Part shown: in pieces, positions 1-47,294 of the stretch
Layout: each line of letters begins with the position of its first letter
Position numbering within the stretch: position 1 is the stretch's first letter
Virus record (IMG/VR): IMGVR_UViG_3300025097_000010
Coordinates: 1 to 47,294 of that record
Length of the DNA: 47,294 nt
From: a virus
Reading direction: 5' to 3' (one strand)
Made by a program: the position numbers and the translations under genes
Notes under the pieces: model-generated
Seen by the model: the letters and a program-made list of their open reading frames with translations, nothing else
Told to the model about the DNA's origin: nothing
Databases searched by the model: none

Positions 1-1
1 A

Positions 2-31
2 TTGACATAACTAAAAGAACACTAGTAATCT
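2..31 (+). promoter_or_regulatory. Candidate sigma70-type promoter at left end
   Basis: TTGACA at 2-7 is a perfect -35 match, followed after 18 bases by TAATCT at 26-31 as a plausible -10. Transcription would start near 38 and run through the structured region into the gene at 479. It lies back to back with a candidate late promoter on the other strand at the far end of the window, which fits divergent early and late units if the genome is circular or permuted. Confidence 0.45.
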
Positions 32-122
32 ACTACAAAATTAAATACGAAACAAGATAAAAATCTAGTTTATGTAGAGCACTCTAAATGCAACAATACG
101 TTGAGTTCCAAAAACAGTGGTT

Positions 123-448
123 TCTCACTCTAAAAATAAGGGGGGACTGGGGGAGCAATCCTAAAAAATTATTGTAGAATGAGAGTACGAGATATACATT
201 GCACCGTACCCCGTCGGATTTCACCCTATGGGGGTCGAACCGTGTTCGACGTTCACTTGTGAGTGAAACTATCTCGTCACTGGCGAGAGAGTTGCCCTCA
301 CTGCCCCCATAGTGTGCTCTCCTAGTGGTACTATGGTGCGATATCACGGATACCTCACCAACGCTCAAGCGTTCAACAATGGAAGAGCGTCATTGTTGAG
401 GCGTCGGCGAGCTAACCGCTCTCCCCTGTTAGATACTGAGTAGTATCT
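123..448 (+). ncRNA. Highly structured RNA or leader (block A)
   Basis: This block is a dense series of near-perfect inverted repeats. TCTCACTCTA (123-132) pairs with 175-184 with one mismatch. CTATGGGGG (226-234) pairs perfectly with 304-312, extended by CAC 222-224 with GTG 314-316. It encloses three hairpins like a cloverleaf: TCGAA/TTCGA (235-249), TTCACT/AGTGAA with loop TGTG (252-267), and CTCGTC/GGCGAG (273-287, one wobble). Further hairpins follow: TGGTG/CACCA (334-360), AACGC/GCGTT (360-373), TCAACAATG/CATTGTTGA (373-399) and AGATACT/AGTATCT with loop GAGT (431-448). The only long ORF across it is on the other strand, with no support. It may be a free RNA or a structured 5' leader of the gene at 479. 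The family is not recognised. Confidence 0.6.
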
Positions 449-478
449 TCCTTAAACAACAAGTCAAAGGAGCATAAT

Positions 479-814
479 ATGGCAAAAAGCGCCACATCAT
501 CTTTGACTGGTCGTGTAAGCAACACGAATCTTGGTTCGGTAAAACGGAACAAGTTTGTCTTGGAGCTAGGCGAGGACAATAAGCCTATCAAGACAAGCAA
601 CATTCGTGTTGTGGCTAAAGTTGGCACCAAGTTCCCTGCCAGCATCAGCGCAGAACGCATAGAAGTACTAGCAACAATGCGTTCAGACCTCACTCTTGTA
701 AGCACAGACTACGTGCTTAGTAATCAAGGTGAGTTCGATGCTGATGATGACAAGGGTCTTGAAGCCCAGGACTTTGCCATCTACCGACCAGTTGCGCCTG
801 AAGTCACCTTCTAA
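479..814 (+). CDS. Hypothetical protein, 111 aa
   Basis: This is the first protein gene of the + strand block. A good ribosome binding site (AAAGGAG at about 465-471) precedes ATG 479. The product is soluble and mixed in composition, with no membrane segment or recognisable motif. Residues 1-20 are Ser/Thr-rich and basic, the middle has an alternating hydrophobic pattern suggesting beta structure (IRVVAKVG), and an acidic patch DADDDKG lies near residue 90. It sits between structured block A and a terminator-like hairpin (852-891), so it appears to be a monocistronic unit. That position could suit an early, abundant DNA- or RNA-binding protein, but no function can be assigned. Confidence 0.75.
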   Translation: MAKSATSSLTGRVSNTNLGSVKRNKFVLELGEDNKPIKTSNIRVVAKVGTKFPASISAERIEVLATMRSDLTLVSTDYVLSNQGEFDADDDKGLEAQDFAIYRPVAPEVTF

Positions 815-851
815 GGGACGAAGGCACCATAAGCCTTAACGGGCACGGTTT

Positions 852-891
852 AATACGCACCGAGGAGAGACATCCTTAAGCGTATTTTTTT
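852..891 (+). terminator. Terminator-like hairpin after first gene
   Basis: AATACGC (852-858) pairs with GCGTATT (880-886) and runs into a T tract to 891. The 21-base loop is long for a classic intrinsic terminator. Its place just after the 111-aa gene fits. A small hairpin, AAGGC/GCCTT, precedes it at about 825-841. Confidence 0.5.
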
Positions 892-973
892 ATGACGTTA
901 TAACACAGACTTCAACTTTGTAAGACTTCTACCTTGTCGTTGGTTGGTAACTGAATGCTTGTAAATCCAATGG

Positions 974-1007
974 CAATATCTAGACTTAGGGTAATCTAGG
1001 TATATTG
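974..1007 (+). ncRNA. Structured RNA element B1 (hairpin)
   Basis: CAATAT (974-979) pairs with ATATTG (1002-1007) and CTAGA (980-984) with TCTAG (995-999), giving an 11-bp stem with a two-base bulge (GT 1000-1001). It opens a stretch without convincing genes (892-1385). The decamer CTTGTAAATC at 958-967, just upstream, recurs at 1855-1864 inside another structured element. Confidence 0.45.
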
Positions 1008-1037
1008 AGGTTAGTATATAAAGAGTGCCCAAAAGAG

Positions 1038-1336
1038 AAGATGAATACCGTAGGGTAGAACCTGTCTTCCAAAGTTTTATAAGACCTCCCGTCCTACCAA
1101 ACGGCAGCCTGCAATAGTTGGTAGTGGAAGATAGCTTCTTCTGTAGTGGTGGCGCGCTGCATCGGGCAAGATTTCAAAGGAGTGACGAATGGCCTAACTA
1201 TAACAACGTCCAGCCCTGGGGCGACATACCGGGGCAGATTTGATAATAGTAAGATGTATTATCCAAGGTAGAAACGCATTCACAATAATGTCGAATGCAC
1301 CTGCGGATATTAGGCCAAGTAAGGCGGGCTCATCTT
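1038..1336 (+). ncRNA. Structured RNA element B2
   Basis: AAGATG (1038-1043) can pair with CATCTT (1331-1336), enclosing several local hairpins. These include GTCTT/AAGAC near 1065-1085, CTACCAA/TTGGTAG (1094-1124, seven perfect pairs) and GAAG/CTTC (about 1127-1138). There is no credible protein gene. A consensus ribosome site (AAAGGAG at 1177-1183) precedes only ATG-GCC-TAA (1189-1197), a two-codon ORF. The long-range closing stem is short, so the exact extent of the RNA is uncertain. Confidence 0.4.
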
Positions 1337-1385
1337 GCTGTTATATAATAGTAATGTAATAACCCTATAAATCGAGGTAGCAACA

Positions 1386-1520
1386 ATGGCAGCATCATAT
1401 GTGAGAGCATACAAGACCAAAGGTATTTGGCACTTCCTCACTTCTTATGGAAGTATCATTAGCATTCACGCCAAGTCTTTTGCGTTGGCTAGACGCAAGT
1501 TCTTCGATTTGCATCGATAG
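1386..1520 (+). CDS. Small basic protein, 44 aa
   Basis: A short ORF starts with ATG 1386 behind a moderate ribosome site (CGAGGTAG, 1374-1381) and ends at TAG 1520. The product begins MAASYVRAYKTKG and has a basic C-terminus (ALARRKFFDLHR). It has aromatic and basic character, no clear membrane segment, and no recognised family. It lies alone between structured RNA elements B2 and B3. It could be a small nucleic-acid-binding peptide, but this is a guess. Existence as a gene is supported by the start context and frame only. Confidence 0.5.
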   Translation: MAASYVRAYKTKGIWHFLTSYGSIISIHAKSFALARRKFFDLHR

Positions 1521-1539
1521 ACTGGCATATAATTAAACT

Positions 1540-1640
1540 ATGAAGAGGGAGCCGGGTTAACCGGAGTAGTGGAGAGTTCAGATATTAGCAGTGATCGCCC
1601 GAATGAGCCGAAGTTTTGGGAGGCTCCCGCTGTATTCATA
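1540..1640 (+). ncRNA. Structured RNA element B3
   Basis: TATGAA (1540-1545) pairs with TTCATA (1635-1640). Inside it GGGAGCC (1548-1554) pairs perfectly with GGCTCCC (1622-1628). The nested stems bracket about 70 bases with a further CCGG/CCGG possibility (1554-1567). A perfect TATAAT (1529-1534) sits so that a transcript would start almost exactly at the 5' arm, which supports a stand-alone small RNA of about 100 nt. Confidence 0.5.
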
Positions 1641-1660
1641 CTGACTCATAGGTAGAGGTG

Positions 1661-1683
1661 GGATAGGCTGAAAAGCACTATCC
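1661..1683 (+). ncRNA. GNRA-capped hairpin (element B4)
   Basis: GGATAG (1661-1666) pairs with CTATCC (1678-1683). The stem continues as GCT (1667-1669) with AGC (1674-1676), one bulged A (1677) and a GAAA tetraloop (1670-1673). Nine perfect pairs and a GNRA loop are typical of real structured RNA. The hairpin is flanked by direct repeats of ACTCATAG (1644-1651 and 1688-1695). Confidence 0.5.
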
Positions 1684-1696
1684 GTGTACTCATAGT

Positions 1697-1811
1697 TTAT
1701 AATAATTAGAGAGAGTTACGGCTAAAACCACCGACCGTTAATGTTCTAGTAAATCCTTTTCCTTGCTATTTTATAGCCTAGATAAGCGTGGTCTCTCTCT
1801 ATAACTTATAA
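1697..1811 (+). ncRNA. Structured RNA element B5
   Basis: TAGAGAGAG (1707-1715) pairs perfectly with CTCTCTCTA (1793-1801), and beyond a 4x4 internal loop TTATAA (1697-1702) pairs with TTATAA (1806-1811). Inside, GGCTAAAA pairs with TTTTATAGCC apart from a small bulge. No ORF uses this stretch. It abuts element B6, giving a tandem of RNA-like units separated by TATAAT sequences. Confidence 0.5.
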
Positions 1812-1902
1812 TAGCCCTGAAGCAAGCAAACAATAAAACCGATTGCGTGATGTCCTTGTAAATCTAACCAGCGTATTGGACTATAAAGCCGGATGGGCTA
1901 TT
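1810..1902 (+). ncRNA. Structured RNA element B6
   Basis: AATAGCCC (1810-1817) pairs perfectly with GGGCTATT (1895-1902), closing a 93-base domain with an internal GTCC/GGAC pair (1852-1855 with about 1878-1881). The decamer CTTGTAAATC (1855-1864) inside is shared with the sequence upstream of element B1. Its size is close to a tRNA, but no cloverleaf or T arm can be built. A TATAAT follows at 1904-1909, just upstream of the next gene. Confidence 0.5.
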
Positions 1903-1920
1903 GTATAATTTGGAGGTAAT

Positions 1921-2118
1921 ATGGCAATATATTATCCTAGTTTTGATGGTTTGAAACAGTTTCATATGTGTAATAATAAGTGTGTTACTATTCATTTTTC
2001 ATATGGTTATAAACACATTCATCATTATACTGATGAAGAAAATGATGGTATTGAACAAAGTATTGATGATTATATTGAATCACAGGTTGATGAACGTATA
2101 TTTACGGAGGTTAAATAA
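1921..2118 (+). CDS. Hypothetical protein, 65 aa
   Basis: ATG 1921 follows a good ribosome site (TGGAGGT, 1911-1917). The product is rich in Tyr and His (FSYGYKHIHHY), with two Cys near residues 17-21 (CNNKC) and an acidic C-terminal half. It could bind a metal, but the spacing matches no family I know. Its stop overlaps the start of the next gene by one base (TAATG), so the two are translationally coupled. It begins a run of small, tightly packed genes. Confidence 0.7.
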   Translation: MAIYYPSFDGLKQFHMCNNKCVTIHFSYGYKHIHHYTDEENDGIEQSIDDYIESQVDERIFTEVK

Positions 2119-2303
2119 TGGTATCATTTACTGATATAGTAGAGGCATTTAATATGCTTAAAGAAAGTAAGAACTCTGGACTATCACCATTAGAGGCTGC
2201 TGTAATGATAAGTTATGTTCTTAAAGACTTACTAATAGTGGCTGGTATTCTTAGAGTTATAGTATGGTTTAAACAAGTTAAAGAGGAGGTAGATGATGTT
2301 TGA
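2118..2303 (+). CDS. Small membrane protein, 61 aa
   Basis: It starts at ATG 2118 within the previous stop (TAATG) behind a strong GGAGG site. A hydrophobic stretch near residues 28-50 (around LLIVAGILRVIVWF) looks like one membrane helix. The C-terminus is charged (KQVKEEVDDV). It overlaps the next small membrane gene, so the two may work together at the inner membrane. Function is unknown. Small early phage membrane proteins often alter host permeability or exclude superinfection, but nothing here proves that. Confidence 0.65.
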   Translation: MVSFTDIVEAFNMLKESKNSGLSPLEAAVMISYVLKDLLIVAGILRVIVWFKQVKEEVDDV

Positions 2304-2400
2304 ATTCATCGGAGCTATACTTGGTGGTGTAATATTCATAGGATTTCTTCTCTTCATTGTAGTAGTTTGGTGTGAATGTAGGGATAGAGATGGGTATTAA
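2296..2400 (+). CDS. Tiny membrane protein, 34 aa
   Basis: ATG 2296 lies six bases after AGGAGG (2284-2289) inside the end of the upstream gene. The product is almost entirely one transmembrane helix (FIGAILGGVIFIGFLLFIVV) followed by a charged tail (CECRDRDGY). It overlaps both neighbours, as in a compact coupled cluster. The ribosome site and helix argue that it is real despite its length. Function is unknown. Confidence 0.55.
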   Translation: MFEFIGAILGGVIFIGFLLFIVVVWCECRDRDGY

Positions 2401-2575
2401 TTATCAAGATATACTCTTTCAGCAACAGTGTCCTTTCTATTATAAAGACCAATTAGTAGAATGGGCAAGTAGTTATTTTAGGGAAAAACCGACCAAATAC
2501 AAAAGGATGAAGAAACAACAGTTATATGCTATTTGGTATAAAGAGGCTCAACCATTAGAAATCATTAAATGGTGA
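2390..2575 (+). CDS. Hypothetical protein, 61 aa
   Basis: I chose ATG 2390 (MGINYQDILF) because TAGGGA lies a suitable distance upstream; a GTG at 2372 would add six residues. The product is aromatic and basic (Tyr, Trp, Lys) with no membrane segment and no recognised motif. It overlaps the 34-aa gene by 11 bases. It is the last gene before the long structured RNA at 2587. Function is unknown. Confidence 0.6.
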   Translation: MGINYQDILFQQQCPFYYKDQLVEWASSYFREKPTKYKRMKKQQLYAIWYKEAQPLEIIKW

Positions 2576-2586
2576 GATATTTTAGA

Positions 2587-3119
2587 ATTGGGTGTTAGAA
2601 GATATGGTTCCACAGGCCTGTGGATACTATGTTTTCGCAGATATATCCTCAGAATAATGGTTATCTATGTTAAGGCGGCCACTGAGGGCTCATAACTGGT
2701 TCCACTCCGACGAGTGGGGCCAGACCAGGAGATAAAGGGCTGAATATTGTCCCGAGGTGCCGTAAAGGTTTGTGAGTACGTTTGTACAATTAAAGAGAAA
2801 AGTCGGACGAATCGGTCTTTCAAGTGTAGGAGAAAGTTCTCTCCTATAGCACAATGTTATAATATCTAGAGGCTTCGGCTGTGGATATGCATCTCAACGG
2901 GATAAAGCCTGTGTAAATAGGCAATGTCGTGGATTACAATGTACTCTAACAAGTATGAGTAATAAGATGTCCAGTAATGGTAAGTGACTGAGAGTACGTG
3001 ACCCGAAAGGGCACTAAACCCGAAGAACTTTGAATTATCAGGTGAGACCTTAGTCCTGCAGCGGTTACGCAGCGGGACCATCAACTGGTCAGTTTAAATC
3101 TGGTATATCGACACCCAAT
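2587..3119 (+). ncRNA. Large structured noncoding RNA candidate (block C, about 533 nt)
   Basis: ATTGGGTGT (2587-2595) pairs perfectly with ACACCCAAT (3111-3119), closing 533 bases with no credible gene. Inside are a 16-base palindrome at 2609-2624 whose loop is self-complementary GGCC, a 12-bp hairpin 2696-2723 with CGAC loop, TAGGAGA/TCTCCTA (2827-2846), a GCCT/AGGC hairpin (2907-2922), and GTACTCT/AGAGTAC (2941-2947 with 2991-2997). GTG-CCC-GAAA-GGG-CAC has a GNRA loop (2998-3014), CTGC/GCAG lies at 3056-3072, and a T-arm-like stem-loop spans 3089-3105 (loop TTTAAAT). Size, branching and phage context recall the GOLLD and ROOL classes, but I cannot assign a family. A TATAAT at 2858-2863 could mark an internal promoter. 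Confidence 0.65.
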
Positions 3120-3140
3120 ATATTTAACAAGGAGGGATAT

Positions 3141-3317
3141 ATGTTAACAGAATGCTGTGGAGCACCATTTTATAAACCAGGGTATCCTGATATTGATATC
3201 TGTACTAATTGTAAGGAACATGCAAGTCCTCTAGAAGAGGAAGGCTTTGATGATGAAGATACTTGGAAAGAATCGGAAGAATATTTAAATTACAAGGAGA
3301 GGAGACCAGAAAAATGA
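3141..3317 (+). CDS. Small zinc-ribbon-like protein, 58 aa
   Basis: ATG 3141 follows a perfect AGGAGG (about 3130-3135), directly downstream of the large structured RNA. Cys pairs ECC (residues 5-6) and CTNC (about residues 21-24) could form a small zinc ribbon. The C-terminal half is acidic, then basic (YKERRPEK). The stop overlaps the next start as ATGA. Similar tiny ribbons are common in phage early regions as protein or nucleic-acid binders. Nothing more specific can be said. Confidence 0.65.
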   Translation: MLTECCGAPFYKPGYPDIDICTNCKEHASPLEEEGFDDEDTWKESEEYLNYKERRPEK

Positions 3318-3487
3318 CCTTTATTAATAACTTTATTGAAGTTTGGGTTAAAATGATTGATAGACCGTTGACTATTAACAATAAACAAGGGTTTCTCTTG
3401 ACAAATGGTATGCGTATCTTTTTTAAGGATACATTCTTATCACAAAAGTCAATAGAAATCTTAAAAAGACATTACTCAGGGAGGTAA
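3314..3487 (+). CDS. Hypothetical protein, 57 aa
   Basis: I chose ATG 3314, which overlaps the previous stop (ATGA) and is preceded by AAGGAGAGGAG; an in-frame upstream start at 3263 would run deep inside the previous gene. The product is basic, with aromatic and hydrophobic residues spread evenly (MTFINNFIEVWVKMIDR) and no clear membrane helix. No family is recognised. It ends one base before the next gene, so it belongs to the same transcript as the membrane proteins that follow. Confidence 0.6.
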   Translation: MTFINNFIEVWVKMIDRPLTINNKQGFLLTNGMRIFFKDTFLSQKSIEILKRHYSGR

Positions 3488-3488
3488 T

Positions 3489-3875
3489 ATGAACAAAGTA
3501 GATAGAGCTCAGTTAATTGGTAGTTTAATATTTACATTTTCATCTCTTTTTGGTGCAATAGTAGTACTCATAGGATATATTCCCACAGTTATATGGGCAA
3601 TATGGTTCTTGATACTATTATTCTCTTCATTTTTCTTTGGACATTACTCTTGGTTAATAATTAAGGATGCTTATTTTAATAAAGAAGTACCTGATTATAG
3701 AAATATGTCGGATGAAGATAAGATGAAATTAGCCAGGATAGAGGCGAATCTTGATACTGTTGAAGAGGCGGAGGCTAAGCCTAAAAATATGAAGGCTAGG
3801 AACTATAAAAAGACGAAGAAACGTCTTCGTAAATTGCAAAAAGAAGGTAGAATCAATAACCGTAAGAAGAAATAG
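3489..3875 (+). CDS. Two-helix membrane protein with basic tail, 128 aa
   Basis: ATG 3489 follows GGGAGG (3479-3484). Two strongly hydrophobic segments at about residues 9-30 and 33-57 predict a helical hairpin in the inner membrane. The second half is soluble: an acidic stretch, then a very basic Lys/Arg-rich tail (residues about 105-128) that could contact nucleic acid or lipid head groups. Topology resembles small phage holins and membrane anchors, but the early position and long charged tail argue against a lysis role. It may anchor replication or interfere with the host envelope. No family is recognised. Confidence 0.65.
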   Translation: MNKVDRAQLIGSLIFTFSSLFGAIVVLIGYIPTVIWAIWFLILLFSSFFFGHYSWLIIKDAYFNKEVPDYRNMSDEDKMKLARIEANLDTVEEAEAKPKNMKARNYKKTKKRLRKLQKEGRINNRKKK

Positions 3876-3884
3876 GAGATAACC

Positions 3885-4346
3885 ATGGAATATTGGGCAC
3901 TATTTTGGATAGAACTGTATTTTAGTTGGATATTAATTGAATTTACATCAAGGAGGATAGCTATGATAAAAAGGAACAAAATAGGTATGATGGGTATTGC
4001 TGGCTTTGTATTATTAGGAGTATTTATAGCCTGTGCCAGTCCTGAAGACCCTGAAACTGTAGCAGTTAATAAAGGACGTGCTCTAGCAAGAGCATATAAT
4101 GATAGTGTTGGCGAAGCGTGGAAAGGTTACTATGATAGAAAGATTGAAACTGAAATACTTGAAATTGACAGCCTCTATAATGAGGGTTTCAAAACAGATA
4201 GTTCTAAAATTATAGCCATTGCATATCCAGATGATGCTTTTACCGATTTTGAACAGGCTTTTATGATAGCCCGTGCAGAGCTAGGACCTGGTAAAGTATT
4301 TTTCTGGCTTGGTAAAGGATATACAACAGATTACGAAACTGAATAA
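3885..4346 (+). CDS. Membrane protein/lipoprotein with two in-frame starts
   Basis: Two in-frame ATGs each have a strong ribosome site: 3885 (after TAGGAG) and 3963 (after AAGGAGGA). The long form (153 aa) adds a hydrophobic aromatic N-terminal segment. The short form (127 aa) begins MIKRNK and has a signal sequence ending in a lipobox-like VFIAC, giving a lipoprotein with Cys at residue 23 of the short form. The rest is soluble, rich in Asp/Glu, with GPGKVFFWLGKGY near the C-terminus. Periplasmic lipoproteins in phage early regions often block superinfection, which would fit. The alternative is that the 3885 ORF is a chance extension. Confidence 0.65.
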   Translation: MEYWALFWIELYFSWILIEFTSRRIAMIKRNKIGMMGIAGFVLLGVFIACASPEDPETVAVNKGRALARAYNDSVGEAWKGYYDRKIETEILEIDSLYNEGFKTDSSKIIAIAYPDDAFTDFEQAFMIARAELGPGKVFFWLGKGYTTDYETE

Positions 4347-4352
4347 TATGAG

Positions 4353-4396
4353 GGGGCAAGTTATTGCTGTAATAGGGATATCACCTTGCCCCTTTT
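4353..4396 (+). terminator. Intrinsic terminator
   Basis: GGGGCAAG (4353-4360) pairs perfectly with CTTGCCCC (4385-4392), followed by TTTT. It lies just after the lipoprotein gene and before a new ribosome site at 4508. The 24-base loop is longer than usual. Confidence 0.6.
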
Positions 4397-4402
4397 GTTC
4401 AG

Positions 4403-4426
4403 TAGTGGGGCAGAGAGTGGGGCAGA
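4403..4426 (+). repeat. Tandem 12-base direct repeat
   Basis: AGTGGGGCAGAG occurs twice in tandem between the terminator and the 42-aa gene. It is followed by a GCTGGA/TCCAGC stem (about 4451-4480) in the leader. It might be an operator pair or part of the leader structure; no function is evident. Confidence 0.5.
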
Positions 4427-4507
4427 GTTAGAACCACATACGCGTATAAAAGCTGGAACAATCGCAGCGTGGGGCTCCAGCCTGTCCCATATAACTTAGG
4501 AGGAACG

Positions 4508-4636
4508 ATGAAAAGAGTAAAGGGAAAAATAAAGAAAAGTACTAAAAGAAAATATCAAAATGATATTTGGAGTAAATTTATGCGTAAGGTTATAAAAGGA
4601 ATGAGAACCTTTTGTAGTCCCGCATTTAAGAAATAA
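4508..4636 (+). CDS. Very basic small protein, 42 aa
   Basis: ATG 4508 follows a strong TAGGAGG site. The product is dominated by Lys and Arg (MKRVKGKIKKSTKRKYQ) with a few aromatic residues near the end. It has no membrane helix. Such composition points to nucleic-acid binding. It follows a structured leader with a stem GCTGGA/TCCAGC. It is too short to classify, but the start context is convincing. Confidence 0.6.
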   Translation: MKRVKGKIKKSTKRKYQNDIWSKFMRKVIKGMRTFCSPAFKK

Positions 4637-4642
4637 GCGGAG

Positions 4643-4867
4643 ATGGAAAAATTTACAGATGACTGGAGAGTGCAGAATGTATCTGCATTAAGTAAAAAGA
4701 ATAATCAATATAGAAAGAGGATAAGACAGGAAGAACCTTATCTTTGTAAAAAATGCAATAGGGCATGGCAGCCTTATTACGGTGGAACCAAAAATGTTGA
4801 TTATTTATTAAATTTTCCTAAATTAGGATGTACGGATAGAACTTGTACTCCTTGTAAGGATAAATAA
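4643..4867 (+). CDS. Zinc-ribbon-like protein, 74 aa
   Basis: ATG 4643 follows GCGGAG six bases after the preceding stop. The N-terminal half is basic. The C-terminal half has CKKC (residues about 35-38) and GCTDRTCTPC (about 62-71), a two-knuckle pattern typical of zinc ribbons. It probably binds nucleic acid or a host protein such as RNA polymerase. It is the last gene before the 14-bp hairpin at 4871. Family unknown. Confidence 0.65.
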   Translation: MEKFTDDWRVQNVSALSKKNNQYRKRIRQEEPYLCKKCNRAWQPYYGGTKNVDYLLNFPKLGCTDRTCTPCKDK

Positions 4868-4870
4868 TAT

Positions 4871-4937
4871 AGTTCATAGCAACGTGGCCTCCCCAGATTA
4901 TTGGTGTAGTCATGGCTTGCCTGCGTTGCTATGAACT
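4871..4937 (+). ncRNA. 14-bp perfect hairpin element
   Basis: AGTTCATAGCAACG (4871-4884) pairs without mismatch with 4924-4937 around a 39-base loop, and a TTAATTTTT tract follows. It could act as a terminator for the 4508-4867 genes. The long stem and large loop equally suit a small RNA or a protein-binding DNA element at an origin, because phased repeats start 12 bases later. Confidence 0.55.
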
Positions 4938-4949
4938 TAATTTTTAACT

Positions 4950-5040
4950 GGTGGAGAGATGGTGGAAATATGGTGGAAAGGTGGTGGAATATGGTGGAAT
5001 ATGGTGGAAAGGTGGTGGAAAGCAGGTGGAACAAGTGGAA
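4950..5040 (+). repeat. Eight phased GGTGGA repeats (iteron-like)
   Basis: GGTGGA occurs at 4950, 4961, 4972, 4983, 4993, 5003, 5014 and 5025, with a degenerate AGTGGA at 5034. Spacing is 10 or 11 bases, one DNA turn, so all copies face the same side of the helix. The array directly follows the 14-bp hairpin and precedes ATG 5053. Phased arrays like this are typical of iterons at replication origins or multimeric repressor or partition sites. The apparent in-frame N-terminal extension from 4951 (Gly/Trp/Lys-rich) is a translation of the repeats, so I do not use it. Confidence 0.65.
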
Positions 5041-5052
5041 AAAGGAGAAATA

Positions 5053-5373
5053 ATGAAAAAGAAACATAAAGAAGTCACATTAGGGATGAGTATGTCCCAA
5101 GAGCCAGAATTATCTCTTGAACTTGGACTGGGCACTGAAGAAAGACCAGATAAGCCAGATGATGATGAAATGGCATCTATTAAGCAACAAATTCGATGGT
5201 GGCTTAAAGCAAGAACTACTTATTCTTTGCGGAATAAGAAGATAGTTAAAAAAGTAGGGAACATAAATCCTGATGACCGCATTAGAACATTAGATTCTTA
5301 TGAATATATCAAGAGCCGTGTCCCTAATAAATACAAAGATTCTAAACAATTTCTGGAGGAAGAGAATGAGTAA
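5053..5373 (+). CDS. Hypothetical protein, 106 aa
   Basis: I chose ATG 5053 (MKKKHKEVTLG) behind AAAGGAG, rather than the upstream in-frame ATG inside the GGTGGA array. The N-terminal third is acidic (ELSLELGLG, then EERPDKPDDDE). The rest is basic with aromatic residues (IRWWLKARTTYSLRNKK). Placed right after the phased repeats, it could be the protein that recognises them, but that is inference only. It overlaps the next gene by eight bases. Confidence 0.65.
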   Translation: MKKKHKEVTLGMSMSQEPELSLELGLGTEERPDKPDDDEMASIKQQIRWWLKARTTYSLRNKKIVKKVGNINPDDRIRTLDSYEYIKSRVPNKYKDSKQFLEEENE

Positions 5374-5698
5374 ATCAGAAAATATGGTTAATAAAAAGTA
5401 TGTTACTAAGAACAAAGATGGCTTTGATTATCGAACTAGGATGACGGAATGGCTCAGACCTGATGTAAGATGGTTTCCCAGGCAAATGATAGTTAGAAAA
5501 TATGCTGAACTTCAAGGTTGGGATTGGTGGAAAAGAAGAGTTCCTACTAGACAATGGGTTTCTAATAAAGAGTGGATTAAAAACGAAGCAGAACGAATGG
5601 CTATAAAAGGCATTAAGACTAAAATTCGAATCAAAAAGATGATGAAGGGCGGTCAAATGAAAGACTTTGTAGCTCTTTTCATGGAACAGGAGGCGTAA
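5366..5698 (+). CDS. Basic hypothetical protein, 110 aa
   Basis: ATG 5366 (MSKSENMVNKK) lies behind GGAGGA and overlaps the previous stop; an upstream in-frame start is rejected for lack of a ribosome site. The protein is strongly basic and Trp-rich (WLRPDVRWFPRQ, GWDWWKRRVPTRQW). The C-terminal half has many Lys residues (KGIKTKIRIKKMMKGG). This looks like a nucleic-acid-binding protein. No family is recognised. Its stop is fused to the start of the next gene (TAATG). Confidence 0.65.
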   Translation: MSKSENMVNKKYVTKNKDGFDYRTRMTEWLRPDVRWFPRQMIVRKYAELQGWDWWKRRVPTRQWVSNKEWIKNEAERMAIKGIKTKIRIKKMMKGGQMKDFVALFMEQEA

Positions 5699-5949
5699 TG
5701 GGAGATGTATTTGAATCGAAAGTCTCTGAAGAAGAGTACCAGGGACAATTGGACGATGCAAGGAGTGCTCTATCAGACTGTGAGGAAAATCTTCGTGAAG
5801 CACGAGAATTAATAATGAAGATTAAATTCTGTGGAAGTCAGTTCATGATAATGAAGTACATTGACAAATATGTTAAAGACTGTCTCGTAAAAGATAGTAG
5901 TCAATATTCTAAATTTGGTGATGATGAAGAAGATAAGGAGAAAGAATGA
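5698..5949 (+). CDS. Coiled-coil hypothetical protein, 83 aa
   Basis: It starts at TAATG with the previous gene, behind CAGGAGG. Residues 10-45 have heptad-like spacing (YQGQLDDARSALSDCEENL) and predict a coiled coil. The C-terminus is strongly acidic (DDEEDKEKE), which suggests a DNA mimic or a partner of the basic upstream protein. It overlaps the next start as ATGA. No family is recognised. Confidence 0.6.
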   Translation: MGDVFESKVSEEEYQGQLDDARSALSDCEENLREARELIMKIKFCGSQFMIMKYIDKYVKDCLVKDSSQYSKFGDDEEDKEKE

Positions 5950-6218
5950 TACATATTGAAATGGATAGTCAATCAGTAATAATTACACGCTATAAGGGTA
6001 TTGTGAATGATAAATACCCATTCAGCATATGTGTTACATCTGGCGCTGATTCAAGTTTAATGATAGATGGAGATTATGAATACTCATATGGCTCTGTCGA
6101 ATGGAAAGATGAGGCTCCATCTGACCGATTAAAGACTAAGGCTGAGGAAAAGATAAAAGATTTTGTACAAAAGTGGCTTTTTGATAAACCAACGGAGGAA
6201 GAAGATGCATCAATATAA
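5946..6218 (+). CDS. Hypothetical protein, 90 aa
   Basis: ATG 5946 overlaps the previous stop and follows AAGGAGAAAG. The first 60 residues alternate hydrophobic and polar (IHIEMDSQSVIITRY), predicting a beta sheet. The C-terminal part is helical and charged (KAEEKIKDFVQKWLFD). No motif is recognised. It lies within a fully overlapping, co-translated run and shares its end with the next gene. Confidence 0.6.
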   Translation: MIHIEMDSQSVIITRYKGIVNDKYPFSICVTSGADSSLMIDGDYEYSYGSVEWKDEAPSDRLKTKAEEKIKDFVQKWLFDKPTEEEDASI

Positions 6219-6399
6219 AGAAAATGATTGGATTAAAATAGAGGATGAAGATGATTATTTCCAGATTAAGAGTATTGACCTTGATTCTGGATACGTTAGG
6301 GTACAAGGGCTAACTGGACATCCATGGACTACTGGAATAAATACTATTGAAAGAGTCATTACACAGGATGAGCTATATGCCTTTTCCAATGAAACCTAA
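6205..6399 (+). CDS. Hypothetical small beta protein, 64 aa
   Basis: I chose ATG 6205 (MHQYKENDWIKIED) behind CGGAGG; an upstream in-frame ATG at 6163 has no ribosome site and lies in the previous gene. The sequence pattern (DWIKIEDEDDYFQIKSIDL then GYVRVQGL) predicts a small SH3-like or KOW-like barrel, often a protein- or nucleic-acid-binding fold. This is inference from pattern only. It overlaps the SET-domain gene by 23 bases. Confidence 0.6.
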   Translation: MHQYKENDWIKIEDEDDYFQIKSIDLDSGYVRVQGLTGHPWTTGINTIERVITQDELYAFSNET

Positions 6400-6718
6400 A
6401 AATACCTATCGTCCTTTGCCTGATGAGTTGACCATTAAGAAATCTAAAATCAATGGTCTTGGCTTATTCGCAGCAGAGGATATTCCTAAGGGTAAAATAT
6501 TTGGACCTTCACATCACAATTTAAGGGGCCATGAAGGCTTAGGTCTCATAAGAACACCGCTTGGTGGATTTATAAATCATAGCCCAAAGCCGAATTGTAG
6601 AATTACAACTAATTCCTGGTTTAGTGGTTGGTCTATAAAAACAACCAAGAAAATAGCAGAAGGAGAGGAATTAACTCTGAAATATGGAACATATAAAATA
6701 CTTAATCCGAATGTCTAG
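6377..6718 (+). CDS. SET-domain protein (lysine methyltransferase-like), 113 aa
   Basis: The product has SET-domain signatures: SKINGLGLFAAEDIPKG near the N-terminus, GFINHSPKPNC (the NHS motif that contacts S-adenosylmethionine) in the middle, and TTKKIAEGEELTLKYGTY near the end, supplying the conserved GEELT and catalytic-type Tyr. Known SET proteins methylate lysines of proteins; some bacteria and phages carry small stand-alone forms. I place the start at ATG 6377 behind AGGATGAG; ATG 6368 or 6389 are alternatives. At about 113 aa it is a minimal SET without pre- or post-SET zinc modules. It opens a protein-modification island with the ubiquitin-like genes. Confidence 0.85.
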   Translation: MPFPMKPKNTYRPLPDELTIKKSKINGLGLFAAEDIPKGKIFGPSHHNLRGHEGLGLIRTPLGGFINHSPKPNCRITTNSWFSGWSIKTTKKIAEGEELTLKYGTYKILNPNV

Positions 6719-6732
6719 AAAATGGAGGAAAT

Positions 6733-6876
6733 ATGGAAAGTATGGAAAGACTTATACTATATCTAGTAGTAGGAAATATATGTCTAAATGTTATATTCAT
6801 ATGGTTTCTTATGTCCGCAGCCAATAGTATAGATTCAATGAATGAATGGTTGCATAAGAACGAATGGAAAATTTAA
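6733..6876 (+). CDS. Small membrane protein, 47 aa
   Basis: ATG 6733 follows a good TGGAGGA site (about 6723-6729). One transmembrane helix covers residues about 6-29 (LILYLVVGNICLNVIFIWFL), followed by a polar C-terminal tail with two Trp residues. It stands between the SET gene and the ubiquitin-like gene. Whether it anchors or is a target of these modifiers is unknown. Confidence 0.6.
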   Translation: MESMERLILYLVVGNICLNVIFIWFLMSAANSIDSMNEWLHKNEWKI

Positions 6877-6895
6877 GGTCAAGCAGAAATTGACC
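6877..6895. promoter_or_regulatory. Inverted repeat upstream of ubiquitin-like gene
   Basis: GGTCAA (6877-6882) and TTGACC (6890-6895) form a perfect inverted repeat around a seven-base spacer. It lies 33 bases before ATG 6928, overlapping a TTGAC that could be a -35 element. It could be an operator or a small RNA hairpin. No clear -10 is seen. Confidence 0.4.
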
Positions 6896-6927
6896 ACACC
6901 CCTAACAACTAACAGGAGAAACTATCC

Positions 6928-7137
6928 ATGGCAAATGTAACAGTAGTTTCCTACCATAATGGTGGGGTTCCACAAGAAATTAGTGGACCATCTCCAGCCG
7001 GTATAGCTCAGGATATGGGCTTATCTCTGGACGGAGTTACCATTCATGTAGATTCCAATGAGGCGGAAGCCAACCAGGAACTACGAGATGGAGACCTTGT
7101 ATCTTTCCAAAAGGATAAGGTTAAATCTGGCGTATAG
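6928..7137 (+). CDS. Ubiquitin/MoaD-like beta-grasp modifier, 69 aa
   Basis: The small size, alternating beta pattern (NVTVVSYHNGG), central GLSLDGVTIHVDSNEAE and the LRDGDLVSF signature match MoaD/ThiS-type beta-grasp proteins, in which L.dGD.V.f precedes a C-terminal Gly. The tail ends KSGV, so removal of one Val would expose a terminal Gly, the residue that E1-like enzymes adenylate. Immediate neighbours are E2-like, JAMM peptidase and E1-like genes, which strongly supports a protein-modifier role over sulfur transfer. The start follows AACAGGAG. A 10-bp hairpin right after the gene may raise its expression over the downstream enzymes. The call rests on pattern and context, not on a database match. 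Confidence 0.7.
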   Translation: MANVTVVSYHNGGVPQEISGPSPAGIAQDMGLSLDGVTIHVDSNEAEANQELRDGDLVSFQKDKVKSGV

Positions 7138-7175
7138 CCAAACACCCGCTTGCCTAGGGTTATAGGGCATAATTT

Positions 7176-7209
7176 AGAGCCTGATGTTTAGCAATAGATA
7201 TCAGGCTCT
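7176..7209 (+). terminator. Terminator or attenuator between modifier and E2 genes
   Basis: AGAGCCTGAT (7176-7185) pairs perfectly with ATCAGGCTCT (7200-7209), followed by TCTTCTTATT. It is probably a partial terminator that lets the small modifier gene be transcribed more than the enzymes behind it. Confidence 0.6.
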
Positions 7210-7227
7210 TCTTATTAGGAGAATATT

Positions 7228-8628
7228 ATGGTTATAGAATTACAAGAAGAGATAAAAGCTTCTCTGTTGGCGACTGTTCCTGCTCTTGGAAGTAGAGAAA
7301 GTGGAAAATTAGATTGGAAAAATGGTGAACTGGAAGAACTTGCAGACCGTCAGGCAAAGCTTTTGATTGAAAAGTGTGATTACATTACAGTAGGCAACCA
7401 TCACACAATTGGAGAAAAGACAATTATGATAAGGTTTGAGAAGATAATCTTAAGGGGAACAAAGAATAATAGATTTTGGGATGTATATTTAATGCTTGAT
7501 AAAGCATCATCAAGATATCCGCAACTTACTTTCCTTACTTTAAAACCTCAATATCATAGTATGGATGATGACGATAGAAATAAATATAAGATTAGAAATT
7601 TCGTTTCAGCTCTTCATCCTCATATATCAAATAGGTCTGGTTGTTTTGGTGAATTTGAAAAGCCGCTAATGGCATTGTTGTCAAGTTTTAATTATGCCGG
7701 TGCTATTATGGTGGTACGTAAGTTCCTTGATACTTGGAACAGGGACAGTGCGTTTTGGGATATGAATACAATGAACTCTATGAGATTGATGTATGTACGG
7801 AATGCTGAAAGTAGAGAGTTCTTTAAAAAGTTGTCTTTTGCTGAAAGAGTGTTTCTAAAAAGAGAAATCTATGACAATACTGGTAGTTCTGGCAGAGATT
7901 TCGATAACTTGGTATCATTTGCTGGAAAAATGAAATGTAATTATAAAGATGGAATTGACTGGACACATTTAGGGCATTTCTATTCTTTGCTTCAACACAT
8001 TGAACATTTTGCAGATAAATATCTTAGAAATCATGAAGATTTGCGTGATATAAATATGCTATTTAAAGACCCAAGAAGACTTGGTTTTATATGGTATAAT
8101 ATCTCAGCGGATGTTGTAGTCAGGAAAAGACTAATATGGTTTGACTGCAGAATAGAAGACTTTAAGGGTAGACTCAAAAAAGCTCTTCTCAATGAAGTTA
8201 CTCCAAAGATGCTTTCAGATTATAGCATTCTTTACACAGAATTTAATACTCAAGACGAGAGAGATAGATTTACAGAGAAAATGATGTCTAAGCTGACGAT
8301 ATATTCTGATGTAAGGTATAGAAGAGTTATGTCTGAATTTTCTATGTCCCAAATTAAGATGACTAAGTTACCATTAGAGTTAAAAGATAGATTTTGCACT
8401 AAAGAGAATGTCGATAATATATTTAATATTGACTTTCTGTCTCAATTAATGAATGAAGCAAGATTGCAATGTTGTGTTATTGCATTAAGGCGGATTCAAA
8501 CAAAAGAAAGGAAACTAAGAAATGAAATTGCAACTCTTAGAGGAGACGCTCTCCAAGCTGAACTATTTTCTGAAGAAGTTCCCGGACAAGGAGTGGAGCG
8601 GCCCAGCGTGGTACAGCCTCAAAGCTGA
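7228..8628 (+). CDS. Putative E2-like (UBC-fold) conjugating protein, 466 aa
   Basis: The N-terminal 180 residues show an E2-like layout: a strand region FWDVYLML (83-90), then YPQLTFLTL (97-105), HPHIS (130-134), GC with candidate catalytic Cys139, and a helix ending in FLDTWN (166-171). Bacterial E2 families carry the same HPHI...G.C order and a tYN-like end. Residues 180-466 are helical and charged, unlike known minimal E2s, and could recognise targets or act like an E3; no RING-type Cys cluster is visible. The gene begins at ATG 7228 behind TTAGGAG and overlaps the JAMM gene by 107 bases in another frame. Function as E2 is inferred from motif order and from the E1, JAMM and modifier neighbours. 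Confidence 0.65.
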   Translation: MVIELQEEIKASLLATVPALGSRESGKLDWKNGELEELADRQAKLLIEKCDYITVGNHHTIGEKTIMIRFEKIILRGTKNNRFWDVYLMLDKASSRYPQLTFLTLKPQYHSMDDDDRNKYKIRNFVSALHPHISNRSGCFGEFEKPLMALLSSFNYAGAIMVVRKFLDTWNRDSAFWDMNTMNSMRLMYVRNAESREFFKKLSFAERVFLKREIYDNTGSSGRDFDNLVSFAGKMKCNYKDGIDWTHLGHFYSLLQHIEHFADKYLRNHEDLRDINMLFKDPRRLGFIWYNISADVVVRKRLIWFDCRIEDFKGRLKKALLNEVTPKMLSDYSILYTEFNTQDERDRFTEKMMSKLTIYSDVRYRRVMSEFSMSQIKMTKLPLELKDRFCTKENVDNIFNIDFLSQLMNEARLQCCVIALRRIQTKERKLRNEIATLRGDALQAELFSEEVPGQGVERPSVVQPQS

Positions 8629-9382
8629 CAAAGCAGGATTCCCTGTAGAATTTACATTAGAAGATTTCCACCCTCTTGACCTTGGTGGACATTCATCTAC
8701 AGAGTGGGAAGCTGACGATTTAGCTAAGATACTAAAGAAGAAACTCAGGAATAGCACTTTAAAGAAATGTTATATGGGTTTAATCCATAGCCATCATACC
8801 ATGGGAGCATTCTTCAGTGGAACTGACACAGATACATTATGTGAAATGGCTCCAATGAAAGGATTCTATCCTAGTCTTATTGTAGCTACTAGTGGTAAAG
8901 CACACTTTGCCTTTGGTTTTAGCTATAAAGACCAATATGGCAGGGCTTCATATTATGAAATTGATGAAGATAAAATCAAATCACCAAGAGCCCGTGGTAA
9001 GAAAGAATGGGTTGACATAGCTAAAGGACTAGAAACGGCTAATACCACTTCTGTTGTCACTACTAAGTATACTGGATACAATGGTTATAACGGTTGGGGT
9101 GGATACCAGGGACAAAGCAATCTCTTTAACCAGAACGATAAGGGAGAATTTGAAATTGGAATGGATGCGAGAAAGAAGGTTCTCCAGACTCCTACATACA
9201 AAAAGCTCACGAAAAAGAATTCAGATAAAGCATTTGACTTCTATGAAGAGTATTGTAATGGTAAAATGAGATATATAGAGCTTCAGGTTAATCTTGAAAA
9301 GATTGGCATCCCAGATGTATGGGACTTTATAAGGGAGGCTAGACATGCAAGCACAGACGCAGCAATCGAATACGGATACTAG
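8522..9382 (+). CDS. JAMM/JAB (MPN+) metallopeptidase, 286 aa
   Basis: All metal-binding elements of a JAMM isopeptidase are present: Glu24 in KEWSG, His89 and His91 in LIHSHH, then Ser99 and Asp102 in FFSGTD, i.e. H.H-x7-S..D. This class cleaves ubiquitin-like proteins from targets or trims their C-termini. Residues about 10-150 form the peptidase. The rest has a Gly/Tyr/Asn-rich linker (around residue 180-200) and a helical C-terminal domain. Start ATG 8522, behind AAAGGAAA, lies 107 bases inside the E2-like gene and is required to include Glu24. It probably matures the KSGV tail of the modifier and reverses conjugation. Confidence 0.9.
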   Translation: MKLQLLEETLSKLNYFLKKFPDKEWSGPAWYSLKADKAGFPVEFTLEDFHPLDLGGHSSTEWEADDLAKILKKKLRNSTLKKCYMGLIHSHHTMGAFFSGTDTDTLCEMAPMKGFYPSLIVATSGKAHFAFGFSYKDQYGRASYYEIDEDKIKSPRARGKKEWVDIAKGLETANTTSVVTTKYTGYNGYNGWGGYQGQSNLFNQNDKGEFEIGMDARKKVLQTPTYKKLTKKNSDKAFDFYEEYCNGKMRYIELQVNLEKIGIPDVWDFIREARHASTDAAIEYGY

Positions 9383-10055
9383 ATTCCTTAGAAATAAGGA
9401 TTTAATTCCCCAGGAAAAGCTTGATGATGTTACAGTAATAGGTTTGGGAGGCATCGGTTCAACCGTTGTCTCCTTACTTGCTATAATGGGCTTTGACTCT
9501 ATTCTTGGATATGATGATGACATACTTGAAGAACATAATTTATCAACATGTATTTACCCACATAAATATATTGGTAAAAGTAAGGCTTTTGCAGCACAAA
9601 AGCTCATGGAAGAGTATTCCTGTCTATCTGTCGGAATTTGTGAAGAACGAAGATGGACCTATAGGGACGGTGTCTTTAAGAATATGATTATATGTCCAGA
9701 CAATATGGAGGTTAGGCGAGATGTATATGACAAATGGGTAAACCAAAGAGACAGAGGCTTTCTTATTGACCTAAGGATGGATGCTTTAGCAATGGAAATT
9801 ATTGTAGTAACCAAAGAACATGATTTCTTTGATGAAACTTGGCTGCCGAGTGCAGAGATTGAAGATGCTCCGTGTACAATGAAACACACAATCTTCACCT
9901 CAAGCATTGTGGCGGGATTTGGTGTTAACCAGGTGTTTAATGTTCTTGCAAATAAGCCGTATTATGCGTATACTTGGATAGGGCTAATGCCCTTCACACG
10001 GAAAACAGAACATCTAATAAAACAAAGAGGTACTAATGACAGTTCCAACAGTTAG
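9345..10055 (+). CDS. E1/ThiF-type adenylating enzyme, 236 aa
   Basis: A Rossmann-type E1 core is clear: an arginine region RFLRNKDL (13-20), nucleotide-binding GLGGIGS (33-39), YDDDILEEHNLS (56-67) and GKSKA (77-81), then PDNMEVRRDVYDKW (118-131) and IDLRMDALAMEI (141-152). Cys177 in APCTMKHTIFTSS is placed like the catalytic Cys that carries the modifier as a thioester. It lacks the extra domains of eukaryotic E1s, as bacterial ThiF, MoeB and E1-like partners do. It follows GGGAGG, overlaps the JAMM gene by 38 bases and the next gene by 20. It should activate the 69-aa modifier by ATP-dependent adenylation. Confidence 0.9.
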   Translation: MQAQTQQSNTDTRFLRNKDLIPQEKLDDVTVIGLGGIGSTVVSLLAIMGFDSILGYDDDILEEHNLSTCIYPHKYIGKSKAFAAQKLMEEYSCLSVGICEERRWTYRDGVFKNMIICPDNMEVRRDVYDKWVNQRDRGFLIDLRMDALAMEIIVVTKEHDFFDETWLPSAEIEDAPCTMKHTIFTSSIVAGFGVNQVFNVLANKPYYAYTWIGLMPFTRKTEHLIKQRGTNDSSNS

Positions 10056-10404
10056 TATCCACGGTAAAAACTATGTTATGGTTAAGGATAGAGTTGTCCT
10101 TTTCTATAATACAAATCCTCGTGGATGCATAAAAACAAAGATAGTGGACTATAAAGATGGCCACTGGATAGTTAAGGCAACTTGCTATCCCGACCCCCAG
10201 GAACTTCCTGAGACATTTTTTACAGGTCATGCACATGAAGTGCAGGGAAGTACACAGATTAACAAAACAAGTGCTTTAGAGAATTGCGAAACTTCGGCTG
10301 TAGGTCGTTGCTTAGCAATGGCTGGTTATGGTGCCGAGGAATCATTTGCTTCTGCAGATGAAGTCGCGAACGCTGTTAATCAGCAAAAGTACGATTCTAA
10401 ATAA
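10036..10404 (+). CDS. ERF/Rad52-like ssDNA-annealing protein (putative), 122 aa
   Basis: The central segment GHAHEVQGSTQINKTSALEN followed by CETSAVGRCLAMAGYG and SASADEV-like FASADEV is a pattern found in ERF-type and related phage single-strand annealing proteins, where EtsAvGRaLa is the conserved core. Such proteins anneal complementary single strands during phage recombination and replication. At 122 aa it is shorter than classic ERF and lacks an extended C-terminal domain. It starts inside the end of the E1 gene and precedes a candidate SSB and the primase-helicase, consistent with a replication-recombination module. Confidence 0.65.
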   Translation: MTVPTVSIHGKNYVMVKDRVVLFYNTNPRGCIKTKIVDYKDGHWIVKATCYPDPQELPETFFTGHAHEVQGSTQINKTSALENCETSAVGRCLAMAGYGAEESFASADEVANAVNQQKYDSK

Positions 10405-10415
10405 GGAGGTGTCTA

Positions 10416-11006
10416 ATGGCACGGTATAGACCAGAAGCAGCAAAAAGCGGAGCAGCAAGTTGGTTAGGATTTCAACCAGCTCAAATAATCGCATATGAAG
10501 ATAGAAGTGCAGAATTTGATTGGGCTGATTTATTTCTTGACGTAACATTAAAAACAACAAGTCAATATCCTGTAAACTATGCTCTTAAAGGGACTTATGA
10601 TAGAGAAGATAGTGGAGAGATAAAAGATTCTAGCTTATTAAAGCGGATATATTATCTCCTTGATGCTATTGGATTTAAAGGCGGGCCTAATAAAGAAGGT
10701 ATATGGGAAGATGAAAACGGTACAGCAATAGGTGATTTGGGTAAATACCTTAATCAAAATTATGTATCGAAAGATGCTTTAGATGGTAATTCAAGTCCAT
10801 TTTATGTCTATGTATATAAAAGGTTAAATCCTAAAGATAATAAAGCATACACTGAAGTGTGTCCTAAAATTGTTCAGAATACGAACAAAAATCAGGAGGA
10901 CTTAAAGAGTTACATTAAGTTCATGAAGTCAAAAGGCTATATAAAAGAACATATAGAAGATGGGGGAACAATATCTTCAGAGCCTGTGGCTTCAACACCA
11001 TTCTAA
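10416..11006 (+). CDS. Candidate ssDNA-binding or replication accessory protein, 196 aa
   Basis: ATG 10416 follows AAGGAGG. The protein has a conserved-looking N-terminus (MARYRPEAAKSGAASWLGF), an internal stretch FLDVTLKTTSQYPVNYALKG suggesting beta strands, and a C-terminal tail ending EPVASTPF, where SSB-like proteins often carry an interaction tail ending in Phe. Position between the annealing protein and the primase-helicase supports a role in coating or guiding ssDNA. No signature motif is decisive; a nuclease inhibitor or replication adaptor is also possible. Confidence 0.5.
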   Translation: MARYRPEAAKSGAASWLGFQPAQIIAYEDRSAEFDWADLFLDVTLKTTSQYPVNYALKGTYDREDSGEIKDSSLLKRIYYLLDAIGFKGGPNKEGIWEDENGTAIGDLGKYLNQNYVSKDALDGNSSPFYVYVYKRLNPKDNKAYTEVCPKIVQNTNKNQEDLKSYIKFMKSKGYIKEHIEDGGTISSEPVASTPF

Positions 11007-12827
11007 GTGTATATTGAAGTTGCAATAGGGAGCCCTCGGAAACGGGGGCTTCTTATTAAGGCGGAGGATTTGCCAGATATTCTGGTAACTGATGGTAAGG
11101 ATAAACCCATATATAGAAGCACTTACCTGTATTATGATGATGCAAAGGATTATATAGAAATAAGCAGAAGCTTAAAGGACTTTCAAGGGGTTCGCGGAAT
11201 TGACCAGGTTATAGTAGACATAGATAAAGGTCAGAACTCAGATAGTCATACCCAGCAAATTGCACAGGGTGCTATGCTTGATTTATATGAACTAAATGTA
11301 CAGGATTGCAGTATACAGCCATATTTTAGCGGTACTGGGTATCATTTAGCAATCTCAAATGAAGTCTTTCAGTTTAAACCTACTAAGAATTTACCTTATA
11401 TTCTTAAAGAAACTATGAAAGGCATCCTTAAGGACATAGATTGCTCCGTATACTCCAGAACTGCTCTTTATAGGGTAGAGCATACCCTTAATGATAAAAG
11501 GGGCTTCTATAAGGTACCATTGACTGCTAAGGAGCTATTTAATCAAACCCCTGATTATATTAAGAACTTAGCAGAAAAACGAAGGTTCGACTTCGATTAC
11601 CCAGTTTTAACAGGTGACGGGGAACTTTCAGGTTCGGTCACTACTCATGTACCTCAAATACGTGAGTTAGAATCGACATTTGAACCAAAGAACATTGTGC
11701 CATGCATACAAAAGATATATAACGATGGTCCCTTACCAGGGACAAGAAACAACGGTTTGCTAAGAATGGCATCTCATTTCCTTAGACATGGATTCCCATC
11801 GGAAGTAGCTAAAACAGCTTTAATGCATTGGAACAATGATAACCTTGATGAGAATGTAGTCCTGCAAAAAGTAGAAGATACTTATAATAGAGGCTATAGA
11901 TATGGCTGCAATGATTTTCTATTACATGAATATTGTCAACCAAGATGTGTCTATTATAAACATAAGGATTATCTTACTGAGGTTAAAACAAGTGATGAAA
12001 TGCAGAAGTCGCTTGAAGAGAGGATGACGGCTAATTATGAAGGAAGATGTATTAGGTTTGATGAATTATTTGGGATATCCGATAAAGACCTTACTGTCTA
12101 TCCGGGTGAATTGGTAACAATATTCGGACCAACCGGAGCTAACAAGACAACACTAGCTCAAAATATTGTGCTCGGATACGATGCTAAGAACGACATCATT
12201 CGGAAGGAACTGCAAATCCCAACTTTATATTTATCGCTGGAACTAACGGACTGGTACACTCATAAGCGACATCTTCAGATAGTAAGCGGTATGAAGAAGA
12301 AACAAATAGAAACAAACTTTAAGGAGATATATAAATTCCATAAAGATGATGTGAGTCACATTGTAGTACAGACTGTCTCCCCCACAGTAGAGAAGATAAA
12401 AGAGATGGTCAGAAGTGTGCAGCCAAGGTGCGTAGTAGTAGACTATATTGACTTGGTAGAACCCCCTAAACACATACGCGGAGAGTATGAGAGTATCAGA
12501 TACATAAGCCATTCATTAGCAAGCCTTGCTGTGAATATGGATTTGATAATTATCCAACTTTCCCAAACAAGCCGTACCTACTCAAGAGATGAGGTACTCG
12601 ACCTATATGCAGGCAAAGGCTCAGGAGCTATTGAAAATGCTTCCAGAAAAGTGCTTGGTATATCAGGTAACGCGAAAAGAAAAGACAGAAAAGTTGAATT
12701 ATTCAAGAATACTGATGGTGAACTGTTTGATGTTGAACTTGAATGGCAACCTAACTTTAGGTTAATGCGAGCAGATGCAATTATCAGAGAATCGCAGGAA
12801 ACTAATAGGATAAGGATGGTAAAATGA
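11007..12827 (+). CDS. Primase-helicase (AEP-like primase plus DnaB-type ATPase), 606 aa
   Basis: The N-terminal half looks like an archaeo-eukaryotic-type primase: VIVDIDKG (68-75) provides the DxD metal motif, PYFSGTGYHLAIS (105-117) the sGxGyH motif, and YRVEHTLNDKRG (155-166) the third region. A linker has C301, C310 and C314, possibly binding zinc. The C-terminal half is a RecA-fold replicative helicase: Walker A GPTGANKTT (374-382), LELTDWYTH after strand 2, Walker B CVVVDYID (475-482) and QLSQTSR. It should prime and unwind the phage chromosome. The start is GTG 11007 immediately after the previous stop with no clear ribosome site, so coupling is likely. There is no DNA polymerase gene nearby, so host polymerase is probably used. 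Confidence 0.85.
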   Translation: MYIEVAIGSPRKRGLLIKAEDLPDILVTDGKDKPIYRSTYLYYDDAKDYIEISRSLKDFQGVRGIDQVIVDIDKGQNSDSHTQQIAQGAMLDLYELNVQDCSIQPYFSGTGYHLAISNEVFQFKPTKNLPYILKETMKGILKDIDCSVYSRTALYRVEHTLNDKRGFYKVPLTAKELFNQTPDYIKNLAEKRRFDFDYPVLTGDGELSGSVTTHVPQIRELESTFEPKNIVPCIQKIYNDGPLPGTRNNGLLRMASHFLRHGFPSEVAKTALMHWNNDNLDENVVLQKVEDTYNRGYRYGCNDFLLHEYCQPRCVYYKHKDYLTEVKTSDEMQKSLEERMTANYEGRCIRFDELFGISDKDLTVYPGELVTIFGPTGANKTTLAQNIVLGYDAKNDIIRKELQIPTLYLSLELTDWYTHKRHLQIVSGMKKKQIETNFKEIYKFHKDDVSHIVVQTVSPTVEKIKEMVRSVQPRCVVVDYIDLVEPPKHIRGEYESIRYISHSLASLAVNMDLIIIQLSQTSRTYSRDEVLDLYAGKGSGAIENASRKVLGISGNAKRKDRKVELFKNTDGELFDVELEWQPNFRLMRADAIIRESQETNRIRMVK

Positions 12828-13015
12828 CACGTCTTTTAAAGATACATCTCTGGAAATATGGATTCCAGATATTTTTCCTATTTATATTCGGAATCGGCGG
12901 GATGTATGAGATAGATAAACATGGTGATTACTTCCAGGTAACAGTTAATATATGGAAGTTCACCGTAACATTACAACTAGGAACAGCAGAACATGAACAG
13001 AACAAGAGGAGCTAA
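12824..13015 (+). CDS. Small membrane protein, 63 aa
   Basis: ATG 12824 overlaps the helicase stop (ATGA). A hydrophobic segment at residues about 12-28 (FQIFFLFIFGIGGMYEI) predicts one membrane helix, followed by a beta-like region (YFQVTVNIWKFTVTLQL). It overlaps the next gene by 23 bases. No family is recognised; it may tether replication proteins or be unrelated. Confidence 0.6.
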   Translation: MTRLLKIHLWKYGFQIFFLFIFGIGGMYEIDKHGDYFQVTVNIWKFTVTLQLGTAEHEQNKRS

Positions 13016-13226
13016 CCCAATAAGACAAGAGTCGCAGGAGAAATCTATTCTTCGGATGTTACAAAACGGAGGACGGATTAACCCTAGAATGGCTCTAGAC
13101 CAGTTTGGTTGTATGCGACTTGCTGCTATTATCCACTTATTAAAGAAGAAGGGCAGCAATATCAAAACAACCAGAGTTAACCGTGGAAGAACTACTTTCG
13201 CAGAATATGAGATGATACAGTCATGA
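12993..13226 (+). CDS. Helix-turn-helix DNA-binding protein, 77 aa
   Basis: The sequence SILRMLQNGGRINPRMALDQ followed by FGCMRLAAIIHLLKKKG is a winged helix-turn-helix of the small phage type (HTH_39-like): a first helix, ggrInp turn, recognition helix around residues 35-50 and a basic wing (IKTTRVNRGR). It probably regulates phage or host transcription or helps replication initiation. It overlaps both neighbours. Its length is normal for the family. Confidence 0.75.
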   Translation: MNRTRGANPIRQESQEKSILRMLQNGGRINPRMALDQFGCMRLAAIIHLLKKKGSNIKTTRVNRGRTTFAEYEMIQS

Positions 13227-13444
13227 AAAGCCTATTTTATCCATTCTGGAGAAAGAAACGGAAAAAGAAATCCTATAAACCCAATGCTAATTCGCATATA
13301 TATTCTCTAAGCAAACAAGTTAATGACCTCAGAGAAGAATATTATGAGGCAAATGAGAAGATAAGAGAATTAGCCAAAGCAAGTCATTTAAGATGGGAAG
13401 AGGGTTTTGTCCCAGACACAAAGGAATGGAAAAAAGATAAATAG
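13223..13444 (+). CDS. Coiled-coil basic protein, 73 aa
   Basis: It starts within the previous stop (ATGA). The N-terminus is highly basic (FWRKKRKKKSYKP), then residues 28-55 have coiled-coil periodicity (QVNDLREEYYEANEKIREL). The C-terminus is acidic and Trp-containing. It may bind nucleic acid as a dimer. No family is recognised. Its stop touches the start of the HNH gene. Confidence 0.6.
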   Translation: MKSLFYPFWRKKRKKKSYKPNANSHIYSLSKQVNDLREEYYEANEKIRELAKASHLRWEEGFVPDTKEWKKDK

Positions 13445-13881
13445 TGTCAACCAGGGAACAATTTGAGCCTGTATTGAAAGAGCTACACGGCAATTTTTGG
13501 AAAAAGGTGTATTCCAAACTTTCCAGAAAGATGTCAGCTTTAAAATCTAGTCTCAAGAAAAGGTCGCAAGAAAATGAAGTGGAATTTAACATCACACTTG
13601 ATGAAATCAAGAAGATGTTCTTAAAGGTGTACGGTAAAGAATGTCACTACTGTAATAAGCAGCTTACATTCCGCAATATTGCTTGCGACCACATTGTTCC
13701 CTTAAATAAAGGAGGCCCATCAGTAAGGTCAAATCTTCAGCTTATTTGTAAAACATGTAATACACGTAAGGGACCACTTAATGAAGAGGATTATTGCAAT
13801 ATAATTGACTGGGTTTCTAAACAGAAAGAAGAGATAAGAAACTATATAATGAGAAAGCTGGCTAAAGGAGGCCGCTATTAA
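13444..13881 (+). CDS. HNH endonuclease, 145 aa
   Basis: The HNH core is plain: CHYC zinc knuckle, then ACDHIVPLNKGG with the DH catalytic pair, NLQLICKTCN supplying the Asn and second Cys pair, and TRKG. HNH enzymes nick or cut DNA; in phages they act in packaging, homing or host DNA breakdown. This one lies in the replication block, far from the terminase, so homing or host-DNA degradation is more likely than packaging. The start is GTG 13444, overlapping the previous stop by one base. The N-terminal 50 residues are basic and helical. Confidence 0.9.
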   Translation: MSTREQFEPVLKELHGNFWKKVYSKLSRKMSALKSSLKKRSQENEVEFNITLDEIKKMFLKVYGKECHYCNKQLTFRNIACDHIVPLNKGGPSVRSNLQLICKTCNTRKGPLNEEDYCNIIDWVSKQKEEIRNYIMRKLAKGGRY

Positions 13882-14126
13882 TGGATGATATATGTACGAT
13901 TACTATCAAGTTCACAGAAGCAGAACTTATATGTTTAAATAATATGATTGAAACACACTTTGGAGCGCTAGGAGGGAACAAAGTAACAAAATTGGAAACT
14001 CAATTATATAAAGAATTGAATAAAATGCAACAACGAATAAAGAACGAAAGACATAAAGCAGCTATAGATAAAAAGATAGACCCCAAAAAAGAATACATCG
14101 AAAAGATTAAAGGCATAAGTCCATGA
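13881..14126 (+). CDS. Hypothetical helical protein, 81 aa
   Basis: ATG 13881 lies at the stop of the HNH gene (TAATG) behind AAAGGAGG. The protein begins with an acidic beta-like segment (DDICTITIKFTEAELICL) and continues as a charged helix (QLYKELNKMQQRIKNERH) with a basic C-terminus. It might dimerise through the helix. No motif is recognised. The structured element at 14141 follows directly. Confidence 0.6.
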   Translation: MDDICTITIKFTEAELICLNNMIETHFGALGGNKVTKLETQLYKELNKMQQRIKNERHKAAIDKKIDPKKEYIEKIKGISP

Positions 14127-14140
14127 CTTAGTTTAGACGT

Positions 14141-14234
14141 ATATTAACGGGGATTTAGCAGGCTAAGTACGTTATGGTTGTTCGTGGTTGGATAAATAAT
14201 GACAGAAATAGGCAAGTGAGGTCTCCGTTAATAT
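14141..14234 (+). ncRNA. Structured RNA closing over the next start codon
   Basis: ATATTAACGGGGA (14141-14153) pairs over 13 positions (one G-U) with TCTCCGTTAATAT (14222-14234), enclosing 68 bases. The 3' arm overlaps ATG 14233 of the next gene. The stem could hide the start codon and adjacent GAGG (14218-14221), so this may be a translational switch or a small RNA processed from the operon. A small TTAG/CTAA hairpin lies inside (14155-14166). Confidence 0.55.
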
Positions 14235-14457
14235 GAATAGATACAGCAGTTATACATCAGAATACAAGCCCTCAGAGATTTACGAACAACGTATATCCCA
14301 AAATGTCCGTAAAATACTACGAGAAGATTTCGAAGTCTTTGAAAGAGTTGGTGGACAAACAATAGAAGAAGACTATGAAGACGAAATAACTAAGGCATTC
14401 GACTATCTAAAAGACGCATTTGACTATAATTACGAGGCAGATTATGAAGACTACTAG
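14233..14457 (+). CDS. Acidic, Tyr-rich hypothetical protein, 74 aa
   Basis: Its ATG lies within the 3' arm of a 13-bp RNA stem, so translation may be regulated. The protein is very acidic and tyrosine-rich (EDYEDEITKAFDYLKD, then YEADYEDY), reminiscent of DNA-mimic inhibitors, although that is only a composition argument. It overlaps the next gene by 14 bases. No family is recognised. Confidence 0.6.
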   Translation: MNRYSSYTSEYKPSEIYEQRISQNVRKILREDFEVFERVGGQTIEEDYEDEITKAFDYLKDAFDYNYEADYEDY

Positions 14458-14686
14458 GGAAAAGGAAAAGGTAGCTCATAAAAACTGTGCTAATTATAGT
14501 AATGGGAAGTGCCTTGGTGTTGAAATGAGAGTAAAGGGGAAACCTGGACGTAAAGTCAGGGTTGGCATAAGAATTGAAGAAACGAAAGTTGGGAAACTTT
14601 GTCTAGATATGGTTGATACATGTGAGTATTTCGACTATATCGTTAGTCCCAATAGCCTTAAATCCCCTTTGAGGCGGCGCTCCTGA
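14444..14686 (+). CDS. Cys-cluster hypothetical protein, 80 aa
   Basis: I chose ATG 14444 (MKTTREKEKVAHKNC) behind GAGG. Cys residues in CANYSNGKC and CLDMVDTCEYF form two pairs with equal seven-residue spacing that could bind zinc. The C-terminal region is basic (SLKSPLRRRS). It is the last + strand gene, directly before the strong terminator. Function is unknown. Confidence 0.6.
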   Translation: MKTTREKEKVAHKNCANYSNGKCLGVEMRVKGKPGRKVRVGIRIEETKVGKLCLDMVDTCEYFDYIVSPNSLKSPLRRRS

Positions 14687-14708
14687 GAAATCGGGAGCGT
14701 TTTTTTTT
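14678..14708 (+). terminator. Strong intrinsic terminator ending + strand block
   Basis: CGCTCCTGA (14678-14686) pairs with TCGGGAGCG (14691-14699) through nine pairs with a GAAA tetraloop, followed by nine Ts (14700-14708). It separates the converging early and late blocks. The hairpin stem overlaps the last codons of the 80-aa gene. Confidence 0.9.
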
Positions 14709-14721
14709 ATATAACAATTAC

Positions 14722-14961
14722 TTAAGTGGCGATTTTCTTGATATTCTCTTCTCTATAGCCACATTGTTTAGGAACATTAACATAGCCAAGTGGAATTTCA
14801 TAGGCATAGCAACAATGCCATGGTCTCAATTTGTCCCTGGTCTTATAGATAAAACATTTATTATTTTTCATAAGGTACTTACACTTTTCCCCAGTTTCAG
14901 GATTATAACAACAAGCTGCACACTGAGTACATAGAGATTCATCAAGATAGTTAACAGCCAT
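14722..14961 (-). CDS. YkgJ-like cysteine-cluster protein, 79 aa
   Basis: The Cys pattern CTQCAACC near the N-terminus, CKYL, CFIYKTRDKLRPWHC and a final QCGY matches the YkgJ/UPF0153 family of putative Zn- or Fe-S-binding proteins, which are mainly of unknown role. The family is common in bacteria and sometimes in phages. Here it is the promoter-distal gene of the late block, sharing its start with the end of the membrane gene upstream (TAATG). No partner suggests a specific task. Confidence 0.75.
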   Translation of the reverse strand: MAVNYLDESLCTQCAACCYNPETGEKCKYLMKNNKCFIYKTRDKLRPWHCCYAYEIPLGYVNVPKQCGYREENIKKIAT

Positions 14962-15146
14962 TAAAAATGCTGCGTTGGTTTCCTATAAGACTTTCTGGCT
15001 AAATATTGACATATATATATAACTAAAACAATTCCAAGTACTAAAATCCCATCAAGGAAAGAGTTTCCCGTATCAGCCTCAATTGCTCCAATAGGAGTTT
15101 CAATTCTTACTTTTGGCTGAAGGATTATAAGGGAGTCGTTATCCAT
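14961..15146 (-). CDS. Small membrane protein, 61 aa
   Basis: One hydrophobic helix lies at residues about 30-48 (FLDGILVLGIVLVIYICQYL), with a polar N-terminal half and a basic tail (ARKSYRKPTQHF). It lies between the virion-like 421-aa gene and the YkgJ-like gene. It could be a late membrane protein or a minor virion component; nothing is diagnostic. Confidence 0.6.
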   Translation of the reverse strand: MDNDSLIILQPKVRIETPIGAIEADTGNSFLDGILVLGIVLVIYICQYLARKSYRKPTQHF

Positions 15147-15155
15147 AGCTATAAT

Positions 15156-16421
15156 TTACATCCTAAAAAGAGCTTTTCTTCCTATTTTAAATGCAAGTTT
15201 CTTTAATAATTCTTTACTATGCTTACTAGCTTTCCCGTATTCCTTCAGACTTAATGACTTTACAAGCCTCTTCCTTCTTCCTATTCTTGCAAAGTCTTCG
15301 GCTTTCATAGACTTTCCTGCAGTCGTACTGTGAGCTATATTAAAATGGACACGTTTCTGGAGAGCTCCTGTCCCTTTTCCAAGGACATCATATCTATCGC
15401 TTATTAATATATCACGATGTAGTTTGCCATATCTGCTTTTCCAAACTTTAACATCAGCATTAACACCACCAGAGAGATAATGGGGCTTATATCCAGGTGA
15501 AAAATTAATTAACAACTCACCATTAGGGCCAACTTTATAGTTTTGCATAAATCTTTTTAACTCATTCCTAATAGACTCAACCTGTGGGTGTAGTTTGTTA
15601 ACACCTCTTAATTCTGTACCCATCATCCCTAGTCTGTCTGCTGCAATCTTTTCAACAGCAGCTCTATTCCTCAAATCAACTCCAGAGTTCACAACGGACT
15701 CGGCCATTTTAAACATATGGTCTTTTGTTGCTGACTTTATTATCATAGCTTTATCAGCACCTATATTCCTAATATGGCTAACACTAGCCTTAACATCTCC
15801 ATGTAAACCCCATTGAGCACCAACAGACTCTCTCCCCTTAAAGATATTCTTTATATCCGTTTGTACAGGAGATGAAAGACCAGATTCTCTTAATACTCTT
15901 TTATTATATTTTCTACCCATTGTATAATTAACCATTTCAGTTTTTAGTTTTTCATGCCTCAATTTTCTTAAAGCAGCTCCTCTTCCGTAAGGTTCATCAA
16001 TTAGTCCAGCATTCCATCTTTGTTCAATCTTGTAAGCCTCTGAAGCATGTACCAATTCAGCAGGAGTTTTGAGACCTTCCTGGGACATAAACTTTTTAAC
16101 AAGATTGTATTTTTTATCAATTGGCATGTCCTTTGGAAAATGGCCAGGAAACCTTTTAATGAATTTGTCCATCTCATCTTTCCAGTTTTTACGAACATGA
16201 TGCATAAACAATCCACGTTTATTAGCACCTTTGTCATAAAATCCTTCTATTATAGTACTTGTGCGAGATGCTAATGGGGCTATTAGCTGTGGAAGTCCAG
16301 AATACCTTGTGCCATGAACTGCACCGTAGACTCCAGCAGCCCCTAATAGGCCATATTTGCCAGCATCTGCTATCTCATCTCCACTTATAACTGGTATGAG
16401 GTTTTTATCTCCAAAAGCCAT
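15156..16421 (-). CDS. Putative internal virion protein, 421 aa
   Basis: The N-terminus has a Gly/Ala-rich weakly hydrophobic patch (YGLLGAAGVYGAVHG). The rest is basic and helical, with a strongly basic end (KELLKKLAFKIGRKALFRM). This composition and its place next to the giant internal protein suggest a DNA-associated virion or ejection protein. No enzymatic motif is visible. The 86-base gap to the upstream 160-aa gene (16422-16507) holds only a T/A-rich leader. Confidence 0.55.
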   Translation of the reverse strand: MAFGDKNLIPVISGDEIADAGKYGLLGAAGVYGAVHGTRYSGLPQLIAPLASRTSTIIEGFYDKGANKRGLFMHHVRKNWKDEMDKFIKRFPGHFPKDMPIDKKYNLVKKFMSQEGLKTPAELVHASEAYKIEQRWNAGLIDEPYGRGAALRKLRHEKLKTEMVNYTMGRKYNKRVLRESGLSSPVQTDIKNIFKGRESVGAQWGLHGDVKASVSHIRNIGADKAMIIKSATKDHMFKMAESVVNSGVDLRNRAAVEKIAADRLGMMGTELRGVNKLHPQVESIRNELKRFMQNYKVGPNGELLINFSPGYKPHYLSGGVNADVKVWKSRYGKLHRDILISDRYDVLGKGTGALQKRVHFNIAHSTTAGKSMKAEDFARIGRRKRLVKSLSLKEYGKASKHSKELLKKLAFKIGRKALFRM

Positions 16422-16507
16422 TTCTAAAAATTATCCCAAAATCTAAATTCGGTTTTTAGCGTTTTTTTTCAACAAGCACTGCATAAGGATAGGAAACCCA
16501 AACTAAT

Positions 16508-16990
16508 TTATTTTTTACCTTTAAGTTCATCAAAAAATGGATTATCAGGTCTCCAGCCCTTTACAACACGTTGTCTTTCTTGAGTCTCATCAAGAATTCT
16601 CCGTTCCTGTATCAATTGTTGCTTTCCTCCAGAATATTTAGGAGCATTTATTCCCATTTTTCTTGCATGTCTCTGCATCCATTCAGCAAAATCAGCTTCT
16701 CTAATTCCAAAACTTTGACGTGCTATAGTTGCTTCCTGGATTGAATTCTTAACAAGTTCTGCCTGTAATGGATTTGCAGTTGCAAAGCCACGGGCATTCT
16801 CCGTAAAGCCAGCAAGAACATCGTCTGCAGTACTTACTGTTATTGCATTGCCTTTTGCTACCTTATTAGTAGCCATTTTAATAAGTTTCGCTGGGGTCTT
16901 TCCCTGCCTTGCAGCTACTTCTTCTATCATTGCTATGCCTTGCTTAGACGATGTCCATCCAAGTATTCTCTTTGCTATTGCCATTTTCAC
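16508..16990 (-). CDS. Hypothetical virion-associated protein, 160 aa
   Basis: It starts within the stop of the giant gene (ATGA overlap), so translation is coupled. The protein is helical, Ala- and Gln-rich (NPLQAELVKNSIQEATIARQ) and basic, ending DELKGKK, with no membrane segment or catalytic motif. Coupling to the 3117-aa protein suggests it is packaged with it or assists its incorporation. No family is recognised. Confidence 0.6.
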   Translation of the reverse strand: MKMAIAKRILGWTSSKQGIAMIEEVAARQGKTPAKLIKMATNKVAKGNAITVSTADDVLAGFTENARGFATANPLQAELVKNSIQEATIARQSFGIREADFAEWMQRHARKMGINAPKYSGGKQQLIQERRILDETQERQRVVKGWRPDNPFFDELKGKK

Positions 16991-19900
16991 GATAGAAGTC
17001 CTTTCGGTCTTAATTTTTCTTTCTTTTTTTCTTTACTTAGTTCACGGGAGAACTGCTGGTAGGGAAGACCAGTCATCTTTTCAACTAAACGACTTGGATT
17101 TTCTATTGAACCCTTTATATCTCTAGCAAATCTACCGCCTGGGAACATACTCCAAATGTAATAACCACTTAACTTAGAGTAATCATCTGTAACTATCCCT
17201 TTAAATAAGGGAGGGAGTATCCTAAGGGCTGGGGGCGTTACCATTTGTAGAGGCTGCAAAGGATATGGATATGACCCAAAGAACGCTCTCTCCCTTTCTT
17301 TATCATCTCCAAACATAAGGTCAGCAAAATCCTGGAACCAATTATAAGGAGCTGGCAGTGCATTCTCGAAGAGGGAATACATAAACACGGAACCAAGTGA
17401 TAACATCATGAGGTCTGCAACTGCCAGCCGCTTATATCTTTCAAATTCTTGTGAACCTTCACGCCATCCATATATTTCAGCATTTCTTAATACCTGATTT
17501 CTAAACCTAACAGAGTTCCATGCCCAGAGCTGGAACCTAGTCATTACTTTACCAGTAGTTGTAGCTGCAAACATTGGTCTATGAGGAGCACTATATAAAA
17601 ACTGTGTACCCTTTACCCCCTTCTTGGCAAATTCAACAAGATGAGGATGGTCAAATTTATATGCAGCACCAAAATGGTCTTTTGCCTGTAGATAATGAGA
17701 AACAAATGCACTCCTACGCAATAGACGTTCCGGCTTTCTCATAAAGATAGCTGCTTTATCAAGCATTGATTCAGTTATCCCATGCTTTTTAGCAATACTT
17801 AATAGGGATACATCTTCTAATTCAGGGTCCTTTCTAATCTTTCCCGATGCTTCTTTTATAAATTTCTGCCATCTATGGCTTTTAAGTTGTGGGTTTATAT
17901 CTGCCTCGTACCTCATAAACTCTTCAATCACACCATGGCTATGTACCCAGCTATCCACATCCTTCATACTTTCCCAGTTAGGATTGAGATGTCTTTTTAA
18001 ATATCCAAACTTATGAGAATTCTTAAAATTATCAAAACCAGTTGAAACCAAAGTATGAACTGAACCACCGTAAAGGTTAGCAATGCTGAACTTAGGGTGC
18101 ATGAGAAGTGATGCTAATTGGTACTTTGCTTCAAGATTTCCCCAGGCTGCAAGCTGTCCAGCATCAAACCCTTTCAGCTCTTCTGGTAGTCTTTCATCCT
18201 GTCTTAATCCAAATTTTTTAGCTATACTATTCATCCTTTTTAATACAATCCTTTTTAATACAGTGCTGTCGGCGAACCATGCATAAGGAGTTCCCTTTAT
18301 TTTCATCAAAGGATTATTCATTACGCGAGGAGGTATTTTACTTGGGTATCCCATAGCCCCCTGAACATAAAGGTTGTAGAAATCAACCCATGCTAATGTC
18401 ATATCTGGGTTAGAGTATTTCTTTAGGTTTTTATACATAAAGTCAGTTATTGCTGTCTTTGAGGCTACTTGAGCAACCAGTCTATAGTAAGTATCAAGGA
18501 CATCTTTCATATAACTTTCATATATCTCAGGAGCAACTCTCCAACCTGGGATATGTGCTGACCTAGAGTGCTGACTTCCAACCCTTTGGTTAGCATGGAA
18601 CCATCTAATTCCTTTTTCGCTTTCTTTCTTTCCTTCAGCTATCTCTCTATGAGCAGTGTCTAAATGTTTATAAGTATCTTCCATTGGGTCAACAGACAGC
18701 CAGTCCCCTGTTAATTGCCTATGATGGAAGCTTAATTTCTTTACCTCATCAATCCTATCTTTCTCAGTCATTGAACCATCATTATTAACCAAGTCAAGGG
18801 CTCTCTTAATAGCTTCACTTGCACTTTTCCTATCAAGAGCTTTATGAGGGTAGTATGCATTAAAGGGAAGCTGTTGAGTATCCTGTATCTCTAAGTTCTC
18901 CCTGAGCATTGGTACATCTTTCCTTAATTCTTTTGGAAGCTGACTCATTGCAATTCTTTTTGCTATTTTTCTCATACCATCAATGCCAACTCCAATATCA
19001 AATCTTTTCCCATATTTCCAGCTCTTCTCTAGGTCAGCCATAAATCTTTTACGTAATTTAATTAAGCCATGTAAACTTCCGTCATCTATCTTTATGTACT
19101 CGTTAATTATCTCTTTATCCCCAGTAAGCCATCTATGTATCTTCTCATTCCATTTCTCTACAATTTTACTTACATCATTTGCTATTTCTCTCCCCGTCAT
19201 CTTCTTTCCTACTGGTACACCGTCTTTCCCTGGGAGCATAACAAGAAATTCTTTATGTTTTAAATTCTTCCAGTCAGTTTCTTTTTTTGACTTCCTTAAA
19301 TTATTGTCATAAACACTTTTATAGTAGGTGTATACGCCTGTACCTGCATACTGGTCCTTAAGAACCTTCATCATATTCATTTCATGTCTTCTTATGGCTA
19401 TATCATAAAGAGCATCTGCTTCTTCTATCCCCTTTAGATATGGGTCAAGGTCTGCATCAAGTAGCTTCTTCTCTTCTTCGAATGCCTGTGTAGACTGTTC
19501 CTGCGCTTTGTGAGATACGTTCATTAACTTTTCCATAAAAGAAACGGGAGTACGAACTTTACCTTCAATAATATTACCATACTTGTCCTTATAGGGTCTA
19601 CGTTCATCCATTAAGTTAAGTTCATATCTCAATAAGTCTCTACCAATAGCTTCTGGAAACATATTATAAAACCAACCAGATATTGCAGGCCCTTTCTTCA
19701 CATCGACTGGTCTGAATAACTTCTGGTACCAAGTGCCACCCCTTGCATCCTTAAACCATCTATCAAGAACCCTAAAATCTTCAAGGTCCATCTCGTTGAT
19801 ATCTTTCCCTGGCCTTCCCTGTCTGCCAAGTATTGACCTTACAAATCCATTTAAATCTCTTCCTATATCATTATGGTAATGGTCAAGATGCTCTTTAAGA

Positions 19901-22900
19901 GAAAGATAGACTTTCAAAGCTTCGCCTTTTAATGGAGCATCTTTTAGCCCAACAAAGGGGGCATATTCATCCAGATACTTTTGAGTTCTTTGGTCATAGT
20001 CTGATGCTTCAAATACGCTTCCATGAACCCTGTTACCTTCTTCATCAATAAGCGGGACCCTACGTCCAGCCATTGCAGCTTCTTCTTTAACTCTCTTTTG
20101 TGTTGCCTCACTTGGAATACTTGTTGTATAATTAAATAATGTTTTAAAATCCTCTACAAATCCTTTAACACTTCTATCGCTTACTGCTTTTGATGCAAAT
20201 CCTAAACGATTTACACTTGTGCTATCTACTTTCTTTCGGAGGTTCTCTACTTGCTGCTTCAGTTTCCAAGACTTTGGTATGTTCCCAGTCTTCCTAACCT
20301 TTTTCCATGCCTCCTCAATCTTGGCCAGTTCTTCATGTCTGCCTCTATTCATTGAGCCTAGTAACATAGCATCTAATAAGTCAGCTTCCTGTGCAGTCAT
20401 CTTGGGTACATATTTACCATTCTTAGGGTCTTTTATAAATCTTACTTGACCTAAAGCATTAGTTTCGTGTTCCCATTTCATCTGGTTAATCTTTAGATTG
20501 ATAGTATTCTGGTCAATCAAACTTGAGAAAGGCTTATCAGCTCCAGCTCTTTCCATGTATTCTACAAACTCACGTTCAGCATCAGTGAGGTCTTCTTTTG
20601 TGGGGTCTAATACCTTAGCTCTCCTTCTTGCCTGGAGATAAGAGAACCTTTTTAAGTTATCAGCTACCTCTGAAATCTCTTCAATGGTTGCCTCAGGAAG
20701 CCCTCGTGCAATATCGGCTATCCTAGCTGAGCTTACCATGTCGGACATATCATTTATAATATAATCTTCTGCTTTTCTAAGGATATCCCTAAGAAACCGT
20801 TCTCTCTGTACCATATCTTTAGGGTTATAGTATTCTTTATCTCCTTCTTTGATACTTAATTTATTATAAGCAGCAAAATCTGGGTGTTTAAGAGGGTCTT
20901 CTATCTTAGGGTCTAATAACTTACGAAGACTTGATTCTTCCCAAAGTTTTTTATTAAACACTAAGTCAATATATGCACCTTCCTTTACACGCATTGTACT
21001 CCTGCCAAGCAGGTCTCTGAGCCATTTGAAAGCACCTAAGTTATCTTCATGCCGACCATAAAGGTCACGTAAACGCTCCTTATCTATCCTTGCAAATATA
21101 TTATCTGTCCAGTCAATCCCTTTCATGTCAGCTGCTAGTTTTGGGATTAGGGTATTCCGCATATTCTCAGATAGACCCATTACAGGGTCCGTAACGGCAT
21201 CTACACGGGACTTTATCTCGTCAAAGGTCCATCTACGCCCCTCAGTTAAGTTACGGCCGTATAGGGCAGTATTCACCCCACCAAGCATCTGTGCAAGACC
21301 TTTACGTCTTAAATGATGAGTCAGCTTATACTTATATTGCTTATCAGTGTTCATTTCAGCACTCTTCTTCCTTAAATAAGTACGCTTACCGTCCTTATTC
21401 ACAGAGAAGACTTCCCATTTAAATGCAGTATTAGCAAGCTCGTCAAAGATAATATCCCTGCTTTTTAATCCAGCCTCATCCATAGGGTCAGATGCAAAGG
21501 ATACAATAGCCCTTGCTTTCCTGTTAAAAAGTTTAATATCTTCTGGTTTAGTCCTAGGAACCATCCTTATTATTGCATCAAAAGGATTCCGATTTTTGTC
21601 ATATAATACTGTTTCTGTCTCAACATATCCTTTTTTTGATGCTCTTGCAGCAGCGTATGCTGCACCCAACACGCTTCGTGTAACAACAGCAGGACCAAGT
21701 ATTGCTCTACCAGAAGTGGCTGCATTCGAAAAGAACTGTCTTCTCTGGGGACTATACTGGAGAACCTTCTCAGCGCGTTCTTTCTTTTTCTCCTGAGCAG
21801 GGGTCAATATAGGAGTCTCTGTAAATCTATCCCTAAAGGCAGCCTTGACAGCATTGGAAGACTCACCACCAAATTCATTTACTTGATTAGAATACATATC
21901 CTTCCAGCTTTTCTTAAATCCATTACCAGCTCCACCGCCAAAGAAACCAAACGCCTTATCACCATCAAGGTCTGCTCCCCCCAGAGCATCCATAGCCTCT
22001 TGTCGGAGCAAGATGCCATACCCGCCGACCTTTGTAAATCCACCAAAACGTATTCCCCTGGCTCCAGACATTGAATCCATAGGAACACGAACAATAACTC
22101 CCCTAAGTAGCTCTTCTATCTGAGGACGTATGCCCTTGAATCCGATCTTAGGAACAGGTGGCTTAGTAATTTTTGATATTCTATACTTATCGCCCACTAT
22201 CTTTTCAACTTTATAAGCTCCTTTTTCACCTTTCTTCCCAACTATGCCACCAGCACTAATGATTTTATCAAGATGAACAGCTCCGCTTACATTTCCTCTA
22301 ACAGGAATATCCATTTCAGTAAAAACAGCAGTATCTGTCTTCTTGGCTTTCGTCCATCTTTTAAACATCAAGTCAGCTACATTGATAGCAGATTTATCTC
22401 TCATGACTGGGTCTAAACCACTGCTTTGATACTCCTTAAAGACATCAAATAATGTACGGGTTCCCTTCCAATGCTCACTCCTAAGTAAAAGATTCTTATA
22501 ACCATCGTCAAGGAAGAACAGATTCTTATTTCTTTTCAAACGATGGGTCTGATATAACCCCTCAGGGTCATCTTGTCTTTCTCCACGCAGACCTATATCA
22601 AAAGGTCTCATCCTTGCACTGAAACTATTCCCAACCTCTGGTCTTGTAATTCTATGGACTACATAGTTTCTTATGGCCTGCATTCTATAGTCATGATTAA
22701 ACTTATGGAGCACGCCAAGTAAACTATCTTCGCTGAACTTCATAATTCTTTCGTGAACATTCAGCTGTTCACTAGCTTCTGTCATGGAATCCTTATATTC
22801 TTTGTTAGTCATATCTCCTTCGGAAACCATCTCTTCCATTATCGTTCGGTTAACCTTTTGTATCTTAGCATAAGCTGCATTAGAAAAGGCAACTGCATTA

Positions 22901-25900
22901 CCCTGCTTAATACCACGAAGCAGTTCACTAATCCCAATAGAATCCATATTCTTTATTATATCTGGGAGCATTGATTTATTACCCTCAGGGTTTTTAAGAT
23001 AAGTCCTAAGTGTTTTGTTCGCTTCTTCCTGTCCACCAAAGGCTTCTCTTGATAATGAATTATAGAAGTCCTCAATAACCTCAGGCTTAATATCTTTATG
23101 AGCGAATGGGGTGAGGTTCGATAACATCTGCTTGGGAAGACGCTGCCATTCTAATGATTTAGAGTCAGTCTTCTCAGATAGCACACCTTTAAAATCTTCT
23201 ACTGGTATATAAATCTCTTTACCAGTAACTCTAACTGTTCCGCCATCAGGATTATTCTTATCAGCTGTCCACTTTAATTTCCCTGGTTTTAACAAGCCCC
23301 ACTGTTTAGCTGACGACTTGTTTATTATGAAGTGTGCATTTTTATCTCTTAAAAGTTGCTCTACTGGAGCAGAGCCGGCGTGTGCCATATACTTACCAAG
23401 CAGTGCACCCTGTGGATTACCAACATCGTCTGTCATACGAGATACAATAAATGACTTACTCACATTACCTTCAGTAGGTAAACCCCAGTCAGTATTCTGA
23501 GCATTGATTACATCTTCTCTTCCAAGGATAGCTCCATCACTCCAGAGTGGCCACTGTTTAGCATTATCATCTTCAACTACATATACTTTATACTTACCAT
23601 CAGCTGTTACATCAGATATCTTTTCCTTTATTAAGTCAGGCGTAGAACTGAAGCCACTAGTGAACCATATCTGTTGCCGTTTATTAAATGCTCCAGCACT
23701 GTTTATAAAGCCATCCTTAAGAGTGCTCTCTAGGTTTTTAAACTCTGGAGAGAATCCGTTCATCTCTAGTTCATAAAGGGTATTAGACACATAAGCTTTC
23801 TTAAACATTTCTTCAGCAACTTTAGGGTCTATTTGTCTCATCTCACTTACCCACTCAGCCATGTCCTTATTAAAAGCTTTATCAAATTCTGTAGCTTTTA
23901 TACCATGCTTGATAAATTCTTTACGGATATCAGACAGTTGCTTTTTAGCTGCAAGAGGAGTCTTCTTTATATTAGGATGATACTTTAAAAAGTATTGTCT
24001 CTGAGCATCTCCCTTACCGCCATAATAATAGAAACCCTTTGAGTCCATTACCATAAAGTTCTTTGAATGGAAATCCTTTACCATATTTGATGCAGCTTTC
24101 CTTGCTGCTTTTCTATAATCCTTTGGACCTTCGCCAGATAAAGAAGCGTTTAGATGTTCAGGCTCAACCCTCCGATAATACGTTTCTTCTAAATCAAGCA
24201 GGTCTACTTCCCTATAACCATTTTCAGTCATCTCAACAGCATGGTCAAGTATTGTATAAGAATGCTTACCCTTAGCGACTCCACCTGCCCTTACTAACTC
24301 ATTAAAGCCACTCTTAAATGTTATATTATTAGGTATATCGCCAGCCTCTCTAAAGAACTTTGCCATTTCTTTTGGAGCATATCCACTAAGCCCTTTACCA
24401 ATACCGTAGGGTATAATAAATTCTTTATTTGGGTTCTCTTCAGCAAAATTATAAAGTTCTTTTATCTCAGATTTAATCTCCTCTGGCGAACTAGATTTTG
24501 GAACATCATAATGTTTTTTTGTTACTATACCATATGATTTGCCCTGTAATCCTCTTGGCTGTCCTTGGACAGCACCAAATTTTTGCTTTGCGTGTAAAGC
24601 AGAACCTCTCCCATGGGTAGGTTTCCCTCCCTTAGAGCTTCCTTCGTTACTTCCAAAAACAAATATTTGATTGGGAGCTAAAGTTCTCACAGTCCCTTTA
24701 TATGTTTTTTCACCTCCAGGTTCAGCAGGAACAAGACCTTCACGGTCAGCTGCAGTCCCGTATACTTCATCTACAAGCTTAGGTTCTTCAAGAAGGAGTT
24801 TCTCATTACCAACATCATTACGGTCATCACCAGCAAGTATCTCTCTCATCTCTCCATCTCTAACAGTAAGCATTGGTACACGCCTTGCTTTAATTAAGCG
24901 TTCACCACGTTGTCTCCACCAATTTACATTCTTTTCGTCAAGGCTTATTTCATACTTTTTCTGGAGCCAGTCAACCATCTCTTGCGATGGGTTCTTTTTT
25001 GTTTTCCTTCCTTCAGCAGATAATGCATCCCATTGGTTCTCTACATCTAAGGTTGTTTGAGCACGCTCTCCTTCAGTCTCCCACTTGCCTTCCATATTCC
25101 TCTGAACCCAGCCTTCAGTCTTCTTTGTGAAGACCAAGTCCTCAAGAACTGGATTGCCAACATCGGCCTCATCCCTTGAGTGGTCTCCCTTTGGCTCCTT
25201 ATCTTGCCGCATAATCAATTCAAAGGCTTCATCCTTTTCAAGTAACTTCTCTGAGAGAGGAGATATCTCTTCCCCATATTTTGAATACTTAGGTATACGG
25301 TCTATAATTTCTTTAGCTTTTACTTGAGCTTCCTCAATTGGGATGCCACTATATTCAGAAAGTTTATATGCTAAAGCACTTACCTGTTCAGTCTTCCCAC
25401 GAATATGGCTAACTTCTTCTTTAATAAAGTTTTGAGTCTTACCATCGAGCTCTTCCCAACCCTTGACTATCTCTGGGTCACGAGTACCTTTCTTAAACAT
25501 CTTATTAATATGCCCAAAGCCCTGTCTCCTATGGTAAGGCATTTCCTTAACTCCAAAGTAAGCACCAAGGAGATATTCATATACTTGCTCAGGAGTTGTA
25601 GCTCCCTGCATAGTAGAATGGAGACCAGTGTATAGAGAAGAAGAAAGTCCTCGCAATACCTTATCGCCAACCTTACTCCCTGTCTGGACAATATTACCAA
25701 TACCTCTAAATACAGCACCAGTCTCTGCACCACCAATAAATGCTCTCATCATTTCATCAACCCCACCTTGCCACGCACCTACTGAACTGGCTACACCAAG
25801 ATGGAATGCTCCCTTTGCTAAGTCCTGTACTACACCTTTTTGTAGAAATTCAGTGGCTGTACCAGTAGCACCTGCTCTAGCCGTAACTCCTTTAGCTAAA

Positions 25901-26340
25901 GTACTTGAAGCAATCTTTGAAACCTTTTTAGTAAGTAGGTTAGCAGCCAACATAGGTACTGACTTACCCTGTAGTTTCTTTAGTCCCATTGCAAGCTTAC
26001 TCATACGAGCAATCTTCATTGGAATAGGAACAAACCCTACGAAACCAGCAAGATGTCCAACATTACGGGCGATACTCTCCCACTCATCTTTCGGAGCTCT
26101 TCCCATATTAAAAGTACTAAACCCAGAGCCAAAACCAGCTCCAAGCTGACCTATTAGTCCTGAGATTCTTCCTTGGTGGGCTCCTTCGTCCTCTGCGAAT
26201 GGTATATGATAAAACTCAGCATGGTTCTCAAGCATCTTTAACTCTTCGTCAGAGATACCTTCAGGTTTCTGCTGATACAGCTTTATATAATTCTGTACTG
26301 TAGCCTGGTCTAAGGTAGGCTGAAATCCCTGTGGGACCAT
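16987..26340 (-). CDS. Giant internal virion protein with RNA polymerase-like double-psi-barrel motifs, 3117 aa
   Basis: The largest gene of the window, about 20% of it. Residues 60-250 are Gly/Ala-rich and amphipathic. A macro-like domain lies near 545-680 (IFVFGSN at 559-565, HGRGSALHAKQKFGA after it). SDGAIL (934-939), GKYM with Lys983, RVP (Arg1418), a GILL strand, and GADLDGD (1455-1461) follow. RNA polymerase beta prime has R-x-P about 36 residues before NADFDGD; here it is about 40, and the two-Asp-Gly-Asp triad D1457, D1459, D1461 is intact. RdRp and YonO-type enzymes also show SDG before GsDLDGD. Near the C-terminus is a membrane-like segment (LMMLSLGSVFMYSLF). I infer a virion RNA polymerase ejected with the DNA, functionally like N4 vRNAP but of a different fold. 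Remaining stretches are unclassified. Confidence 0.8.
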   Translation of the reverse strand: MVPQGFQPTLDQATVQNYIKLYQQKPEGISDEELKMLENHAEFYHIPFAEDEGAHQGRISGLIGQLGAGFGSGFSTFNMGRAPKDEWESIARNVGHLAGFVGFVPIPMKIARMSKLAMGLKKLQGKSVPMLAANLLTKKVSKIASSTLAKGVTARAGATGTATEFLQKGVVQDLAKGAFHLGVASSVGAWQGGVDEMMRAFIGGAETGAVFRGIGNIVQTGSKVGDKVLRGLSSSLYTGLHSTMQGATTPEQVYEYLLGAYFGVKEMPYHRRQGFGHINKMFKKGTRDPEIVKGWEELDGKTQNFIKEEVSHIRGKTEQVSALAYKLSEYSGIPIEEAQVKAKEIIDRIPKYSKYGEEISPLSEKLLEKDEAFELIMRQDKEPKGDHSRDEADVGNPVLEDLVFTKKTEGWVQRNMEGKWETEGERAQTTLDVENQWDALSAEGRKTKKNPSQEMVDWLQKKYEISLDEKNVNWWRQRGERLIKARRVPMLTVRDGEMREILAGDDRNDVGNEKLLLEEPKLVDEVYGTAADREGLVPAEPGGEKTYKGTVRTLAPNQIFVFGSNEGSSKGGKPTHGRGSALHAKQKFGAVQGQPRGLQGKSYGIVTKKHYDVPKSSSPEEIKSEIKELYNFAEENPNKEFIIPYGIGKGLSGYAPKEMAKFFREAGDIPNNITFKSGFNELVRAGGVAKGKHSYTILDHAVEMTENGYREVDLLDLEETYYRRVEPEHLNASLSGEGPKDYRKAARKAASNMVKDFHSKNFMVMDSKGFYYYGGKGDAQRQYFLKYHPNIKKTPLAAKKQLSDIRKEFIKHGIKATEFDKAFNKDMAEWVSEMRQIDPKVAEEMFKKAYVSNTLYELEMNGFSPEFKNLESTLKDGFINSAGAFNKRQQIWFTSGFSSTPDLIKEKISDVTADGKYKVYVVEDDNAKQWPLWSDGAILGREDVINAQNTDWGLPTEGNVSKSFIVSRMTDDVGNPQGALLGKYMAHAGSAPVEQLLRDKNAHFIINKSSAKQWGLLKPGKLKWTADKNNPDGGTVRVTGKEIYIPVEDFKGVLSEKTDSKSLEWQRLPKQMLSNLTPFAHKDIKPEVIEDFYNSLSREAFGGQEEANKTLRTYLKNPEGNKSMLPDIIKNMDSIGISELLRGIKQGNAVAFSNAAYAKIQKVNRTIMEEMVSEGDMTNKEYKDSMTEASEQLNVHERIMKFSEDSLLGVLHKFNHDYRMQAIRNYVVHRITRPEVGNSFSARMRPFDIGLRGERQDDPEGLYQTHRLKRNKNLFFLDDGYKNLLLRSEHWKGTRTLFDVFKEYQSSGLDPVMRDKSAINVADLMFKRWTKAKKTDTAVFTEMDIPVRGNVSGAVHLDKIISAGGIVGKKGEKGAYKVEKIVGDKYRISKITKPPVPKIGFKGIRPQIEELLRGVIVRVPMDSMSGARGIRFGGFTKVGGYGILLRQEAMDALGGADLDGDKAFGFFGGGAGNGFKKSWKDMYSNQVNEFGGESSNAVKAAFRDRFTETPILTPAQEKKKERAEKVLQYSPQRRQFFSNAATSGRAILGPAVVTRSVLGAAYAAARASKKGYVETETVLYDKNRNPFDAIIRMVPRTKPEDIKLFNRKARAIVSFASDPMDEAGLKSRDIIFDELANTAFKWEVFSVNKDGKRTYLRKKSAEMNTDKQYKYKLTHHLRRKGLAQMLGGVNTALYGRNLTEGRRWTFDEIKSRVDAVTDPVMGLSENMRNTLIPKLAADMKGIDWTDNIFARIDKERLRDLYGRHEDNLGAFKWLRDLLGRSTMRVKEGAYIDLVFNKKLWEESSLRKLLDPKIEDPLKHPDFAAYNKLSIKEGDKEYYNPKDMVQRERFLRDILRKAEDYIINDMSDMVSSARIADIARGLPEATIEEISEVADNLKRFSYLQARRRAKVLDPTKEDLTDAEREFVEYMERAGADKPFSSLIDQNTINLKINQMKWEHETNALGQVRFIKDPKNGKYVPKMTAQEADLLDAMLLGSMNRGRHEELAKIEEAWKKVRKTGNIPKSWKLKQQVENLRKKVDSTSVNRLGFASKAVSDRSVKGFVEDFKTLFNYTTSIPSEATQKRVKEEAAMAGRRVPLIDEEGNRVHGSVFEASDYDQRTQKYLDEYAPFVGLKDAPLKGEALKVYLSLKEHLDHYHNDIGRDLNGFVRSILGRQGRPGKDINEMDLEDFRVLDRWFKDARGGTWYQKLFRPVDVKKGPAISGWFYNMFPEAIGRDLLRYELNLMDERRPYKDKYGNIIEGKVRTPVSFMEKLMNVSHKAQEQSTQAFEEEKKLLDADLDPYLKGIEEADALYDIAIRRHEMNMMKVLKDQYAGTGVYTYYKSVYDNNLRKSKKETDWKNLKHKEFLVMLPGKDGVPVGKKMTGREIANDVSKIVEKWNEKIHRWLTGDKEIINEYIKIDDGSLHGLIKLRKRFMADLEKSWKYGKRFDIGVGIDGMRKIAKRIAMSQLPKELRKDVPMLRENLEIQDTQQLPFNAYYPHKALDRKSASEAIKRALDLVNNDGSMTEKDRIDEVKKLSFHHRQLTGDWLSVDPMEDTYKHLDTAHREIAEGKKESEKGIRWFHANQRVGSQHSRSAHIPGWRVAPEIYESYMKDVLDTYYRLVAQVASKTAITDFMYKNLKKYSNPDMTLAWVDFYNLYVQGAMGYPSKIPPRVMNNPLMKIKGTPYAWFADSTVLKRIVLKRMNSIAKKFGLRQDERLPEELKGFDAGQLAAWGNLEAKYQLASLLMHPKFSIANLYGGSVHTLVSTGFDNFKNSHKFGYLKRHLNPNWESMKDVDSWVHSHGVIEEFMRYEADINPQLKSHRWQKFIKEASGKIRKDPELEDVSLLSIAKKHGITESMLDKAAIFMRKPERLLRRSAFVSHYLQAKDHFGAAYKFDHPHLVEFAKKGVKGTQFLYSAPHRPMFAATTTGKVMTRFQLWAWNSVRFRNQVLRNAEIYGWREGSQEFERYKRLAVADLMMLSLGSVFMYSLFENALPAPYNWFQDFADLMFGDDKERERAFFGSYPYPLQPLQMVTPPALRILPPLFKGIVTDDYSKLSGYYIWSMFPGGRFARDIKGSIENPSRLVEKMTGLPYQQFSRELSKEKKKEKLRPKGLLS

Positions 26341-27768
26341 TTAGGCTTCTTTTGTTATAGCATTGTAAAGGCTAACAAGGTCTGCAACAGTCCAAGCTGC
26401 CATTGCAGCAGTCATTATCCCACCAGTTAATGAGCCACCTATAGCACCAGCAGCAGTTTTCCCAGCTACCTTAGTCAAAAGCCAAGGAGCCTTCTTTCCG
26501 GCTGTCTGTAATACCCACTTCCAACCTTTTTTAGCTATTATCTTTTCAAAGTTTGAAGCAACATTCTTCATGCCGCTTTTCTCAAGCCTATTTATTACAT
26601 TTCTCTTTACCTGGTCTTTAGTATATTTCCCTCCTAAGGCTGCTCCAATTCCAGCTCCACCAACTTCTCCAGCTTTCTTGCTACCAGTAACACTGCTAAT
26701 AATAGGTTCTGCAAGGAGCATACCTCCAAGCAAACCAATTCCCTTGGCAAACCCTGGCAGTTTAGTCCAAGACCTACCAATCTTCTTTATAAGGCCTTTC
26801 TTTTCTAATAATTTCATCTTTTCCTGAGCAGACTTAACACCAGCATCTGCCTTTTTCTTCAGGATATCATAACCCTCTGCGCTAAATTTGTTAAAACTAT
26901 CCTTACTCGCAGTTAGCTTGTTTTTCTTAAGCCATTCTTTATACCCAGGGGTAGCTCTAAAATTACCAGCTCCTTTAGTTAACTGTTCCTTTGTAAATTT
27001 CTCTACGGGCTTATATTCGCCCTTATATTTACCAGCTATAGTCTCAGCTTTAGCTACAGCCTCTCCGCCTACTTTTAGAGCTTCTTTGCCTAATTGATAG
27101 GCTCCAGCTGTATAGCCAGCAAGTGGGATTGCAGCTGTTGCAAGCGCAGTCTTAATAGGATTTCTCTCTATAATATTTTTACCAGCTTTACCCGTGGAAC
27201 CTTTCCTTCCAAGTAACCACTCACTTGCTGTCTCATAGGTTGGGTCGTATTGCCCACCTAAAGTAGGGTCTTCAAGCTTTGACTTCCTATACCAATCCTG
27301 GAAGTTTTCATCACGAGCTGCTAAGTTAAATTCCTTCTCTGATATCTTACCAAGCCTATAGTCATTCATAAGCTCATTGGCTATCTTCTGGTCCTCTGCC
27401 TGTTTACGTCCTGCCCATTGACCTTCAAACCACATAATATCTGGATTAACAGATATCTGCCTATAAGCATTGAAAGCTTCAGCCTTTTTATCGTCAGAGA
27501 AACCACGTGAGCCCTCTATGTCATAGGCCGTTCCAGCAATCATTTTGTCCATGATTAAGTTGGGGTCATACTTAGCAGATTGACCTTCAAACCATTGGTA
27601 CATATTAGCTTTAGCTTTATCGTCTTTTCTTCCATCTACTTCCCACTGGAATCTCTGCTGTTGCATAGCTTGAGTCTGGCGTGTTGCAGCTCTCTCAGCT
27701 TCTGCTGCCTCAGCATCTATCTGTGAGTATCCTTGGGCTGGTCTAAATCCTGTTTGATATAATTGCAT
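26341..27768 (-). CDS. Ala/Gly-rich internal virion (ejection) protein, 475 aa
   Basis: The N-terminal third is Gln- and Ala-rich and helical (EAAEAERAATRQTQAMQQQR). The C-terminal third has hydrophobic Gly/Ala segments (FAKGIGLLGGMLLAEP; AGAIGGSLTGGIMTAAMA) able to insert in membranes. It starts with MQLYQTGFRPAQGYSQ, almost the same as the 135-aa protein (MRLYETGFNPAQYQQ), suggesting a shared N-terminal targeting or docking peptide. Its stop abuts the start of the giant. Role inferred: ejected pore or channel protein. Confidence 0.65.
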   Translation of the reverse strand: MQLYQTGFRPAQGYSQIDAEAAEAERAATRQTQAMQQQRFQWEVDGRKDDKAKANMYQWFEGQSAKYDPNLIMDKMIAGTAYDIEGSRGFSDDKKAEAFNAYRQISVNPDIMWFEGQWAGRKQAEDQKIANELMNDYRLGKISEKEFNLAARDENFQDWYRKSKLEDPTLGGQYDPTYETASEWLLGRKGSTGKAGKNIIERNPIKTALATAAIPLAGYTAGAYQLGKEALKVGGEAVAKAETIAGKYKGEYKPVEKFTKEQLTKGAGNFRATPGYKEWLKKNKLTASKDSFNKFSAEGYDILKKKADAGVKSAQEKMKLLEKKGLIKKIGRSWTKLPGFAKGIGLLGGMLLAEPIISSVTGSKKAGEVGGAGIGAALGGKYTKDQVKRNVINRLEKSGMKNVASNFEKIIAKKGWKWVLQTAGKKAPWLLTKVAGKTAAGAIGGSLTGGIMTAAMAAWTVADLVSLYNAITKEA

Positions 27769-28874
27769 TAGTATGTTCCTCTCGTATATGTCCCTGATGG
27801 GAGAGTTGGTCCTGATTTATAAGTTTTCTTTGACTTCCCGTATATCTGCTGGCGTCTTTTCTGAGCTGAAGTTAGAGATTGTAAATCAACAGGTGCTTTC
27901 TTACCAAATTCTTTCTCTAAAAAACGCTTCATTTTCATTTTCCACTTATTATAAAATTTAGGGTCATTCATCATCTCTTTAAATTGTATAGGTTTCCCTA
28001 ACCCTTTAAAGTCACTAGAACCAGTTCTTCTTAATCTTTGAGGGTCAACTGCATTTATTTTATCTAAACCAGCAAGATTTATTTTACTTAAACCAGCAAG
28101 AGCTTCCCTTCTAGCAAGTTCAGCTCTAGCTCTACTAGCGTCTGGTCCAGGGAGATCAGCGCGCTCTCTCTCCATTCTTTGTCCCCAAGTCTCATCAGCA
28201 TATGGAGAAAGTGGTCCCGCAGGGCCTCTTTCTTTCTTATAGCTCGGTGCAGATGGATATTGTTGTGATTCTGGATATTTTTGTCTATATTTAAAAGGGT
28301 CCATCTTTTCAAGCCTTAAAGATTGGGTACGGACACGAATAGCCTCATCTTGTTCCCCAGGAGAAAGCTTATCCCATCCTTCCATCTGGCTTAATGTAGT
28401 TCTAGCCTCAGGGATAGTGCCTGCCCATTCTGGTAGCCTAGCAGGAGGGTCTTCGCCCTCACCCCATGATGATAGCTCATCAATAAATTCTTCATCTTTT
28501 TCTTCTTCAATCTGTTCTGGAGTTCTGCTTACATAGTCCATTCGTTCTTCTTTAGGGCCTCCTTTTAAGCGTGATAAGAGTGCACCAATACTCCCACCAA
28601 TACCAGCTGCTGCAAGTTTGCCAGGAGCCCATTTATAGCCCTCTTCACGAGGGTCATAAGTACCTTTATAAGCACCCTCCTTTATGTTTTTAGCTGTTAC
28701 GCCAATTCCTTTACCAAGTCCTTTAGCAAGAGTTTCCCAATCTTCCATTCTTCCGAACGGAGTATACTGTTGAGCAACATTTGTATAACTCTGTGCTGGT
28801 TGAACACTCTTATCATATTTCATTACCTGTGAGAGGATTGAATTGTCTCCTCTTCCTGCTGGTGTGTATGTCAT
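27768..28874 (-). CDS. Putative internal virion protein, 368 aa
   Basis: Rich in Gly, Pro, Arg and Glu, with a low-complexity middle (RAELARREALAGLSKINLAG) and a basic C-terminal tail ending PTLPSGTYTRGTY. A glycine patch, AAAGIGGSIGALLS, could be membrane-active. The N-terminus MTYTPAGRGDNS is unlike its neighbours. It overlaps the start of the 475-aa gene by one base. Operon position between other internal proteins suggests an ejection role; no fold is recognised. Confidence 0.6.
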   Translation of the reverse strand: MTYTPAGRGDNSILSQVMKYDKSVQPAQSYTNVAQQYTPFGRMEDWETLAKGLGKGIGVTAKNIKEGAYKGTYDPREEGYKWAPGKLAAAGIGGSIGALLSRLKGGPKEERMDYVSRTPEQIEEEKDEEFIDELSSWGEGEDPPARLPEWAGTIPEARTTLSQMEGWDKLSPGEQDEAIRVRTQSLRLEKMDPFKYRQKYPESQQYPSAPSYKKERGPAGPLSPYADETWGQRMERERADLPGPDASRARAELARREALAGLSKINLAGLDKINAVDPQRLRRTGSSDFKGLGKPIQFKEMMNDPKFYNKWKMKMKRFLEKEFGKKAPVDLQSLTSAQKRRQQIYGKSKKTYKSGPTLPSGTYTRGTY

Positions 28875-28883
28875 AATTATATC

Positions 28884-29291
28884 CTATTGATTATAAGTTT
28901 GTCCACCAAGAGCCTGTCTTGCCCATGGTTCATTGTTTAAGTTTAAGTCAAGCATTGACTGTGGCTGACCAAGACTATATGAGTTAGGCCCTCCTCCTGT
29001 TAACGATAAGCCAGGGTTAGTCTCAGTTCCAAAACCTCCCTGCCTAGATTGGTAAGGTAAGTTCTGAGCAAGCATATCTGGATTCGATAAATCATAGCCC
29101 GTATTCATCTTACCAGTTTGCATATCCATACCAAATCCTGGCATTATATTCCCCATATCAATATTACCAAGCATGCTCTGCCAGTCTTGTCCACCCATCA
29201 TCTGACCAAGCATACCACCCATACCGCCTCCTTGAGGTTGCTGCATTTGCTGATATTGAGCCGGATTAAAACCCGTTTCATATAATCTCAC
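28884..29291 (-). CDS. Gly/Gln/Met-rich virion protein, 135 aa
   Basis: Begins MRLYETGFNPAQYQQMQQPQ, which resembles the start of the 475-aa protein. The body is low-complexity Gly/Met/Gln (GGGMGGMLGQMMGGQDW) and probably disordered. It follows the S74-tailed gene by two bases. It may be a small structural or ejection protein using the same N-terminal peptide as its neighbour. No enzymatic motif is present. Confidence 0.6.
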   Translation of the reverse strand: MRLYETGFNPAQYQQMQQPQGGGMGGMLGQMMGGQDWQSMLGNIDMGNIMPGFGMDMQTGKMNTGYDLSNPDMLAQNLPYQSRQGGFGTETNPGLSLTGGGPNSYSLGQPQSMLDLNLNNEPWARQALGGQTYNQ

Positions 29292-29293
29292 GA

Positions 29294-30235
29294 CTAACTC
29301 AATCCTTTATAATTAACATATTTTATACCATCTACAGTGAGCACATTCTCAGGTTGAGTCTTTTCAAGTTCCTGTGCCATCACACCCATCTGGTACTTAG
29401 AATCACCCTTTAGTCTATAGGTATAAACAGGCAAACCGCTATCAAGAGTTCCCACCTTTATAATATCTCTTTTCATTCTTCTGTCTGACATCATAGCAGC
29501 TGTAGCAATACCCTTACCTATGAGACCACCCATTTGACCTCCAAATGCAGACTTTTGAGCTGCTTGTTGAGCTTGATATTTCTGCTGTGCTTCAAAATTA
29601 GCTGCCATTTGATTAGCCGCAGCAGTATTAGCACCAGTTTGTAATTGAAGTACATCTTGCTGAGTTCCCCTGGCGCCAGCATATGCTCCAGAAGCAGCCT
29701 GGCCTAGACCAGCAGCCTGGCCAAACATTTGACCTCCTAGCTGACCAAACCCTTGCCCTGCCTGGAGTCCATACTGTTGAATGCCAAGAAGGCCCTGTCT
29801 TGCCTGTTCTCCCATAGCAGAGGTAGTTTTCATCCCCAATATATTAGATAGACCTCCACCGCCCATACCTCGAGCAGATAAAGCTTGATTCTGTTGCATC
29901 ATCTGTTGGCCACCAATATCACCAAGCTGTTGAGCTTGTTGTTGACGCATTGCCTGTAAAATAGGACTTGTTCCTCCCATTAGGCCCTGTGCCTGGTCTA
30001 AAAATCCCCTGCCATATCCCAGAGCACTCCTAGCTCCACCAGATAATCTATCTCCTGACATAGCCCCCCTACGATAAAGACTATCTAAATTAGCTCTCTG
30101 CTCTCCTGTTCCTTCCAACATCTCTGAACGAACTTTCCCTGGGTCAAGATATTGTGGAGTATACTTATTACCCCTACTTCCAAGATAACTACCTAATAAC
30201 GATGCTCCTGCACCTATTAATGCTCCCCATGCCAT
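29294..30235 (-). CDS. Ala/Gln-rich virion protein with S74-type C-terminus, 313 aa
   Basis: Residues 1-20 are a hydrophobic Gly/Ala segment (LIGAGASLLGSYLGSRG). Residues 40-240 are Gln/Gly/Ala repeats. The C-terminus MSDRRMKRDIIKV, VYTYRLKGDS, YQMGVMAQELEKTQPENV and VNYKGLS is the peptidase S74 intramolecular-chaperone pattern, in which the Ser before Asp-Arg-Arg is the self-cleavage residue (here Ser in MSDRR). S74 domains trimerise fibres and then cleave off. Here it is joined to an internal-protein-like body rather than a fibre, which is unusual but seen in podoviruses. Confidence 0.75.
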   Translation of the reverse strand: MAWGALIGAGASLLGSYLGSRGNKYTPQYLDPGKVRSEMLEGTGEQRANLDSLYRRGAMSGDRLSGGARSALGYGRGFLDQAQGLMGGTSPILQAMRQQQAQQLGDIGGQQMMQQNQALSARGMGGGGLSNILGMKTTSAMGEQARQGLLGIQQYGLQAGQGFGQLGGQMFGQAAGLGQAASGAYAGARGTQQDVLQLQTGANTAAANQMAANFEAQQKYQAQQAAQKSAFGGQMGGLIGKGIATAAMMSDRRMKRDIIKVGTLDSGLPVYTYRLKGDSKYQMGVMAQELEKTQPENVLTVDGIKYVNYKGLS

Positions 30236-30238
30236 AAT

Positions 30239-30511
30239 TTACTCTCTTTCTCTAAATTTAAATCCTGATGCGCTGGTACCATCACTCTGTATCCAGCCTT
30301 CATCTGTTTTTGCTTCAATATAATAACTACCACTTGAATCTTTTACTATTCTTATATCACCTGACTTACCCTCGGAAGAAGCTTTTTGTATGGACGTATC
30401 TCCTTGGTTAACTGCATTTATAACTTCGTTAATATCATCATAAATCTTGCTAATTATCCTACTTAATTGCGGGTCCTGTACTACAGGTGCTCTTTTTTTA
30501 GATATCGCCAC
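30239..30511 (-). CDS. Hypothetical tail or virion accessory protein, 90 aa
   Basis: The N-terminal half is helical (LSRIISKIYDDINEVINAVN) and the C-terminal half beta-like (GDIRIVKDSSGSYYIEAKTDEGWIQ). It begins at the stop of the 1169-aa tail gene (one-base overlap). Small proteins with a helix followed by a beta segment often serve as trimeric tail attachments in phages, which fits the location. No family is assigned. Confidence 0.6.
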   Translation of the reverse strand: MAISKKRAPVVQDPQLSRIISKIYDDINEVINAVNQGDTSIQKASSEGKSGDIRIVKDSSGSYYIEAKTDEGWIQSDGTSASGFKFRERE

Positions 30512-33500
30512 TATCTTATTGGCCTCCTTCTAAATACAGTCCCGATTGCATCTACTGTATTTGTTTCAGCTGTAATCTTATATTGTATCCATTTTGCCCT
30601 TGAAGCTGCTCCACTTAATGTATAAACATAATCTAGAGCTCCATCAGTAGCTCCACTATCCGTTGGTGTGCCCTCTGAACTAACAAAAGTATCAATAGAA
30701 TCACCTGTATTACCAGTAACCCTAGTTTTCTTAAATACTTTAGCTTGAGTATCCTGGTCCATTGTAAGTTTTTTACTATGCCAAGACCAATGTCTTGTTG
30801 TAGTAGCATGCCCTAAATAGTACTTAAGATTTGTTCCATCACTTATAAACATTTCTCCGTTTTTGCCAGCGAGGATACCTTTAGGTTCGGAAGTAGTAAA
30901 TAACTGCCAGAAATCCCATCTTTTGCGTGCTATATTAAATGCCCATGCAAAGTAATGGTTTAAAGCACCAAATTTACTCAGGACAACAAAACTATTTCTT
31001 TTCGCATCAAACATTATTTTAGGGTCCCAATCTTTCTTGTCATACCATCCATAAAGACCAAAAGTTGAATCTGTGAGTACTGGTTCTCCTATAGGAACTG
31101 GTTGTCTTCCATCGTGTAAATATATATTATTCTTATCAGCAAAACACATCCCATACTCAGTAACAATAACTGACTCTGGCCCAAGACATCCAACACCTTC
31201 ATAAGTATCTTCTATATAAAAACTATTAGGTTCAATGCGATAAGTATTATTCTCATCAAATGCATAAATCCTACCATTAAAACTAGCTAAAGCTATTGGC
31301 TTAGTAGGTAGTCTAAGTAAATCTACTGACCAATCAAATTGGTCAAAATTATAAGGTTTTGATTTAAACATATAATTAGGAACACTTTGCAAATCAGGAT
31401 GATAGCAATCAGCTATAAATTGGTGGTTATTAAGTTGAGCTGATAAACTATAATTCGGCATAGTATCCTGGACTAATTCAGAGATACCAACAAGGGCTTC
31501 ATATGATGCGCCCGTTCTTTTCCCTATATCTATAATTGTCTTTTGTCGATAAGTACTATTAAAAACTGTAGTTGCAGTAGCATCAGATATAGTTGCCCAT
31601 CCATAATCTATTGGTATATTTTCCAAGAGTCTGTAAAACCCTTCTGGTTCAGAAGCAGCATCATCACTTTCGGCTACATATAAATTCAGATGAGTAACTC
31701 TTTTTGGCAGAACAGCTAAGCCCTTAAAGTCTATAGTAATAGTATTTTTAGCTGCTGTTGCAGAAGCGCTTGGGTCATGGGTTAATAATACCTGATGAGT
31801 CAATGGTGATTCTTGATATCCGTCATAAACAAACGAAGCTTTATAGTAATATGTATTTAAATGAGTAAGCGTTCCGCCAGTAGCAGCATGAGTTGGGGTC
31901 AGTTTTATAAAAGTTTCTAATTGTGCCTCTGGACTAGCTATTGTCCCATAAGCCCATCTTGCTTGAGAAGACCCATCCCCTTCAAAGATATGTACCTTTA
32001 CAGTACTTACATCCTTATCTACAACTCCAACGGCATATTTTAATTCACTGTCAGTTGTAATAGCACTAATATCAGCTACAGAACCACCTTGAGCTATATT
32101 ATATGCTGGATTTGTAAATGTATAATAATCAGATTCGTCATTATCTGCCTGATTCCTTGCACTAACAAAGGTTGTGTCATCATTCGTCCCATTCATAGTC
32201 CTATGGTCAGCATAGTTGGCATTAATATTATCTCCATAGTCAGCCTTAGCAGCATCAAATGGAATTTGAAAGATTATCGAATCAGCATCTCCAAACTCGC
32301 CTAAATCCGGATAATCGTCCCTAAAAATAACACCCTGTGGAACGGCATAATCGTCTGAGGAAGATATTTGAAATCTTGTAGCAGAATGGGCACCTCCAGT
32401 AGAAGTTCCACCATTAGCAAATACATAGTAACAATCATTACTTGCCGTCTCAGATGTCCATTCAGGGCGAAAAATCCAATACATTCCACAATAAGACTTA
32501 GTCTGCAGACCACCCGATGGCTTAAACAAGAATGCTCCAGTCGGAAAACTAAAGTCGTTTCCAGTAGTACTACCATAGTTAAATTTTCTCCATTGAGGAG
32601 TGCCAGATAAGTCATACCACATAGCACTTCCAGGAGTATTTACTACGTTAGACCTAAGATTGGGAGCACTAGCCCCAGCAGTTGTATTTATAGCTGTACC
32701 AAATGCAGGAAGTTCCCAATGATAACCTTTTGGATTATGAGAACCGTCATACCCAAAACACCACATATATCCATAAGTGCTAGTATTATCAGCTGTATGT
32801 AGGATATCAACAGCTGCTGGCGAAGCCCCTCCAGTAACTTCGGGCTCTGCATCGAATAAATATTCTTCAGAAACCTCTAAATTATCAGTCGAAACTTTAT
32901 CTAAAGAATAATTATAAGTTAAATCTGTATCATTGTCATATACCCAGAGGAAATTGCTATCAGTAGCATGCATACATATAGACTTAATACTTGCCCAGTT
33001 TGCTCCTGACCTCAATTCAAGCCTTCCAGTACTAATCTTAAATTTATACAGATAAGTATCGCCCCTCTTAAAGGCATAAATATATGTACCATCTGTAACT
33101 ACTTTAGTAAAATCAGAAAAAGGTGAGGGTGTATCAAGCTCAGCATTCTCCAGCGTAAGAGCTGTTGTTGAAACTCCAAATTGTTTATACTGAGGGATAC
33201 CACACCACCTTGCTCTATCAGTTACTCCCTTACCCATTCCTATATGTACTTCTTTATTGTTCACCTGCATAGTAGGAAGACCAGTCTTAGATTCAGCTGA
33301 ACCAGAAAGATTCCCAGTTCCAACCGAAGTACCATGGATATCGTCTATCTTCTTAATCTTATCATCAGCATCGTCAAAATAAACTACTCTATGCGTTCCA
33401 TCGTCATTTATCATAGCCATTTTATCTGCAGCTATACCTAATCCAGAAGCGCCTGATGCACCCGCTTGTTTTTGAGTGACAGTAAACCCTGTATCTCCAG

Positions 33501-34020
33501 CTGACATAGTAGCAGAAGTAACAGCTGCATTCGAAGCATCTGTTATAATAACCGTAATACCTGAGACTTCAGCTGTAGAATGTGCTCCTGCATCCTCATT
33601 TATAGCAGAAGCTATAGCAACAGCAACTCTTTCAGCACTATCATTAGTTCCAACTTGGGTTACTTCAATGACATCATTATAAGAACCTGAACCTGTAGGA
33701 GCTGAAGTACCACTATTGTCTGTATCAAACCATATTTCAGTTTTCTGTCCTCCATCTGTATCTATATCAAAGTATTTTGCATTTAAGCTATCGCTAACAT
33801 CAGCAACACATTCTACTGTAGTTATCTCAGGTTGAGCAGCTGATACAAATCCTCCAGCTGTTAAAGTTAAATCATCGGGAATCCCTTTTAAGATTCCATC
33901 TTCAGCTACAGGGTCTATATTTATACTATAACTGGCAGCATCATCAGGAATATCTGTCTCTACAGGTGTTGAAACAGTTCCTGTTACAAAATTTTTTATC
34001 TCATGTAATTCTTTAGGCAT
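30511..34020 (-). CDS. Large tail protein (nozzle/fibre-like), 1169 aa
   Basis: Long beta-rich protein. Residues about 44-165 form a domain seen in viral tail proteins (LNAKYFDIDTD, IWFDTDNSG, VAVAIASAIN, then a Gly-rich turn). The centre carries many Trp/Tyr/Gly blades consistent with a beta-propeller or solenoid. Near the C-terminus FNGRIYAFDENNTYRIEP, GCLGPESV and NIYLHDGRQPVPIG resemble podoviral tail-nozzle or stabilisation proteins. It follows the metallophosphoesterase gene by one base. It probably forms the short tail's distal part. Confidence 0.65.
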   Translation of the reverse strand: MPKELHEIKNFVTGTVSTPVETDIPDDAASYSINIDPVAEDGILKGIPDDLTLTAGGFVSAAQPEITTVECVADVSDSLNAKYFDIDTDGGQKTEIWFDTDNSGTSAPTGSGSYNDVIEVTQVGTNDSAERVAVAIASAINEDAGAHSTAEVSGITVIITDASNAAVTSATMSAGDTGFTVTQKQAGASGASGLGIAADKMAMINDDGTHRVVYFDDADDKIKKIDDIHGTSVGTGNLSGSAESKTGLPTMQVNNKEVHIGMGKGVTDRARWCGIPQYKQFGVSTTALTLENAELDTPSPFSDFTKVVTDGTYIYAFKRGDTYLYKFKISTGRLELRSGANWASIKSICMHATDSNFLWVYDNDTDLTYNYSLDKVSTDNLEVSEEYLFDAEPEVTGGASPAAVDILHTADNTSTYGYMWCFGYDGSHNPKGYHWELPAFGTAINTTAGASAPNLRSNVVNTPGSAMWYDLSGTPQWRKFNYGSTTGNDFSFPTGAFLFKPSGGLQTKSYCGMYWIFRPEWTSETASNDCYYVFANGGTSTGGAHSATRFQISSSDDYAVPQGVIFRDDYPDLGEFGDADSIIFQIPFDAAKADYGDNINANYADHRTMNGTNDDTTFVSARNQADNDESDYYTFTNPAYNIAQGGSVADISAITTDSELKYAVGVVDKDVSTVKVHIFEGDGSSQARWAYGTIASPEAQLETFIKLTPTHAATGGTLTHLNTYYYKASFVYDGYQESPLTHQVLLTHDPSASATAAKNTITIDFKGLAVLPKRVTHLNLYVAESDDAASEPEGFYRLLENIPIDYGWATISDATATTVFNSTYRQKTIIDIGKRTGASYEALVGISELVQDTMPNYSLSAQLNNHQFIADCYHPDLQSVPNYMFKSKPYNFDQFDWSVDLLRLPTKPIALASFNGRIYAFDENNTYRIEPNSFYIEDTYEGVGCLGPESVIVTEYGMCFADKNNIYLHDGRQPVPIGEPVLTDSTFGLYGWYDKKDWDPKIMFDAKRNSFVVLSKFGALNHYFAWAFNIARKRWDFWQLFTTSEPKGILAGKNGEMFISDGTNLKYYLGHATTTRHWSWHSKKLTMDQDTQAKVFKKTRVTGNTGDSIDTFVSSEGTPTDSGATDGALDYVYTLSGAASRAKWIQYKITAETNTVDAIGTVFRRRPIR

Positions 34021-34021
34021 A

Positions 34022-34831
34022 TTATCCCTCTAGCAATTGTCCCCATAACGATGTCTTGCCATTAACAATCTGTACTACATGCACAGTAAAGTTTCCACCT
34101 CTTATAAAATCTACCACAGCAAATGAATGTCCCCAATTGTGCTGACGATTCCTTAACCACTTATTCTTTGTAGAACTCATATCTTTCATGCATCCTATTG
34201 ACCATGCTGATTTAGTACCATCTACATGAGTTATCGAACTTTGTTGTAAATCGTGCCAGTGACCGTACATGATATTGCATCCAAGCTTCCTTAAATGATT
34301 CATTGCGTGATATTGACCTCCATATTGGTGGCCATGGTAAAAGTACAATTTCCCGATTTTAAGGAACTTTCCCATTGGATATAGGGTATAACCCCTGTCA
34401 CTGGCAGAAATGGCGTTTTTGAAGGCAAATCGGGGCAAATAGGGGTATTCATGCACAAACATGTTGTACCAATTATCATGATTACCTTCTGTAATGTATT
34501 TTTCTGTAACATTTGCCTTGTCAAGTGCCTCATCAATTTCATCAATAAACTTATTAGCTTCTTTCAACTCTGTCTCTATCACAGGGACTATGTATTCCAG
34601 CGGAGGCTTTTTCTTTGCTTTCCATTGCCAGTGAGAGACCGCTTCTCCCTCTAGCATATCTCCTAAGTCAACATAAAAGTCAGGCTTTATTATTTCTATA
34701 GCCTGGATTAGACAGTTTAAAGCTTTTTTGTCAACAAGTGGGAAATGCTTGTCAGGAGTAATAATACCTCTCTTGACAACCCCTTTGTCAATCTTAAGCG
34801 TAGTAATTCTTAGCGCTCTCCATATCGTAAT
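34022..34831 (-). CDS. Calcineurin-like metallophosphoesterase, start non-canonical, about 269 aa
   Basis: All motifs of the superfamily lie in one frame: TPDKHFP (DxH), YVDLGDM (GD), EGNHDNW (GNHD), FYHGHQYGG and YGHWHD (GHxH). The first ATG in this frame (34657) would remove the DxH and half of the GD motif, so the true start is upstream. Between the in-frame TAG at 34852-34850 and DxH there is no ATG, GTG or TTG. ATT at 34831, four bases after AGGAG, is the best start I see; a +1 frameshift from the overlapping zinc-ribbon gene or a sequence error are alternatives. The family cleaves phosphodiesters in nucleotides, nucleic acid or phosphoproteins. Its place in a structural operon is unusual. 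Confidence 0.75.
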   Translation of the reverse strand: MTIWRALRITTLKIDKGVVKRGIITPDKHFPLVDKKALNCLIQAIEIIKPDFYVDLGDMLEGEAVSHWQWKAKKKPPLEYIVPVIETELKEANKFIDEIDEALDKANVTEKYITEGNHDNWYNMFVHEYPYLPRFAFKNAISASDRGYTLYPMGKFLKIGKLYFYHGHQYGGQYHAMNHLRKLGCNIMYGHWHDLQQSSITHVDGTKSAWSIGCMKDMSSTKNKWLRNRQHNWGHSFAVVDFIRGGNFTVHVVQIVNGKTSLWGQLLEG

Positions 34832-35039
34832 ACAACTCCTCTGTCTTCTCTAATAGAGATATAGTTTTCCTAATAGAAAACTTTAACATCCTCAACATAC
34901 AATCAGCGCATTCCCATAGCAAGTCGCCATCATATGCACCAAGTATCTCAATACCGTGTACATTAGAACTCTCACAGTACGGACATTTCTCAGGTATTAC
35001 AGGAAAGTTCTTTGAACCTATAATACTGAACTTCTCCAT
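34794..35039 (-). CDS. Zinc-ribbon protein, 81 aa
   Basis: I chose ATG 35039 (MEKFSIIGSKNF); a TTG start at 35057 would add six residues. CPYC and CADC (about residues 17-20 and 44-47) form a zinc ribbon, followed by a helix (LRMLKFSIRKTISLLEKTEEL). Its last 38 bases overlap the metallophosphoesterase reading frame. Either the two proteins are produced separately or, by frameshift, as a ribbon-phosphatase fusion. The ribbon could bind nucleic acid for the enzyme. Confidence 0.65.
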   Translation of the reverse strand: MEKFSIIGSKNFPVIPEKCPYCESSNVHGIEILGAYDGDLLWECADCMLRMLKFSIRKTISLLEKTEELYYDMESAKNYYA

Positions 35040-35057
35040 TACTTCTCTTTGTATCAA

Positions 35058-35234
35058 CTACAAAGCCTTTCTAAATACTTCGAAAATCACTGAGACTAAT
35101 GAATCAATAATCTTACCCTCAGTCTTCTCAGAAATAAAAGGTATGTCAACTGCTTCGTTTAAAGCAGAGACAAGCTTATCTTTCATCTCTTCACCAAACA
35201 ACTTTTCTTCTAAAAAATCGTTTAATCCACTCAT
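35058..35234 (-). CDS. Small hypothetical protein, 58 aa
   Basis: ATG 35234 (MSGLNDFLEEKLFGEEM) follows AAGGAGA. It is helical and acidic, ending IDSLVSVIFEVFRKAL, and the pattern suggests an amphipathic C-terminal helix. It fills the gap between the 230-aa structural gene and the zinc-ribbon gene. No family is recognised; it may be a small assembly factor. Confidence 0.55.
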   Translation of the reverse strand: MSGLNDFLEEKLFGEEMKDKLVSALNEAVDIPFISEKTEGKIIDSLVSVIFEVFRKAL

Positions 35235-35246
35235 TCCATTTTCTCC

Positions 35247-35939
35247 TTATCTTAAATGATATTTTACTGTAACATTAACTGTATAATCTGCAGTAGGTAT
35301 ATCAGTTGACCAAATAGTAAACAATACAACCTGTCCCGCATCTACATTTGGGTTTTCTACCGTCATAGATTGATAATATGCCTGTTCATATCCTAAACTC
35401 GCTATATCGTCACCATCTGCAACTACAACTCCATTTGATAAATTACCTCCATCGCTACTATTGTTACTAACTACATCATAACTCATTAAATGAAATTTTA
35501 ATGTATTATTACCAGAATCGTCTGCACCAGCCCAAACATAAACATTACTAACGGTTATATCGTCAGGCACATACCATAAACAAAAAACTAAATCATCAGC
35601 TGTTGTGCTAACTGTATATGTCGTATCAGGATTAGCAAGAGTTGTACCTAATGTAAGTTTAGTAGGAAGTTCACCAGGACTTGACGCAAATGGAATAGCA
35701 TAATGTGTTTCGTTAGCGGAGGGAATACCATCTTCAGATGTAGTCCCAAAATAAGCATATTGAGTATTTACTTGATGGTCAAGTACAGTAACATTAGTAG
35801 TAGAAACCTTTATTGGAGAATCAGTTCCAGCTCCATCCTCAACTACTTCTAACGAAGAATCAATACCATTTGTATTATCATTTACACGAAGAACGCTTTT
35901 ATACGAATCTCTAATTTGTGTGTCTACTAATCCAGCCAT
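35247..35939 (-). CDS. Beta-rich structural protein, 230 aa
   Basis: Ser/Thr/Asn/Asp-rich and almost without Lys, with many beta-strand patterns (DTTYTVSTTADDLVFCLWYV; ADYTVNVTVKYHLR). This composition is typical of phage head decoration, fibre or appendage proteins. It sits next to the FISUMP gene and may be its partner at the tail tip. No specific domain is recognised. Confidence 0.6.
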   Translation of the reverse strand: MAGLVDTQIRDSYKSVLRVNDNTNGIDSSLEVVEDGAGTDSPIKVSTTNVTVLDHQVNTQYAYFGTTSEDGIPSANETHYAIPFASSPGELPTKLTLGTTLANPDTTYTVSTTADDLVFCLWYVPDDITVSNVYVWAGADDSGNNTLKFHLMSYDVVSNNSSDGGNLSNGVVVADGDDIASLGYEQAYYQSMTVENPNVDAGQVVLFTIWSTDIPTADYTVNVTVKYHLR

Positions 35940-35956
35940 AACATCTCCTGCATTTA

Positions 35957-36763
35957 TTAGGTAATAGCCCAGTATTCCTTACTAACATTCCAAGGTATTC
36001 CAAAAGTATCCCATCTATCGCTACTCGCATACGAAGGTGGAATCGTAATGGAAATACCACTCATCGCTTGAGACGCCATAGAAATCTCCCCATCATCTTT
36101 TACACAACGCACACTATGACCGCTACCCAAACCTCCAGAACCAGCATGTATATCTATATGGTCATGCATAATCTGACGACGATGGCTCTGTATAGTCGCC
36201 CAACTCACCTCAGTCGTAGTCCAAAAATATGCATCCGTATTTATATTGTGAAAAGTACCCCACACATGCTCTCGATATCCAGCAGGAAGAGCATTGAATC
36301 CACTTGTCCCAAAGCTTGCATCACTCTCTAAATCAGCATCAGTCCACAAATCAGCCCTACCTGCAAGCTTACTACCTTCATTTGTGCCTCTCTCGTAACC
36401 TCCTTGCCAAAGGTCTGAATCTGGAATACTCATACCAAGATATCTTTCTAGTACCTTAAAATCGTCTAAAGTTGGCACTCTCCAGCCTGAAGGAGCAAGT
36501 TTACCTGTCTCTACAGCATATCTATTATACAGATATCCATAAATATCTGAATTGTCAGTGTTATTATTATATTCACATCTTGCAGCAGTACCTGAGTCTT
36601 TCCAGGCAGTATTATCTGTTATCCGCTCTATACTAGTCCCATCATTATTCTTAGCTGATTTTAGATTTTCTGCCATCCACACCTGAGTACCTATTTTCAC
36701 AGTTGAATAGACATTACCATTAGCATCTATACATGAATTCTGGTCAATGCTTACTTCATTCAT
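35957..36763 (-). CDS. FISUMP-domain (Fib_succ_major) appendage protein, 268 aa
   Basis: Residues about 13-225 carry the FISUMP signature: VKIGTQVWMAENLKSAKNND, YGYLYNRYAV, PSGWRVPTLDDFKVLERYLG, GSKLAGR, GFNALPAGYRE, FWTTTE and HSVRCVKD. The domain is known from surface and secreted proteins of Fibrobacter, Bacteroidetes and relatives and is thought to have a C-type-lectin-like fold. A C-terminal 40-residue extension is phage-specific. In a connector/tail operon it is a good candidate receptor-binding or decoration protein acquired from the host lineage. No reverse transcriptase or template repeat was seen, so I do not infer diversification. Confidence 0.8.
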   Translation of the reverse strand: MNEVSIDQNSCIDANGNVYSTVKIGTQVWMAENLKSAKNNDGTSIERITDNTAWKDSGTAARCEYNNNTDNSDIYGYLYNRYAVETGKLAPSGWRVPTLDDFKVLERYLGMSIPDSDLWQGGYERGTNEGSKLAGRADLWTDADLESDASFGTSGFNALPAGYREHVWGTFHNINTDAYFWTTTEVSWATIQSHRRQIMHDHIDIHAGSGGLGSGHSVRCVKDDGEISMASQAMSGISITIPPSYASSDRWDTFGIPWNVSKEYWAIT

Positions 36764-37161
36764 TAATAATCCCAGCCCTTTATACCGCCTGTGATACTTG
36801 AGCGATTCTTTGTAGCATACTTCTTTCCTTCTCTAACTGACTTCTCAAACTTAGCTTCCCAGTACTGAGCAGGCCCAGCCATATTTGGGTCTTGTCCCAT
36901 TTTAACTTCATAGCCTTTCTGTATAGCCTTTTCAACAAAAGCTTCACAGAACTCCTCAGGAACTCCAGAATCTGTTGTTGGGTCATCTGTAAGGTCAGTT
37001 GAGAGGTCATCTGCTGATTTTACAGAAAATATAGTAATTGTTTTGCCAACGGGTGGGCCTGAGAATCTACTATCTATAGCAGCATCACTATTTAACTTAG
37101 CAATTGCTATCCCATCACGTTCTAGCCAATATATATAACTTTGTTGGTCTGTTAATGCCAT
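36763..37161 (-). CDS. Putative head-tail joining protein, 132 aa
   Basis: Short mixed alpha/beta protein whose first half (LTDQQSYIYWLERDGIAIAK, later VGKTITIFSVKSADDLSTDL) and second half (FCEAFVEKAIQKGYEVKMGQ, YWEAKFEKSVREGKKYA) fit adaptor or stopper proteins of podoviral connectors. Its start overlaps the stop of the 88-aa gene, with which it probably acts. The C-terminal GGIKGWDY tail could dock to a partner. Assigned mainly by context. Confidence 0.55.
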   Translation of the reverse strand: MALTDQQSYIYWLERDGIAIAKLNSDAAIDSRFSGPPVGKTITIFSVKSADDLSTDLTDDPTTDSGVPEEFCEAFVEKAIQKGYEVKMGQDPNMAGPAQYWEAKFEKSVREGKKYATKNRSSITGGIKGWDY

Positions 37162-37427
37162 TACTGGTCCAAATCTCTTAAGTTAGGTCTCCCTATTAGT
37201 TTCTTAATTGCATAGCCATCATAGTCAACATCAATTACCTCAAGTATTGTTGCAGGAAGTCCATACCATCTCTGGTCTGCAATAGTTGTAAACTGATGAG
37301 CACTCTTTAATATTCTTGTCTTTCTACAATATTCTCTCATTGCCTGATTAAGCAGTCTCCTAATCTGGACTTCCCCCAGGTCTGGATGATGTTGCTGTAC
37401 AAGCTCAATCATTGTTTTCTGTGTCAT
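37161..37427 (-). CDS. Putative connector/adaptor protein, 88 aa
   Basis: The pattern HPDLGEVQIRRLLNQAMREY then CRKTRILK, QRWYGLPATILEVIDVDYDG and IGRPNLRDLDQ resembles the N-terminal helices and Trp/Tyr loop of phage head-to-tail connector proteins that bind under the portal. One-base overlaps on both sides place it firmly in the connector operon. Full-length connectors are usually longer, so this and the 132-aa protein may together form one function. Confidence 0.6.
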   Translation of the reverse strand: MTQKTMIELVQQHHPDLGEVQIRRLLNQAMREYCRKTRILKSAHQFTTIADQRWYGLPATILEVIDVDYDGYAIKKLIGRPNLRDLDQ

Positions 37428-38107
37428 TATTCTGCCTTTTCTCCTACAAATCTAGTCATTTCCTGTTCATATTGACCCTGTAAACTAGCTACTTGAGCAG
37501 TCAACATTTGAACTATTTCTGCATCTTCATCGTCTTGAATTGAATTACTCATATAAGAACTTAACAAGTTTACAGAAGACTTTAAAGATACTGCATGAAT
37601 AAGTTCACTTGGTAAAACATAATCACTATTTAAAAGAGCTCCAGTTACTCCTGTAGTATCTGCTCCATTAGCTACATATGTAAAAACCCATATTTTCCCT
37701 GCTTGTCCACTACTATTACAGTCTGGATATATCAATAAATCAGCAGTCCCAGTATTAGTATCTATATGAAATATGGGATTAAATACAGTAGCATAATGGA
37801 TACTAGTACTGTCTTTACCCTGACTGAAACTTCTTCTATCTACCTGTTGGCAGATTCTTTCAATACCACTACTATCAGCATCAACCCTAGATACTTCTAA
37901 TACTTTCTTACCTTCCATTGATACGCCAGAACTAGATGTTACTGGAAGTGGAACAGGCGAATATTTCAATAACAACGGCAGAGGAAGTACATCTGCAATC
38001 TCATTAATTGCAGCATTAATAAAATCTCCTGCATATGCAGCATTAGTAGAATACTCACTTCCTATTAAATCTGTAATTCTTTGAGCAATAGTCCCGCCAT
38101 CAGCCAT
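37427..38107 (-). CDS. Head-tail connector-like protein, 226 aa
   Basis: N-terminal helices (GTIAQRITDLIGSEYS; AGDFINAAINEIADVLPLPL) followed by beta segments and a C-terminal helix (AEIVQMLTAQVASLQGQYEQ) match the common gp4/gp6-like connector plan. It lies two genes after the capsid, exactly where a connector is expected. The start overlaps the stop of the 37-aa gene (TAATG). The family is inferred rather than recognised. Confidence 0.6.
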   Translation of the reverse strand: MADGGTIAQRITDLIGSEYSTNAAYAGDFINAAINEIADVLPLPLLLKYSPVPLPVTSSSGVSMEGKKVLEVSRVDADSSGIERICQQVDRRSFSQGKDSTSIHYATVFNPIFHIDTNTGTADLLIYPDCNSSGQAGKIWVFTYVANGADTTGVTGALLNSDYVLPSELIHAVSLKSSVNLLSSYMSNSIQDDEDAEIVQMLTAQVASLQGQYEQEMTRFVGEKAE

Positions 38108-38220
38108 TACTTCTTACCCTTCTTTTTTTGGTTGTGCTTACGTCTAGTATCGGGCTTAGCCTTACCATGCCAAGGATTCCCTATACTATTCGTATAAACA
38201 ATAGTCTTTTTTTTATCCAT
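38107..38220 (-). CDS. Very basic small protein, 37 aa
   Basis: A short ORF (MDKKKTIVYTNSIGNPWHGK and a Lys/Arg-rich end) starts at 38220 and is fused by TAATG to the connector gene. The composition suggests binding to DNA or to acidic capsid surfaces. No good ribosome site is seen directly upstream, where a strong G/C hairpin lies (38227-38251), so expression is uncertain. It might only serve translational coupling. Confidence 0.5.
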   Translation of the reverse strand: MDKKKTIVYTNSIGNPWHGKAKPDTRRKHNQKKKGKK

Positions 38221-38226
38221 AGTAGC

Positions 38227-38251
38227 TATGGGGGGTATCGAGCCCCCCATA
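38227..38251 (-). promoter_or_regulatory. G/C hairpin between capsid and connector genes
   Basis: TATGGGGGG (38227-38235) and CCCCCCATA (38243-38251) form a perfect 9-bp hairpin with a seven-base loop. There is no T tract after it on the - strand, so it is more likely an mRNA processing or stability element that keeps capsid-proximal mRNA abundant than a terminator. Confidence 0.55.
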
Positions 38252-38293
38252 ACCTAATCCGTATATGACGCTATTACCTCGCCAATTTAAGAT

Positions 38294-38842
38294 TTATGAT
38301 GGGTCAGGTCCTACGCCAGTAGTTCCATCTCCGCCAATCTCATCATATTTAGAATCTAAGCTTCTATTACCACCCACTTGAACTATTTTCCAAATACAAT
38401 CAGCATTAATCAATGCACTACCGCCATCTAAATTAAATAGATAGCATGGAGCTACAGGGACTCTTACATGAATATTAGCAACATCTGCTACACTCATTGT
38501 TGGGTCACATAAAAGTGCTGTAGGAGCCACTCCTGCGTCAGGGTCAACGTCTGCTATAATTTGTTTAAAATTATAAGCATTTGTACCCGCAACAGCACCT
38601 GCTCCCGATAAAACTGCATCTTCAGCAGTCCCAATCCACAAATCAACAGGGACAGCTTGACCATCTAAATCAGTGCCAGCAGTGTTAACAAGGAGTGTCC
38701 ATGGTTTTGTAGGGTCTAAAGCTACAGGTGTTCTTAATGTATGTGCATCTGTTTCAGTAGCACCTACTGATACAGTACATGTCCATGTAGTAACACCATT
38801 ATAAGAGCTTTCAACTGACCAATTACCTTTTGTTAAAGCCAT
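38294..38842 (-). CDS. Putative head decoration or minor capsid protein, 182 aa
   Basis: A beta-rich protein (SYNGVTTWTCTVSVGATETD, PVALDPTKPWTLLVNTAGTD) with low Lys content, located immediately after the capsid gene. Decoration proteins commonly occupy this place and have this size and composition. It starts 11 bases beyond the capsid stop with AAGGAGG upstream. No domain is recognised. Confidence 0.6.
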   Translation of the reverse strand: MALTKGNWSVESSYNGVTTWTCTVSVGATETDAHTLRTPVALDPTKPWTLLVNTAGTDLDGQAVPVDLWIGTAEDAVLSGAGAVAGTNAYNFKQIIADVDPDAGVAPTALLCDPTMSVADVANIHVRVPVAPCYLFNLDGGSALINADCIWKIVQVGGNRSLDSKYDEIGGDGTTGVGPDPS

Positions 38843-38853
38843 TTCATACCTCC

Positions 38854-40236
38854 TTAACTAAACTTAAGTACAGCATGGGTTTCTGGTAAACTAATTTCAA
38901 GACCAGCTTCAGTTATGATTTGGTCTGTCCGTCCATCAACGCCCGGTGACTGTACATTGGTTTCAATGAAAGTATCGCGACTTATTCCATTACCAGCAAG
39001 CGGTCGATAGGCTACATTGCCCATATCGACTGCTATACAGTAATCTTCATGTAATCCCCTTAGTAAAGGCTCAGCAACAAAATGCAAATTACCAAAAATG
39101 GTATTCACCTTAGTTACTGTATGCCCAAACTGTCCAGGAATACTGGCAACATCTAAACGATATTGGTCAGCACCAACTGAGTTATTCAAGAAAGAACCAT
39201 TACCAAGCTTATTCAGATAAGTAATAACCTTTCTGGAAGCTAAGACAAGCTTATTCCCTGAATTACCACTCTCAGGTGCAAAGAAATCCTCCATTGCATC
39301 TAAGAAAGCATCATATCCAGACGAAGCATAGCTCATGTTATACACTTTACCATTAGCTGTTGTATAAGGAACCATACCCCAACTTTGTCTTACAGGGATT
39401 GCAGTTGTGGATGTCTCATTAGACGCAGAACCATAACCAAACAACATAGCCTGCTCAATATCCATCTTATGTTCCATGAGCTTATCCTGCCATATTCTCT
39501 GGTACTCGTTCTTAATCCCACGATACTCAGTTGCCATAGATGTACCAGAAAAGACATTCATGCCAGTTTTAAATATCTGACAATACCCTTCCCTGTCATA
39601 CATCTTATCTTCCCAACCAGCAGGTGAGTCTGAGCCTTCTTCCCATGAAGAACCTATAACCTGACCTTTAGCTAGAGCTGAGAAAGTTAAAGTTCCAGAA
39701 GTAGCAGTGTCAAGCGGAACAATTTCATTGCCACCACCTGAAACAGTAATTGTGGTTATACCACTACTACCATCAGTTCCGGAATGAGTAATTGTAGCGC
39801 CATCATCAATTCTAAACCGATAGATACTACCAAGACTATCTTCCATTGCAAATACTGCTCCGGGAACTAGAAAATGACAAGCATTGTTTGTTACATCACT
39901 TGCACTTCCACTTATTTTTCCATACTTATCGTAATCACAAGATAGAACTAAATTGTCGCTATCTGCATCTGCGATAGTAGGACCGGCTTCAAAAGTCCAC
40001 GTTACTGCTGTGGAAACTTTAAAGTTCCGCCTTTGCCATTGATGCCTTTGTTCCAAAAACTTAAACACAGGGTCATTGGTTGGTTTCTTAGCTACCTTAC
40101 TAAGATAAACAAAGAATGGAGATTGCTGCGGAGCAAGCTCTGCAACTCTATCGCCAAAATTAAAGACCCTACGTGTGTCGTCTAAGGATACACCAGTGGC
40201 TGTATTGTATTGATTTGGACTATATACATTAGCCAT
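38854..40236 (-). CDS. Major capsid protein, 460 aa
   Basis: It follows the scaffold gene and precedes a decoration-type gene, the classic capsid position. Residues 1-60 (VYSPNQYNTATGVSLDDTRR; ELAPQQSPFFVYLSK) and the region EYRGIKNEYQRIWQDKLMEH followed by MDIEQAMLFG resemble the SU10-type (DUF5309) capsid family of podovirus-like phages, with an HK97-type fold. A Gly/Ser/Thr-rich segment near 150-190 could be an inserted domain. The ribosome site is AATAGGAAA. It would form the icosahedral shell; the exact family should be checked structurally. Confidence 0.8.
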   Translation of the reverse strand: MANVYSPNQYNTATGVSLDDTRRVFNFGDRVAELAPQQSPFFVYLSKVAKKPTNDPVFKFLEQRHQWQRRNFKVSTAVTWTFEAGPTIADADSDNLVLSCDYDKYGKISGSASDVTNNACHFLVPGAVFAMEDSLGSIYRFRIDDGATITHSGTDGSSGITTITVSGGGNEIVPLDTATSGTLTFSALAKGQVIGSSWEEGSDSPAGWEDKMYDREGYCQIFKTGMNVFSGTSMATEYRGIKNEYQRIWQDKLMEHKMDIEQAMLFGYGSASNETSTTAIPVRQSWGMVPYTTANGKVYNMSYASSGYDAFLDAMEDFFAPESGNSGNKLVLASRKVITYLNKLGNGSFLNNSVGADQYRLDVASIPGQFGHTVTKVNTIFGNLHFVAEPLLRGLHEDYCIAVDMGNVAYRPLAGNGISRDTFIETNVQSPGVDGRTDQIITEAGLEISLPETHAVLKFS

Positions 40237-40310
40237 TTTCAGTATTTCCTATTTTACACCCTACCCATTAGCTTTTTGAGCGTCCTAGGCGAGCGACCCA
40301 TAACGGGTTA

Positions 40311-41297
40311 TTAAAATGGATTCTTGCCCTTATAATTAGCTAACATAGAATCCATCATACGGTCTTCAGGAGCTTGTTTACTAGCATCCTGATTTAGACC
40401 TGTTACTACTCCCATCGGTTGAGGAATCTGCTGTGCTCTTTGGGTCTGCTGAAAACCAGCACTAGGCTGAGTATTCTGAGTCCCTGGAGCAACAGTTTCC
40501 CCTCCCGCTTTATTGAGAGAGTAAACTTTCCATAAGTTCTCCACAGTCAGAGATTCGGGGCTGGACATAATCTTCATGAAATCATCAACAGTAGCATCAT
40601 TAGCATTAAACTTAGTCTTCAACTGCTCGCGAATAGAATCTGCTTGCTGTTGTTCCTGAGCTCTTTGCTGATAAGCTGCCCTTTGATTATTCTGCTCGTC
40701 GATAAAATTCTGACGTTCGGCTGCCAATAGCTCCCTGTCATATTCTCCTCGAAGGCGATTATATTCATCCATATCATCTCTCCATGATTCATTAGCATCA
40801 AGATACCTGGCTGATTCTGAACTTGAGTCTTCATAGGCCTCTGCTCTACTGAATCCATGTGGTTTCTGTGGTCTGGCTGGAGGATCTGGAAATTCAAACT
40901 GCTCTTCTGCCTCTGAAGGTTGCCCTTGGCGGGGCGCTTCAGTTCTTTCAATAAGCGTATTAACCTGCTTCTGAAGCATCTCATTAGTCTGCTTCATTTC
41001 GCCGAGTTCATTACTACGCTTATCCGCTTCAGACTGCCAATACTGGTATCGTACCTGTTCGTTATCGGGTGTAGTCGAAGACTGCGCAGAAGGGTCTGCT
41101 TCCATTTCAGTGGGTGTACCCTGTCTGGTATCCACTGCCTCATCCATAGTCGGTTTTAACAACTCATCGGGGTCTTTACTTCCGAATATTACTTCATCAA
41201 CAATAGGGTCTACCTGCGGAGTGAATCTGCCCTGCTCATCGCGGGGTTGAGATGTACTCTCCTGTTGGGTGTCTACTTGATTCGTGTTGTCTTCCAT
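40311..41297 (-). CDS. Scaffolding protein, 328 aa
   Basis: Highly charged, Gln/Glu/Arg-rich, low in hydrophobics, with a long helical and coiled-coil centre (residues about 80-220, e.g. ELLAAERQNFIDEQNNQRAA) and disordered ends (QVDTQQESTSQPRDEQGRF). This is typical of P22-like scaffolds, which bind the capsid through their C-terminus and leave before packaging. Position between portal and capsid confirms the call. A 74-base gap to the capsid gene holds only its leader. Confidence 0.8.
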   Translation of the reverse strand: MEDNTNQVDTQQESTSQPRDEQGRFTPQVDPIVDEVIFGSKDPDELLKPTMDEAVDTRQGTPTEMEADPSAQSSTTPDNEQVRYQYWQSEADKRSNELGEMKQTNEMLQKQVNTLIERTEAPRQGQPSEAEEQFEFPDPPARPQKPHGFSRAEAYEDSSSESARYLDANESWRDDMDEYNRLRGEYDRELLAAERQNFIDEQNNQRAAYQQRAQEQQQADSIREQLKTKFNANDATVDDFMKIMSSPESLTVENLWKVYSLNKAGGETVAPGTQNTQPSAGFQQTQRAQQIPQPMGVVTGLNQDASKQAPEDRMMDSMLANYKGKNPF

Positions 41298-41327
41298 TTT
41301 CTTGTTTTTCCTTTCAGGCTGCTCTCC

Positions 41328-43487
41328 CTAGGACTTAGGAGAGGTTGAACCTTTAGTTGGTTTGGAAGCATCTCGTACTTCCTTTTTAATTTGTCCTAAC
41401 GCATCATCAAGGCGTTTCTCAAAGACGGTTCCTGCAGCTCTCGCTTTGGTAGAGGTTCCATCCAAACCTGCCTTAAACTTTTCAAGTTCAGCCCTTTGTT
41501 TCGCGTGATATGCCTCACGTTCACGTGTCTGTAAGTCTCCCTGCAGCTTCTTAATCTGCTCTTCCTGGCCTTTAACTTGCTGTTGGAGTTTGCCAATCTC
41601 ATCTGTTCTCTGCATGACTCCCTCCATATCATATACTTCTGTTTTCTTTAATACTTCCTGTCTATCAATTATGCCCTGTTTATAAGATTCCATATACATC
41701 TCAAGCTGAGCATAACGATTAGTTGGTAATGTTGAACCTGTAACAACAACCACATCATAACTGCCAATACTGATATCGTTTAAAATTCTTGCCTGACCTT
41801 TATCATCAATCATTCTCTTGTTAATCATATATTCACTAACTGTATTATTCGGCTTTAGTATCCTTACTACTTTATCTTCTTTATAAAGCTGCTGCATAAG
41901 GTCTATCACAACAACACCCATCTTTCTGAGCCCAAATTCTATATCAGCAAGCTTACTCTTCATCTTCCTCTGTCCAAATTCATCAAGACTAATAGTAGCT
42001 TTATATGTATGCGGAGCTACCTGAGAATTACCCATCATCATCTCATAAAGTCCCAGTGCATGGTCAATGTCTGATGCTGCATTCTTTTCATTAGTATAGA
42101 GTTCATTAGGGAGAGGAGCGGGTTGGGCTACGATAGGTTGCCCCATATCAAAATCAACTTCTATTCCAACTCCTGGCTGAGCCCATTTCTCTTCAAAGTC
42201 TTTCATATCAACAGAACCAGAAGGAACGAGCACTTTAAGATTAGTAGATGTAGTAGCATGTGCAATTATTAAAGAACGGGTTTTGTTTATATACTCCTGT
42301 AATCCCTTTACCATCCTTACATCGCTTACTGGATATGGAGTCCTTGTATGCATATTCATATAAAAGATTACAGGATAATGCTGAGTGGGGAGGATTCTTT
42401 CATAGAGATATTTATCTCCCATAACAACACACATCTTTACTCTCTTGACTGTAACGACAACATCGTTAATTACGCCCTTCTGAATCAAGTCTTGATGGGT
42501 TGTCTCCTCTACCTGCGGAGGCTCAGGAATTGGCTGTCCTGTCATTTTAGCTTGAGTAGCTATCTGACTATACTGTTGATTTAACTGCTCCATAACCTGA
42601 TTTGCAAGCTGAGGATTTGTAACAACCTGTCCATTTACAATCCACGCAGGCTTCTTAACATATACCGCATATGCATTCTCATCAATCATTTCTTCTCTGC
42701 CATTCCACGTTTCGTGAATACGATGCATCTCCATATGGACCTTAGTATATCTCTCATATCCTCTTATATACTCATCATCCTTACCAAAGGTAGTCCTTGT
42801 TTGCGTCTCTGAATCCTCTGGAAAGATAGCCTCACCATCATCTTCTCTCGTAGTTTGAGGCATATCTGTAGTAAAATTATCAGTTGATGCATTTGATATA
42901 GCTTTCTTATACATCGGGTACATCTTCTTAGCCTGGTCTTTTGTAAATAGCCTTGATATTATAATATTCTCTGCATCTTCGCATGCTCTATCTCTGCTAT
43001 TCGGGTCTATATAAACATTAAGCGGGTCTATGTCCTTCAAGCAGACATCACCCTTTCCGTTATCCTTGGTTGGGTCTTGATAGACAAGTACGCACCCCAT
43101 ACCAGTAACATAATAATCATCTATTGCATTTCTAAGGACCTGGTCTCCGTCAGATATATGCCATATATACTCCAGCATGCCATTTATTGCCTGAGCAGTT
43201 TTATTGTCGCTATCCTCTCTAGGCGAGACCCTAAAAGAAGGCTTATTAGTTGTTAACATTGCCTTTGCAGCTTCAACAGCTGGATGAATTCTATTAACGA
43301 CTATAGGAGCCTGACCACGGGCTTCTAAGGTTTTACGCTGTTCAGCAGTCCACTGTTTCCCATATCTAAACTCACGGTCTTCCTGCGCATGCGTTGCCCA
43401 AGTATCTCTATTCTTAGAATAAGTCTTCCAGATATCTATAATCTCGTCTACATTCTTTTTCATTTTAGCCATTATGCTGTCATCCAA
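41328..43487 (-). CDS. Portal protein (P22-like), 719 aa
   Basis: Length and features fit P22-type portals: an N-terminal TWATHAQEDREFRYGKQWTA segment, IDPLNVYIDPNSRDRACEDA followed by ENIIISRLFT in the wing/stem, a long middle, and a C-terminal coiled coil (EIGKLQQQVKGQEEQIKKLQ) like the portal barrel. Twelve copies form the DNA channel where terminase docks and connectors attach. It overlaps the TerL end by 16 bases. The strong gene order TerS-TerL-portal-scaffold-capsid supports this. Confidence 0.85.
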   Translation of the reverse strand: MDDSIMAKMKKNVDEIIDIWKTYSKNRDTWATHAQEDREFRYGKQWTAEQRKTLEARGQAPIVVNRIHPAVEAAKAMLTTNKPSFRVSPREDSDNKTAQAINGMLEYIWHISDGDQVLRNAIDDYYVTGMGCVLVYQDPTKDNGKGDVCLKDIDPLNVYIDPNSRDRACEDAENIIISRLFTKDQAKKMYPMYKKAISNASTDNFTTDMPQTTREDDGEAIFPEDSETQTRTTFGKDDEYIRGYERYTKVHMEMHRIHETWNGREEMIDENAYAVYVKKPAWIVNGQVVTNPQLANQVMEQLNQQYSQIATQAKMTGQPIPEPPQVEETTHQDLIQKGVINDVVVTVKRVKMCVVMGDKYLYERILPTQHYPVIFYMNMHTRTPYPVSDVRMVKGLQEYINKTRSLIIAHATTSTNLKVLVPSGSVDMKDFEEKWAQPGVGIEVDFDMGQPIVAQPAPLPNELYTNEKNAASDIDHALGLYEMMMGNSQVAPHTYKATISLDEFGQRKMKSKLADIEFGLRKMGVVVIDLMQQLYKEDKVVRILKPNNTVSEYMINKRMIDDKGQARILNDISIGSYDVVVVTGSTLPTNRYAQLEMYMESYKQGIIDRQEVLKKTEVYDMEGVMQRTDEIGKLQQQVKGQEEQIKKLQGDLQTREREAYHAKQRAELEKFKAGLDGTSTKARAAGTVFEKRLDDALGQIKKEVRDASKPTKGSTSPKS

Positions 43488-44959
43488 TCAATAAACTTGT
43501 TTTTCTTCTTGGAATCTTTTTTGTCACTGCCCTTCCTTACCTTACAGGGAACTGAATGGTCTAGAGCTGTCCAAATAGCATCGAGCACATCATCATGCCT
43601 ACCCTTGGGATAAGAAAGAAATTCCTGCTGTGCAGTTATATCTTTTGCCCTGAAATAGAATTCTCCTTTTGCTAGCATTGGTACCAAAGAAAGCAATCTT
43701 TCGCTCTTACGCGTTCGGGGTTTAACACCTTTCTCTAAACCGGGAATATAAATATTCTTCTCTAACATTATCTTCTTAACAGAAGCCCTCAAAGCTTCCT
43801 GGTATGCTACAGTTTCTATCTTCATCTTTTTAGGCTTATACTTTTCATAAAGTTCGATAATCTTATCAGGCTGTAATGCAGGATCGAGTCTATTTCTGTA
43901 AATATCCACGATATATTTATTATTATGAAAATCAATGGCAAGCAAAGCAACCACAAAGTAGTCAGCCCTAATAGATAGAGAACTAGCAGGGTCCACCCCC
44001 GCATAGATTTCAACAGGTACAATCTCTTTTTCATCTCCCTTTTCCTTTACCAAGCAGTTCTGACCATCAATCCTCTCAAAGTCATAATGGTGTAACTTTA
44101 TATATTCTGGTTTAAAAGGAGCACTATCAGGACTCTGGGCAATATTCATGTACTCCTGATAAAACCCATTCAGGTTTCCAACACTCTCATACTCTTCTTT
44201 AATGCTTAATATCCTGTCAACTGGGAATCTTGCAGGCCAGATGCTCTTCTCATCATCATCCCATATCGTATACCAAAGTGTTTTCCATGCAGCACTCTCT
44301 TTACCCCAATTCAAGAAACAATCTTCCGATATAACCGTGCCTATCATTATAATCCTACCATCATCACTTAAAGAAGGCACAACAGCTTCAGTAATCCACT
44401 TTCTATTCTTCACACGAGCTTCAGGAGTCATAGCATTAAGTTCTGACTCAAAATCATCAATTATAATAAGATTAGGACGAGTATCGCCTTCAATAAAACC
44501 ACGAACCCTCTGACCAGTACCAACTGCGACTATTCTAGTCCCATTTGCAAGTATAATATCATTATTCGTCCATCTTGGAGCTGTTCTACTTCCTAGGTCT
44601 CCAAATGTTTCTCTAAAAGCATCTGACTGGTCTAAATGATACTTTATCCTACTTAAGAAGTTTATTGACTGAGCCTGAGATTCTGATATAACAACAATAA
44701 ACAGGTCTTCGCTACCCTTAAATGCTAACTTCCAAAGAGGGAATATAAGAGAGCATACAGTCGACTTAGCAGTCCCACGAGGAGCTGCTATAAGTACCCT
44801 AGATACTTTTTCATCTCTAAGGTTCTTATATATCTCATTATGGAACAAAGGCGTAGTCCTTTTAAGAGCTGAAGGGAAACACAACTTCCCAAACAAGCTG
44901 ATACTACTCCTGAACTTCTTGAGTACCTGTAACTGTTCGTATTGCTCTTCGTAATCCAC
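43472..44959 (-). CDS. terL: Terminase large subunit, 495 aa
   Basis: Contains the ATPase Walker A APRGTAKST (59-67), a Walker B LIIIDDFE (164-171) and an RNase H-like nuclease with Asp323 in YAGVDPASS, Glu382 in IETVAYQ, and RHDDVLDAIWTAL (454-466) supplying acidic residues. This is a two-domain packaging motor that translocates DNA into the capsid and cuts concatemers. Length is normal. It overlaps the portal gene and abuts the TerS gene by one base, which is the usual order. Confidence 0.95.
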   Translation of the reverse strand: MDYEEQYEQLQVLKKFRSSISLFGKLCFPSALKRTTPLFHNEIYKNLRDEKVSRVLIAAPRGTAKSTVCSLIFPLWKLAFKGSEDLFIVVISESQAQSINFLSRIKYHLDQSDAFRETFGDLGSRTAPRWTNNDIILANGTRIVAVGTGQRVRGFIEGDTRPNLIIIDDFESELNAMTPEARVKNRKWITEAVVPSLSDDGRIIMIGTVISEDCFLNWGKESAAWKTLWYTIWDDDEKSIWPARFPVDRILSIKEEYESVGNLNGFYQEYMNIAQSPDSAPFKPEYIKLHHYDFERIDGQNCLVKEKGDEKEIVPVEIYAGVDPASSLSIRADYFVVALLAIDFHNNKYIVDIYRNRLDPALQPDKIIELYEKYKPKKMKIETVAYQEALRASVKKIMLEKNIYIPGLEKGVKPRTRKSERLLSLVPMLAKGEFYFRAKDITAQQEFLSYPKGRHDDVLDAIWTALDHSVPCKVRKGSDKKDSKKKNKFIDWMTA

Positions 44960-45717
44960 TATTCTATATCCTGCTCCACAGTTTCAGTGGCAATTAACTT
45001 CTTTTCTTCTTCCTGTATCTTATCAAGAAGTTTTCTTGTAACAGTACCCTCTATTTGAGTTGTAGTCTTCAATTTACTCTTATCCTTCATTCCGTGCATA
45101 TCCTGTAGATTTTCAACAGCCCTCATAAGATTAGTAACATCTTTTTTATCTTTAGCTGTCGTAATAGTCTCGTCTAATAAGTCAAGAGTATAATCCTCAG
45201 TCATTCCATGCTTTGTAAGGAGTTCCTGGAGCTCTTCTCTAACCATATCTCTAAATACCTCCGATTTCATTCTTCGTTTCCACATACCATGCTGAGAATC
45301 TGTAAGACTCCCAAAAGCTAAATCAATAGCAAGGTCTTTATTCATGGTTTGGGCATAGGCCATAGCAAGATTCTTCATCTTCTCAGATTTCTTCTTTACC
45401 TCTAACTGTGGTCTCCCGCTTATTGTGTAAGGAGTCATACGACCTTTAACATTAAATTTTATTGTTGGATATTTAGGATTCCAGAGAAAGTATCCCCAGG
45501 GAAGCCTAATATAGGTAGATGTCTGACCATGATTATTAGGATACACTTTCTTATTTATTACCTTCGCGCAATACCCATCATCCGACAGAGCCCAGTCACC
45601 AATTTCTGCATTTTGCCAAGGAACATATACTTTACCAAGTTTATCCATCTCCTTAACGGTATATATCTCATACGTAGTCAATCCTTTATCTCTATGTTTT
45701 ATTGAAATAGTTTCCAC
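44959..45717 (-). CDS. Terminase small subunit, 252 aa
   Basis: Residues about 125-180 (MAYAQTMNKDLAIDLAFGSL, TDSQHGMWKRRMKSEVFRDM) form the helix-turn-helix and helical arm expected of TerS; then LDLLDETITTAKDKKDVTNL is a helical oligomerisation-like region. The first 110 residues are beta-rich and unusual for TerS, perhaps an extra DNA-recognition domain. Position immediately before TerL supports the call. TerS marks the phage DNA for packaging. Confidence 0.75.
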   Translation of the reverse strand: METISIKHRDKGLTTYEIYTVKEMDKLGKVYVPWQNAEIGDWALSDDGYCAKVINKKVYPNNHGQTSTYIRLPWGYFLWNPKYPTIKFNVKGRMTPYTISGRPQLEVKKKSEKMKNLAMAYAQTMNKDLAIDLAFGSLTDSQHGMWKRRMKSEVFRDMVREELQELLTKHGMTEDYTLDLLDETITTAKDKKDVTNLMRAVENLQDMHGMKDKSKLKTTTQIEGTVTRKLLDKIQEEEKKLIATETVEQDIE

Positions 45718-46262
45718 TAAAAGTACTCTTCCATCCTCTTATATGTTGCCTCATCCGGGTCTGTATGATGATACAGAGAATAGGCTCCTTTCATAGCATC
45801 CCTATCTCCTCCTCCTATGGCTTTCATATAGTCATCTGAACCACTTTGACCAAACATATTAGCTAAAAACATCATATCCGACTCATCCTCAGACCATTCC
45901 TGAGGGTTTAGATTTAATCCTCCCCACTCTCTGTCACCAGTAGTATTCCTATAACGATTAAAGGCTGTAGACACACTAGGGTCTGTAAATTGATAATAAC
46001 CTTTTGCAGTTGACGTAGATGGCTCAGCCATTGGATTGTCTGAACTTTCTATAAACCTAGATTTCCTAGCAAAATCATATATATTCTGCCCCATCCCAGC
46101 ACGTTCATCTTCTGGTATTCCCATTCTATCAAGCTGTGATTTAAGATATCCAGAAGCTTCACTCCCAAATCCAGGCGTTTGCTCTGAGACCACATCTCTC
46201 GTTACGCTCCTGTTTGTCTCCAACTCTCCAACAAGCGAATCTCTGTAAGGGTCTGCCATCAA
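45717..46262 (-). CDS. Lytic transglycosylase/lysozyme-like endolysin, 181 aa
   Basis: FIESSDNPMAEPSTSTAKGY followed by YQFTDPSVSTAFNRY has the catalytic-Glu (E in FIES), then GyyQF pattern of transglycosylase folds that cleave peptidoglycan. No signal peptide is visible, so release would need a holin, which the two preceding small membrane genes can supply. It lies between these and TerS, forming a lysis cassette at the start of the late operon. It could also be a virion-associated lysin. Confidence 0.75.
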   Translation of the reverse strand: MMADPYRDSLVGELETNRSVTRDVVSEQTPGFGSEASGYLKSQLDRMGIPEDERAGMGQNIYDFARKSRFIESSDNPMAEPSTSTAKGYYQFTDPSVSTAFNRYRNTTGDREWGGLNLNPQEWSEDESDMMFLANMFGQSGSDDYMKAIGGGDRDAMKGAYSLYHHTDPDEATYKRMEEYF

Positions 46263-46459
46263 CTAACTCCTGCAATAATAAGCAGTACTAATCCTATAAG
46301 AGCCATTCCACCAGCCATCCAGCTTCTCCAGTTCTCAAGACTGGAAGTGCGTCCATTAATCTTATCAACATGACTTTCAACTCTCTCAACAATAGTTTCA
46401 ATCCTAACTATCCTGCTCTTCAGGTCTTCTCTGTACTCTACAACTTCCTTGTTATTCAA
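46259..46459 (-). CDS. XhlA-like holin accessory, 66 aa
   Basis: A helical N-terminal region (RIVRIETIVERVESHVDKIN) and a C-terminal membrane segment (WMAGGMALIGLVLLIIAGVS) give the XhlA-type plan. Overlaps the endolysin start and the upstream gene by four bases each. It probably acts with the 103-aa protein to permit lysis. Confidence 0.7.
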   Translation of the reverse strand: MNNKEVVEYREDLKSRIVRIETIVERVESHVDKINGRTSSLENWRSWMAGGMALIGLVLLIIAGVS

Positions 46460-46767
46460 CCTCTACCTCCAGCTCCATTGATTCTTCCTTTTAAAAAGTT
46501 CAATTGGTCAGTAACATCGTTTATTTCTTCCATAACCTTTTCATGTCTATTATCAGCTCTATCATCTGCTTTGTTCCATCTATCAATCAATTTTATTGAG
46601 ATACCCTGTACATTAGAGATTTCTGATGCCATTTGAGCCATTGACTGTCGTAAGCTATCAAGGTCATCATCCTGTGATTTCAATGACTTGATAATATTCA
46701 TTACCATATAACTGAACAATATAACTACTACGCCAATTGTTCCGTATTCTGCAAATATCTCTATCAC
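46456..46767 (-). CDS. Membrane coiled-coil protein (holin/spanin-like), 103 aa
   Basis: The N-terminal membrane helix (TIGVVVILFSYMVMNII) is followed by a long charged coiled coil (LDSLRQSMAQMASEIS; RHEKVMEEINDVTDQLNFLK). This topology matches i-spanins (Rz-like) or regulators of holins. It overlaps both neighbours in the lysis cassette. The family is not certain. Confidence 0.65.
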   Translation of the reverse strand: MIEIFAEYGTIGVVVILFSYMVMNIIKSLKSQDDDLDSLRQSMAQMASEISNVQGISIKLIDRWNKADDRADNRHEKVMEEINDVTDQLNFLKGRINGAGGRG

Positions 46768-47225
46768 TAGTCACTCTCTGTAAACAAACTACCATTAGCA
46801 AGAGTCTGTGCCTCTGTCTTAGTTAGGATAGCATTATTAGGGTAGTCCAATCCATTCCCCAATGCAATCATAGCAGTCAACTCTCCAGTCAACATACTAA
46901 ATTCCCCCTTAACTATGATAAGACCTCCATCCAGACTCACTCTGGGAGCTCCTAATTTGCCTTTAAACGCACTTTCTCTCCAAGTTGGTGTATATGCCTC
47001 AGTTGGAGTAGAATCAACCTTATCAAGCAAATCTGCCTTTAAATCATCTGATGTATAACTAAGACTCTTAGAATCCATCCAAGTCTTAATATCTGCTACT
47101 GTATTAGAATTAGTAGGTCTGTCGTCTGCCAGTACCTTCCATCCCAACTTTGGTTGCAGTACACTTGGAACTGCTGACTCGTAAGTAGTCTTCCTTAAAC
47201 AGATGTATAATTCATAATGTGCCAT
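46767..47225 (-). CDS. Hypothetical protein, first gene of late operon, 152 aa
   Basis: No membrane segment or catalytic motif. Beta-rich segments at both ends (LDGGLIIVKGEFSMLTGELT) and a helical middle (VADIKTWMDSKSLSYTSDDL). It overlaps the 103-aa gene by one base and is preceded by a late promoter-like sequence. It could be a late regulatory or minor structural protein. Function is unknown. Confidence 0.65.
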   Translation of the reverse strand: MAHYELYICLRKTTYESAVPSVLQPKLGWKVLADDRPTNSNTVADIKTWMDSKSLSYTSDDLKADLLDKVDSTPTEAYTPTWRESAFKGKLGAPRVSLDGGLIIVKGEFSMLTGELTAMIALGNGLDYPNNAILTKTEAQTLANGSLFTESD

Positions 47226-47257
47226 AATAATTCCTAACTGTGTTTGCTTTTGCCGTG

Positions 47258-47263
47258 ATTATA
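47258..47263 (-). promoter_or_regulatory. Candidate -10 of late promoter
   Basis: Reading the - strand, a perfect TATAAT lies 33 bases before ATG 47225. A weak TTAGCA lies 15 bases further upstream. It may direct late transcription of the whole - strand block, which has no other clear promoter gap. The virion polymerase or a later factor could use a different signal that I cannot see. Confidence 0.35.
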
Positions 47264-47294
47264 ATTCTTTGTTACTTCTGCTAATGATAATGCT

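Follow-up and report, generated by a model that had tools for sequence, protein, structure and literature searches.

In this study, we identified a complete predicted ubiquitin-like (Ubl) conjugation cassette in the genome of a marine phage: four consecutive genes, in the order Ubl-E2-JAMM-E1, at positions 6928-10055 of the window, by which we mean the whole 47,294-nucleotide stretch analyzed (IMG/VR record IMGVR_UViG_3300025097_000010). In bacteria, Ubl cascades have mostly been described as defences of the host, whereas the entire cascade is here encoded by viruses, apparently as a core set. The four products probably form a self-sufficient, reversible Ubl cycle, which is likely to target phage or host proteins of the viral replication centre and to regulate replication or takeover of the host.

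All four genes lie on the plus strand, and ORF calling recovered each of them together with every residue named in the preliminary description. The Ubl modifier gene (6928..7137) encodes 69 amino acids ending in KVKSGV. The E2-like protein gene (7228..8628) encodes 466 amino acids, with HPH at residues 130-132 (7615-7623) and Cys139 at 7642-7644. It is followed by the genes for a 286-residue JAMM/JAB isopeptidase (8522..9382; E24, H89, H91, S99, and D102) and a 236-residue E1/ThiF-type activating enzyme (9345..10055), which has a GLGGIGS nucleotide motif and Cys177 (9873-9875). The plus strand also carries an inverted repeat 5' of the Ubl gene, GGTCAA-N7-TTGACC (6877..6895), which is a possible RNA hairpin or operator; in the relative L008, both arms are altered jointly to GGCCAA..TTGGCC (T:A to C:G), a single compensatory pair. 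A terminator-like hairpin on the same strand, AGAGCCTGAT..ATCAGGCTCT (7176..7209), separates the Ubl and E2 genes and is kept in L003 and L005-L008. This conserved hairpin sets the Ubl gene apart and suggests that the modifier may be made in excess of the enzymes. In the window, 107 nt are common to the E2 and JAMM genes, and the stop-to-stop frames of the two overlap in nearly all relatives, suggesting that their translation is linked.

A profile of the JAMM protein found 134 relatives in IMG/VR, of which 80 were kept, and the locus census comprised 87 loci once duplicate fetches had been removed. All 65 loci with enough upstream sequence carry both Ubl and E2 in the Ubl-E2-JAMM-E1 order, with a few of these Ubls assigned by eye, the E2s of L068 and L070 assigned by position, and L068 by eye (HPHSSSGNDLCMG). 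E1 was present in every locus with enough downstream sequence (79/79). The preliminary description had counted relatives with only subsets lacking the modifier as evidence against the pathway; the modifier was found in 65 of 65 loci, so this check did not speak against it. Chance or misassembly as the origin of the set was ruled out, since numerous contigs of independent origin carry it, as do the genomes of isolates.

Among annotated phages, Ubl and E2 were found in 45 crAss-like records belonging to Steigviridae and their close kin, including crAss001, DAC15, and DAC17. JAMM and E1 were found in 29 Flavobacterium phage records (F. psychrophilum phages), and the full order was observed in FpV4. 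No match was obtained for many further crAss-like phages whose primase is related. Within Crassvirales, the set was found in one clade and not in other crAss families; therefore, some phages of the order do without it. In a third version of the cassette, the modifier ends in di-glycine (GG type), and the window, crAss, and GG types form three well-supported groups in the E1 tree. Searches against phages with the nucleotide sequence of the window and, by tblastn, with its E2, as well as a search of annotated phages with the GG-type JAMM, gave no match. The crAss E1 retrieved mostly generic ThiF proteins from plasmids. Prokaryotic genomes almost never hold this cassette: the JAMM profile matched one of 84,980 of them, a Bacilli MAG in which a 4.6-kb contig carries all four genes, in a scan that leaves out the GG type and relies on short exact peptides, so that distant bacterial relatives could escape detection.

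The major capsid protein of the window has counterparts with 51-64% identity in seven more marine records that bear the cassette, whereas a search of crAss-type and Flavobacterium records did not find it in those tested. Thus, the cassette spans groups of phages whose structural genes are unrelated. When additional records were collected through the capsid protein alone, E1 was present in 8/8 of at least 46 kb and in 10/10 that include the primase-helicase; in those whose cassette region was inspected, the order was a small protein ending in Gly, a protein in the E2 position, JAMM, and E1. Therefore, in these metagenomic records, the cassette is a core component of the lineage of the window and not a patchy accessory. 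Its placement in a replication region, proposed from the first reading, was supported, and the cassette adjoins replication genes that include a primase-helicase. The neighboring gene at 10036-10404, previously called ERF-like, had no ERF match in Pfam or PHROGs. In unrelated phage groups, the cassettes adjoin primase, UDG, or Sak4-like genes. Core status and the fact that phages unrelated to each other carry the cassette next to genes for replication and recombination make proteins of the replication centre the likeliest targets, and we favour, from gene position, a role there or in host takeover.

Comparison of the window with L006 and L008 gave dN/dS values of 0.12 for Ubl, 0.31-0.32 for E2, 0.11-0.14 for JAMM, and 0.10-0.18 for E1. 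By this measure, all four genes are under purifying selection, and E2 is the least constrained and fastest evolving. Since E2 also varies in length, the sequence comparison suggests that it carries the choice of target. Rapid evolution is also expected of a host-facing part, and it is well documented that bacteria use Ubl cascades to defend themselves against phages (PMC10097602, PMC11354881). These points lend some plausibility to a counter-defence role, in which the cascade tags host proteins, or JAMM strips them (e.g., those of Bil, CBASS, or other immunity systems), and thereby disables them. However, the cassette sits in the replication module and not in a variable accessory region, and a whole cascade exceeds what blocking a defence needs. 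As the cassette is a core set of its lineage, a purely anti-defence role is less likely than the first reading implied, and we regard this alternative as possible but rather doubtful.

The family searches proposed at the outset placed two of the four products in known families. E1 belongs to Pfam ThiF (46.1 bits against a cut-off of 28.1) and JAMM to Prok-JAB, just over the threshold (25.1 bits against 25), while the Ubl and E2 of the window had no significant match in Pfam, NCBIfam, PADLOC, or PHROG. The E1 profile matches UBA5, MccB, MoeB, Uba1, and Cap2, and C177 is conserved in 65/65 sequences. The JAMM profile matches CSN5 (E 0.002), and E24, S26, G27, H89, S90, H91, S99, and D102 are conserved in 67/67 sequences. 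In these alignments, the conservation of the JAMM active site and of E1 C177 is far beyond chance. One GG-type JAMM also exceeds the Pfam JAB cut-off.

As the Ubl and E2 of the window match no curated model, both were examined by other means, and their identities are based on the AlphaFold beta-grasp model of the Ubl, active-site conservation, and the invariant gene order. The Ubl is predicted with confidence to be a beta-grasp modifier whose tail is flexible (mean pLDDT 87.5); TtuB (TM 0.74), Caldiarchaeum ubiquitin (0.65), and SUMO are among the best solved structures matched by Foldseek. P23, S67, and G68 are invariant in an alignment of 22 sequences. In the window, Gly68 (codon 7129-7131) is followed by a single residue, Val69, whereas the Ubls of L005 and L008 terminate exactly at Gly68. 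Window-type Ubls have 0-9 residues past SG, one being the commonest number, and the Ubls of crAss-like and Flavobacterium phages have a similar K..SG followed by 64-213 further residues. Overall, the invariant near-terminal Gly is the last residue in some Ubls and is followed by 1-213 residues in others. The divergent sister type has a di-glycine end, mostly ...NNKVGG, and one GG-type Ubl exceeds the Pfam ThiS cut-off (22.6 against 22.5 bits). Because relatives stop exactly at this Gly or end in GG, we mark it as the reactive end of the modifier. Together, the ORF positions, the ThiF and Prok-JAB matches, the beta-grasp model, and the conserved residues support the gene identities and the Ubl-E2-JAMM-E1 pathway proposed from the first reading.

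In the E2-like protein, H130, P131, H132, C139, and G141 are the sole invariant residues among 33 sequences with a mean identity of 21%. Eukaryotic E2s have an HPN...C active-site layout, and the window E2, with HPHI at 130-133 and a Cys nine residues past the first His, resembles it in spacing. In the sister type, most E2s show HPYI...CL, and the alignment with the window type falls at the active site (hhalign probability 70%, E 4e-5). The crAss-type E2 has HSH...C.G with an insertion before the Cys; its profile aligns with that of the window type at the same site with P values of 4e-4 to 6e-4 and a low probability (29-36%). Three divergent E2 types line up at one HxH/HPY..C site. AlphaFold models residues 1-220 fairly well, as helices followed by successive strands, the loop with HPH and Cys, and further helices, and the remainder poorly; the C-terminal part is helical and variable. 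The length of 466 amino acids, which had seemed unusual, is ordinary in a family of roughly 370-690 amino acids.

In the modeling of the cassette proteins, which had been suggested as a check, the beta-grasp of the Ubl was obtained, while E2 had no significant match in the PDB, where UBC-type folds (GCN2 RWD, NCE2) appeared only at E > 1. Among viral models, the second and third matches of E2 are proteins of crAss-like phages, the third being a 435-residue cr128_1 protein; in cr128_1, the product of the gene that lies between those for Ubl and JAMM likewise has 435 amino acids (QOR59667.1), and the two are equated on the basis of organism and length, without a shared accession. The topology of the elements and this fold match to E2-position proteins of other phages mean that a UBC fold is supported, but not proven, by the model. 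Membership in the Pfam Prok-E2 families was ruled out, as no E2 family model matches, and a search for bacterial Prok-E2_D proteins in 100 genomes gave one match, with internal stops. The lack of any E2 family match or significant PDB match would also suit a protein unrelated to E2s, whether enzyme or scaffold, in which His and Cys form a site of another kind, such as a metal site. That reading seems improbable to us, since the predicted helix-strands-HPH-Cys-helix order and the HPHI..C spacing fit the layout of E2s, the sister type has HPYI..CL, and a crAss-like phage protein in the E2 position is among the fold matches.

We propose the following cycle for the cassette. JAMM would trim residues past Gly68 where they are present, and E1 would adenylate the Gly68 carboxylate with ATP and take the modifier onto Cys177. 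The modifier would then pass to Cys139 of E2, which would join it to amines of target proteins; the variable C-terminal part of E2 probably picks the targets, and no E3 gene was seen with the cassette. JAMM would later detach the modifier, and its retention where the Ubl needs no trimming also favours this deconjugating role. The tag would thereby regulate replication or host takeover. From the gene content and conserved sites, we infer conjugation by the cassette, and catalysis, processing, and targets are assigned in the same way. A bolder version of this proposal, a virus-specific Ubl pathway that is core in unrelated phages (marine, gut crAss-like, and Flavobacterium phages) and modifies replication or recombination proteins through an E2 with a eukaryote-like HPN-type site, is put forward tentatively. 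In eukaryotes, SUMO and ubiquitin modify PCNA, and the proposed tagging of phage replication proteins can be likened to this modification.

Two further fates of the modifier were considered. Rival exclusion or virion tagging, in which the Ubl is joined to capsid or tail proteins of a competing phage or of the phage itself, has a parallel in Bil, for which an action on phage tails is cited in PMC12135933. Nevertheless, we consider it quite unlikely, as the cassette genes sit among replication and not structural genes, and the text of the crAss001 structural atlas does not mention gp75-gp79 or ubiquitin. A sulfur relay, in which a ThiS/MoaD-type carrier and a ThiF activator supply thiocarboxylate for cofactor or tRNA thiolation with JAMM as the processing enzyme, would agree with the E1 and Ubl superfamilies, which include ThiF and ThiS, and with database labels of thiamine biosynthesis, but it is very improbable because the cassette never lacks its dedicated E2, in which the HPH..C site is invariant; no adjoining thiazole, molybdopterin, or tRNA-thiolation genes were seen, and many modifiers end in SG, not GG.

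Given that the set also occurs in other viruses, among them cultured crAss-like phages from the human gut, a Ubl pathway appears to be a standard part of replication in some phages. The set is present, unrecognized, in the cultured phages crAss001 (Bacteroides intestinalis), DAC15 (B. thetaiotaomicron), and FpV4 (Flavobacterium psychrophilum), and its occurrence in such model phages means that the substrate can be sought at once. The database records that were read label the cassette genes as hypothetical protein, metalloprotease domain, or thiamine biosynthesis protein, apart from one record each with "ThiF family protein" and "E1 enzyme family protein". In the open-access literature, the coverage of which is incomplete, we found no report of a phage-encoded Ubl system or of one in crAss-like phages, and the cassette goes unmentioned in the main text of the paper on crAss001 isolation, in that of the crAss001 structural atlas, and in that of a crAss genome survey. 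For PHROG families that are listed without a known function, the cassette suggests roles, and an E2 with an HPN-like His before the Cys bears on the evolution of E2 active sites.

The closest known counterpart, crAss001 gp76-gp79 and its Steigviridae and Flavobacterium equivalents (PHROGs 15560, 15310, 21448/16107, and 15670), has the identical four-gene order and E2/JAMM overlap beside primase and UDG genes, and its records do not label it as a Ubl system. JAMM (33-37% identity) and E1 (28-34%) are homologous to those of the window; Ubl and E2 gave no BLAST match, and weak profile alignments pair SG with SG and HPH..C.G with HSH..C.G. The crAss001 type differs in a Ubl extended by 64-213 amino acids past SG, an E2 with HSH and an insertion before the Cys, and an N-terminal extension of some E1s. 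CBASS Cap2/Cap3 likewise combines E1/E2 chemistry with a JAB peptidase (PMC10097602), and the window E1 profile matches Cap2; however, Cap2 is a fused E2-E1 that conjugates the cGAS-like enzyme, whereas the window cassette has separate genes and a dedicated Ubl. Lambdoid TAPI/TAPK is also a phage-encoded Ubl and JAB peptidase pair (PMC1779556), but it sits in tail-assembly genes without E1 or E2.

Bil and PRTRC come nearest in their list of parts, but the close kinship to them that was suggested initially was not upheld, as their defining features do not hold here. Bil/Bub (BilABCD) likewise has separate Ubl, E2, JAMM, and E1 genes as one set, and its JAMM exposes the C-terminal glycine of the modifier (PMC11354881). 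The Ubl domain is doubled in BilA, the CEHH motif of BilB places His behind the Cys, and BilD combines an inactive with an active adenylation domain (PMC11354881). In contrast, the window cassette has one Ubl domain, an E2 whose His precedes Cys139 with no His in the following 30 residues, and a single-domain E1 of 236 amino acids, which the BilD model covers partially at 16.1 bits. Membership in Bil, a bacterial defence as opposed to phage genes, was therefore ruled out, as the models score far below cut-off and the E2 active-site layout and E1 architecture differ. PRTRC, or operon type 6d, also has Gly-ending Ubl, E2-like, JAB, and E1-like genes in one neighborhood, with an E2 that lacks the upstream His and conserves a downstream one (Iyer et al. 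2006, PMC1779556), a JAB with an extra N-terminal domain, and an added alpha-helical protein (PMC1779556). The window-type E2 instead has the upstream HPH, invariant in 33 sequences; PRTRC_A (13.3 of 101.8 bits) and PRTRC_ThiF (22.7 of 144.75) scored below cut-off against the window, and B and C gave no match, so PRTRC membership was ruled out by these scores and the E2 active-site layout. On its sequence features, we file the cassette as a phage-specific type of prokaryotic Ubl conjugation system, which would work like Bil and PRTRC but stands outside both.

The cassette has a divergent sister version within the capsid lineage of the window phage, found at loci L192–L201 (records G121–G135). 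Its small protein terminates in a true di-glycine, mostly as NNKVGG*, the protein in the E2 position carries HPYI..CL, and a Sak4-like ATPase gene comes next after the cassette. Additional genes are located between JAMM and E1 in three related cassettes: a protein judged by eye to be homing-endonuclease-like in L086 (6315–7130) and an unknown 148-aa protein in each of L060 (5936–6379) and L061 (5941–6384). The sole match among prokaryotic genomes (L095) came from a MAG assigned to Bacilli. It lies on a 4.6-kb contig, which contains all four cassette genes and is perhaps a phage contig that was binned together with its host.

In the window, an inverted repeat precedes the Ubl gene (6877–6895) and shows one compensatory change in the relative L008; it may form a regulatory hairpin. 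Just 5′ of the Ubl gene lies a gene for a 123-aa SET-domain protein (6347–6718, + strand; Pfam SET, 45.4 bits). The same phage is also predicted to encode a eukaryote-like lysine methyltransferase domain. The structural genes include one for a Fib_succ_major domain protein (35957–36763, − strand; 137 bits). Domains of this family are widespread in Bacteroidota and Fibrobacterota, which gives a hint of the host. The 3117-aa protein encoded at 16987–26340 (− strand) had no Pfam match at E 0.01.

One crAss-type E2 gene (L072, 3774–5032) is divided between two overlapping frames, so either the gene is disrupted or its sequence contains an error. The extension that follows KSG in the Ubl genes of this type, e.g., L014 3929–4606, often contains a stretch like GKNFTQ.ST.DL..FL. 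The extension with this stretch had no Pfam match; by eye, the stretch resembles small helix-extension-helix nucleic-acid-binding motifs.
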